Part shown: in pieces, positions 1 through 41,267 of the stretch
Numbering within the stretch: the stretch's first letter is position 1
How the letters are laid out: every line of letters starts with the position of its first letter
NCBI GenBank assembly: GCA_027622555.1
Contig: JAQBYJ010000047.1
Span: forward strand, 1-41,267
Direction of reading: 5' to 3'
DNA from: Verrucomicrobiota bacterium
GTDB lineage: Bacteria > Verrucomicrobiota > Verrucomicrobiia > Opitutales > UBA2995
Length of the DNA: 41,267 nucleotides
Program-made: the position numbers and the translations under genes
Notes under the pieces: generated by a model
Databases searched by the model: none
What the model saw: the letters and a program-made list of their open reading frames with translations, nothing else
What the model was told of the DNA's origin: nothing

Positions 1-96
1 GCCCCCAAACCCTTCGTCTGGACCGCCAGCGCGAAGGACATTCTGGAAAAAGTAAAGCGTGCTCGAGCAAAGCTTGATATGTTACAGACTGCTTGA
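1..96 (+). CDS. IS630-family transposase, C-terminal end (cut by window edge)
   Basis: The first frame is open from base 1 to a TGA at 94-96 and encodes 31 residues beginning APKPFVWTASAKDILEKVK. The PKPFVWT block followed by a short basic helix is typical of the extreme C-terminus of IS630/Tc1-mariner-type DDE transposases, where it follows the last catalytic Glu. The catalytic part lies outside the window, so activity cannot be judged. The 3' end of the insertion sequence should lie just downstream, but I could not pin its terminal inverted repeat with only one end visible. The call rests on one motif in a short peptide, so it is moderate. Confidence 0.55.
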   Translation, partial: APKPFVWTASAKDILEKVKRARAKLDMLQTA

Positions 97-408
97 CGCA
101 CTACACTAGCAAAGCCCTACCAGCTATTAGACCTCAAACGAATTCTTGAGGAGCTTTGCGAACCGGAACTTTAGCCTTAGGTTAATACCGAAAGCCGATA
201 GGTCGAGTTCGACGAACCCTGACGACTGTTCATCCTCTGGAAACAATGGGTTGTTTGCAAACTTTGCAAAGCTTACCGTTTTCACGATTGGCCGATCGTA
301 TTATGGCGGCCGCGAGATTTCAAAATCGGGGTGAAAGCAAAGGTGTGGCAGGTCTCGGAGGAGACTTTCTCGGCGGATTAATCAGCGGAGACAAAAAATT
401 CTAAACGC
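97..408. other. Gene-poor stretch with possible gene remnant
   Basis: No convincing gene lies between the transposase tail and the receiver gene. A small plus-strand frame at 246-404 (52 codons) ends in a glycine-rich tail (GVAGLGGDFLGGLISGD) and could be the decayed end of a gene cut by the insertion sequence, but I do not recognise it. A 6-bp inverted repeat (CCTCAA at 132-137, TTGAGG at 146-151) and one copy of a 10-mer GGAGCTTTGC (150-159), also seen twice upstream of the trp leader, are the only other structures noticed. Confidence 0.3.
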
Positions 409-816
409 TTAAGCCGTTGCAGCATTCGTCCGTGCCTCGATAATCGCATCCTTCAGTTGTTGGATGATATACGGCTTAGGAAGAATACACGAGATGCCCA
501 AGTCCTCTGCATGTTTCTCTGTAAAACCACTGGCGAAACCGGTGCTTACAATAAATGGCATGTTAGGCCTTAAGGTCATCACACAGGATGCCAGATCTAT
601 ACCGGTCATTTCCGGCATATTGTAATCTGAAATAATGACATCAAAACCGTTTGGATCTTCCTGGAAAATTTCCCAGGCCTTTCGACCATCGGGAGCGACG
701 GTTGGTTTACAGCCCAGCATGGTGAGGACATCAGAACCCATTTCACGAATGAATACCTCATCGTCGGCCAACAAAATGCGAAGGCCTTTGATTTCTGTAG
801 ATGTGAATGGGTCCAT
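409..816 (-). CDS. Single-domain response regulator (receiver only)
   Basis: This is a 135-residue stand-alone REC (CheY-like) domain that accepts phosphate from a histidine kinase. Taking the ATG at 814-816, the acidic pair is D18-D19 (LLADDE), the phospho-acceptor is D64 (IISDYNMP), the Ser/Thr switch is at 91-92 (VSTGF) and the conserved Lys is K114 (LPKPY). All signature residues are present, so it should be phosphorylatable. There is no output domain. An upstream in-frame start would add 33 residues (to 915), but that stretch does not resemble REC N-termini. No kinase gene is adjacent, so it is an orphan whose partner lies elsewhere. It may act by protein-protein contact or as a phosphorelay intermediate. 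Confidence 0.88.
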   Translation of the reverse strand: MDPFTSTEIKGLRILLADDEVFIREMGSDVLTMLGCKPTVAPDGRKAWEIFQEDPNGFDVIISDYNMPEMTGIDLASCVMTLRPNMPFIVSTGFASGFTEKHAEDLGISCILPKPYIIQQLKDAIIEARTNAATA

Positions 817-1052
817 TTGATGGGTGTGGATGTTATTTATATCAAGCTTACTTGAGAACTGTTTGATTTCTTTTATTCGTCCTTCTCCAAGTAATAACCC
901 CCTAATAAGACACAAGTTCCCAATAAATAAAGCACAAAGCTTCTACTATTTAAATTTACGAGTTTCCCCTATATACGGCGTGAGGGATAAGCCCTATGAC
1001 AAAACCCACAGGAGCAGAAACGTTTCAAAATCTCTGCCTTTCCCAGTTATCC

Positions 1053-1592
1053 CTAGGTATGATTGAAATTGTTGAGGATCAGGTATACCAAAACTCCTGT
1101 TACCGAAACATACATCCAAATGGGAAATGTCCATTTGGCGATTCGCTTATGCTTATCGTATTGCTTCTTAATGGCGAACCAGAGCGTTAGCAGGATCAGA
1201 GGCACTACGGCTACCGACAAAATGATATGGCTTATCAAAATGAAAAAATAGAATGGCCGAATAATCCCTTCTCCCAAAAACTTACTGTCTCCGTGGTAGT
1301 TTGAGTAGATAACGTACAAAATCAAAAATATGCCCGATGAAATGGTGGCGGAAATCATCATCGTTATATGAAGCTTTTTGATTCCTCGCTTAATTGCCAT
1401 AAAACCCACCAGCAAACAGCAGGCCGATATGGCATTGAAAGTGGTAAAAACAGTCGGAAGATTCGATATCCAATCAGATTCGCTCTGACCAGGTGTCTTG
1501 AAATAAATGAGCCAGAATAAAAACACCAAAATAGCGGCACTGATTCCAATTACGGTACCTATGGCTTTACCGGGTTGAGTTTCCTTATTCAT
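1053..1592 (-). CDS. DUF420 family membrane protein
   Basis: A 179-residue protein with about five hydrophobic segments (roughly residues 12-30, 47-67, 78-96, 113-138 and 156-173) and spaced histidines at H75, H100, H122 and H148. This pattern and the HKRIAKWTFPIWMYVSVTGV-type C-terminus fit DUF420 (YozB-like). The family is often found near cytochrome oxidase and SCO assembly genes, and its molecular function is not established. Here it starts only 4 nt after the trpEG stop, on the same strand, so it is probably co-transcribed with tryptophan biosynthesis and falls under the same attenuator. No oxidase genes are visible nearby. The histidines suggest heme or metal contact, which is inference. 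Confidence 0.8.
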   Translation of the reverse strand: MNKETQPGKAIGTVIGISAAILVFLFWLIYFKTPGQSESDWISNLPTVFTTFNAISACCLLVGFMAIKRGIKKLHITMMISATISSGIFLILYVIYSNYHGDSKFLGEGIIRPFYFFILISHIILSVAVVPLILLTLWFAIKKQYDKHKRIAKWTFPIWMYVSVTGVLVYLILNNFNHT

Positions 1593-1596
1593 GTTC

Positions 1597-3735
1597 TTAC
1601 TTGGTCAGGGATTTTAACACATTGTGAATCAGTTTTAGCCCAAGGTGTCCGCGGAGAGTTAATATTGATTCCGGATGAAACTGAACGGCGGAATAGGGAA
1701 GGTCCTTATGCTGTATACCCATAATGATTCCGTCTTCTGTCTGGGCGGTTATTTCCAAACATTCGGGCAAGCTCGCTTTATCGGCGTAGATCGAGTGATA
1801 ACGTCCTGCCCGAAAAGATTCAGGAAACCCTTCAAACAGTCCTGACTGGTTATTGCTAATCTGGGAAGGTTTACCATGCATCGGATAATCAAGTAAATTT
1901 AGATTTCCACCAAACGCCTGAACCATTCCTTGCAGTCCAAGGCATACTCCGAAGCAGGGAATCCCCTTTGCCACACAATAATTGACAACTTCTGGAACTT
2001 TGAACTCTTCGGGAGTCCCCGGACCAGGTGATATGAAAACGAGATTCGGATTGTATTCATCGATCATGGACAATGGAAACCCCGCACGGATGGTGATCAC
2101 TTCTGCCTGGGCCTGGCGGAAATAATTTGCCAGCGTGTGCACAAAAGAATCCTGGTTATCGACAAAGAACACGCGCGGCTTAAAGCCTTCAATGTGAGGA
2201 ACCACAAAACCTTGTTCTACGTCCCGGGTTTTGCCGGCCAGCACGTCGAGAAATGCGCTCGCTTTGGTGCGACATTCCAATTCTTCGGCAACGGGGTCTG
2301 AGTCACAAAGCAAAGTGGCCCCGACCCGGAATTTGGCCAGACCGTCTTTCATGTGAATTGTTCGGATGGTGATGCCCGTGTTCATATCTCCGTTGAAACC
2401 GATAAAGCCAACCGCCCCTCCATACCATTCCCGTGGTGAGTTTTCCAGGTCTTCAATTCGTTGCATGGCTGCCGGCTTGGGTGCTCCGGTGAGCGTGCAG
2501 GCCCACATATGAGAGAGCAAAGCATCAAATGCATCGTAACCATCCAGCAACTCACCTTCCACATGATCCACGGTGTGGAACAAGCGGGAATAAGCCTCAA
2601 TCAGGCGGCGCCCGACTACTTCTACTGATCCCGGTTTGCACACACGTGATTTGTCATTGCGGTCAACGTCGGTGCACATCGTCAACTCGGCCTCGTCTTT
2701 TTTGGATGTCATCAGCTCGAGTATGCGCTCGGCATCTTCGATCGCATTATTCCCGCGAGGAGCTGTTCCCGAAATGGGGCAGGTCTCAACGGTCGTCCCT
2801 TTCACGCGCACAAACATCTCTGGTGAGGCGCCGATCAGTTGTTCATTTCCCAGATTGATTAGAAATTCATAAGGGCTTGGGTTAACAACCCGTATCTTGT
2901 CGAACAACTCGCGCGGGGTGTCTTTGGTTCCACCTTCAAAAACCTGGCTTAGCACGACTTCAAAGAAGTCTCCCTTCCGCGTGCCATTGATTATTTTTTC
3001 AACCTTTTCAGCGTACTCCCCTGGAGCATTGTCACTTGCAATTTCCTTATTCTGCGAAGGCGGCAATTCTACGTATTTGCCAGTTCGGCTTAGACCTATA
3101 GTCGAATTTGAACCAGACTTGAAATCATAATTTCTGACTTCCGCCGTTTCTTTTCGGTGGTCCACGATAAACAGCTGGTCGGGTAAGAAAAGGTGGGCAT
3201 CGGCGTAATCATCCGGTCGTTCGTGTTTCAATTGAATGGGCTCGAACTGAAAAACCAGGTCATAACCAAAGGAACCGAAAAATCCCAGATACTCATCATT
3301 CGAAGAACCAAACGACTCACGAATGGATCGAAGCATGGAAAATAACCCCGGCTGTTTACTTCGTTCTTCTTCAGGAAAATAATCCGGCATTGGAACTAAC
3401 TCCCCGCTCACGGAGCTTTCCCCGATTTCCAAACACTTGATGTAGGCCTTGCCTTCGATGGCTTGGCAGATCATCGGCAGGATTAGGTTGCCGCGGTCAT
3501 TGAGGGCGTTGATTTCAAATTTGCGATGCCGCCCAATGATTTCAATGGGAGGCCTGATAAAACCAATGTCCCACCGACTGTAACGACCCGGGTATTCGTA
3601 GCCGCTGCAAAACAGGGCTCCTTGATTATGATCAATGGCATCAAAAGCTTCATTCAATGCTTCAGAATAAGGAAGGGCATCCGTCTCGCATATGACGGTG
3701 GTTCCTCCAGGAGTTTGATATTCGATTTTAGACAT
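1597..3735 (-). CDS. trpEG: Fused anthranilate synthase, TrpE-TrpG
   Basis: Catalyses chorismate plus glutamine to anthranilate, the first committed step of tryptophan synthesis. The protein is about 712 residues from the ATG at 3733-3735 (MSKIEYQTPGG). The N-terminal two thirds is the chorismate-binding TrpE part, with DVDRNDKSRVCKPGSVEVV and LTGAPKPAAMQRIEDLE motifs. The C-terminal part is a class I glutamine amidotransferase with its nucleophile in CFGVCLGLQG (about residue 597) and the His-Glu pair in AVQFHPES. Fusions of this kind are known as TrpE(G) in rhizobia. The frame stays open upstream to 3900, but that extension runs through the attenuator hairpin and the leader-peptide region and is not TrpE-like, so I reject it. 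Regulation is probably by the leader and attenuator at 3779-3871. DUF420 follows 4 nt downstream. Confidence 0.95.
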   Translation of the reverse strand: MSKIEYQTPGGTTVICETDALPYSEALNEAFDAIDHNQGALFCSGYEYPGRYSRWDIGFIRPPIEIIGRHRKFEINALNDRGNLILPMICQAIEGKAYIKCLEIGESSVSGELVPMPDYFPEEERSKQPGLFSMLRSIRESFGSSNDEYLGFFGSFGYDLVFQFEPIQLKHERPDDYADAHLFLPDQLFIVDHRKETAEVRNYDFKSGSNSTIGLSRTGKYVELPPSQNKEIASDNAPGEYAEKVEKIINGTRKGDFFEVVLSQVFEGGTKDTPRELFDKIRVVNPSPYEFLINLGNEQLIGASPEMFVRVKGTTVETCPISGTAPRGNNAIEDAERILELMTSKKDEAELTMCTDVDRNDKSRVCKPGSVEVVGRRLIEAYSRLFHTVDHVEGELLDGYDAFDALLSHMWACTLTGAPKPAAMQRIEDLENSPREWYGGAVGFIGFNGDMNTGITIRTIHMKDGLAKFRVGATLLCDSDPVAEELECRTKASAFLDVLAGKTRDVEQGFVVPHIEGFKPRVFFVDNQDSFVHTLANYFRQAQAEVITIRAGFPLSMIDEYNPNLVFISPGPGTPEEFKVPEVVNYCVAKGIPCFGVCLGLQGMVQAFGGNLNLLDYPMHGKPSQISNNQSGLFEGFPESFRAGRYHSIYADKASLPECLEITAQTEDGIIMGIQHKDLPYSAVQFHPESILTLRGHLGLKLIHNVLKSLTK

Positions 3736-3778
3736 CTTGAAAGTGGTTGTATGCTTTATGTTGGTTTGTGAGTTTTGG

Positions 3779-3814
3779 AAAATAAAAAACGCGGTCCTTT
3801 TGGGTGGAACCGCG
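3779..3814 (-). terminator. trp attenuator: intrinsic terminator hairpin
   Basis: Reading the minus strand, the stem arm CGCGGTTCC (3814-3806) pairs with GGACCGCG (3797-3790) around an 8-nt loop, with one unpaired T. The 3' arm runs straight into six T residues, then ATTTT. This is a textbook Rho-independent terminator, placed about 45 nt before the trpEG start codon. It can only stop transcription before trpEG, so it is an attenuator and not the end of another gene. The 5' arm can alternatively pair with an identical GGACCGC heptamer further upstream (3833-3839). Confidence 0.9.
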
Positions 3815-3855
3815 TAATGCATATTGAAACAGGCGGTCCTACATTTCGGACCACC
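3806..3855 (-). promoter_or_regulatory. trp leader alternating stems (1:2 and 2:3 antiterminator)
   Basis: Three segments precede the terminator's 3' arm. Segment 1 is GGTGGTCC (3855-3848), made from the Trp codons. Segment 2 is GGACCGCC (3839-3832), starting on the last base of the leader stop codon. Segment 3 is GCGGTTCC (3813-3806). Segment 1 pairs with 2 across all 8 positions with one G-U. Segment 2 pairs with 3 with one bulged T. Segment 3 pairs with 4 in the terminator. Segments 2 and 4 share the same heptamer, so the 2:3 and 3:4 structures are mutually exclusive. A ribosome stalled on Trp codons would free segment 2 and prevent termination, the classical attenuation logic. Confidence 0.85.
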
Positions 3856-3871
3856 ACCAAAGGTTACCCAT
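3839..3871 (-). CDS. trpL: trp leader peptide, MGNLWWWSEM
   Basis: A 10-codon minus-strand frame (ATG at 3869-3871, TAG at 3839-3841) carries three consecutive TGG tryptophan codons at positions 5-7. It lies just upstream of the attenuator, and its stop overlaps segment 2, as the attenuation model requires. Consecutive Trp codons in a ten-residue frame directly upstream of a trp gene are very unlikely by chance. The leader of rhizobial trpE(G) also has three adjacent Trp codons. No strong ribosome-binding site is visible before the ATG. A different ATG at 3886-3888 opens the frame that runs into trpEG and would not read the Trp codons. Confidence 0.85.
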   Translation of the reverse strand: MGNLWWWSEM

Positions 3872-3874
3872 TGC

Positions 3875-3919
3875 GGAGCTTTGCTCATCCCTGTCGACAA
3901 ACGACTCTGGAGCTTTGCT
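3875..3919. repeat. Paired 11-bp direct repeat upstream of trp leader
   Basis: The plus-strand 11-mer GGAGCTTTGCT occurs at 3875-3885 and again at 3909-3919, 34 bp apart, in the spacer between the trp leader and the divergent IclR-type gene. A third copy of its first ten bases is at 150-159. The 34-bp spacing is close to three helical turns, so a tandem operator is possible. A dispersed short repeat is equally possible. Confidence 0.35.
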
Positions 3920-4127
3920 GGAATGGATTTTCTCAGGCTTCATAATTTGTCTTTTCCAGTTTGGACCCTCAAACGTCAAGCGCCAACTCCTATGGTCTAC
4001 CTACCTGTGCTCAGCAATCATTCCTAAATATGGGGTGCTTTGTCCCACGCAGCAATTTTGCTGTGCAGGTATTATTGTTGATTTTATAGCAACAATTTGC
4101 CTTAAAGTAACTGAGTTCCCACCTATT

Positions 4128-4856
4128 ATGCTGCCTGCCCAACCCAATAGAAGTTTGATGGACGGTATTCGCTGTCTGCAAATCCTGGCCGCCAACCCAG
4201 GACCTATAGGGGCCCGCGAGTTGGCACGACGGTTGAACATGGAAACCACTCGTGCGCATCGCCTGGTAAAGACTCTGGCCCATATGGGAATGGCCCGCCA
4301 GAATAGAAACTCCAAGTACATGCCGGGTCCCGCCATGCAAGTTATGGCCGCACAAAGTCTCTATTCTTCTGGCTTGATTGGAAATACTACCAAGTCGCTC
4401 TTGGATCTGCACAAAAGATTAAATTTGTTAACTGCCTTTGGCATGCTTTGGGAGCGCAACGTTTATTACTTGTATCATTTAATGCCTGGTATGTCGCCAG
4501 AAGAGGCGGTTAGTTGCATGCGTTTACAACCCGTTACTCAATCCGGCATTGGAATGATGCTACTTTCCAAAAAAACAGACGAAGAGGTTCGTGAGTTTTT
4601 TGATGGAGTTGATGAAATTCCTGCCTATACTGGCGGCGTTGAAATGGTCATTGATGAGCTTCACAAGATCAGAAAACGGGGCTACGCTTTTGTAGAAATG
4701 CATACGGGAAACAATGAGTTCTCCCTCGCAACCATGTCTCCTAACAACCTCTACACGGGAGTGGCCCTAGGAGGTGCAATTGAAGAAGGACGAATTCCTG
4801 AACTCCTCGAAGAATTAAACAAAGCCTTGGTGGTCATGTTTCCCAAGGCTCCCTGA
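4128..4856 (+). CDS. IclR-family transcriptional regulator
   Basis: A 242-residue protein using the ATG at 4128 (MLPAQPNRSLMDG). Residues about 9-65 form a winged helix-turn-helix (IGARELARRLNMETTRAHRL, then VKTLAHMGM). The rest resembles the IclR effector-binding domain, with the late block GYAFVEMHTGNNEFSLAT and a final amphipathic helix ELLEELNKAL. The frame is open upstream to 3915, but the extension has no family resemblance and overlaps the divergent trp control region, so I chose the shorter start. IclR proteins usually bind small aromatic or carbon-source ligands; this ligand is unknown. Its position back to back with trpEG allows a role in trp or chorismate metabolism, but this is only positional. 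Confidence 0.78.
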   Translation: MLPAQPNRSLMDGIRCLQILAANPGPIGARELARRLNMETTRAHRLVKTLAHMGMARQNRNSKYMPGPAMQVMAAQSLYSSGLIGNTTKSLLDLHKRLNLLTAFGMLWERNVYYLYHLMPGMSPEEAVSCMRLQPVTQSGIGMMLLSKKTDEEVREFFDGVDEIPAYTGGVEMVIDELHKIRKRGYAFVEMHTGNNEFSLATMSPNNLYTGVALGGAIEEGRIPELLEELNKALVVMFPKAP

Positions 4857-5018
4857 GAGAGCTTTCTTTTCCATCCTTTATCCCATTCCACTCATTTCTC
4901 AAAACTCTTGCAGCAAGCAGCGTCCTTAAGGTGATGATATCGGTTCACTCTGAATTCATCTTTCAGAAAAGAGTGGCTTTACGCCTTGGATACAACCCGC
5001 TAACAATTTTTAGCTATT

Positions 5019-5426
5019 ATGGTTACAATGAATATTGAATACATCGGCGATCTTCGCACGACCGCCTTACATGAACCTTCCGGAACGGTCATTCAAACGG
5101 ACGCTCCCACGGATAACCAAGGCAAAGGAGAATCTTTTTCGCCTACCGATCTATGTGCAACGGCCCTGGGTTCGTGCATTATCACGACGATTGCCATCAA
5201 GGGTCTTCAAAAGGGTTGGGACCTCAAGGGCTCCACTGTGAAGGTTGAAAAAATCATGTCTTCGGATACACCTCGGCGCATTGGCCAACTGAATGTGGAA
5301 GTAAAGATTCCCGACCGTTTTAGCGATCAGGACAAAAAGCACATGCTTAATATCGCTCACGCTTGTCCGGTTCATCAAAGCCTCCATCCCGACGTTCAGT
5401 TAAACGTTTCCCTGGATTGGGTATAA
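5019..5426 (+). CDS. OsmC/Ohr-family protein
   Basis: A 135-residue OsmC-fold protein. The two family cysteines are present: C53 in ALGSCIITT and C116 in AHACPVHQS. In characterised OsmC and Ohr enzymes this pair reduces organic hydroperoxides. The short N-terminus and SPTDLCATALGSC block are closer to the OsmC/YhfA-type branch than to Ohr, so the substrate is uncertain. The start is either 5019 (MVTMNIEY) or 5028 (MNIEY); neither has a strong ribosome-binding site. It reads in the same direction as the next gene 20 nt downstream, so a joint transcript is possible. It is a cytoplasmic protein with no signal peptide. Confidence 0.88.
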   Translation: MVTMNIEYIGDLRTTALHEPSGTVIQTDAPTDNQGKGESFSPTDLCATALGSCIITTIAIKGLQKGWDLKGSTVKVEKIMSSDTPRRIGQLNVEVKIPDRFSDQDKKHMLNIAHACPVHQSLHPDVQLNVSLDWV

Positions 5427-5446
5427 ACGGCTTTTTAGTTTCGATT

Positions 5447-7027
5447 ATGACTTTCTGCTTACCGGCTCTGCTATTAATTGTTTCGTTAACTTTGGCTGGT
5501 TGCGGAGGAGAACAATCTTCTTCGGCTCACTCAAACACCTTGGTGTTTTCTCGTGGCAGTGATGCACAAAAACTTGATCCGGCAGATGTGGATGATGGCG
5601 AGTCCGTAAAAACGCTGAATCAGATTTGTGAAGGTCTAATACGCTTCAAACCCGGGACGCTCGAGCTGGAACCTTGGCTTGCTGAATCCTATTCGTTGTC
5701 CGATGACGGTCTGAAAATTACTCTCAAAATTCGCGAAGGTATTGTTTTCCACGATGGAACTCCTCTCACAGCGGAGGCAGCGGCCTTTTCTTTTCTCCGG
5801 CAAATGGATAAAGATCATCCGGGACATTTACCGGGAGCGATCTTCCAATACTGGACCTCCTTGTACAGTGATATTGAATCCGTTTCTGTCGAAGGTCCCA
5901 TGACCCTCGCTTTGGGTCTCAGCCAACCCAATGCCACCATCCTTTTTTCCCTCGCGGCGTTTCCGGCTTATCTCATCAGCCCACAATCACTCATAGATTA
6001 CGGGCAAGATATGGTGCAACATCCTGTTGGCACGGGCCCCTATCAATTTGATAGCTGGGAACCTAATCAAGCAATCATCCTGAAGAAGTTTGATAATTAT
6101 TGGGGCGAGCCAGCTGGCTTTGATAGGCTGGTAATAAAGACCGTTCCCGAAAACGCGGTTCGACTGCTCGATCTTAAAGCAGGAAAAACCCAAGGCCTTG
6201 ACGGACTTCAACCCGCTGAAGTGCAGCCACTCATTGAGGATCCGGATTTCGATGTCTACCATGAGCCCGGTATGAATTTTTGTTACCTGGCCATCAACGA
6301 AACAGCTGAACGGCTTCGAGAACCGGAAATCCGCGAAGCCATTTATATGGCTATCGATCGCAAGAAACTGGTCCGGGTCGCCTTGGATGGATTGGGTCAG
6401 GTGGCTCACTTCCCCATGGCAAAAGGTTTGTTGGGTGAACCCGCCGAATTCGATCCTGTTCCCTTCGACCCCGACACCGCTCGCGCGATTCTAAGTAAAT
6501 ATTCAGATCGTTGGACCAACCCCATTTCAATCAGCGTGATGAACGCAGCACGGTTGTATGCCCCGGATCCGGTAAACATGATTTCCTTGATTCGTGAAGA
6601 CCTTAAACAAGTGGGTCTCACCATCGAAGTGGAAGTGCGTGATTTTAAAAACCACCTGCACCACACCCGCAATGGTCGTCATGAGCTCGGTTTCCTTGGT
6701 TGGATGGGGGATAACGGCGACCCCGATAATTTTCTCAGTATTCATCTTGGAAGCTGGGCCGCGAACATGGGCGGTGCCACAAATATCGCTTTTTATAAAA
6801 ATCCCGAAATGGATCGTCTGCTCATCGAAGGTCGCAAAGCGAGTGCCTTGCGTGACCGCCAACGTATTTATGAAGAGGCTCTGGCCATTTGGCGCCACGA
6901 CCTTCCCGTTCTTCCACTCGTTCACGGAGAATCTATTGTAGTTCTTCGATCCGATCTGAAAGGCTTTACTCTTTCGAAAACGGGTGACATTTATTTGGGA
7001 CCCGTAAAACAGGCTACCTCTAAATAG
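5447..7027 (+). CDS. Peptide/nickel-type ABC substrate-binding lipoprotein
   Basis: A 526-residue solute-binding protein of family 5 (SBP_bac_5; OppA/DppA type). The start at 5447 gives a lipoprotein signal with lipobox LTLAGC (Cys about residue 20), so the mature protein should be lipid-anchored outside the inner membrane. Family landmarks include VFSRGSDAQKLDPADVDDG near the N-terminus, HPVGTGPYQFDSW in the middle, and the DLPVLPLVHGES C-terminal block. The family captures oligopeptides, dipeptides, nickel or other solutes, and the ligand cannot be read from sequence. A longer in-frame start at 5363 overlaps osmC and would bury the signal, so it is rejected. The partner permeases lie at 8930-10710, separated by a cytochrome gene and a transposase element. 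No ATPase gene is present. Confidence 0.92.
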   Translation: MTFCLPALLLIVSLTLAGCGGEQSSSAHSNTLVFSRGSDAQKLDPADVDDGESVKTLNQICEGLIRFKPGTLELEPWLAESYSLSDDGLKITLKIREGIVFHDGTPLTAEAAAFSFLRQMDKDHPGHLPGAIFQYWTSLYSDIESVSVEGPMTLALGLSQPNATILFSLAAFPAYLISPQSLIDYGQDMVQHPVGTGPYQFDSWEPNQAIILKKFDNYWGEPAGFDRLVIKTVPENAVRLLDLKAGKTQGLDGLQPAEVQPLIEDPDFDVYHEPGMNFCYLAINETAERLREPEIREAIYMAIDRKKLVRVALDGLGQVAHFPMAKGLLGEPAEFDPVPFDPDTARAILSKYSDRWTNPISISVMNAARLYAPDPVNMISLIREDLKQVGLTIEVEVRDFKNHLHHTRNGRHELGFLGWMGDNGDPDNFLSIHLGSWAANMGGATNIAFYKNPEMDRLLIEGRKASALRDRQRIYEEALAIWRHDLPVLPLVHGESIVVLRSDLKGFTLSKTGDIYLGPVKQATSK

Positions 7028-7035
7028 AAACAATC

Positions 7036-7632
7036 ATGTATATCCGCACCCTCCTTCTCTTCGTCGTTTTCACCCCTTTCGTTTTTGGGGATGAAACTGT
7101 GCCAAAAGTGGACCCAGGTCTTGTTGCATTCCGGGATCGATGCATGGCTTGCCACCTTCAAACCGGCATGGGCATTCGCGAAATGAATGCGCCTTCCATC
7201 GCCGGTCTTCCCCGGTGGTATATTTCGGATCAATTGAGGAAATTCCGCCGAGATGAGCGTGGCTTTGATGATGAAGATTCTTCAGGAAATCTCATGAAGG
7301 CCAACGCATCAGCCCTCGACGAACGCTCCATCGCTTTTCTTGGAAGACACATTGAGAACCTGCCTCCCAACCTAAACAGAAATACGCTCAAGGCTCCAGT
7401 CCTTGAAGCCGGAAAACAACTCTACCAACAAAACTGCCTCAAATGCCACGGTGAGTCCGCTGAAGGAAATCGCCAGGAGCGGGTTCCCCCGCTTACCAGC
7501 CAACAAGATTGGTATTTGTTAAGACAGATGGGGAATTTTACTTCGGCCAAACGCATTCACTTTGATTCGGACAAACTGACATTATCAGAAAAAGACATGG
7601 CCGATATTATTGCCTGGATCAGTTCTTTATAA
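7036..7632 (+). CDS. Exported diheme cytochrome c (c4-like)
   Basis: A 198-residue protein with a signal peptide (MYIRTLLLFVVFTPFVFG) and two CXXCH heme-attachment sites, C36-H40 (CMACH) and C134-H138 (CLKCH). The two halves are similar in layout, each a small class I cytochrome c domain. M87 and M165 are plausible sixth ligands. This is the cytochrome c4 architecture, normally a periplasmic electron carrier to terminal oxidases. It starts 8 nt after the ABC lipoprotein stop, so it is probably co-transcribed with it, an unusual partner for a peptide-uptake gene. No oxidase genes are in the window. Confidence 0.9.
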   Translation: MYIRTLLLFVVFTPFVFGDETVPKVDPGLVAFRDRCMACHLQTGMGIREMNAPSIAGLPRWYISDQLRKFRRDERGFDDEDSSGNLMKANASALDERSIAFLGRHIENLPPNLNRNTLKAPVLEAGKQLYQQNCLKCHGESAEGNRQERVPPLTSQQDWYLLRQMGNFTSAKRIHFDSDKLTLSEKDMADIIAWISSL

Positions 7633-7730
7633 ACTCCATTCGGTCCAGTTCTTGTGCCGTATTTTCGCGGTAAATATTGTTGCTTCAGGGAGCAGTTTGA
7701 AAAGGGGATTAAACGAGAAGAAGGAGATAG

Positions 7731-7782
7731 CAGGAAGGAGATAGGGTCAATGTTCACAGGAAGGAGATAGGGTCAATGTTCA
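7731..7782. repeat. Perfect tandem repeat, two 26-bp units (REP ends)
   Basis: Two identical 26-bp units lie head to tail at 7731-7756 and 7757-7782; each begins CAGGAAGGAGATAGGGTCAA and ends TGTTCA. A partial copy (AGAAGGAGATAG) precedes them at 7719-7730. The second unit continues into a REP-like hairpin: GGAAGGAGA and GGTCAA pair imperfectly with TTGAC and TCTCCTTTC at 7793-7809. The unit is probably the sequence recognised by the adjacent REP-associated transposase. Confidence 0.85.
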
Positions 7783-8826
7783 TATTTCATATTTGACAGA
7801 TTCTCCTTTCAGGATTGACCTGGTTGGATGAGCCGCAATCCACGAATCGAAAGTAGTGATGGACTTTACCATGTAATTAATCGCGGAAATTACCGTGCCT
7901 CTATTTTTGAAACAGAAGGGGCACGGCTGGCCTTTCAAACAACCCTGTTCGAAGCCTGCGAACGAAGTGGATGGCGACTTTATGCCTACTGCATTATGTC
8001 GAATCATTTCCATCTCTGTATAGGTACCCCCAAAGGAAACCTGTCTGAAGGGATGCGCTGGTTGCAGGCGACGTTTGCCGCTAGATTTCACAAGTGCCGA
8101 AAAGTGCACGGTCATTTATTTCAAGGACGTTTCAAGTCATTGGTGGTGGAACCCGGCTCGTATTGGCTTAGCTTAATAGACTACATTCATTTGAATCCAC
8201 TCAATGCAGGAATTGTCGACCGTGAATCTCTTGCCAGTTACCACTGGTCGAGCCTGTGGCATTTTCCCAAACGATCCATCCGACCGTTCTTCATGGATGC
8301 TTCTTGGTTGGATTACAGCCAGGATTGTGACGATAGCAAAGGAGGATGGGTGCGTTACCTTAATACCTTAAAATTGAGGTGGGAAACAAATCCGAAGCTT
8401 CAAGCTAAACTAGAAAAACAACTGAATAGTGGCTGGTGTATAGGAAGTAAGGAATTCAAAGAGGATCTGGCTTCCGAGTACTTTTTAACAAAAGGGCCCC
8501 TGCGAATGGAGAAGAAGGAGCTGAAGGAATTTAATGAACTTCAATGGGAGAAGTTTGTTCAAAGAGCCCTTTCTGAGCTGAACTTTAGTGAAGAAGACAT
8601 TTCCAAAAGCTCTTATTCAGTTCGCTGGAAACTGGCGATTGCCAATCATCTAAAAAGGAGTTCTTCGGCCCCCAACCCTTGGCTAAGTAAACGGTTGAAT
8701 ATGGGCGTACCCAACGCCGTGAGTAATAACTGCGGCCGTTACCAAAGAGAGGAAGAAATCCGTTGTGAATACGCGAAGCAGCTAAAGAATATGAAATATG
8801 AACATTGACCCTTTTGCGCTTCCCTG
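7757..8826 (+). mobile_element. RAYT/REP element with 25-bp perfect inverted ends
   Basis: The transposase gene is bracketed by a perfect 25-bp inverted repeat: left arm 7769-7793 (starting AGGGTCAATGTTCATA) and right arm 8788-8812. The right arm contains the last codons and the stop of the transposase gene. Beyond it the match to the left REP continues only loosely to about 8826. A 7-mer AAACGAG flanks the block at 7711-7717 and 8827-8833 and may be chance, because this enzyme class is not expected to make target duplications. The element sits between the cytochrome c and permease genes and separates the ABC lipoprotein from its permeases. Confidence 0.75.
7828..8808 (+). CDS. REP-associated tyrosine transposase (Y1, HUH type)
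   Basis: A 326-residue Y1-type single-strand transposase of the TnpA_REP (RAYT) group. The metal-binding HUH motif is H60-F-H62 (SNHFHLCI) and the nucleophile is probably Y119 in IDYIHLNPLNAG. Residues 1-25 carry the family opening block (GLYHVINRGNYRASIF). A C-terminal extension of about 150 residues ends in a helical region (WLSKRLNMGVPNAVSN) like that of the larger family members. All catalytic residues are present, so it may be functional. Such enzymes cut and rejoin REP hairpins, matching the repeats beside it. The gene appears intact and ends inside the right inverted repeat (KYEH, then TGA at 8806-8808). Confidence 0.92.
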   Translation: MSRNPRIESSDGLYHVINRGNYRASIFETEGARLAFQTTLFEACERSGWRLYAYCIMSNHFHLCIGTPKGNLSEGMRWLQATFAARFHKCRKVHGHLFQGRFKSLVVEPGSYWLSLIDYIHLNPLNAGIVDRESLASYHWSSLWHFPKRSIRPFFMDASWLDYSQDCDDSKGGWVRYLNTLKLRWETNPKLQAKLEKQLNSGWCIGSKEFKEDLASEYFLTKGPLRMEKKELKEFNELQWEKFVQRALSELNFSEEDISKSSYSVRWKLAIANHLKRSSSAPNPWLSKRLNMGVPNAVSNNCGRYQREEEIRCEYAKQLKNMKYEH

Positions 8827-8929
8827 AAACGAGTACTTCCTTTCAATTGCCGAGCTGGGGCTCAGCGTTCCCGGGTATAACTTACTCTTGTCAGTTCCCT
8901 GGGTAGTGCCACTCAATGGCGGGGTGGAT

Positions 8930-9937
8930 ATGTTGTTAACGAGCGTGAAGAAATTGGGCGTCCTGATCGGGGTGTTGATGGGGGCCAGTATCTTGCTGTT
9001 TACGGCTATCCATATGCTGGAGGGAGATCCGATTGCTTTGCGTTTGAAAAATCCGGATCCGGAAACGGTGGCTGCGGAGCGGGACCGGCTTGGGTTAAAT
9101 GAACCGGTTACAACCCAGTATGTAAAGTACGTCACGAGCTTCGTGCAGGGTGACTGGGGAAGGAGTCTTATTTCACAACGTCCGGTGGCGGAGGATGTAT
9201 TTTCACGACTGACTGCCACACTCGAGCTGACACTGTCCGCGATGACCTTGGGCCTGTTGTACGGGATACCGATAGCATTGTTCGCCTCTTCGAGCTCGGC
9301 CTGGATTTATAGGAAAATTTCTCACGGATTGGGTGTCATAGGTGTTGTGATACCGATTTTCTGGTTGGGGTTTATCATGATCGTTGTTGGCAGTGTGTGG
9401 TTGAATATATTTCCGACGGAAGGTCGCTTTGATTACACCTTTGATAAACCCGATGTCACCGGATTCTTGATACTGGATGTTATTTTGACCGGGCGATGGG
9501 ATTTGATGGGAGTGGTGTTGAGGCATTTATTTCTGCCATCGTTTTGTTTATCGTTCTATCCAGCTGCGGTGGTGATCAACGTGATTCATCCGCGTCTGCA
9601 GGATCCTGTAACGCGGAACCTGATTGTCGCTCTCAAGGCCCGCGGTTTTGGACCGGTTCGCTTGTGGCTAAAACACTTATTGAAACTAACCGGTGCACCT
9701 TTGATAACCGCGTTGGGAACCAATTTTGGCGCCCTGCTTGGCGGTGCAGTTTTGACTGAAACCGTGTTTTCCTGGCCTGGCATGGGGAGTTTTCTGGTGG
9801 GAGCTATTTTGGAGAAGGATCTCTTCGTCATAGAACATGGATTTCTGTTTATTATACTGCTCGTTTTTGCGGTGGTTTCGGTTGCCGATACAATAGCGAA
9901 TACCATGGATCCAACACTGAGTGGAGGCGATTCATGA
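8930..9937 (+). CDS. Peptide-type ABC transporter permease (OppB/DppB-like)
   Basis: A 335-residue inner-membrane permease. The ATG at 8930 has a G-rich stretch (GGGGTGG) just upstream. An earlier TTG at 8888 would add 14 residues unlike the family. Landmarks are the N-terminal helix, then GDPIALRLKNPDPETVAAE, the periplasmic loop DWGRSLISQRPV, and the transport signature around VALKARGFGPVRLWLKHLLK (EAA-type loop contacting an ATPase). The end ETVFSWPGMGSFLVGAIL is typical of the OppB/DppB branch. About six membrane segments are evident. It overlaps the next permease by 4 nt (ATGA), so the two are translationally coupled. Confidence 0.92.
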   Translation: MLLTSVKKLGVLIGVLMGASILLFTAIHMLEGDPIALRLKNPDPETVAAERDRLGLNEPVTTQYVKYVTSFVQGDWGRSLISQRPVAEDVFSRLTATLELTLSAMTLGLLYGIPIALFASSSSAWIYRKISHGLGVIGVVIPIFWLGFIMIVVGSVWLNIFPTEGRFDYTFDKPDVTGFLILDVILTGRWDLMGVVLRHLFLPSFCLSFYPAAVVINVIHPRLQDPVTRNLIVALKARGFGPVRLWLKHLLKLTGAPLITALGTNFGALLGGAVLTETVFSWPGMGSFLVGAILEKDLFVIEHGFLFIILLVFAVVSVADTIANTMDPTLSGGDS

Positions 9938-10710
9938 AGAAGAATCGCTTGTTCGATGCTCTACTGTGGCTTGTGCTTTTATGGGCCTTTATCGGACTTT
10001 TTTACACACCGTACGATCCGCAATCCCAAGCCTTCACCGAGGATCGACTCACAGGTCCAACCGCCAGCCATTTGTTGGGAATCGATGGCCTTGGTCGTGA
10101 TCTGTTCAGCAGAATCTGGTTAGGGTCTGGTCACTCGATAGGCATGGGCGTTCTGGCAACCTTGGGAAATCTTTCGCTTGCCGGTCTTCTGCTATTCCTT
10201 GAGCAAAAATCGCCAGGCTGGGTAAGTCGTTTTTTACTCTCGTTCATATCAGGTTGGTTGGCCATTCCCGTGTTGTTCATCGCGCTCTTATTGCTCGTTT
10301 ACTTTGATCAAGGGCCCCGAACCCTCATTGTGGCCGCTGCGTTGGGAAACGTGCCATTTACCTTCCGTCAGTTGCGAGTGCTTTGGCGTCACCAGCGCGA
10401 AACCCTCTACGTTCAGGCCAGCAGGGTATTGGGTTCGCGGTCCTGGAATTTATTTCGCAAAACCATCTGGCCAAACTTGCGGCCCGATGTGGTCGGGCTC
10501 AGTAAACTCATCTTTGCGTTTTCCCTCCTTGAGGTAAGTGGACTGGCCTTTCTTGGACTGATCGGTGATCCCGACTTTGCAGAACTCGGATCCATTCTTC
10601 GTCAGAACAAAAGCTACCTGCTTGCCGATCCGTGGCAGGTCATTTGGCCCGGAGCATTTTTATCCGCCGTTTTGTGGTTGGTTCAGCTATCCAGATCCGA
10701 AGCGGAATAG
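9934..10710 (+). CDS. Peptide-type ABC transporter permease (OppC/DppC-like)
   Basis: The second permease, 258 residues, starting inside the oppB-like stop. The N-terminal helix is followed by FYTPYDPQSQAF, then the hallmark LGIDGLGRDLFSRIWLGS of the OppC branch. The coupling loop is YVQASRVLGSRSWNLFRKT. About five to six membrane segments follow. It is shorter than most OppC proteins (about 280-300 residues), the loss being in the middle, where the usual GDRP-type permease stretch is weak. With the lipoprotein at 5447 it forms an importer, but no oppD or oppF ATPase follows; the downstream gene tesA is on the opposite strand. The ATPase must therefore be encoded elsewhere or be shared. Confidence 0.88.
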   Translation: MKKNRLFDALLWLVLLWAFIGLFYTPYDPQSQAFTEDRLTGPTASHLLGIDGLGRDLFSRIWLGSGHSIGMGVLATLGNLSLAGLLLFLEQKSPGWVSRFLLSFISGWLAIPVLFIALLLLVYFDQGPRTLIVAAALGNVPFTFRQLRVLWRHQRETLYVQASRVLGSRSWNLFRKTIWPNLRPDVVGLSKLIFAFSLLEVSGLAFLGLIGDPDFAELGSILRQNKSYLLADPWQVIWPGAFLSAVLWLVQLSRSEAE

Positions 10711-11096
10711 GGGCTACCCCGAATGACACTAAGTTAAGCAGAATTCGGACAAATCTACACTCAGCTTCCGTTTGAGGGGGTCAAACCTTGAATCGGTTGA
10801 CTAAGCAAGCTTTGTCAAGATTCCAAGGATCAGCCGTCGCCCAAGGGCTATGGCTAGACATGATGACCCCGACGCCCAACTTGATGCGATAATTTATAAA
10901 TAACCTGGCCTAACCTAGTTCCCTTCAGGTCCGACCAACAGCTATCAAAAAATGGTGGGGCTTGATCGCCGAGCGAGCCGTCCTGCAATCTGCGCCCTCA
11001 GTCTCCGCACTAGGCTACACCCTGACACCGTCGGCGAGGTCGCCCTACCTGAGTCAGTGGTATTGTTCAGGTGCGGAGTTTGATCCTGGACTCAGA
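10711..11096. other. 386-bp intergenic region with REP-like inverted repeats
   Basis: No gene is visible between the convergent permease and tesA genes. The stretch holds a perfect 7-bp inverted repeat with a long loop (TCGCCGA at 10966-10972, TCGGCGA at 11031-11037) in GC-rich DNA, a second pair ACCTGA/TCAGGT around 11047-11072, and an imperfect pair CCTTGAATC/GATTCCAAGG near 10788-10837. A short GGGG-CTA-CCCC hairpin follows the permease stop but has no T-run. The GC-rich block resembles dispersed REP-type DNA. No promoter or T-tailed terminator was recognised. Confidence 0.4.
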
Positions 11097-11729
11097 TTAT
11101 TTTTCTAAAAACGGTTCCAAATGTTTCCAGACCAAGTCCTTAATAATCACGTGGCCCTCAGGATTGGGGTGAATACCGTCTGCTTGATTCAGGCCCTCAA
11201 TGCCCCCTACGCCTTCCAAGATAAAAGGAATCAAGTAGGCTCCCGTTTCTTCGGCGACTTCTGCAAATGCCGATTTGAATTCCCCGGCATAATCGGGTCC
11301 CATGTTGGGCGGGACTTGCATGCCCGCCAGAATGGTTTGTGCCTCCGGGTATTTTTCTTTCACTCGTTTGAGAATGGCGGTGAGGTTTGTTTTGGTGGAT
11401 TTAACTGATTGACCACGCAAACCATCATTGGCCCCCAACTCTAAAACAAAAATGTCAATGGGTCTTTTGAGTAGCCAATTAATCCGGCTTAACCCACCAG
11501 CTGAGGTTTCGCCACTGACGCCCGCATTCATGACCCTGTAGGCGAAACCTTCCTCGTCGAGCTGGTCCTGAATTAAGGCCGGAAACGCACGATCGTTACC
11601 AACACCGTAGCCAGCCGTTAGGCTGTCGCCCATAAAGACAATCGTCTTATCTGCAGATAAGGAATGAAATCCGAACGTAATTAACGTAAGGAGAAGGATA
11701 GTTTTAACACTTAAAATGAAACCTTTCAC
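11097..11729 (-). CDS. tesA: TesA-like SGNH/GDSL esterase (lysophospholipase/thioesterase)
   Basis: A 210-residue exported hydrolase. It starts at GTG (11727-11729) with a signal peptide ending near FHSLSA. SGNH blocks are all present: GDSLT (nucleophile S36), the block II glycine in NAGVSGET, GAND with its Asn in block III, and DGIHPN with the catalytic Asp184 and His187. TesA enzymes act on lysophospholipids, acyl-CoA and aryl esters in the periplasm. It is divergent from ybbA-ybbP, the same arrangement as in E. coli, supporting orthology. No terminator with a T-run is visible at its 3' end. Confidence 0.93.
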   Translation of the reverse strand: MKGFILSVKTILLLTLITFGFHSLSADKTIVFMGDSLTAGYGVGNDRAFPALIQDQLDEEGFAYRVMNAGVSGETSAGGLSRINWLLKRPIDIFVLELGANDGLRGQSVKSTKTNLTAILKRVKEKYPEAQTILAGMQVPPNMGPDYAGEFKSAFAEVAEETGAYLIPFILEGVGGIEGLNQADGIHPNPEGHVIIKDLVWKHLEPFLEK

Positions 11730-11818
11730 AGGAGCTTCGTGACAGACATGACAAACTAAGGTTCACTTTTTCCAAGGTTTCGAGATTATTAGCACGAAGA
11801 ATTATTTGGCTTCCACCT

Positions 11819-12496
11819 ATGGACATACTTCAAGTTACAAACGTATTTAAGACTTTCAAAACTGAAAGCCACGAAGTCCCTGTACTTCGGGACGTCACTT
11901 TTTCCATCGAGAAAGGCAGTCGCTGCTCCATTCTCGGGCCTTCCGGAAGCGGCAAGACCACCTTGCTCGGCCTCTGCGCCGGATTGGATCGCCCCTCCCG
12001 GGGAAGCATCCTGCTTAATGGACATGCCCTGCATGAATCGAGTGAAGATGAGCTGGCCGAGATAAGAAACCAGGAAGTGGGTTTTGTCTTCCAGAACTTT
12101 CAGTTGATTCCTTCTCTATCGGCATTGGAAAACGTGCTCGTGCCGCTCGAGCTTCGTGGTCGATCCACTCCTCAGAAATTAGCCGAAGATCTGCTGGGAC
12201 GTGTTGGCCTCGGTGACCGACTGGATCACTTTCCTGTTCAACTTTCGGGTGGCGAGCAACAACGCGTTGCCCTTGCCAGAGCGTTTATAAACAAGCCATC
12301 CATACTTTTCGCTGATGAACCAACGGGTAATCTCGATGGAGAAACCGGGGCGTTGGTTGAAGAGCTCCTTTTTGATCTGAATCGCGAATCCGGAACTACC
12401 CTGGTTCTTGTAACTCACAATCTGGATCTGGCCCGCAAGACGGAGCGTATTTATAAAATCCATCAAGGCGCAGTCGAAGGATCCGACTCCTTATGA
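11819..12496 (+). CDS. ybbA: ABC transporter ATPase, YbbA/LolD type
   Basis: A 225-residue ATPase of the MacB/LolD group. Walker A is GPSGSGKT at residues 40-47, the Q-loop is FVFQNFQL, the signature [14 protein letters not shown] lies near 141-154, Walker B is [12 protein letters not shown] near 162-173, and the switch His is in LVTHN. The start ATG at 11819 precedes a typical [13 protein letters not shown] opening. The gene lies 89 bp from divergent tesA and overlaps ybbP by 4 nt, as in the E. coli tesA-ybbA-ybbP locus. The pair is expected to form an inner-membrane complex. Its substrate is not established; lipid or lysophospholipid handling is suggested by tesA linkage. Confidence 0.93.
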
Positions 12497-15096
12497 AGCA
12501 GACTTCCCAAGGCCCATCCTGGAAATGGGTGTTATTAATGAGTTGGCGGGACAGCCGTCGCAACCGGCTGAAGTTAGTACTCTTCGTTCTGTCGATCGTC
12601 TTTGGTCTGGCTGCGATGGTAGCGATTCGCGGATTCCGCACGAATGTTGAAGATGCGATTCAGGCACAATCCAAGGAGTTGCTGGGTGCGGATGTCGAGT
12701 TTCATTCCAATGCGCCTTATTCCGATGAAATGGAAAGCTTTATTAGTGATCTTGGAGGAAAGCGGGTGGACGAAGTTCGTATGTCAACGATGGCGCTCTT
12801 TGAATCCAACGGAGGTAGTCGGTTGGTTCAAGTTCGTGCCTTTGAGCGGGCGTTTCCGTTTTATGGCGTTCCTGAAACACGTCCCGAAGGTATCATCGAG
12901 CGTTTTCACGATGGCCGCTATGTGATGATGGAAGAAAGCCTGATGTTCCAATTCTCCGTTGCAGAGGGCGATCGGGTAAAAATAGGGGAGATTTATTTTG
13001 AAGTGCTAGGGATAGTAGATCGCATTCCAGGTGAGTCCAATCTTACCGGTTGGGTGGCGCCTCGGGTTTATATTTCAAAAAATAATCTCGAAGCAACCGG
13101 GCTCCTTCAATTTGGCAGCCGGGTTTCTTACCGCGCGTATGTTCAACTTGAAAATGCAGTTACCATTGATGCCGATCTTGGTAGAGAGCGTGGGTTTTTT
13201 CGCGAGAACCGCGTTTCGTATGACACGGTAAAAGAAGAACAAGATCAATTAGGCCGATCTTTTCAAGGCGTTGCCGATCTTCTGAATCTGATTGGCTTTA
13301 TGGCTCTGATTTTGGGTGGGGTGGGTGTAACCAGTGCGGTGCATGTTTACCTCAGCGGGAAAATGGATACCATTGCCATACTGCGCTGCCTCGGAACGAA
13401 GTCATCCATCGGAGTATCCATTTTTCTTGTGCAGATTTCCGGGCTCGGATTGCTTGCGGCTTTGGTGGGTTCCCTAGCCGGCACGGCGATTCAATACTTC
13501 GTCCCTCTGGTTATTAAGGATTTCCTGCCCTTCGAATTGTTACCGCGTTTTGCCTGGGTGGATCTCTTTGTCGGTCTTCTCTTTGGTTGGCTCGTTTGCT
13601 TTTTGTTTACTCTGTTGCCGTTGTTGCCTTTGAGGAAAATATCCCCTCTTCGCGTGCTGCGAGCCGGTGTGGAGAAACCGGAAAACTTATTGAAAGATCC
13701 CTGGGTGTTAGCCGTGTTGGGCGCGTTGGGAATTACCATCTTTGGTTTTGGATTAGTTCAGACAGATAAGGAAAAAATGTACCTGGCGTTTTGCGGAGGC
13801 CTTGTGGCGGTGTTAGCAATATTGGCTCTGATTTCCTGGTTGTTTCTCAACGGGGTAAAGAAATTGGTGCCAAAACGCTTACCGTTTGCCTGGCGTTATG
13901 GCATCGCAAATTTGTATCGGCCCAATAATCGGACCTTGTTAATGATTACATCGCTCGGCCTCGGATTTATTATTGTGCTTACCCTTTTCCTCACCAAAGA
14001 GGCGATTCTGGACCAGTTGATCGTTGATCGTGGAGCTAATGCGTCGAACATGATCTTTTTCGACATACAGTCCGAGCAGCTCGAGGGAGTTACTCAGGTG
14101 ATAAATGAAAACGAATTACCTATCATAGAAAAGGCACCGCTGGTGAATATGCGGATCACAGAGGTTAATGGAAAAACGGTACAGGAAATTTCTCGAGGTG
14201 ATCGAGATCGAGATCGAGATAGAGATAGAGGCAAGGACCAAGCGAGAAACGAAGAGTCAAGCCGTCCGGAATCGTGGACCTTGCGCCGAGAATACCGGTC
14301 AACCTACAGAGACCATCTCACCGATTCCGAAACCTTGATCGAAGGTGTGTTTACCGGGGCATCTTCCATGGATGTCGACTACGTGCCGGTTTCGATTTCC
14401 AAGGGATTGTCCGAAGACATGAAGCTCGGTATAGGTGACAAGCTTGTATTCGATATCCAGGGACTGCCGTTGGATGTAGAGATAACCAGCATTCGCGAAG
14501 TGGACTGGAATCAAGTCAGGGCTAATTTCTTTTTCGTATTCCCAACGGGTGTTCTCGAGGAAGCGCCTTCTATGTTTATTCTGGCGACCCGTACACCTGA
14601 TCCTCAGGTGACCGCGAAGGTTCAGGCGGAATTGATCACCCGTTTTCCCAATGTTTCCGTAATTGATCTACGCCTCATCCTGGCAACCGTAGATTCTATT
14701 CTAACCAAGATTGCTTGGGTCGTTCAGTTTATGGCGCTCTTTACGATATGCGCGGGGTTATTAGTCATGGCTGGAACCATCATTACCAGTCGGTATCAAC
14801 GCATTCGAGAGAGTGTGTTACTGCGAACCCTTGGTGCAGACTCGAAAATAATCATTCGAATCCTGTTTATAGAATTCGCGGCAGTTGGTTTTTTGGCCGC
14901 CCTGGTTGGTGGCTTTGTTTCGGTGGGAGCCACTTGGGCCTTGATGACTTTTCTATTCAAACTACCATTGGTAATCGCCTGGGATATGGTCGTTTATGGC
15001 ATGCTTTCGATGATGGTGCTTACAACGGGTACCGGACTATTAAATACCAGGGGGATAACCCATCAATCGCCCCTGGAAATCCTGCGACAAGAGTAA
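12493..15096 (+). CDS. ybbP: FtsX-like ABC permease, YbbP type
   Basis: An 867-residue membrane protein with a duplicated MacB/FtsX permease layout: an N-terminal membrane helix near residue 25, a periplasmic domain (about 45-260), three helices (about 265-390), a further helical block around residues 400-510, a second periplasmic domain (about 515-740) and three C-terminal helices. The cytoplasmic loops ILRCLGTKSSIGVS and LLRTLGADSKIIIR are the paired permease coupling motifs. It overlaps ybbA by ATGA. A lysine/arginine/aspartate-rich insert (residues about 569-600, GDRDRDRDRDRG) sits in the second periplasmic domain and is encoded by a hexanucleotide repeat. The length is a little above E. 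coli YbbP, partly due to that insert. Confidence 0.92.
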   Translation: MKQTSQGPSWKWVLLMSWRDSRRNRLKLVLFVLSIVFGLAAMVAIRGFRTNVEDAIQAQSKELLGADVEFHSNAPYSDEMESFISDLGGKRVDEVRMSTMALFESNGGSRLVQVRAFERAFPFYGVPETRPEGIIERFHDGRYVMMEESLMFQFSVAEGDRVKIGEIYFEVLGIVDRIPGESNLTGWVAPRVYISKNNLEATGLLQFGSRVSYRAYVQLENAVTIDADLGRERGFFRENRVSYDTVKEEQDQLGRSFQGVADLLNLIGFMALILGGVGVTSAVHVYLSGKMDTIAILRCLGTKSSIGVSIFLVQISGLGLLAALVGSLAGTAIQYFVPLVIKDFLPFELLPRFAWVDLFVGLLFGWLVCFLFTLLPLLPLRKISPLRVLRAGVEKPENLLKDPWVLAVLGALGITIFGFGLVQTDKEKMYLAFCGGLVAVLAILALISWLFLNGVKKLVPKRLPFAWRYGIANLYRPNNRTLLMITSLGLGFIIVLTLFLTKEAILDQLIVDRGANASNMIFFDIQSEQLEGVTQVINENELPIIEKAPLVNMRITEVNGKTVQEISRGDRDRDRDRDRGKDQARNEESSRPESWTLRREYRSTYRDHLTDSETLIEGVFTGASSMDVDYVPVSISKGLSEDMKLGIGDKLVFDIQGLPLDVEITSIREVDWNQVRANFFFVFPTGVLEEAPSMFILATRTPDPQVTAKVQAELITRFPNVSVIDLRLILATVDSILTKIAWVVQFMALFTICAGLLVMAGTIITSRYQRIRESVLLRTLGADSKIIIRILFIEFAAVGFLAALVGGFVSVGATWALMTFLFKLPLVIAWDMVVYGMLSMMVLTTGTGLLNTRGITHQSPLEILRQE
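14200..14229 (+). repeat. In-frame hexanucleotide microsatellite in ybbP
   Basis: Five 6-bp units encode alternating Asp-Arg (D570-R579 of YbbP): three GATCGA units followed by two GATAGA units. The repeat unit is a multiple of three, so slippage would change protein length without breaking the frame. The following residues (GKDQARNEESSRPES) are also charged and low-complexity, so the whole stretch is probably a flexible surface loop. Confidence 0.9.
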
Positions 15097-15226
15097 ATTC
15101 AGGGTTCAGGGTTCAGGGGTTCCAATAACCTTCAACAAGGGGTAGGGCAATCGCGTCCTCGCGATGCCGTTTCCAGTTAGTCCAGTTACTACCTGACACC
15201 TGAACACTGACACCATAAAAATCCCC
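15097..15226. repeat. REP-like repeat cluster between ybbP and mutarotase
   Basis: The stretch contains three perfect 7-bp tandem units TTCAGGG (15098-15118), a hairpin at 15146-15168 (GGC, bulged A, ATCGCG, loop TCCT, CGCGAT, GCC), a repeated CCAGTTA (15173-15179 and 15182-15188), and a CTGACACC/CTGAACACTGACACC low-complexity run ending near 15214. It separates convergent genes. The hairpin lacks a T-run, so a REP-type extragenic palindrome is more likely than a terminator. Confidence 0.6.
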
Positions 15227-16153
15227 TCACTCCTCTAAAGTCACTCGGACCTTAAAACTATCCGTTTCGCCCGGTTCGACCCAATGAAGTCCCTTTTTAT
15301 GTTCAGGACTGTTTGGAGGACCCATCCAGGGTTCTACGCAGTAAAACGGACTTTCGGGCGATTTTGTCCAGGTTACCACCGTCGCTCCGGGAAGGGGTCG
15401 AGCGGCGTCTGAAACCAGGATCGTCACGTCTTCCTCTCCGTTCTTAAGACCGAACTTAATGCGATTCTCTTTAAGGCGGAAATGGATTCGATCCACCAGG
15501 GCAGGATCGTCCATGGAAACTTCGCCTCCTTTGAATTCACCTGGGACCAGAGACCCGTCAGCGGCTTGGTAAACGGCTTTGGTTCCCGGCAAAACCATAC
15601 GATAATGTTCGCGTTTGAAACCGGCATGCCAGGGTAGGGTAAAGTAAAAATGATGTCCGGCGCTCCATGGCATTTTTTCGTTCCCAAGATTTGAAAGGAC
15701 GAACTCAACTTCGATGGCCAACATCTCGAATCGATAGAGTACCAGAAACTCATAGTCGAAGGGATACGCCTGTGCGTTTTCCCCGGTAGGAATTAGCTTC
15801 ATAGCAATCGAGTTGTCATCCTGAGCGACCACCTCGAATCGACTGTCACGCGCAAAACCATGCATCGGCATCGGCAACACGTCTCCTTGTGGGGCTTTCC
15901 AGGTATGGATTTTACCCTTGTTGAAGGTGCGGGCTGAAAAAGGAAAAAGAATTGGATTACCCCCACGCACGGAGGCGGGGTTTGCCAGATCTGCATCGTC
16001 CGGCCAATGGATGACGGAGCGGGTCTGGTTGCCGGAAAGACTGAGGTCCCACTTGATAAGACGAGCACCCAGTGTGGGTAGCATGCTAAACCGGGAAGGG
16101 CCAAGCCTCCAATTGAATATTTTCTGACCCTGAATGGTTTCTTTCGATAACAT
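15227..16153 (-). CDS. Aldose 1-epimerase-like mutarotase
   Basis: A 308-residue galactose-mutarotase-like protein. Family features are RGGNPILFPFSAR near residue 63, PMHGFARDSRF near 96, the likely catalytic His in SAGHHFYFTLPW and the catalytic Glu in FYCVEPWMGPPNS. It is probably cytoplasmic, as no signal peptide is seen. It should interconvert anomers of an aldose or an aldose phosphate; the exact sugar is not determinable. It stands alone, convergent with ybbP and divergent from the nfeD operon. The start ATG at 16151-16153 lies in an 11-bp direct repeat (CATGATTCAAA) seen again at 16238-16248. Confidence 0.85.
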   Translation of the reverse strand: MLSKETIQGQKIFNWRLGPSRFSMLPTLGARLIKWDLSLSGNQTRSVIHWPDDADLANPASVRGGNPILFPFSARTFNKGKIHTWKAPQGDVLPMPMHGFARDSRFEVVAQDDNSIAMKLIPTGENAQAYPFDYEFLVLYRFEMLAIEVEFVLSNLGNEKMPWSAGHHFYFTLPWHAGFKREHYRMVLPGTKAVYQAADGSLVPGEFKGGEVSMDDPALVDRIHFRLKENRIKFGLKNGEEDVTILVSDAARPLPGATVVTWTKSPESPFYCVEPWMGPPNSPEHKKGLHWVEPGETDSFKVRVTLEE

Positions 16154-16199
16154 GATTCAAACTTGATACTTGAAAACCTCCCTGCCAACACTTTCGAAT

Positions 16200-16214
16200 A
16201 ATCGTTCGACGATT
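16200..16214. promoter_or_regulatory. Inverted repeat in divergent mutarotase/nfeD spacer
   Basis: AATCGT (16200-16205) and ACGATT (16209-16214) form a perfect 6-bp inverted repeat around TCG, placed mid-way between two divergent start codons. It may be an operator, or chance. I did not see a good promoter on either side. Confidence 0.25.
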
Positions 16215-16255
16215 CTTGCAATTCGGTCTATGCTTACCATGATTCAAAACTGGCT

Positions 16256-17806
16256 ATGAGCCGATTCCCTTTTCAAATTTTAGTTTACCTCATCACTGCG
16301 TTGTCCTTAACGATCGGTTTTGCTGCTGATGTCGTGAAAGCAGAAGGAAAAGACTCAACGGATTACGAGGAGTTTGTTGGAGTTGATACCTCTGAGATGT
16401 CCAAAGAAGAATTGATTCCGTTTATAGAAGGACTGGAATTGCCAGAAGAAGGACCATTGAAGATTGCCGTCATTCCCGTCAAACGAGATATCGGAAATCC
16501 GATTTTGTATATTCTCCGCCGTTCCATCAAGGATGCAATGACCAATGGGGCAGACGTAGTGGTGCTCGACATGGATACCCCGGGAGGCCGTTTAGACACC
16601 ACTTTGGAGATCATGGAAGTACTCAATGAATTTTCGGGCATTACCATTACTTTCATCAACGACGAGGCTATTTCCGCTGGGGCAATTATTTCCTCGGTAA
16701 CCGACTATATCTACTTTGCTCCATTGGGAATCATGGGTGCGGCCGCTGCGGTTTCTTCCGGTGGGCAGGAAATTCCGGAAACCATGCAAGCCAAGATCAA
16801 GAGCTATTTGGATGCCCGGATTGAATCCTATAAACAGAACAACCAACTTCGAAACAAGGTCATCAAAGCGATGATGGATACCGACATTGAATTTGTTGAG
16901 GACAACATTCTTATCAGCCCCAAAGGCGAGTTGTTATCATTAACCGCTTCCAAGTCGGTGGTAAAGTTTGGCGACCCGGCCAGACCTTTAATTGCCAATG
17001 GTATCGCGGAGTCTTTGGAGGAAATTTTCGAATATGGCTTTGGTACCAAGGATATCGTCGTCACGGAATATGAACCCTTGTGGTCCGAAGATTTTGCCTC
17101 CTTCCTTGAATGGCTGACTCCTGTGCTTTTTGGTATCGGGATTGTGATGCTGGTAGTTGAGATGAAGACCCCGGCCTTTGGATTGCTGGGAGGTGTGGGC
17201 ATCGGATTGATTCTTATTGCAGTATTTGGCCACAATGTCGCGGGCCTCGCGGGATTTGAGGCGATTCTGTTGCTCTTAGGAGGCGTTGTGTTGGTCGCCG
17301 TCGAGATTTTTGTCCTACCTGGAACTTTTATTTTCGGAGTTCTGGGGGTGTTTTGTATTTTGGGTGGAATGGTCTGGTCATTTGCGGACATCTGGCCAGT
17401 GGTTCCCGGCCCGGGACTGGAGCCTGTGGATTGGAAGATCAACACCGCATCTCTGGAGGCAGGTGTCATCAATCTTGCAATCAGTCTGGCAATTGCTTCT
17501 TCCGTGATCGCCGTGCTCTGGAAATATTTACCCAATTCAACCCTTCTCAGGCGAGTGGTCTCGGATGGAAGAATTGCAAACCCGAGCCCCGTGATCGTAG
17601 GAGGGGGCCGCTACGCCGACGGTGATTCACTGCCCGATATTGGAACCGAAGGGGTGGTTGTTTCCGATCTGCATCCGCTTGGGCTGGTTGAAATAAATGG
17701 CAAGCGCTTCGAAGCAACAACCTCCCTGGGCGACCTGAAAAAAGGCGACCACATTTTGGTGGTAGGATATAAGAACTACTCCCTGCTTGTGGATAAAAAG
17801 CAATAA
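16256..17806 (+). CDS. nfeD: NfeD-type membrane-bound ClpP-class serine protease
   Basis: A 516-residue long-form NfeD protein. After a signal peptide (to about residue 24), residues 68-250 form a ClpP/SppA-like protease with MDTPGGRLDTT and a likely nucleophile S140 (EAISAGAIIS); K180 or K182 is the probable base of the Ser-Lys dyad. Residues about 285-375 hold four or so membrane helices, with a fifth near 400-422. The C-terminus (about 460-515) is an OB-fold NfeD domain (TEGVVVSDLHPLGLVEINGK). Long NfeD proteases are known partners of SPFH proteins. Here a short nfeD starts 2 nt after this gene and floA follows, supporting that link. Confidence 0.9.
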   Translation: MSRFPFQILVYLITALSLTIGFAADVVKAEGKDSTDYEEFVGVDTSEMSKEELIPFIEGLELPEEGPLKIAVIPVKRDIGNPILYILRRSIKDAMTNGADVVVLDMDTPGGRLDTTLEIMEVLNEFSGITITFINDEAISAGAIISSVTDYIYFAPLGIMGAAAAVSSGGQEIPETMQAKIKSYLDARIESYKQNNQLRNKVIKAMMDTDIEFVEDNILISPKGELLSLTASKSVVKFGDPARPLIANGIAESLEEIFEYGFGTKDIVVTEYEPLWSEDFASFLEWLTPVLFGIGIVMLVVEMKTPAFGLLGGVGIGLILIAVFGHNVAGLAGFEAILLLLGGVVLVAVEIFVLPGTFIFGVLGVFCILGGMVWSFADIWPVVPGPGLEPVDWKINTASLEAGVINLAISLAIASSVIAVLWKYLPNSTLLRRVVSDGRIANPSPVIVGGGRYADGDSLPDIGTEGVVVSDLHPLGLVEINGKRFEATTSLGDLKKGDHILVVGYKNYSLLVDKKQ

Positions 17807-17807
17807 T

Positions 17808-18272
17808 ATGACCTCGCTCGAAATAACCCTGATTGTTTTGGCTTTCCTCCTGTTTTTCCTGGAGATTTTTGCCCCCGGAGGCATTCTGGGGTTTTTAGGT
17901 GTTTGCTCTTTAATCGCTGCGGCTGCACTTGCTTATGAAACCACGGGCATTATGGGTTCGGGTGCGATTCTTGGTGGAGGTATTTTAGTGGGTATGGTCC
18001 TTTTCTTTGTAGAGATAAAATTAATAAGCAAAACTCGATTGGGAAAACGCATCCAACACCAACAGCAACAGACTGCTACGACAAAACCAGTGGGTCGGGC
18101 GGAATTAGTTGGTAAGTCCGGTCTCGCATTAACAACCATGGCGCCCACCGGAAAAATTAGAATCGGCCACGAAATTTTTGAAGCCACCTCGAATGGTGGT
18201 TTAATTAACAAGAGTGCAACCATTGAGGTGGTGCGCTCGGAACACTTAAAACTAATAGTTAAAGAGATATGA
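17808..18272 (+). CDS. Short NfeD-family membrane protein
   Basis: A 154-residue protein: two membrane helices (about residues 4-50, including a [17 protein letters not shown] stretch), a linker rich in Gln/Lys, and a C-terminal NfeD OB-fold ([20 protein letters not shown], then [16 protein letters not shown]). The protease domain of the upstream protein is absent. I use the ATG at 17808, just after the nfeD stop at 17806, rather than the upstream ATG at 17787, which lies inside nfeD. The 3' end overlaps floA by 4 nt, so translation is coupled. Short NfeD proteins are thought to help anchor or partner flotillin-like proteins. Confidence 0.85.
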
Positions 18273-19309
18273 TACCAGTAATCGGAGTAACCTTACCACT
18301 TATAATATCGGTCATCGCAATTGTCGCGGGCCTTGGAATTTTCTTCATCATTTTGTCGTTCATCAGTGTTTACCTGAAAGCTTGGTCTTCTGGAGCTCCA
18401 GTAAGTATGATGAATTTAATTTTCATGCGGTTCTTTAGGAAGCTGCCTTACGGGTTGATAGTCGAAGCGCGCATTACGGCGGTCAAAGCCGGCATCGACC
18501 TCTCGATCGAAAATCTCGAAACCCACTTCATGGCGGGAGGTGATATCATGCAGACCACCCTGGCGTTGATCAATGCTCAGAAGGCGGGTTTGTCTCTGGA
18601 TTGGAATCAAGCCACGGTGATAGATCTGGCCACCAAGGGAACCGAGAAGTCAGTTCTTGCGGCGGTTCGCACATCGATCAATCCGATCGTCATCGATTGT
18701 CCTGAAAGATCGACTGGAAAAACCACAATCGACGGCGTTGCCAAAGACGGAATTCAAGTAAAGGCCCGGGCTCGGGTAACCGTTCGCAGTAACCTCGAGC
18801 GCTATGTGGGTAGTGCTCAGGAAGAAACGATCATCGCACGGGTGGGAGAAGGCATTATTACCACCATCGGTTCGGCAGAGTCCTACAAGTATGTTTTGGA
18901 AAACCCGGATTCCATTTCCAAGAATGTACTCAATCGCGGTCTGGATGTGGGCACAGCCTTTGAAATTATATCCATCGACATCGCCGATATCGACATTGGC
19001 GACAATATCGGAGCCCATTTACAAGAAGCCCAAGCGGAGGCGAACAAGAAGATCGCCCAGGCTCAGGCTGAAATACGTCGTGCAGCTGCGGTTGCCCTGG
19101 AACAGGAAATGAAAGCCAAAGTAGAAGAGATGAATGCAAAGCTTGTTGAAGCGCAGTCTAAGGTGCCGTTGGCAATCGCCGATGCATTTCGTGCAGGTAA
19201 CTTAGGTATTATGGACTATTATCGTCTGGAGAATATTCAGTCTGATACCTCTATGCGTAAGTCCATTTCTGACAGCGATTCTTCTACTCCAGGCTCTAAC
19301 CTCAGCTAA
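18269..19309 (+). CDS. floA: Flotillin-like protein FloA (SPFH/YqfA)
   Basis: A 346-residue SPFH protein of the FloA (YqfA) type. An N-terminal hydrophobic hairpin (about residues 5-35) anchors it in the inner membrane. The SPFH core follows ([59 protein letters not shown]), then a coiled coil rich in Ala/Glu/Gln (about 250-310) that mediates oligomerisation. It is slightly longer than usual because of a Ser-rich tail. FloA proteins scaffold membrane microdomains in other bacteria. Position after two nfeD genes is the conserved context. Confidence 0.94.
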
Positions 19310-19324
19310 TCAATTTAAACTATC

Positions 19325-19918
19325 ATGGATTGGATCCTCAATAACCTGGAGACGGTAGTTGTCCCTATAATCATTATGATTCTGTACGGCCTGGGAAGCG
19401 CCTCTCAGAAGAAAGCGAAGCAGGAACAAGATGCCCGTGAGTCAGAGGAGAACGTCGAAATAGAGCCTGGAGAAGCGCGTCGAGTTCAGCAGATCCAGGA
19501 GGAGATTCGACGTAAAATTGCCGAACGAACAGGTAGGGCGGTTCCGCCCCCACCCCCGAAACCTGCTCCTGTCGCTCAGCCTTCGAATTATGGGCGACCA
19601 CAATACAGTGAGCGAGATCAGTCTCCCCCAAAGCCTCGTACTGCGGTGCCGCCTTTGTATGATCAAAAAGCGCACCAGGCAGAAATCGAAGCAAAGATGC
19701 GAAAGGTCCGTGAGCTGGAGGCAAAAATTAAATCCAAGCCTGGTGAAGCTGAAGGATGGGGACTTGCAAAACGCCGAACTCCCAAAGGACAATTGCGCAA
19801 GGACCTGTTCAAGGATCTAGCTCATCCCTTTGGCCAGAAAAAAGCTATTCTTATTGCTGAAATCCTGGGATCTCCAGTTGGGGTCAAAGGTCCCGCTGGC
19901 TGGAAAGCGAACGTGTAA
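19325..19918 (+). CDS. Unknown membrane-anchored protein after floA
   Basis: A 197-residue protein that I do not recognise. Residues about 8-26 form one hydrophobic helix near the N-terminus, so it is likely a type I/II anchor with the bulk in the cytoplasm. Then follow a charged Glu-rich stretch, an apparent coiled-coil (VQQIQEEIRRKIAERTGR), a proline-rich linker (PPPPPKPAPVAQP), a second Lys/Glu-rich helix (about 118-140) and a conserved-looking end (KKAILIAEILGSPVGVKGP). It starts 15 nt after floA and ends the operon, so it probably works with the flotillin-NfeD complex. A role as a linker or scaffold is inference. Confidence 0.75.
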   Translation: MDWILNNLETVVVPIIIMILYGLGSASQKKAKQEQDARESEENVEIEPGEARRVQQIQEEIRRKIAERTGRAVPPPPPKPAPVAQPSNYGRPQYSERDQSPPKPRTAVPPLYDQKAHQAEIEAKMRKVRELEAKIKSKPGEAEGWGLAKRRTPKGQLRKDLFKDLAHPFGQKKAILIAEILGSPVGVKGPAGWKANV

Positions 19919-19924
19919 TTTAAA

Positions 19925-20755
19925 TCAGGGTACGGTTATTCTACCCAGGCCTTTAGTCTCAGGACTGAAGGTTTGCCCACTTTTGGTGTAACTTAAATTT
20001 TGACCTTCATTGAAAGCAATGGTGACTGGACCTATTTTCCTGATTTCTACTTCTTCACCCGCTGCGAGTGGAGCACTGAAAAGCCTCGTGTTCGTTTCTT
20101 TTTCAATGACCAAAACATTTACGTCACCAGACGCGATCAGCTTAATAACTTCCTCAGCTGGTTGAAGAATTTGTGTGCCAGAGGTATCAACAGCAGGGGC
20201 CTCGACGAGTTCCGGGTTTATCCCCGGACTTTCTTTGGTGATCACATTCCAGACCACGTATACGAGTAAAATAAACACGGCGAATACAGCAGCAACGGCA
20301 AGGCCGAGTTTCCAGTAAAGAGAATAATCAACCTCGGTATCGACGTCCTTTACCAGACTTGAGGAATGCGTTTCTGATCCGCCGGAGTATGAGCCTAAGG
20401 GAGCGGAAACCTCTTGTTGATATCGATCCTGCTGGGCTGGCGCATCTTTTCCGGGAGGCGAATCTGGCATGTCCAGGCGGCCCAGTAATTCACCTCTATC
20501 GCGTTTGGAGATTTTACTGCGACCTAGCTTAAATGAGGTGTAGTCGGTAGTAATCTTTACCGGATCGATGTGGAGAAACTTCGAATAGTTGCTCAAAAAC
20601 CCACGCACGTAGACGTCCGGAATGCCGATATCGAATTTGTCCTTTTCGAAGCAATCCAGGAAGTCGCCGCGTATCTTGGTAGCATCGGCTGCCTCGCGAA
20701 TGGAAATTCCCTTTTTTTTACGGGCTTCTTCTAGCCGTTCCCCAATAGATTGCAT
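19925..20755 (-). CDS. RodZ-like protein: HTH, one TM helix, periplasmic domain
   Basis: A 276-residue bitopic protein. Residues 1-70 form a RodZ-type helix-turn-helix (HTH_25; GERLEEARKKKGISIREAAD, then YVRGFLSNYSKFL). A charged linker (80-145) precedes a membrane helix at about 148-169, and the C-terminal part (about 205-276) is a small beta-rich periplasmic domain like DUF4115. RodZ links MreB to the elongasome and sets rod shape. The family also contains less characterised paralogues, so I leave the symbol empty. It lies 98 nt downstream of ftsK on the same strand and convergent with the floA operon (6-nt gap). Confidence 0.8.
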   Translation of the reverse strand: MQSIGERLEEARKKKGISIREAADATKIRGDFLDCFEKDKFDIGIPDVYVRGFLSNYSKFLHIDPVKITTDYTSFKLGRSKISKRDRGELLGRLDMPDSPPGKDAPAQQDRYQQEVSAPLGSYSGGSETHSSSLVKDVDTEVDYSLYWKLGLAVAAVFAVFILLVYVVWNVITKESPGINPELVEAPAVDTSGTQILQPAEEVIKLIASGDVNVLVIEKETNTRLFSAPLAAGEEVEIRKIGPVTIAFNEGQNLSYTKSGQTFSPETKGLGRITVP

Positions 20756-20853
20756 ATCGGATTGATTAAGTGAGACCGCAGAGAAAATGCAAAGAAAATT
20801 ATATTTCCTTTGGAAAACACATCCATTTTTCCTTTCGGGGGGTTACCTCGCTC

Positions 20854-23406
20854 CTAAAGATTCTCTAAATCCATGAGAATATCGCGTGGCTTCGACCCAT
20901 TATCCGGCCCGACAATACCACGTGCTTCCATAAGGTCCATTATTCTTGCAGCGCGGTTATACCCAATTTTCAAGCGCCGTTGGAGCATTGAAGTGGATGC
21001 CCGACCGGTACCTCGCAACACGTCAATCGCAGCTGGGAACAGATCATCCTCCTCTTCTTGAAGTTCACCGATATCTTCACCGTCTTCCAGTTCAATTTGT
21101 CTTTGAACCTCTTCCACAAATTGAGGAGGGCCGTTTTGTTTGAGGAACTCTACAATATTGTTGATTTCCTCGTCTGAGACGAAACAGCCCTGGGAACGTA
21201 ATAATTTTCCCGAACCGGGAGGATTAAAAAGCATGTCTCCTCGTCCAATAAGTTGCTCGGCTCCGCCTTCGTCCAATATGGTCCGACTGTCTACCTTTGA
21301 GCTGACCTGGAAGGCGATACGACTTGGAAGATTGGCCTTAATGATACCTGTGATCACATTTACAGAAGGTCGTTGAGTTGCGATGATGAGGTGAATGCCT
21401 GCTGCCCGGGCCAACTGTGCCAAACGAGCGATACCAACTTCAACATCCTGTTGAGCTACCATCATAAGGTCTGCCAACTCATCAATAATGCAAACGATGT
21501 AGGGAAATTTTTCGGGAATGAGAACATTGTCATCTCGCGGCACTTCAATGTATGGAGCTTCGGCTTCTGGAATATCGTCCATACCGAGCAAATCCTCACC
21601 AGCCATTCTATCGATGGCAGATTGTGCTTTTCTTTCGCTCGCTTCTTTACGCGACTGTTTCTGTTTATCGTTAAAGCCAGCGATGTTTCGGACCCCTAGT
21701 TTGGCAAATATCTGGTAGCGACGTTCCATTTCTGCGATCAGCCACTTTAATGCACCCGGGACCTTTTTCGGATCGGTAACAACAGGAATCATCATATGTG
21801 GGAGGTCATTAAAGACCTGCATTTCCACGATCTTCGGATCCACCATGATAAACCGTATATCCTCAGGACTCGAATGGTAGACGAGCGAAGCGATAATGGT
21901 GTTAATACATACGGTTTTGCCGGATCCCGTGGCACCGGCTACGAGTAGGTGAGGCATCTTTGTAAGGTCGGCGATGAGAGGCCGTCCGCTTACTTCCTTG
22001 CCTAAAGCTATTGGTATCTCGGCAGTGGAGTTTTCCCAGTCTTCCGACTCAATAATATCGCGAAGGTAAACTGCTTCCGGTCTTTTGTTCGGAACTTCAA
22101 TTCCGACGGTACCCTTGCCTGGAACCGGTGCCTGGATCCGAACCGCGAGAGCTTTGAGCCCCAGTGCGATATCGTTTTCAAGCCCCAGAATTTTCCCAAC
22201 TTTAACTCCAGGAGCGGGATGCACCTCGTAGCGCGTGATAACCGGTCCGGTATGAACCTCACCCATCCGTACGCTTACTTTAAAGTTGGCCAGTGTTTGA
22301 ATTAGAGCTGCGGCTGTTGCTTCATGCTCACTCTTATCTAACGCATGATCTTTTTCCGGAGGATCTTTTAAAAGCGCGAGAGTAGGAAAGATGTAATTCC
22401 CCTGCTTTTGAGGAACGGATTTTTTTAGCGCCTTTCGCATTGCCTGCGTGGCAACAATTTTTAGTGGCGTGTCAGGTGCCTCTTTTTTCGAGAAACCTTC
22501 ACCGTGAACTCGAATCTGTAAGGACTTCCCTTTTTCGACCGGTGTTGCTGGATCCGAAGTTTTCGGTACAATAAAATCCTCCACGTCTTCGAGCTCTATC
22601 GACTCAAGAATAGATTCTTCTTCATCTTCTTCCCGCAGTCGGAACTTGGCTGTTGTGGGCTTAACAGTTTCTGCAGTCGACGCTTCCCCGGCCAGATTAT
22701 TTAAAGCTTCCTCCTTTCGACGTGCTTTTTCCTCTTTGCGTTTCAAGCGGCGTTGGGCTGCCTTTTCTCGATAGTCGATCAACCATATCTGGGAACGTTC
22801 AAGGATATGGGAAAAGTCCGATGTAAACAACAAGATGAGGCTAAGCAAAAGCGTAGCTGCCAACACAATGGATGTTCCAACCGGCCCAAACCAAGTTCGC
22901 ATTCCATGAGTGTAAAAAACGTTCCCGACTAAACCTCCAAGGCCTTCAGCGTAGCTCCAATCGTTGTGGATTTCAACTTCTCTTCCTTGGAAGAAAGAAT
23001 CCTGAATGAGCGCCCCCAAAGCAGACACGGAAAAAGTGTAAGCAAAAATGGCTAATATCTGGGGCCATTTCAGAAAGTGAGATTTCTTAAAAAGAGATAG
23101 GTAGCTCAACCAAAAACAAAAAAACGAAATGACCCAGGCTGAAAATCCAAACATCAATAGAGAATAAAAAGCGATATATTCTCCGAAAACGCCTACCACG
23201 AATTCGCTGGATGCATTTTCGGAAGGAGGAAGTCCGAAGGGGACTTCCTTAAACGAACTATTGTCCAAATCAAATATGATGAGGGAAATGAGCATCAGTG
23301 TGCCTATAACAAGAAAGAAAAATCCAGTTATCGGACGCGACTTACCGCTGTAAGATCCTAGTGTGGTTTTACTTGTCCCTTTGGTCTGTTTTTTGGGAGG
23401 TGCCAT
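20854..23406 (-). CDS. ftsK: DNA translocase FtsK/SpoIIIE
   Basis: An 850-residue FtsK. The N-terminus has about four membrane helices (residues 25-215) and a short basic/Glu-rich linker; the motor domain starts near residue 350 with the alpha part (VSVRMGEVHTGPVITRYEV). Walker A is GATGSGKT (about 485-492), Walker B is VCIIDELADLM (about 640), and the C-terminal gamma winged helix (TSMLQRRLKIGYNRAARIMDLME) should read KOPS-like sequence. The linker is short compared with E. coli FtsK. The protein pumps chromosomal DNA at the septum and activates XerCD. It begins with MAPPKKQTKGTSK at 23404-23406 and is followed by a RodZ-like gene. Confidence 0.96.
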   Translation of the reverse strand: MAPPKKQTKGTSKTTLGSYSGKSRPITGFFFLVIGTLMLISLIIFDLDNSSFKEVPFGLPPSENASSEFVVGVFGEYIAFYSLLMFGFSAWVISFFCFWLSYLSLFKKSHFLKWPQILAIFAYTFSVSALGALIQDSFFQGREVEIHNDWSYAEGLGGLVGNVFYTHGMRTWFGPVGTSIVLAATLLLSLILLFTSDFSHILERSQIWLIDYREKAAQRRLKRKEEKARRKEEALNNLAGEASTAETVKPTTAKFRLREEDEEESILESIELEDVEDFIVPKTSDPATPVEKGKSLQIRVHGEGFSKKEAPDTPLKIVATQAMRKALKKSVPQKQGNYIFPTLALLKDPPEKDHALDKSEHEATAAALIQTLANFKVSVRMGEVHTGPVITRYEVHPAPGVKVGKILGLENDIALGLKALAVRIQAPVPGKGTVGIEVPNKRPEAVYLRDIIESEDWENSTAEIPIALGKEVSGRPLIADLTKMPHLLVAGATGSGKTVCINTIIASLVYHSSPEDIRFIMVDPKIVEMQVFNDLPHMMIPVVTDPKKVPGALKWLIAEMERRYQIFAKLGVRNIAGFNDKQKQSRKEASERKAQSAIDRMAGEDLLGMDDIPEAEAPYIEVPRDDNVLIPEKFPYIVCIIDELADLMMVAQQDVEVGIARLAQLARAAGIHLIIATQRPSVNVITGIIKANLPSRIAFQVSSKVDSRTILDEGGAEQLIGRGDMLFNPPGSGKLLRSQGCFVSDEEINNIVEFLKQNGPPQFVEEVQRQIELEDGEDIGELQEEEDDLFPAAIDVLRGTGRASTSMLQRRLKIGYNRAARIMDLMEARGIVGPDNGSKPRDILMDLENL

Positions 23407-23464
23407 GGTGATTTAAGAAAAGACTAGGATTGGCAGATCGAATGACAATGGGTGGCATTGTGTT

Positions 23465-23493
23465 TTGACGCTAGATTAACAACTTTTTATAAT
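23465..23493 (+). promoter_or_regulatory. Near-consensus sigma-70 promoter upstream of manA
   Basis: TTGACG (23465-23470), a 17-bp spacer and a perfect TATAAT (23488-23493) on the plus strand. This matches the housekeeping consensus at 11 of 12 positions. Transcription should start near 23500, about 200 nt before the manA start codon, giving a long leader or a separate short RNA. Confidence 0.75.
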
Positions 23494-23499
23494 CTATAA

Positions 23500-23664
23500 G
23501 CTATTGATATTCAACAGAAAGATAGCAGGTTGCCGCACAAGTGAATCAAGGCCATATTAACCCTAGGATGGTGATAGATGAGATGTTGGATGAAAGTTTA
23601 ATCTTTAGGACTCCAAAAATTGGCTTTGGATCATTAAGAAATACAACCATAGTGGTTTTTCTTT
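23500..23664 (+). ncRNA. Possible leader or small RNA upstream of manA
   Basis: The stretch between the consensus promoter (23465-23493) and a short hairpin with a T-rich tail (AACCA-TAG-TGGTT, then TTTCTTT, 23645-23664) could be a small RNA or a regulated manA leader of about 165 nt. It also contains a 32-codon frame (23568-23666, MVIDEMLDESLIF...), which has a weak start context. Evidence is limited to the two boundary signals; no family was recognised. Confidence 0.25.
23645..23664 (+). terminator. Weak hairpin with T-rich tail before manA
   Basis: AACCA (23645-23649), loop TAG, TGGTT (23653-23657), followed by TTTCTTT. The stem is only five pairs, and three of them are A-T, so it is a weak terminator at best. 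It lies 35 nt before manA and on its transcript path. Confidence 0.3.
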
Positions 23665-23699
23665 GAATTAAAAGTATCTATTCTGAACTTTACGAAATC

Positions 23700-24653
23700 A
23701 TGTCATCACCCATCGTTTTTAAACCTCTTTACATGGAACGCGTATGGGGTGGTCGAGGCCTCGAGAAAAAGTTAAATCGCACGCTCCCTGCCGAAAAATT
23801 GATTGGCGAGAGTTGGGAAGTTGTGGACCGACCTGAAGCGCAATCAATCGTGTTATCTCCACCTTATACTGATTTGACCATTCGTGAACTGCTTCAGAAC
23901 CATGCCGGTACAGTGATGGGTCCAGCCTACGATTCCGAAAAGCCATTTCCGATTCTTATTAAGTGGTTGGATTGTCAGGAGAAATTGAGCCTGCAGGTTC
24001 ATCCTCCTGCTCGCGTCGCCAAGAAATTCAACGGTGAACCCAAGACCGAGAATTGGTATATTGCCGATGCAGAGGAAGGCTCGGAAATGATGGTCGGATT
24101 GAAAAAAGGGGTTACGCGAGAGACTTTTGAAGCTGCTTTGAAAAACGGGGAACTGGAACCGTTGATTCATAAACCAATCGTTGAGGCTGGTGATTCCATA
24201 TTTGTATGGAGCGGGAGAATTCATGCGATTGGTGGCGGAAACTTCATTCTGGAAATCCAACAAAACTCGGATACGACTTACAGAGTCTACGACTGGGGGA
24301 GATTGGGACTCGATGGGAAACCACGGGAGCTGCATGTGGAGGAATCAATGGAATCTATCGCGTTTGACGATTTTGAGCCAGAGCCGCTGCGCAACACACA
24401 ACCGGGAGATACCTTGGCCGATTGTAATGAATTTCGCATTCGAAAAGAAAAGGTAGAGGCTGGAAACAGCCTTCGTTTTCCTGACAAAACTCCGCCGGTT
24501 TTAATCAGTGTAGTTTTTGGTAATATCGAAGTTCAAGGAAAGGATCGAAGTCTTTTCCAGAAAGGGGATACCTTTTTACTTCCTTATCAGGGTGACTTTG
24601 AAGTGACGTCTTCGGCTACTGCCGAGTTACTTATAACGGATCACTTTGCGTAG
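23700..24653 (+). CDS. manA: Mannose-6-phosphate isomerase, class I
   Basis: A 317-residue type I phosphomannose isomerase, interconverting mannose-6-phosphate and fructose-6-phosphate, so it links glycolysis to mannose sugar-nucleotide synthesis. The zinc ligands are visible: Q99 and H101 (LSLQVHPP), E117 (KTENWY) and H175 (GRIHAIGG). The nearby GGGNFILEIQQNSDTTYRVYD block is typical of the compact Firmicutes-like ManA branch, about 315 residues. The start ATG at 23700 gives MSSPIVFKPLYMERVWGGRG, the usual opening. Transcription probably begins near 23500. Confidence 0.94.
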   Translation: MSSPIVFKPLYMERVWGGRGLEKKLNRTLPAEKLIGESWEVVDRPEAQSIVLSPPYTDLTIRELLQNHAGTVMGPAYDSEKPFPILIKWLDCQEKLSLQVHPPARVAKKFNGEPKTENWYIADAEEGSEMMVGLKKGVTRETFEAALKNGELEPLIHKPIVEAGDSIFVWSGRIHAIGGGNFILEIQQNSDTTYRVYDWGRLGLDGKPRELHVEESMESIAFDDFEPEPLRNTQPGDTLADCNEFRIRKEKVEAGNSLRFPDKTPPVLISVVFGNIEVQGKDRSLFQKGDTFLLPYQGDFEVTSSATAELLITDHFA

Positions 24654-24673
24654 AAAGTCGGTTGCCACTCAAT

Positions 24674-24696
24674 TTTTGGGATCTTTGAGCCCAAAA
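24674..24696. promoter_or_regulatory. Inverted repeat between manA and grpE
   Basis: TTTTGGG (24674-24680) and CCCAAAA (24690-24696) form a perfect 7-bp inverted repeat with a 9-nt loop, 20 nt after manA. No T-run follows the stem, so it is a poor terminator; an operator is possible. A TATAAC lies a few bases downstream. No CIRCE element was seen before grpE. Confidence 0.3.
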
Positions 24697-24757
24697 TAAG
24701 TGTATAACGATTGCTTGAACTTGTAAGGATAACTCGTTTCCTTAGCGGGTCCTAATT

Positions 24758-25378
24758 ATGAAAGAAGAGGAAATAAACAATACATTGGAAGAAGAAATGG
24801 AAACACCGGAAGGGGAAGAAGCTGCCGTGGAGTCGTCTGAATCAGAGGAATCACCTATCACAGAGGACACGACTGATGATGTGAAGGAACTTTCAATTGA
24901 GGAGTTACTGGAAAAGAGCCGTCAGGAAAAAGAAGACCTTTACGAAAAGGTGCTTCGGGCTGCAGCTGATTTCGAAAATTTCCGAAAACGCACTATTCGG
25001 GAAAAAGAAGAGCTTCGAAAATTCGCTTTATCGGGACTGATTGAGGATCTGTTGCCTGCCTTGGATAACCTGGAACTGGGTCTCATGTCTGCAGACAACC
25101 ATCCAGAAGCGAAAGCCATTTCAGAAGGATTTCGCATGGTTGCCCAACAACTGGGTTCTATACTTCAAAGCAACGGTTTGGAATGTGTTGATCCTGTAGG
25201 GGAAGTCTTCGATCCGAATTTCCATGAAAGTGTCGCGTTTCAGCCGAGTGATGAAGTGGAAGATCACAAGATCATTCAAGTGGTTCGAAAAGGCTACTCG
25301 CTGAACGGGCGTATATTAAGAGCTGCCAATGTAATTGTATCCAGCGGCCCCGCTACAGAAGAAGATGGAGAAAGCTAG
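24758..25378 (+). CDS. grpE: GrpE, DnaK nucleotide exchange factor
   Basis: A 206-residue GrpE. The N-terminal 50 residues are acidic and disordered. Then a long helix ([40 protein letters not shown]) forms the dimer stalk, and the C-terminal beta domain carries the signature [20 protein letters not shown] and [20 protein letters not shown]. It releases ADP from DnaK in the protein-folding cycle. The stop is 2 nt before dnaJ, so they form an operon; dnaK is not adjacent within this window. Confidence 0.96.
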
Positions 25379-25380
25379 GT

Positions 25381-26529
25381 ATGGCTGAAGATTTTTATAA
25401 TCTATTGGGTGTAGATAAGGGTGCCTCAAACGAGGAACTGAAAAAAGCTTATCGTAAGCAGGCACTCAAATACCATCCCGACCGCAATCCAGATGACAAG
25501 GATGCAGAGGAACAGTTTAAGAAGGTATCCCACGCATACGAGATACTCAAAGACTCTGAAAAACGTGCCGCTTATGACCGTTACGGACCCAAAGCCTTCG
25601 AAGGAGGTGGTATGGGCCCTGGTGGCGGTCGAGGGCATGATCCGTTTGATATGTTCCGTGAAGTCTACGAGGGTGGCGGCGGCGGCGGTTTTGGCGGAAT
25701 CTTTGATGAACTTTTTGGCGGCGGCGGCCGCAGCCAATCGGGTGGAGCACGCGCCGGGGCAAATCTACAATACGATTTGCAAATCAAATTGGGTGAAGCT
25801 GCCAGGGGCGTTGAAAAAGAAATTTCTTTCCGCAGGGCGGTCGGTTGCACCCCGTGTAGCGGGACCGGTGCAGAACCAGGCACTAGCAAGAAGACTTGTA
25901 ACACCTGCGGCGGAGCTGGCCAGGTGACTACCTCCCGAGGATTTTTCCGCGTCAAGCAGGCCTGCCCATCTTGTCACGGATCCGGCTCTATCATAGAAAC
26001 GCCTTGCAAGACCTGCTCCGGCGAAGGTCGGGTTATGAAAGCGAGCAATACCCAGGTAAAAGTACCTGCGGGTGTTGATACGGGGTCCCGTTTAAGACTA
26101 TCTGGCATGGGCGAAGCCGGTGTAGGCGGTGGCCCAACGGGTGACCTGATTATCGTTATTCACGTTCAGGATCACGAAATTTTTGAAAGAGAAGGCGATG
26201 ATCTTTATTGCCAGATTCCGATTAAATTTACCCTGGCAACATTGGGTGGTGCCATAGAGGTGCCGACGCTTGGCGGAAAAGCCTCTTTAAAAATACCGGG
26301 TGGAACCCAGTCGGGAACAACTTTCCGCATGCGAAAAAAGGGGATGACCTCACTTAGAGGTTATGGTGTGGGCGATCAATACATCACTGTGCATGTAGAA
26401 GTACCAAAGGACCTTACCGGGAAACAAAAGGAATTACTGGAAAAATTTGCGATCGAGTCGGGGGATGATATGGAACCGATCGGTAAATCGTTTTTCGATA
26501 AGGCCAAACGATTCTTTGACGAACGCTAA
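25381..26529 (+). CDS. dnaJ: Chaperone DnaJ
   Basis: A 382-residue type I DnaJ. Residues 4-70 are the J domain, with HPD at 32-34. A very glycine-rich G/F stretch follows ([20 protein letters not shown]). The zinc-finger domain (about residues 155-217) has four CXXCXGXG repeats: [24 protein letters not shown] and CKTCSGEG. Two beta-rich client-binding domains end the protein. All key residues are intact. It stimulates DnaK ATPase and delivers clients. It sits directly after grpE. Confidence 0.97.
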
Positions 26530-26561
26530 ACGTCTATCTGTTAGCTGTTCGGTAAATTTTT

Positions 26562-27464
26562 ATGTCTCTTTTTCAAGTATCGTTTTCTATTATTGGTGAT
26601 CAAGTTGATGCCCTCGAAGAGTTGCTTTTTGAAGTCGATGAAGGTCGTTGGAATATGTACCTCGACCAGGACACCCAAGTCGGAGTCGCTTCAGGGGTTT
26701 ATGAATCCGAGCTTGAAGCACAGGACGATTGGAATCGAATCGAACCTTTTTTCGAAGAGCTACTTGGCAAATTGAATCCTGATTTCCAGGAGTTGCCAGA
26801 CACCGATTGGAAAGATAGCTACAAGGTACACTTTAAGCCGTGGAGTTTCAAGGGGTTGCATTGGGTGCCTGTTTGGGAAAAGGAAACCTATCCGATTCCA
26901 GACGGTGATGCGGTTGTCTGGCTTGACCCGGGAATGGCTTTTGGAACCGGGAACCATGAGACGACTCGTCTTTGTATTGAAGCCCTTATAGAATTTTTGA
27001 AAACAAGAGATCATTTCGATGCTTCTTCGAACAAACTTTCTTGCTGCGATGCCGGATGCGGGTCTGGAATTCTTGCGATTTCGGCGAAGAAACTAGGGGT
27101 TTCGACTGTTGTTGGGTTTGATAATGATGCTGACGCCGTTCGTATCAGTCATGAAAATTTGTTGCTAAACGATCTTGCTGGGGAAGTGGATTTCTTAGAA
27201 GGAGACCTCGAGACAGGGTTCCAGGAACAAGCCTATGATCTCGTCTTCGCCAATATCCTGGCGGTGGTACTCATCGAACAGCCTTATGCGTTGATCACTT
27301 CAGTGAAATCTGGAGGTCGCCTTATCTTAAGCGGGATTCTTACCAAGGAGCTTAGAGAGGTGCGCACCACCTATAAGGAGAAGCTGAATCGGATTGGAAA
27401 GTCCGCCTCTATCACAAGCCATTCTCTCGGGGAGTGGTCAGATGTGGTGATTGATATCGATTAA
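26562..27464 (+). CDS. prmA: Ribosomal protein L11 methyltransferase
   Basis: A 300-residue PrmA. The N-terminal part (1-115) is the L11-recognition domain. The C-terminal part is a class I methyltransferase: LDPGMAFGTGNHETTRL, then the SAM-binding CDAGCGSGILAISAKKLG (near residue 163), the acidic turn GFDNDADAVRIS and the catalytic-site motif LVFANILAVVL. It trimethylates L11. It follows dnaJ by 32 nt in the same direction, a context seen in many genomes. Its stop overlaps the last bases of the convergent Asp23-type gene at 27461-27464. Confidence 0.94.
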   Translation: MSLFQVSFSIIGDQVDALEELLFEVDEGRWNMYLDQDTQVGVASGVYESELEAQDDWNRIEPFFEELLGKLNPDFQELPDTDWKDSYKVHFKPWSFKGLHWVPVWEKETYPIPDGDAVVWLDPGMAFGTGNHETTRLCIEALIEFLKTRDHFDASSNKLSCCDAGCGSGILAISAKKLGVSTVVGFDNDADAVRISHENLLLNDLAGEVDFLEGDLETGFQEQAYDLVFANILAVVLIEQPYALITSVKSGGRLILSGILTKELREVRTTYKEKLNRIGKSASITSHSLGEWSDVVIDID

Positions 27465-27892
27465 GCTTTTGGCTTTGTTTCCGCCAGAAAGCCTTCAACA
27501 ATCACGTTCACTTCACCGAGATTCTCAATTCCCAAATCGTCGCGAATCGCTCGGGTGATTTTGTTTTGCAACTCGTTTGAAATATCTTGCAGGCGAGTTT
27601 TTACTCTTAATTTGAGACGGACTTTGATCGTTATCTTACCCTTGGATTTTCGAATGTCTCCTCGTGCACGACCGACCTCAACAAATTGTTCGCAAGTACG
27701 CTGGATAATTTCCTGAATCGCCGTTCTGGAGATTTCAACTTTTCCATCTGCATTATTGAATACCAAAAGGTTCGCCTTGCCTAATTTCAGATAAAGAACC
27801 ACCAGGACGACAAAAAGAATAGCAAGCGGTATCAGAAAGATCAGGGTTAGCGTAAATGGCTGGATTCCGAATTTGTCTATCAGGGATTGCAT
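27461..27892 (-). CDS. AmaP-like membrane-anchored Asp23-family protein
   Basis: A 143-residue protein from the ATG at 27890-27892 (MQSLIDKFGIQ). Residues about 12-35 are one strongly hydrophobic helix. The remainder is a single Asp23-like domain (ISRTAIQEIIQRTCEQFVEV, then ITIKVRLKLRVKTRLQDISNEL), ending with VNVIVEGFLAETK. The layout matches AmaP, which tethers Asp23 to the membrane in Firmicutes. An upstream in-frame start at 27970 would begin inside a terminator hairpin and is rejected. The gene is convergent with prmA and overlaps its stop by 4 nt. Confidence 0.75.
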   Translation of the reverse strand: MQSLIDKFGIQPFTLTLIFLIPLAILFVVLVVLYLKLGKANLLVFNNADGKVEISRTAIQEIIQRTCEQFVEVGRARGDIRKSKGKITIKVRLKLRVKTRLQDISNELQNKITRAIRDDLGIENLGEVNVIVEGFLAETKPKA

Positions 27893-27944
27893 AGTGAGTT
27901 TGGCTTGTAGAAAGAGAAGACCCTGCAATGAAAACTGCAAGCTG

Positions 27945-27976
27945 TCGAAAAGAAACGCGGACCATAACATCCGCGT
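27945..27976 (-). terminator. Hairpin between asp23 and amaP-like gene
   Basis: On the minus strand, ACGCGGA (27976-27970) pairs perfectly with TCCGCGT (27961-27955) around an 8-nt loop, followed by TTCTTTTCG. It is a moderately good intrinsic terminator 20 nt after the asp23 stop. It may end most accBC transcripts or lower the amount reaching the AmaP-like gene. Confidence 0.65.
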
Positions 27977-27996
27977 CGTAAAAATTTAAAATTGAT

Positions 27997-28440
27997 TTAT
28001 TCGTCTACCGACAAATCACTTCTTGATCTTGAACCGGGGTGATCCTCTTTCGATTTTACTCCTTCGATGACGACATCGACCCGCTCAACCAGTTTTCCGG
28101 TCATATTTTCTACACGGTCCTTTACGGCCAATTGTATATCGTAGGCACATTTGGCCAACTCCACGCCATAATTTAGAATCAGCCTGATCTCTATGAGGTA
28201 ATTGCTGTTTTCGTTCTCAGTGACTCGGACTCCGCTTTGTGAAGCTTCTTTTTTGGAAAAGATTTCCGCGATACCGTCAACAAAGCTTCCGGCAACGGCG
28301 TAAACGCCGGGGTTTTCAAGTGCGGATAGTCGCACGATGTTGGCAACTACGGCGTGATTGATTTTGATCTCACCCAACGAATGTGTTTCTTCGGTAGTGA
28401 TAGATGGAATTTTTTTTGTATCCGTTTTAGCGGTGTCCAT
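27997..28440 (-). CDS. Asp23/Gls24-family protein
   Basis: A 147-residue soluble Asp23 (DUF322) protein. The core runs from about residue 22 (GEIKINHAVVANIVRLSALE) through ENPGVYAVAGSFVDGIAEIF to VKDRVENMTGKLVERVDVVIEGV. The tail is charged. It starts 2 nt after the accC stop on the same strand, so it belongs to the accBC operon. A cluster of accB, accC and an Asp23 gene (yqhY) is also known in Bacillus, where YqhY was linked to acetyl-CoA carboxylase control. The same role is plausible here but not shown. Confidence 0.88.
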   Translation of the reverse strand: MDTAKTDTKKIPSITTEETHSLGEIKINHAVVANIVRLSALENPGVYAVAGSFVDGIAEIFSKKEASQSGVRVTENENSNYLIEIRLILNYGVELAKCAYDIQLAVKDRVENMTGKLVERVDVVIEGVKSKEDHPGSRSRSDLSVDE

Positions 28441-28442
28441 GA

Positions 28443-29828
28443 TTATTCGAGGTTATGATTCGATTGTGTCAATGCATCCAAATTCGAGCGTTCTATAAAG
28501 TCTTCTACAAACTTGGTTGTAGCCTGGCCGCTTCTGAATACTGGATCCTGCATGATTGCTTTAGAAAAGGGAATTGTCGTTTTGATCCCTGTGATAATAA
28601 ATTCCCCAAGGGCTCGATACATCCGGTCCATCGCGATCTCACGACTACGACCATAAGTAATTAACTTTCCGATCATACTATCGTAATGGGGAGGGACTTG
28701 GTAGCCGCCGTAGATGTGCGAGTCCAAGCGGACTCCATGCCCTCCTGGTGGGTAATAGAGGCCAATGGTTCCCGGACAGGGCGCAAAATTTCGCAGCGGA
28801 TCTTCGGCATTGATTCTGCACTCTATGGCGTGCCGATTAATCACAATATCTTCTTGTTTAAAGCGAAGGTGTTGTCCATCGGCGATACGGATTTGCTCTT
28901 TAATGAGGTCGATATCGGTGACTTCTTCAGTCACAGTATGCTCCACCTGAATACGGGTATTCATTTCGATGAAGTAGTAGTTCCCGCTTTCATCGACAAG
29001 GAACTCAATGGTACCTGCATTGGTGTAACCAACTGCCTTGGCTGCTTTGACCGCGACGGCCCCCATTTCCTGGCGAAGTTCTTCAGATAGAAACGGCGAT
29101 GGTGCTTCTTCGACTAATTTTTGATGTCTCCGTTGAACAGAACAATCCCGCTCCCCTAGATGGATTACGTTTCCATGATTGTCGGCTAGGATTTGAAATT
29201 CAATGTGCCTCGGATTTACAATAAATTTTTCGAGGTAAACCGACGAGTCTCCAAAAGCTTTTTCAGCCTCGTTACGTGCAGACTCAAACTCTTTGCCAAA
29301 TGCGACACTGTTATGCGCAACGCGCATGCCCTTACCTCCTCCCCCTGAAACGGCTTTTATAAGAACTGGATATCCTATGGATTCGGCTATTTTAACGGCT
29401 TCCTTTACATCCTTTATTACCCCGTTGCTCCCTGGAACGGTTGGAACTCCGATTTTCCGCATTGACTCGATCGCCAATGCTTTGTCTCCCATATTCCGGA
29501 TGATGGATGAATTCGGGCCAATAAATATGATTTTGCAGGATTCGCATTGTTCAACGAAATCCGCTTTTTCAGAAAGGAATCCGTAGCCTGGGTGAATAGC
29601 GTCAACGTCCGAGATTTCCGCTGCACTTATGATACGGTCGGACTTTAAATAGCTTTGGCTGGCGGCGGCTGGACCTATGCAAATAGCTTCATCGGCCAGC
29701 TGGACATGCAACGACTGTTCGTCCGCTTCAGAATAGACGGCGAGGGTTTTAATGCCCAACTCACGGCAGGCACGAACAATGCGAAGTGCGATTTCGCCAC
29801 GATTGGCGATTAGGATCTTATTGATCAT
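28443..29828 (-). CDS. accC: Biotin carboxylase subunit of acetyl-CoA carboxylase
   Basis: A 461-residue AccC that carboxylates biotin on AccB using ATP and bicarbonate, the first half-reaction of malonyl-CoA synthesis. The start is [20 protein letters not shown]. The ATP-grasp glycine loop [11 protein letters not shown] is at about 161-171, and the later blocks [36 protein letters not shown] and ECRINAEDP are all present. Length and motifs are standard. It lies 12 nt after accB and 2 nt before the asp23 gene. Confidence 0.97.
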
Positions 29829-29840
29829 GGAAAGGACCGA

Positions 29841-30311
29841 TTAGGGCTGCTTTACCTTGAAGAGCGGTTGTCCGTATTCTACGGAGTCTCCGTTTTCCAA
29901 AAGGATTTGCTTAATTTCTCCGGAAAGCTCTGCCGGGATCTCATTCATCACCTTCATGGCTTCAATTATGCAAACGGGTGAGTCATTGTTGACCGTATCT
30001 CCTACTTTCACAAATGGAGGGCTTTCGGGTGAAGGTGCCAGATAGAAAGTGCCCACCATGGGTGATTTGATCACAACGATTCCCTTTTCTTCTTCTGCCG
30101 CTGGTGCCTGAGGCACCGCTTCTTCTGCAGGTTGCGGAGCGTAGGCGATGGGCACAGGAGCTGGATAGTGTGGCACAGTAGGACCGCCATGGCCTTTATT
30201 TTCGTCGCTACGACAAATGCGTAGTTTAAGGCCTTCTTCCTCAATCTCGAACTCCGTGAGTGAGGAACGTTTCATGACCTCAATGATTTGTTTTATCTGC
30301 TTTAGGTCCAA
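29841..30311 (-). CDS. accB: Biotin carboxyl carrier protein
   Basis: A 156-residue BCCP. It carries the typical opening [20 protein letters not shown], so the start must be the TTG at 30309-30311; no ATG fits. A Pro/Ala-rich linker (48-72) precedes the biotinyl domain, with the biotinylated K120 in IIEAMKVM and the thumb loop [17 protein letters not shown] rare TTG start with no visible ribosome-binding site may keep expression modest. It is followed 12 nt later by accC. BirA, which attaches the biotin, is at 38855 in this window. Confidence 0.94.
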
Positions 30312-30506
30312 TTTTATATGTTGGTTAAAGTTTTGCGTCCCATCTAAATAGTTAAGTGGGCTCTTTGTTGGTAGGTATTGTTTCTAAGGGTTCTTATTCT
30401 TTTACGCAAATTGTAGAAGGCCAGCTTTATAGGCAAAGATCAAAATATCCACAAAAATCAGGTCAGCGGATGCTTGTGAATTTGGGCAATTCTGCAAGTT
30501 TTTCCT

Positions 30507-33266
30507 TTATTTTCGGAATTCGAAGTCAAGTAGCTCTGTTTTTGTGTCTTTATTAGATTCATCCGGCTTACTGTCGAAGAAGTTTAACGGACTCATTGCA
30601 AAGCGCCATTGCGGGTTAGAAAGGCTGCCTTTCAGGTTAACTGCGGCCATTTTGCTCACAGGGTCGAAAATTGGCATTATAATATTGGAAATCAACGGTA
30701 TGTCGGTTTCACGGAGGAGCATTACTCTAACTTGAAAGTCCAGGTCGGAGCTACCTGTATAAAAGTCTCCTACACCTTCGAGGCGGGCAGTGCTTCCCGT
30801 CATAACCAGATCGGGGAATGTCATTTTGCCCTCATCCCAGGCAAAGAAGGATTTGGCAGTGGTTAAATGCAATTTCGTAAATGGCATCAGAGCCGAAAGC
30901 GGGCCAAAGAGCGGAATCTGGGCAAGATTGCCCTCCGTGATTTCAATATTACCTTTAGCCATGACGCGATCTAACCCGGATCCGGCAGGCGAAATGCCAC
31001 TGGCATGAATATTCAGTTTTCCTTGTAAAGAATCTAATTTGCTTTTTGGCGCAGCTGAATTTTCAATGCTTTCAGGTTTCGGCCCCTTAACAGTTGCTAG
31101 GCGTATGAGGGATTCTTTCAACTCGGCATCTACAATATCGAAATCGAAGAGTAAGAAGGAGAGGTCATTCTGTTTTAGGTAGGACGCTTCTCCTTCGCCT
31201 TTCCCTCCAGCAAAACCAAAATTAATTGTGTCGAGCAGTACGTCACCGTGGTCGTAATGACATTTAACCTCCAAGCTATCAAACGGGAAATCGTAGAAGG
31301 TCATTGACTGGTCAGTCTCAATCTCAATCAACAGGTCTTGCCAGTTTGAATCATTCTCAAAATTGAATTCCCCAACAATAGAAAGGCCGGGATTTGCCGT
31401 CCAGGTATACGGTTCGATAATTTTTAAACCGTTTTCACCAAATAAATTCATTGAGAGTTCGAGATCCAGATTCGAATCAATGTCCACGATCACATTTTTT
31501 AATTTGCTTGTTTCGAGATGCCTTTGGAGTTCGCCAGTAGCTTTTCCTTCCTGTCTTTCAAGATTCAGTTCTAAAACATCGATGTAATTGGGTCTGATAA
31601 ACATTTTGGCCGAAGCTTTGTCGAAGTGCATCCCTTTCAAATTTACATTTTCTGCTTCTGAGTAACCAAACAGCGTAAGCTGCTTTTTAAACTTAAAGGT
31701 ATTGCGAATGGACATATCCATCCAGGGTAATTCGCCTTTGATTTCCAAATAATCGAAGGTCTTTTTCCACCAATCTCTCCACCATACATCGATGTCGTGA
31801 GGGCGAAATCGCCCTGCCATGGTGAATCGGTAAAAGGGATTTTTTAAATCTTGGACAAAGGTGCAAAGAAGATCGTTTCCATTTCCTCCACCTTCAAGTT
31901 GATACACGTCAACTGTTGTACCGGCCAGAGTGCCACGTGCCCGCGCCCACTGGAATGGTGTTTTGATTATATCAATATCCCTTGTTTCCACCCGAAAGGT
32001 TGCTGCAGCATTCTCCAGTTTTCCAGGATAGGAAAATACTACATCGAGGTATACAGGCTTGTGTTGTTTAGACCAACGCAGCTTCCATAAATGATCGAAT
32101 TCGGGTCTGTCGAAAATACGCTCAAGATTGATGAATCCGGACAACGACCCTTCGCCCGTTTGTTCCTTCCAGTTGCCATTGACCGCAGCCTCCAGCACAC
32201 CTTCATATAGAGAAACTAAAAGGGTTCCTTCAACCTCATTCTGGTTGAGTATTTTACCAGTGAATACTGCCTGATCAATTTTTGTTCCCTGGATATCGAT
32301 AGGCCCGGTTGTTAACTCAACCTTCAGAGGGAACACACTTTGAATACCGCGGAAAACTTGATTATTAAAGGCAGATAGTTCGACCTGTTGAACAGTTACT
32401 TGCTGTTCTTGCTGATCAATAGAATTTGCGGATAGTTGAAGGGCCTCTTGAAATTGAAGTTCGGGTAACAGTTGGAGCTTTGTCTGAGCCCGAATACCCT
32501 GAACCTCGGGCATTTCGTCTATTTCAAAACCCTCGATATGGGTTATGATCTCCGCGGAGAACTCCGCTTTGGAAGGACTATTGAAAATAATCTCTACCTT
32601 CGGCGCATCAAACATATCCAGAAATTTTGATTGGTCGGATACTGACCGCGCTATCTGCAAATATTGGAGGTAAGGATCTTTGGTTTTCTCTTTGGGTTTT
32701 GTTTGACCAAGAATTGCAAATAGTGCGCTCAAATCACCACTCGCCACAATATCGAGATGTTGAATTTTAGCGGTCAGATATTTGAGATTCCATTTTGTCC
32801 ATCGTCTGGAAAGTGCCAAATTCACTTTGTCCAACATCCGTTGGTTGGTGCCGGTGGGAGATACGATGGCAGGGTAATAAATGCGTGCGTTGTCGAGCTC
32901 CAGGTTATTTAAAGGAATCCTTCCCAGAAATAAAGACGCGTAGTTGATGTCGAGGTATAGTTGATCTACTTCGAGTGCAGTTTCTCCTGACTTATCGAAG
33001 GATAGACGGGCTTTTTTGATAAGGAGGTCTCCTCTAAAATCGAGGATGATTTTTTCGTACTTCAGAGTTAGCCCCTGTTCCTTGATTTTGGCGTTTACGA
33101 TTTCGAGTATACGCTGAGGGACCGGAATTTCATCGTAATATATGCTCAGCCCCAACCCTGTTAAAAGTAACAATAAAGTGAACGTCAGGCAGAACATGAT
33201 CACGTTCTGAAACTTGATAAAACACCGCCTCGTAAATGAACGGTTTTTCTTAGCAAGGTAAGACAT
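30507..33266 (-). CDS. Large AsmA-like envelope protein
   Basis: A 919-residue protein with one N-terminal membrane helix (about residues 22-46) and a very long, mostly beta-strand periplasmic part. The early block (RILEIVNAKIKEQGLTLKYE) and the C-terminal block (MAKGNIEITEGNLAQIPLFG, then GPLSALMP and LKGSLSNPQWRFAMSP) fit AsmA/TamB/YhdP-like bridge proteins (AsmA_2/DUF3971-type C-terminus). Such proteins are thought to move phospholipids between the membranes. It lies 61 nt downstream of the DUF4340 gene on the same strand, at the end of the Gld-like ABC block. There is no clear catalytic motif, as expected for this group. Confidence 0.75.
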   Translation of the reverse strand: MSYLAKKNRSFTRRCFIKFQNVIMFCLTFTLLLLLTGLGLSIYYDEIPVPQRILEIVNAKIKEQGLTLKYEKIILDFRGDLLIKKARLSFDKSGETALEVDQLYLDINYASLFLGRIPLNNLELDNARIYYPAIVSPTGTNQRMLDKVNLALSRRWTKWNLKYLTAKIQHLDIVASGDLSALFAILGQTKPKEKTKDPYLQYLQIARSVSDQSKFLDMFDAPKVEIIFNSPSKAEFSAEIITHIEGFEIDEMPEVQGIRAQTKLQLLPELQFQEALQLSANSIDQQEQQVTVQQVELSAFNNQVFRGIQSVFPLKVELTTGPIDIQGTKIDQAVFTGKILNQNEVEGTLLVSLYEGVLEAAVNGNWKEQTGEGSLSGFINLERIFDRPEFDHLWKLRWSKQHKPVYLDVVFSYPGKLENAAATFRVETRDIDIIKTPFQWARARGTLAGTTVDVYQLEGGGNGNDLLCTFVQDLKNPFYRFTMAGRFRPHDIDVWWRDWWKKTFDYLEIKGELPWMDMSIRNTFKFKKQLTLFGYSEAENVNLKGMHFDKASAKMFIRPNYIDVLELNLERQEGKATGELQRHLETSKLKNVIVDIDSNLDLELSMNLFGENGLKIIEPYTWTANPGLSIVGEFNFENDSNWQDLLIEIETDQSMTFYDFPFDSLEVKCHYDHGDVLLDTINFGFAGGKGEGEASYLKQNDLSFLLFDFDIVDAELKESLIRLATVKGPKPESIENSAAPKSKLDSLQGKLNIHASGISPAGSGLDRVMAKGNIEITEGNLAQIPLFGPLSALMPFTKLHLTTAKSFFAWDEGKMTFPDLVMTGSTARLEGVGDFYTGSSDLDFQVRVMLLRETDIPLISNIIMPIFDPVSKMAAVNLKGSLSNPQWRFAMSPLNFFDSKPDESNKDTKTELLDFEFRK

Positions 33267-33327
33267 GATAAGTTAGCCTAAATGTTGGCTGGTTCTAGTC
33301 TCCGCATTGAGAATACGGTAAGGTAGT

Positions 33328-35241
33328 TTACTGACTCGGTGGGGTTACCGGTTCAGGTTCAACAGAGGGTGGTACATCGGGAGGCAATGATTCAGGTGCG
33401 GGTTCTGTTTCGGGACCGGGGTCAAAGCGCGCAAAAGTGAGTTTAAAAAAAGCATCAGCGAATGCTTGGGTCGTATAAAAGACACCACCTTCGGATTTGA
33501 TCCCACCAATTGTGTTTGTACCGGTAAGACGTTCAGTGACCCACAGTGGGGTCGTCCAGGAAGAAGTATTCGAATTTTCAGAGGATTTAAAATGCATATC
33601 CAATCGGTATTTCCATGGCACCTTATCGAAGTCTTCTTCGATAAACTCACGCGCTTCAATGGACTTCGATTGACTGACCAATGAGAGCAAGCTCTCGCGT
33701 CCTTCTTCGTCCGATTGGTTAGCTGCTGCGATCGCTTTCCAGGTCGGAGTTACTTCATTGAGAACCGCATTGTACACGGTCGTATCGCTAGCAAGCTCCA
33801 GGACGGTCATTCCAACCAATTTGGCGTCTTCAGGTTCTTGGTGGAGAATTCGTAAACGGTAATTGAATGGGCGTGTGTGAAATTCAGACAAAATCGAAGT
33901 GTCGATTTCATAAATAAACGGCTCCTGCTCCAGTTTGGCATACGCATGTCTGGAATTTCCAGGAACCAAATCCCCAACAAGTAGCTTCAGTGGTGTGCCT
34001 CCTTTTAACTGTATCGTGCGTTGCGGGTCGGTAAATCCGTAGGTCTCCAAATCTGCATTTGAAGGGGCGTCTGAAATAAAACTTTGTGCCCTCAATATGT
34101 AGAGCGTACTCATCATATTGGCCAATTTTTTAGTGTCCGCAACTTCCGCGGTTACACTACCGTCCTCATCTCTTCGAATTACTTGCCAGGTACCTGTTTC
34201 CAATTTCTGCAAGGAGACGGACCGGTTCGACTGGGTTATTTCTATAGTGCTGAGGCTATTGGGGTCGAACTTTACAAACTGCCTCTCGCGAAGCTCCTCC
34301 TGGGCGTTGCTCAAATTTTGATCGATCAACAGACCGGGAATGGTGAATATGGTCCCATTCTCGCTCCCTTTGGCATAATAAAGCGCGTCTCCTTCTGTGC
34401 CTGCCAATTGTTTCCCGATTAGAATGGTCTGTCTTTTATCTGTGGCTTCGATCGTCAAATACAATTTTGGGTTATCCAGGCCATAAATGCTGAGATCCGG
34501 CTCAGGATTGGTCTCAAAGCTTTGTACGCTCAAACTGTTCAGGCCGTTGATAACCATTTCCACTTCAGCGCGGTCTGCCCTGGTTTTAAAAGGAATCTCG
34601 AAACGCCAGTCTTCTCCGAAACGCGAAATTCTTATCCGTAATGGAGTGGGGTAGGACTTCTGTAAACTAATAGTTTGGACCTCGAACAGAGGGATATCGA
34701 AAACCGATTGGCTGCGTAAATTACCCAGGTCGACCAAGAGGCTGTCGAATAGACCCCGCTGGATAACCATAATTTCTTTTTGATCGGGTGAGAGGATGTA
34801 TATCCGGTTTCCTACTTCTGTTGACGAACCAATTGTGATGGAGGTACGTGCTATTCCTTTACCGAACTCCAGCTTCATTTGCGGTTCTTCGAGTCCATAA
34901 CTTGCCAAATCCCGGCCAGCTGCTTGGAGCTCAGAGACTAAAAAACTGGTTTCCTTTTCCAGGAAGGTGATCTGGTTCAGAATACGACCCACTGCAAAAA
35001 AGTTCGCGGGCCATTCAATGGGCGATGTGAGGTGCCAGTTGTTTTCCACCTTCTTCAGCACCCGGTCGGGCCCTAATGAGCTTCCTGAGATTCGGATGTA
35101 ATCTATGTCGACCGCTTCTTCCCCAAAAATCTTTCGTTTAGCCTTTATGTCATCATCAGGACCTGGTCGTTCAAACAGATAGAAAAGCGCCACTACAACA
35201 AGGTTTAACAAAATCAGGATGACTGTGAGTTGTTTTCTCAT
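33328..35241 (-). CDS. DUF4340 protein of Gld-like ABC cluster
   Basis: A 637-residue protein that starts best at ATG 35239-35241 (MRKQLTVILILLNLVVV). It has one N-terminal membrane helix and a long extracytoplasmic region of repeated DUF4340 units: recurring WHLTSPIEWPAN-, LASYGLEEPQMKLEFG-, LSIYGLDNPKLYLTIE- and LETYGFTDPQRTIQLKGG-type blocks (about residues 90-160, 245-310 and 400-450). The Y-G-[LF]-x-[DE]-P motif marks the repeats. The C-terminus is Pro/Glu-rich. A longer frame to 35304 overlaps the gldG-like gene. DUF4340 genes commonly follow GldG in ABC-type clusters; their function is unknown. Confidence 0.85.
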   Translation of the reverse strand: MRKQLTVILILLNLVVVALFYLFERPGPDDDIKAKRKIFGEEAVDIDYIRISGSSLGPDRVLKKVENNWHLTSPIEWPANFFAVGRILNQITFLEKETSFLVSELQAAGRDLASYGLEEPQMKLEFGKGIARTSITIGSSTEVGNRIYILSPDQKEIMVIQRGLFDSLLVDLGNLRSQSVFDIPLFEVQTISLQKSYPTPLRIRISRFGEDWRFEIPFKTRADRAEVEMVINGLNSLSVQSFETNPEPDLSIYGLDNPKLYLTIEATDKRQTILIGKQLAGTEGDALYYAKGSENGTIFTIPGLLIDQNLSNAQEELRERQFVKFDPNSLSTIEITQSNRSVSLQKLETGTWQVIRRDEDGSVTAEVADTKKLANMMSTLYILRAQSFISDAPSNADLETYGFTDPQRTIQLKGGTPLKLLVGDLVPGNSRHAYAKLEQEPFIYEIDTSILSEFHTRPFNYRLRILHQEPEDAKLVGMTVLELASDTTVYNAVLNEVTPTWKAIAAANQSDEEGRESLLSLVSQSKSIEAREFIEEDFDKVPWKYRLDMHFKSSENSNTSSWTTPLWVTERLTGTNTIGGIKSEGGVFYTTQAFADAFFKLTFARFDPGPETEPAPESLPPDVPPSVEPEPVTPPSQ

Positions 35242-35252
35242 GAGTAGTGAAA

Positions 35253-36737
35253 TTAGCTTCGACGCAGCCAGTATATAAACGTTCCAAATATCGCAGAACA
35301 ACAAGGAAGAATTAGCATTATGGCTAATCGCAATTTGGACATCTCCTCCTGGCTCAGGGTTATGTGGAGTTTCTCAATGGGTTTAGGCTCGATGGATAAA
35401 AGGTTATTCCTATCCAAGGACCAGTTTATGGTATTCAGGAATAGCGTAAAGTTTCCCAGAATGGTGAGTCGACTGTTTGTTATGATCTCGGATGTGCCAA
35501 ATACCACCAGACGACCTCCTGGAATATCTATTCCGAGTTCGGATGAAATACTTCGTTCAGAAACCACCGCGATGCTGACAGGTCCTTTCAAATCCACTCC
35601 GTGGTCATAACCAATCGATTTCGAGTCACGGTAAAATCGTTCTCCCCAGCTGGTTTCGGAACCGCCTACAATTGGCTTTACGGAAAGTCTGTCGTCTAAT
35701 GGTGCACCGATGTCTGCTCGAATGGGCCGTGAAAGACCTACCACGACCGATTCGCTGTTTTTTGCGATTGATTCAGTGATAGGGTGATCAGGATCAAAAC
35801 GCCTGATTAAGAAATCTCCTCCAGGCATCAAAGAATCCGAGCCAGTATCCCACACCACCATATCTTCGGCGAGAATTCCCCAGTGGTAAAACAGGTCGCC
35901 CAAGTTGTTATTGATCGCTGGATCTATTAAAACGATGAGCCTTCCCGCGTTTTCATTTAAATAGTCTTTTAAAATGTTAACTTCTCTAGCCATTAGCGGT
36001 TGCCTTGGCCCGGCCAAAACCACCAGGTTGGCATCCTCGGGAATCCGCGACTCCGGAACTGTCAGATCCAACGGTTTTACTTGAAAGTTCCTTTGTTCCA
36101 ATTGCTGAGCCAGTTGGGAAAGCCCCACGATCGGATCTACGCTATTTGGATCCCGTTCGCCGTGGCCCTTTAGAAAGTAAATGGAATTTTCTTTTGGGCT
36201 CGAAACATCGAGAATGGCGGAGGTAAACATCTGTTCGCCCCGAAAAGCAGTCTTCTCCAGTTTTTCCGATTCGTACAGCTCATCAATGACCACCGAGTGG
36301 TGCTTGGTTTCGGAAGCAAAAATAACCAGGTTCGGCTGGCTGATTCCAAATTCTTCCACCAGCTCTTGAGCAAGCCGACGTTGCTGGTAGACGTTTATGA
36401 ATTCTGCCTGAATGGGCCCTGCACCTGTTGCCTGGGCTGCATATTGGTATTCTTTAACCAAGTTTTTGATGTCGCTATAATAGGGGCCCATCTCCGAACT
36501 ATTTTCATCGCCGTTCATGGTTACTATAATCCGAATAGGCTCCGTCAGTTCTTGAATATAAGAAACCGTTTCTGGGGACAAAGCGTATTTGCGATCTTCA
36601 GTAATATCATAACGTTTGAAATGAGTTAACGAGAGGATGTTGAGGCCGATAAATAGCGCGATAACCAAGAAAAGCTGGAAAAGAGAATTCCCTCGATTGA
36701 CCCAGCGACTATACTTGAAATCTTCTAGTTTAGACAT
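35253..36737 (-). CDS. GldG-like ABC-type auxiliary protein
   Basis: A 494-residue protein with an N-terminal membrane helix (about 20-40), a thioredoxin-like/beta-alpha periplasmic region (ITEDRKYALSPETVSYIQEL, LKGHGERDP, VVLAGPRQPLM) and a C-terminal membrane helix (about 470-490). This is the ABC_transp_aux (GldG/DUF4350) layout, usually encoded together with GldA and GldF. In Bacteroidetes GldA/F/G support gliding motility; outside that phylum their role is unclear. It starts 9 nt after the gldF-like stop on the same strand and precedes DUF4340. Confidence 0.88.
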   Translation of the reverse strand: MSKLEDFKYSRWVNRGNSLFQLFLVIALFIGLNILSLTHFKRYDITEDRKYALSPETVSYIQELTEPIRIIVTMNGDENSSEMGPYYSDIKNLVKEYQYAAQATGAGPIQAEFINVYQQRRLAQELVEEFGISQPNLVIFASETKHHSVVIDELYESEKLEKTAFRGEQMFTSAILDVSSPKENSIYFLKGHGERDPNSVDPIVGLSQLAQQLEQRNFQVKPLDLTVPESRIPEDANLVVLAGPRQPLMAREVNILKDYLNENAGRLIVLIDPAINNNLGDLFYHWGILAEDMVVWDTGSDSLMPGGDFLIRRFDPDHPITESIAKNSESVVVGLSRPIRADIGAPLDDRLSVKPIVGGSETSWGERFYRDSKSIGYDHGVDLKGPVSIAVVSERSISSELGIDIPGGRLVVFGTSEIITNSRLTILGNFTLFLNTINWSLDRNNLLSIEPKPIEKLHITLSQEEMSKLRLAIMLILPCCSAIFGTFIYWLRRS

Positions 36738-36746
36738 GGTTCTTGG

Positions 36747-37499
36747 TTAACGTTTATGATCTACGGCCAACACAGCGATACTCAGCATTATCATCGTACT
36801 GCTTAAATAAAAAACAATGGGACGCGTATCAATTACCCCTCGGCTGAAATCCTCCACATGCCCGTTTATTTGAATAAATTCGAGAAACGAACCCAGAATA
36901 ATAAAGCGATCGAGGTAGCCACCTGCGATTCCACCCAGGGCATTTTCTCCAAACAGAAGCCCAAATAACAGGGTGAAACTGAAAATACCTGCAATCAACT
37001 GACTGCGAGTAACCGAGCTGGCAAGAATCCCGATGCTGGTAAAAAGAAGACCGCTGACACAGATAAAGGAATAGCCACCGATCAAACTCGCTTTATCCAG
37101 AATGCGATCGTCGGGGAAGAAATAGTAGGTGATGGCAGGGAAGGCCAAAGTCAGCCCATAGAGCCCTGCATAGAGTAAATAGGCGGCAAAAAACTTACTT
37201 GCCACCAACTCGATGGAAGTAATCGGAGTCGTCAGTAAACTATCCATCAATCCCTGGCGCCGTTCTTCCGCAATGCTGCGCATAGTGAGCAATGGTACGA
37301 GAAAAACAACCGGTATGTAAAAAGCATTCAGAAAGATGTTCGAGGGGAGCATCTCTTGAGGTTCCTTGTTATAACCCTCCAATACGAATTGGTAAACCAT
37401 TCCCATGATGATGAGAAAGAAAAATGCGGCCAGGTAGGTAGTCGGACTAAGAAGAATGGTTCTCAGTTCATGTTTTAAAAGAGTGAAAAAGTGTTTCAT
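36747..37499 (-). CDS. ABC-2 type permease, GldF-like
   Basis: A 250-residue membrane protein with six hydrophobic segments and the ABC-2 opening MKHFFTLLKHELRTILLSPT. The motif RSIAEERRQGLMDSLLTTPI (about residues 73-92) is characteristic of ABC-2 and GldF permeases. It forms the membrane channel with the ATPase at 37726. The start codon lies directly beside a 10-bp repeat that flanks a MITE-like insertion, so the ancestral gene probably began only 3 nt after the ATPase stop. Confidence 0.9.
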   Translation of the reverse strand: MKHFFTLLKHELRTILLSPTTYLAAFFFLIIMGMVYQFVLEGYNKEPQEMLPSNIFLNAFYIPVVFLVPLLTMRSIAEERRQGLMDSLLTTPITSIELVASKFFAAYLLYAGLYGLTLAFPAITYYFFPDDRILDKASLIGGYSFICVSGLLFTSIGILASSVTRSQLIAGIFSFTLLFGLLFGENALGGIAGGYLDRFIILGSFLEFIQINGHVEDFSRGVIDTRPIVFYLSSTMIMLSIAVLAVDHKR

Positions 37500-37731
37500 G
37501 GCTTAGCCCGCATTTCTCACGGAGTTGAGATGTTGAGGCTGACGACCGATAGGCGAAGGCGCGCACTGCTGTGCGTAACTAAGCCGGGAGGGAGGAATAC
37601 TCGGCATCTCAGCCCGAAGATGCGCGCAAAATAGATGTTCATAGAGTGTAATTTGTTATAAAACCGCAAGTCGTTCATTCCTTTTACTTTTCTTAATTTT
37701 GTGAGCATCTGGTGAGATATGTGGCTTAGCC
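37499..37731. mobile_element. MITE-like insertion with 10-bp flanking direct repeats
   Basis: A 213-bp block (37509-37721) separates the gldA-like and gldF-like genes. The 10-mer TGGCTTAGCC flanks it on both sides (37499-37508 and 37722-37731). Near its ends are terminal inverted repeats, CATTTCTCAC (37511-37520) and GTGAGATATG (37712-37721), which match at nine of ten positions. Inside are short hairpins, such as GCGCAC-TGCT-GTGCG near 37561 and GCATCT/AGATGC near 37603-37622. Removing the block and one repeat copy would leave the ATPase stop TAA, then GCC, then the permease ATG. The block may be a non-autonomous element or the remnant of one. Confidence 0.65.
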
Positions 37732-38781
37732 TTCTTTTTCCTCCTCCACTACGGCAACGGGCTCATTCTTTTGAAAAGGGACCGCTGTGAGTCTTTCCGG
37801 TTGATCGGCCAAAACCTCCCAGGACCGTTTGGTCGCTGCTAGAAAGATATCCTCCAGAGTGGCTTCAGTGCTATGTAAAGATCGAAGGGTTAAGTGGGGT
37901 AAGGATGAGAGGTGCTTGATTAATTTTTCTCCAATGTCCTTTTCAGCAGGTCCTTCGAGAGCGATCCGATTCATGGTGGATCCTGGAATGGGTTCACTGG
38001 AAATGATGTTTAACTTCGGGCAGACGAATTTTATTTCAGGCTCAAGCGCTTTAACGGGCCCAGTGATTTCCAACTGGTAGGAACACTCTGGAAGAAACTC
38101 TTTGCGGAGCTCGCCCGGGGTTCCCGCTGCTACGACAAAACCGCGATTGATGATGATAACCCGGTCACAGGTGAGTTCGATTTCTGGTAAAATGTGGCTG
38201 GAAATAATCACGCTCATTCGGCCCCTCAGCGTTCCTATGAGGTCTCGAATCTTCAGGATTTGGTGAGGATCCAGGCCGATAGTCGGTTCGTCCATGATGA
38301 TCACCTCCGGTTCCGAGAGAATGGCTTCGGCAATTCCAATCCGTTGTCGGTAGCCTTTTGATAAACCTTCAATTACGCGCTTCCTGGCTTGGGTCAGGTC
38401 ACAGAGCTCCAAGACATAGTCGATGCGCTTGCGCAGCTTTCTGCCAGACATCTCTTTGAGCTTCCCACGAAATTTTAAATACTCGCCAACCCGCATATCC
38501 ACCGGAAGTGGATTGTTTTCGGGCATGTAACCGATCTTGCGCTTTATCTCCTCCGGATGAGTCGCAACGGGAATGCCGCAAATGTAAGCACAACCGCTGT
38601 TTGCTGAAATAAGACCGGTGAGGATCTTCATCGTCGTACTTTTGCCCGCACCATTAGGGCCCAGGAAACCTACGATCTCTCCTTTCTTAAGTGAAAAGGA
38701 AATATCTTGGATCGCCGTTATGCGGCCATACTGTTTGGTAAGGTTTTTAACCTCAATGCTGTATTCGACGGAGTCTTCCAT
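37726..38781 (-). CDS. ABC transporter ATPase, GldA-like
   Basis: A 351-residue ATPase. Walker A is GPNGAGKST (residues 41-49), the Q-loop is GYMPENNPL, the signature is LSKGYRQRIGIAEA, Walker B is VIIMDEPTIGLDP and the His switch is in ISSHILPEIELTCD. It has the about 100-residue C-terminal extension usual for GldA/CcmA/DrrA types. It is the first gene of the block (ATPase, ABC-2 permease, GldG-like, DUF4340, AsmA-like). The stop codon lies within the right 10-bp repeat of the insertion next to it. Confidence 0.92.
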   Translation of the reverse strand: MEDSVEYSIEVKNLTKQYGRITAIQDISFSLKKGEIVGFLGPNGAGKSTTMKILTGLISANSGCAYICGIPVATHPEEIKRKIGYMPENNPLPVDMRVGEYLKFRGKLKEMSGRKLRKRIDYVLELCDLTQARKRVIEGLSKGYRQRIGIAEAILSEPEVIIMDEPTIGLDPHQILKIRDLIGTLRGRMSVIISSHILPEIELTCDRVIIINRGFVVAAGTPGELRKEFLPECSYQLEITGPVKALEPEIKFVCPKLNIISSEPIPGSTMNRIALEGPAEKDIGEKLIKHLSSLPHLTLRSLHSTEATLEDIFLAATKRSWEVLADQPERLTAVPFQKNEPVAVVEEEKEG

Positions 38782-38854
38782 CAGGATAAGAAATAGTTAG
38801 AGAAGGCTGGCCAGCTTCATTTGGCAATGTCGATTTTGGATGGTGGCAGATCTT

Positions 38855-39850
38855 TTACTGCGTCTTGATATGCACATCTCCGGAATTGAGCGTAGTCAGT
38901 TTTCGATCCCGTTTCATAAGGATGAGTGACCCTCTGTTATCCAGGCCGGAAGCGATCCCCTCAAGGATGCCGTCCCGTGTTTCAACTTCTATGGATTTAC
39001 CTTTTAGAATGTCAAATTCTGGCCACATGGTTTCGAAAGTCTCTCTTATGTTACCTGCGATGAATGATTCATAGCCGCTGTAAATGGCCTCAATCAAAAG
39101 TGCGGCGGTTTTATTAAGGTCCAGTTTTCGGCCGGTAAGTTCCCTCAAACTCGTTGCCGTTTTTTTAAGATTAACCGGCCAATCAGCTTGGGTTTGATTA
39201 ACATTCAGTCCAATTCCGAATACCAGTTCCCGCAATGAGTCTGAATCCACCCGTGCTTCAGTCAGCATTCCGGCCAATTTTTTGCCTTCATAATAAATGT
39301 CATTCGGCCATTTTACGCCGATAGCTGCCTTCAACCAACTTTTCAGGTATCTTGCCACGTAGACACCCATCCAAAGGGTAAATAGCTGCATCCTGTCGGG
39401 GCGAGCATTCGGACGACTGCCAAAACTTAGGTACAGATTGGATGATGGCGGGCTATGCCATTGGCGGCCCATGCGGCCCCGGCCCAAAGTTTGTTGATTT
39501 GAAAGGACAAAAAAAGGTGCCTCATAGTCGTTCGCCAGGAGCCGACTCGTGTGGTCATTCGTGCTGTCGATGGTTGAAAGAAAAATGATTTCCGGGCATT
39601 GGTCCGGGTTTGAGAGGTAGGCTGTTGTCAGTAATGCATTTAACGATTCAGGTTTTTTTAGGATCCGGTACCCTTTCCTGGTAACCGCCTCAAATTCAAA
39701 ACCCTGGCTCCGGAGTTGTTCCATGCGTCCCCAAACGCTTACCCGGCTCACACCAAGCTGTTCTGCCAATTTATTTCCAGAAACAAAGCCATCCTTTGCG
39801 TTCAGAAGGGCTTTAAGAATGGTAATGGAGCTCGTGTCTGTATGTGACAT
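38855..39850 (-). CDS. birA: Biotin protein ligase/repressor
   Basis: A 331-residue BirA with an N-terminal winged helix (NKLAEQLGVSRVSVWGRMEQL, about 26-46), followed by the ligase core: STIDSTNDH, the biotinyl-AMP loop GRGRMGRQW (123-131), KWPNDIYYEGKKLAGML and the C-terminal SH3-like domain. It adds biotin to AccB and may repress biotin genes. It starts 3 nt after nadC, so the two are an operon. Both the catalytic and DNA-binding parts are present, so it is the bifunctional form. Confidence 0.95.
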   Translation of the reverse strand: MSHTDTSSITILKALLNAKDGFVSGNKLAEQLGVSRVSVWGRMEQLRSQGFEFEAVTRKGYRILKKPESLNALLTTAYLSNPDQCPEIIFLSTIDSTNDHTSRLLANDYEAPFFVLSNQQTLGRGRMGRQWHSPPSSNLYLSFGSRPNARPDRMQLFTLWMGVYVARYLKSWLKAAIGVKWPNDIYYEGKKLAGMLTEARVDSDSLRELVFGIGLNVNQTQADWPVNLKKTATSLRELTGRKLDLNKTAALLIEAIYSGYESFIAGNIRETFETMWPEFDILKGKSIEVETRDGILEGIASGLDNRGSLILMKRDRKLTTLNSGDVHIKTQ

Positions 39851-39853
39851 GTA

Positions 39854-40777
39854 TTATTCCCAATCTAATCCGATATCCACCCAGCCGGCCTTATGAACCA
39901 AGGCTCCCGTTGAAATGAAATCGAGCCCCAGTTTGCCGTATTCTGGCAAGGTTTCCAAAGTGATGCCGCCGGTTGCTTCGGTGCAGGTTTGGTCTCCAAT
40001 CAGGGCTACCGCTTGTTTCAGTGCGTCGATTGAAAAATTATCCAGCATGATTTTATCGGGTGCGGCTGCGAGAACCGCCGGGACTTGCTCCAGGATATCT
40101 ACTTCAACTTCGATGAGCAGGGTTGGATTTTGTTCTCTGGAACGCTTCACCAGATGGGTTAAAGGTTCACCCGTTTGTGAATTGTCAGCGGCAAGATGGT
40201 TGTCCTTAAGCATCACTCGATCAAATAGCCCCAATCGATGATTCCATCCACCACCACAAGCAACTGCATATTTTTGGAGCATCCGGTAGCCTGGAGTTGT
40301 TTTACGTGTATCGAGAACGCGCGTGGAAGAACTGCCCAATGCATCAACGTATTTGCCTGTTTCTGTCGCGACACCCGAAAGAAATTGAAGGAAATTCAAA
40401 AGCACCCGTTCTGCCATCAACAGTTTTGTAACCGGCCCTTTAATAAGGCCCAGAGACTCTCTGGTGACGACAGGTGCTCCATCTTCCACCGACGGCACGA
40501 ATTCCAACCCGGCATCGTAAGCTTGTAATATTGCGGGCACCAACGGTATCCCGCAAACGATCAGATTCTGCCTTGCATGCAACAGTGCGCTACCGCCTCC
40601 CTCTCTATTAAGTACAGCAGAAGTTACATCACCAACCTTATCAGGTTTGACCCTCAAACCCTTACCCTGCAGATCCTCGTCACGGGCCATTTGGATTAAT
40701 TGCTCCAGATACGAAGGAGATAGATCCCCAAATTGAACCCGATGTAAGAACTTCTGAATACGCTCCTCTTTATTCAC
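39854..40777 (-). CDS. nadC: Quinolinate phosphoribosyltransferase
   Basis: A 307-residue NadC that makes nicotinate mononucleotide from quinolinate and PRPP in NAD synthesis. Motifs are TRKTTPGYRMLQKYAVACGG, GWNHRLGLFDRVMLKDNHL, EVEVDILEQVPAVL and the end LGLDFISTGALVHKAGWVD. It starts with GTG (40775-40777), immediately followed upstream by a 9-bp inverted repeat arm. No nadA or nadB is adjacent. The downstream partner is birA. Confidence 0.95.
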   Translation of the reverse strand: MNKEERIQKFLHRVQFGDLSPSYLEQLIQMARDEDLQGKGLRVKPDKVGDVTSAVLNREGGGSALLHARQNLIVCGIPLVPAILQAYDAGLEFVPSVEDGAPVVTRESLGLIKGPVTKLLMAERVLLNFLQFLSGVATETGKYVDALGSSSTRVLDTRKTTPGYRMLQKYAVACGGGWNHRLGLFDRVMLKDNHLAADNSQTGEPLTHLVKRSREQNPTLLIEVEVDILEQVPAVLAAAPDKIMLDNFSIDALKQAVALIGDQTCTEATGGITLETLPEYGKLGLDFISTGALVHKAGWVDIGLDWE

Positions 40778-40817
40778 AGCTTGAGGTTAAACCCTAAGCC
40801 AGTTTGCCCCTCAAGCT
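40778..40817 (-). promoter_or_regulatory. Inverted repeat abutting the nadC start codon
   Basis: Arms AGCTTGAGG (40778-40786) and CCTCAAGCT (40809-40817) are perfect complements separated by 22 nt. The first arm touches the GTG start of nadC, so the region where a ribosome-binding site would sit is inside the stem. No Shine-Dalgarno sequence is seen outside it. It could be a translational control hairpin or an operator. Confidence 0.5.
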
Positions 40818-40851
40818 TTATGATCTTCCTGACAAGGCCGGGTTTATTCAG

Positions 40852-40898
40852 CCACGGCTCGGGAGCGAGTCCACGAAGCGAATTCCGAAGCCGTGGAC
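40852..40898. repeat. REP-like nested palindrome
   Basis: Arms CCACGGCTCGG (40852-40862) and CCGAAGCCGTGG (40885-40896) pair with one bulge. A second pair, GTCCACG (40869-40875) with CGTGGAC (40892-40898), competes for the right arm. GC-rich, no T-run, and placed in a spacer, it looks like an extragenic REP-type repeat. Confidence 0.5.
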
Positions 40899-40969
40899 GC
40901 ACCCGTTTGAAACTTGCCCCTAGAGATAAATGTCTTGTATGAATTTGGAGTTTTACGTATAGAAGGAAA

Positions 40970-41263
40970 ATGAAATCATCGCTAATCTTCCTCCTTTTGA
41001 TCTCTTCAATCGTATCAACAGCCTTTGGCGAACTTCTCGTCTCGCCAGTCGCTGAATGGTCAAATCCCGATGCTATCGCGGACAACATAAAGGCCGAATG
41101 CGGGCTTCCCGAAAAGCAGATTGCCACGCTTCCACCATTTTTCAAGAAGGCCAAAATAAAGTACAGTTTGGCGAATGACAACGAAGTGCCCGAGACTGGC
41201 GGGTGCAGGACAAATTCTTTCCGTATCGCTGAAACCCTTTATTTTGGGCTTGAAAGTGTCTAG
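40970..41263 (+). CDS. Small exported protein, probably frameshifted near the edge
   Basis: A 97-codon frame with a clear signal peptide (SSLIFLLLISSIVSTAFG) and an AGAAGGA ribosome-binding site just before the ATG. Residues 35-70 (ADNIKAECGLPEKQ, then IATLPPFFKKAKIKY) resemble small periplasmic proteins of unknown function with a conserved Cys. After residue 78 the sequence stops looking like that group. The frame one base further on (41205 to the window end) stays open and reads AGQILSVSLKPFILGL, which fits better. So the TAG at 41261-41263 may be false and a frameshift may lie near 41204. Whether that is a mutation or a sequencing error is unknown. Confidence 0.6.
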   Translation: MKSSLIFLLLISSIVSTAFGELLVSPVAEWSNPDAIADNIKAECGLPEKQIATLPPFFKKAKIKYSLANDNEVPETGGCRTNSFRIAETLYFGLESV

Positions 41264-41267
41264 CTAC

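Follow-up and report, generated by a model that had tools for sequence, protein, structure and literature searches.

The window, that is, the whole stretch of 41,267 nucleotides analysed here, comes from a Verrucomicrobiota bacterium of the order Opitutales. On its minus strand, a gene encoding a fused anthranilate synthase is preceded by a short open reading frame with three adjacent Trp codons and by a candidate attenuator, and a regulator gene diverges from them on the plus strand. The features are the following:

1597..3735, minus strand: trpEG, fused anthranilate synthase components I and II, 712 aa (NCBIfam TIGR01815 TrpE-clade3, 932 bits; PRK13566, 1007 bits; both over the cut-off)
3784..3797, minus strand: segment 4 GGACCGCGT (3797-3789) and the six-T run, an intrinsic terminator with segment 3 (3:4 paired in 53/54 cells)
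3806..3815, minus strand: segment 3 ACGCGGTTCC (2:3 paired in 42/42 cells)
3832..3839, minus strand: segment 2 GGACCGCC, sharing one base with the stop codon, with conserved pairing with segments 1 and 3
3848..3855, minus strand: segment 1 GGTGGTCC, overlapping Trp codons 30-31 and Ser 32 (1:2 paired in 48/48 cells, six genomes)
3851..3859, minus strand: Trp codons 29-31, TGGTGGTGG, from the sequence and the six-genome alignment
3839..3943, minus strand: leader ORF trpL of 34 codons and a stop, MKPEKIHSSKAPESFVDRDEQSSAMGNLWWWSEM (start ATG and stop TAG conserved in 6/6 genomes, no indel)
3867..3927, minus strand: probable 5' stem-loop within the leader ORF, arms 3927-3917 and 3879-3867 (six-leader consensus fold; the 3' arm contains the inner ATG)
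3975..3979, minus strand: TTGAC, probable -35 box, 36 nt upstream of the outer ATG (CTTGAC invariant in six genomes)
3915-4856, plus strand: divergent IclR-type regulator (weak family matches only), adjoining the candidate attenuator in the six same-genus genomes

By profile match, the gene downstream of the leader is a fused trpE(G) of the TIGR01815 family. Its four nearest relatives in the named genome collection, one of them cut by a contig end, share 78-86% identity with it and come from uncultured Opitutales (two), Opitutia and Verrucomicrobia. In the genome of the window, no gene for anthranilate synthase component I other than trpEG was found. Since the sole other chorismate-binding enzyme found there is an isochorismate synthase according to NCBIfam, an attenuator at this place would control the committed step.

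The first-pass annotation had described a complete attenuator, and all of its parts are found in the window where it placed them. The minus-strand frame MGNLWWWSEM runs from the ATG at 3871 to the TAG at 3841-3839 and is followed by the three pairing segments and by six T residues (3789-3784). The last base of the stop codon is the first base of segment 2, and the heptamer GGACCGC is common to segments 2 and 4. The terminator hairpin 3:4 has a predicted energy of -13.4 kcal/mol (z -4.03), and only 1/200 dinucleotide shuffles of the 93-nt stretch folds equally well (z -2.97). The window contains the terminator pattern once, and none of 100 shuffles contains it. In the same way, the pattern leading from the Trp codons to the stop is seen once in the 6.0-Mb genome and never when this genome is read backwards. 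TGGTGGTGG by itself is weak evidence, with 3 matches in the window versus 0.17 expected. It should be emphasized that simple scans of positions 3500-4300 called neither a terminator nor a sigma-70 promoter and thus missed the terminator of the attenuator.

The candidate attenuator lies ahead of trpEG in 6/6 genomes of the genus examined, that of the window included. In one of them, G099 (locus L010), it first appeared to be missing. Reading 1.5 kb overturned this: the element is located about 0.4 kb further up, and the stretch that separates it from trpEG, from about -430 to -50 relative to the gene, is unrelated sequence. In the sister genus, the whole element is absent from 2/2 genomes; the divergent IclR-like gene is also gone and an OsmC-like gene, named by eye, adjoins trpEG instead. 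The joint absence of the leader and the IclR-like gene fits a single deletion. A fused TrpEG is present in 8/8 genomes of the family examined (cut by the contig end in G099). Among 288 genomes drawn from the phylum, a draw that evidently did not include other members of the family, one exceeds the cut-off for this fused protein, and it is the genome of the window itself.

A covariance model built from the six leaders retrieved the same six among 177 genomes of the order at E < 1e-18 and no others; these six match by construction, and the search is informative for the lack of others. Three further matches (G074, G060 and G172, E 2e-5 to 7e-4) were rejected since, inspected by eye, they look like ordinary terminators that adjoin other genes.

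In L004, L005, L006, L007 and L010, the first terminator is closely followed by another terminator-like hairpin (GCCGTGG...CCACGGC or a sequence close to it, then a T run), which is lacking in the window. In L004, this hairpin is flanked by TTTTATTTTCC repeats, so that its loss by recombination is possible.

The same order also harbours other leaders. In five genomes of family f16 (L011-L014 and L016), a different WW leader precedes an unfused trpE-trpG pair. Its peptides read MRNWWHSPKVA, MNNWWFSKGSHRV, MQNWWFSRKVA or MNAWWFSRGVA, the start in L011 being GTG. These leaders are located at about 790 in L011, at 1038 in L012, at 1034 in L013 and at about 1035 in L014 and L016 (reverse orientation), and are followed by a long hairpin and then by a terminator-like stem with a T run. 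Furthermore, another WW frame, MSAQLHTTNRWWRRQVCR, precedes trpE in L015, from family f13 (about 671, reverse orientation), and has hairpins downstream. Trp attenuation may have entered Opitutales, or evolved there, more than once.

The first-pass annotation proposed to look for covariation of the stems among relatives, and the outcome was mixed. Pairing is kept: in the six-genome alignment, every cell of 1:2 and 2:3 and all cells of 3:4 except one hold standard pairs, and the share of paired cells falls to 25-64% when the partners of 1:2 or 2:3 are shifted by one to three columns. However, pairs changed on both sides number 0 in 1:2, 0 in 2:3 and 1 in 3:4. The value of 3:4 is reached by 181/500 shuffles and those of 1:2 and 2:3 by 500/500, so that the latter two are not separable from mere conservation. 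The evidence for stem pairing rests mostly on unchanged or one-sided pairs and not on covariation. A loss of the Trp codons or of the alternating stems in related genomes, which would have spoken against attenuation, is not seen in the genus: the leader, at least two Trp codons and the three stems are kept in all six genomes.

This pattern bears on another explanation, according to which the element is a plain intrinsic terminator, the WWW frame and the other stems being fortuitous and devoid of any tryptophan regulation. It is true that the terminator is the best conserved part of the element and that the three weak model matches found elsewhere in the order resembled ordinary terminators. 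However, this explanation leaves several observations unaccounted for: all six genomes retain the frame at the same length with at least two of the Trp codons, segment 2 repeats segment 4 while staying complementary to segments 1 and 3, and a promoter-like box stands at a fixed distance from the ATG. Moreover, the gene upstream of the element runs divergently, so that there is no upstream gene on the same strand whose transcription would need to be ended. A plain terminator therefore appears extremely improbable.

The frame with its three adjacent Trp codons stands as first described, whereas its length of 10 codons does not: an outer ATG at 3943 gives 34 codons in 6/6 genomes. The two remaining reading frames across the leader contain stops in six and five of the six genomes. 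The inner ATG (3871) is kept in five genomes of the genus and is replaced by ATA in L006. The third Trp codon is CGG in L007. L005 carries an extra in-frame ATG 34 codons further upstream, which precedes the TTGAC box. Attenuation with translation from the inner ATG, yielding the 10-codon peptide, would agree with the presence of this codon in most genomes of the genus. However, L006 has ATA in its place whereas the outer ATG is invariant, the 34-codon frame is uninterrupted by stops in every genome and the inner ATG sits in the 3' arm of a conserved stem. Such a start is very unlikely, and the inner frame was ruled out as the leader or as a conserved unit.

The distance from TTGAC to the outer ATG is 36, 36, 36, 35, 36 and 36 nt in the six genomes (35 in L006). 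Such a spacing would put the transcription start site on or beside this ATG. No clear -10 box was seen upstream of the leader, in agreement with the scan for sigma-70 promoters between 3500 and 4300. The spacing of TTGAC, even with no clear -10 box, suggests that the leader mRNA is probably leaderless.

The leader ORF also encloses a stem of its own, which is probably real as judged from the alignment. Its cells are paired at 98.5%, with three pairs changed on both sides; in L006, the compensating change in this stem is also the one that converts the inner ATG to ATA. Its covariation score is reached by 13/500 shuffles and its number of pairs changed on both sides by 46/500. The minimum-energy fold of the window's own sequence lacks the stem, whether this part is folded by itself or within the complete leader. 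Four of the six leaders show it clearly when cut before the Trp codons (G064, G032, G048 and G099), and three of the six do so at full length (G032, G089 and G099). A possible basal extension reaching the first Trp codons (columns 68-74 with 144-150) is paired at 81%.

Between codons 2 and 28, all pairwise comparisons of the six genomes give 256 non-synonymous versus 41 synonymous codon differences. A conserved function of the leader peptide was thus rejected, as no amino-acid constraint was seen and the peptide varies freely at a fixed length. This matters for a variant in which attenuation would be combined with an action in trans of the terminated RNA or of the peptide, like that reported for rnTrpL/peTrpL in Sinorhizobium meliloti. 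The anatomy is the same as that of a system having this property (PMC7298713), and terminated transcripts would be small mRNAs, probably leaderless, that carry a 5' stem. By analogy, such an additional action is conceivable, but it is rather unlikely given the lack of any sign of constraint on these codons.

The claim that terminator and antiterminator are mutually exclusive agrees, as far as folding goes, with the predictions made in 6/6 genomes for different ribosome positions. A stalled ribosome was represented by a 12-nt mask beginning with the first base of the Trp31 codon, and a ribosome at the end of the leader by one beginning with the first base of the stop codon. With the mask at Trp31 and segment 4 not yet made, 2:3 folds in 6/6 leaders (-9.2 to -11.9 kcal/mol). 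With the mask at the stop codon, 3:4 folds in 6/6 (-13.8 to -17.8 kcal/mol). In the absence of a ribosome and before segment 4 is made, 1:2 or its core forms in five of the six leaders and 2:3 forms in G099. When segment 4 is present in the stalled case, 3:4 beats 2:3, the antiterminator being weaker than the terminator. Since 3:4 wins whenever segment 4 is present, the switch must be kinetic, its outcome being set by the order and timing of events, as the classical model has it.

Altogether, the anatomy, the conservation in the six genomes and the exclusivity of the folds make it highly probable that the element is a ribosome-mediated transcription attenuator of trpEG. Classical attenuation, proposed at the outset with a comparison to rhizobial trpE(G), remains the best reading and this comparison is apt. 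The start site, stalling, termination and tryptophan response that it predicts would be as follows. Transcription would begin at the outer AUG or within a base or two of it, according to the TTGAC spacing, and the ribosome would translate the 34-codon leader carrying Trp29-Trp30-Trp31. When charged tRNA-Trp is scarce, it would stall at the Trp codons and cover segment 1, leaving segment 2 free for segment 3; once 2:3 is formed, the terminator could not form in time and trpEG would be transcribed. When tryptophan is plentiful, the ribosome would reach the stop codon and cover segment 2, allowing 3:4 to terminate transcription near 3784. In an untranslated leader, 1:2 would form, and termination would ensue.

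Looking for comparable leaders in other phyla was based on a simple definition: ATG, TGGTGG and a stop within at most 40 codons, located no more than 300 nt from the TrpEG match (650 nt in the case of L010). Loci were obtained from 30/31 genomes with a match in a first draw and from 30/35 in a second one. A WW leader precedes fused trpEG in 51/76 loci, the six same-genus loci included, versus 0/76 on the reverse strand. By group, it is found in 6/6 loci of the genus, 0/2 of the sister genus, 30/30 of the Pseudomonadota draw, 9/27 of the class of G795 (presumably Alphaproteobacteria; 27 new loci after dropping 3 repeats), 5/9 of the plasmid collection and 1/2 of Planctomycetota. Pseudomonadota loci with a leader, that of L062 among them, amount to 39/57 in total. 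Six alphaproteobacterial plasmid records include four with the leader (L076-L079) and two without (L080 and L081); it is present in Nonomuraea and absent in Legionella and Streptomyces. L115 and L116 have no leader on either strand; the gene start used shows an open frame in the remaining 74 loci. A TTGAC placed 35-38 nt upstream of an in-frame ATG is seen in 24/51 leader-bearing loci and in 18/57 Pseudomonadota loci. In L086, a Planctomycetota locus with fused trpEG, the leader MIYNNQQMNRVWWRGWQKTWPN is located 171 nt upstream of the match and is followed by a hairpin and nine T residues.

The covariance model, given 26 loci, matched at E up to 1 only L011-L014 of family f16, from the same order (E 0.02 to 0.67); it missed all the Pseudomonadota, actinobacterial and planctomycete leaders among them. 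A blastn search of the element against plasmids gave no match.

In a TrpEG tree of 64 of 79 rows (15 repeats, near copies or rows with an unsure start were dropped by hand), built with a midpoint root and a simpler model and subject to warnings on long branches and on the letter make-up of L003 and others, the Opitutales proteins form a group with the Planctomycetota protein of L086 (98/87), which the other one, L087, joins (100/99). Next to this group come ten proteins of the G795 class (100/99). A tree with a distant TrpE outgroup, meant to give the direction of transfer, came with long-branch warnings and had no usable root. The switch has perhaps spread together with the trpEG gene. A broader proposal combines two ideas: that this is a leaderless variant whose own leader stem pauses or slows translation, keeping ribosome and RNA polymerase in step, and that the gene travelled with its switch between PVC bacteria (Planctomycetota, Verrucomicrobiota) and Pseudomonadota. 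This proposal is tentative, a possibility somewhat less favoured than its negation. The tie between the switch and one gene family, fused trpEG, makes their joint spread testable. Furthermore, the long leader and its covarying stem amount to a natural experiment, on a small scale, in how the ribosome stays coordinated with the polymerase when the leader mRNA is probably leaderless.

No description of a trp attenuator in Verrucomicrobia or Opitutales was found in the literature searched, subscription journals lying largely outside it. The term Verrucomicrob is absent from the main text of PMC4833913 and the term Verrucomicrobi from that of PMC2965389. Among 4227 Rfam families, none matches the window at the gathering score, and the element itself has two far sub-threshold matches (E 2 and 2.9). 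RF02552 (RcsR1), which covers the S. meliloti leader, matches L076 and L046 and none of the six Opitutales loci.

The trp leader of E. coli works by a four-segment logic, and the enterobacterial leader precedes the whole trp operon. The Opitutales element shares the four-segment logic; unlike its enterobacterial counterpart, it is followed by fused trpEG and not by a whole trp operon, and the alignment, read by eye, shows no conserved ribosome-binding site before the leader ATG. In other Pseudomonadota and in one Planctomycetota genome (L046-L075, L086, L091 and others), a WW(W) leader likewise stands directly before fused trpEG; these leaders are mostly shorter (13-22 codons, with an ambiguous start in several) than the 34-codon Opitutales leader.

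As in rhizobial trpL-trpE(G), a fused trpE(G) lies downstream, consecutive Trp codons are found near the stop and a terminator precedes the gene. In S. meliloti, the trpLE leader is annotated 114 bases before the anthranilate synthase gene. According to PMC7298713, from which the mechanism and its link with rhizobial trpE(G) are already known, it is subject there to Trp-regulated attenuation with its 5' end at the trpL ATG; the Opitutales leader probably begins in the same way. It differs from the 14-codon S. meliloti leader by its 34 codons, by the covarying stem within its ORF and by its occurrence in another phylum. By sequence and conservation, Verrucomicrobiota, along with one Planctomycetota genome, are added to the bacteria with probable trp attenuation. 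The element is real and conserved in its genus, and it is most likely a working trp attenuator of the rhizobial kind, new in its phylum and its details and ordinary in its principle.
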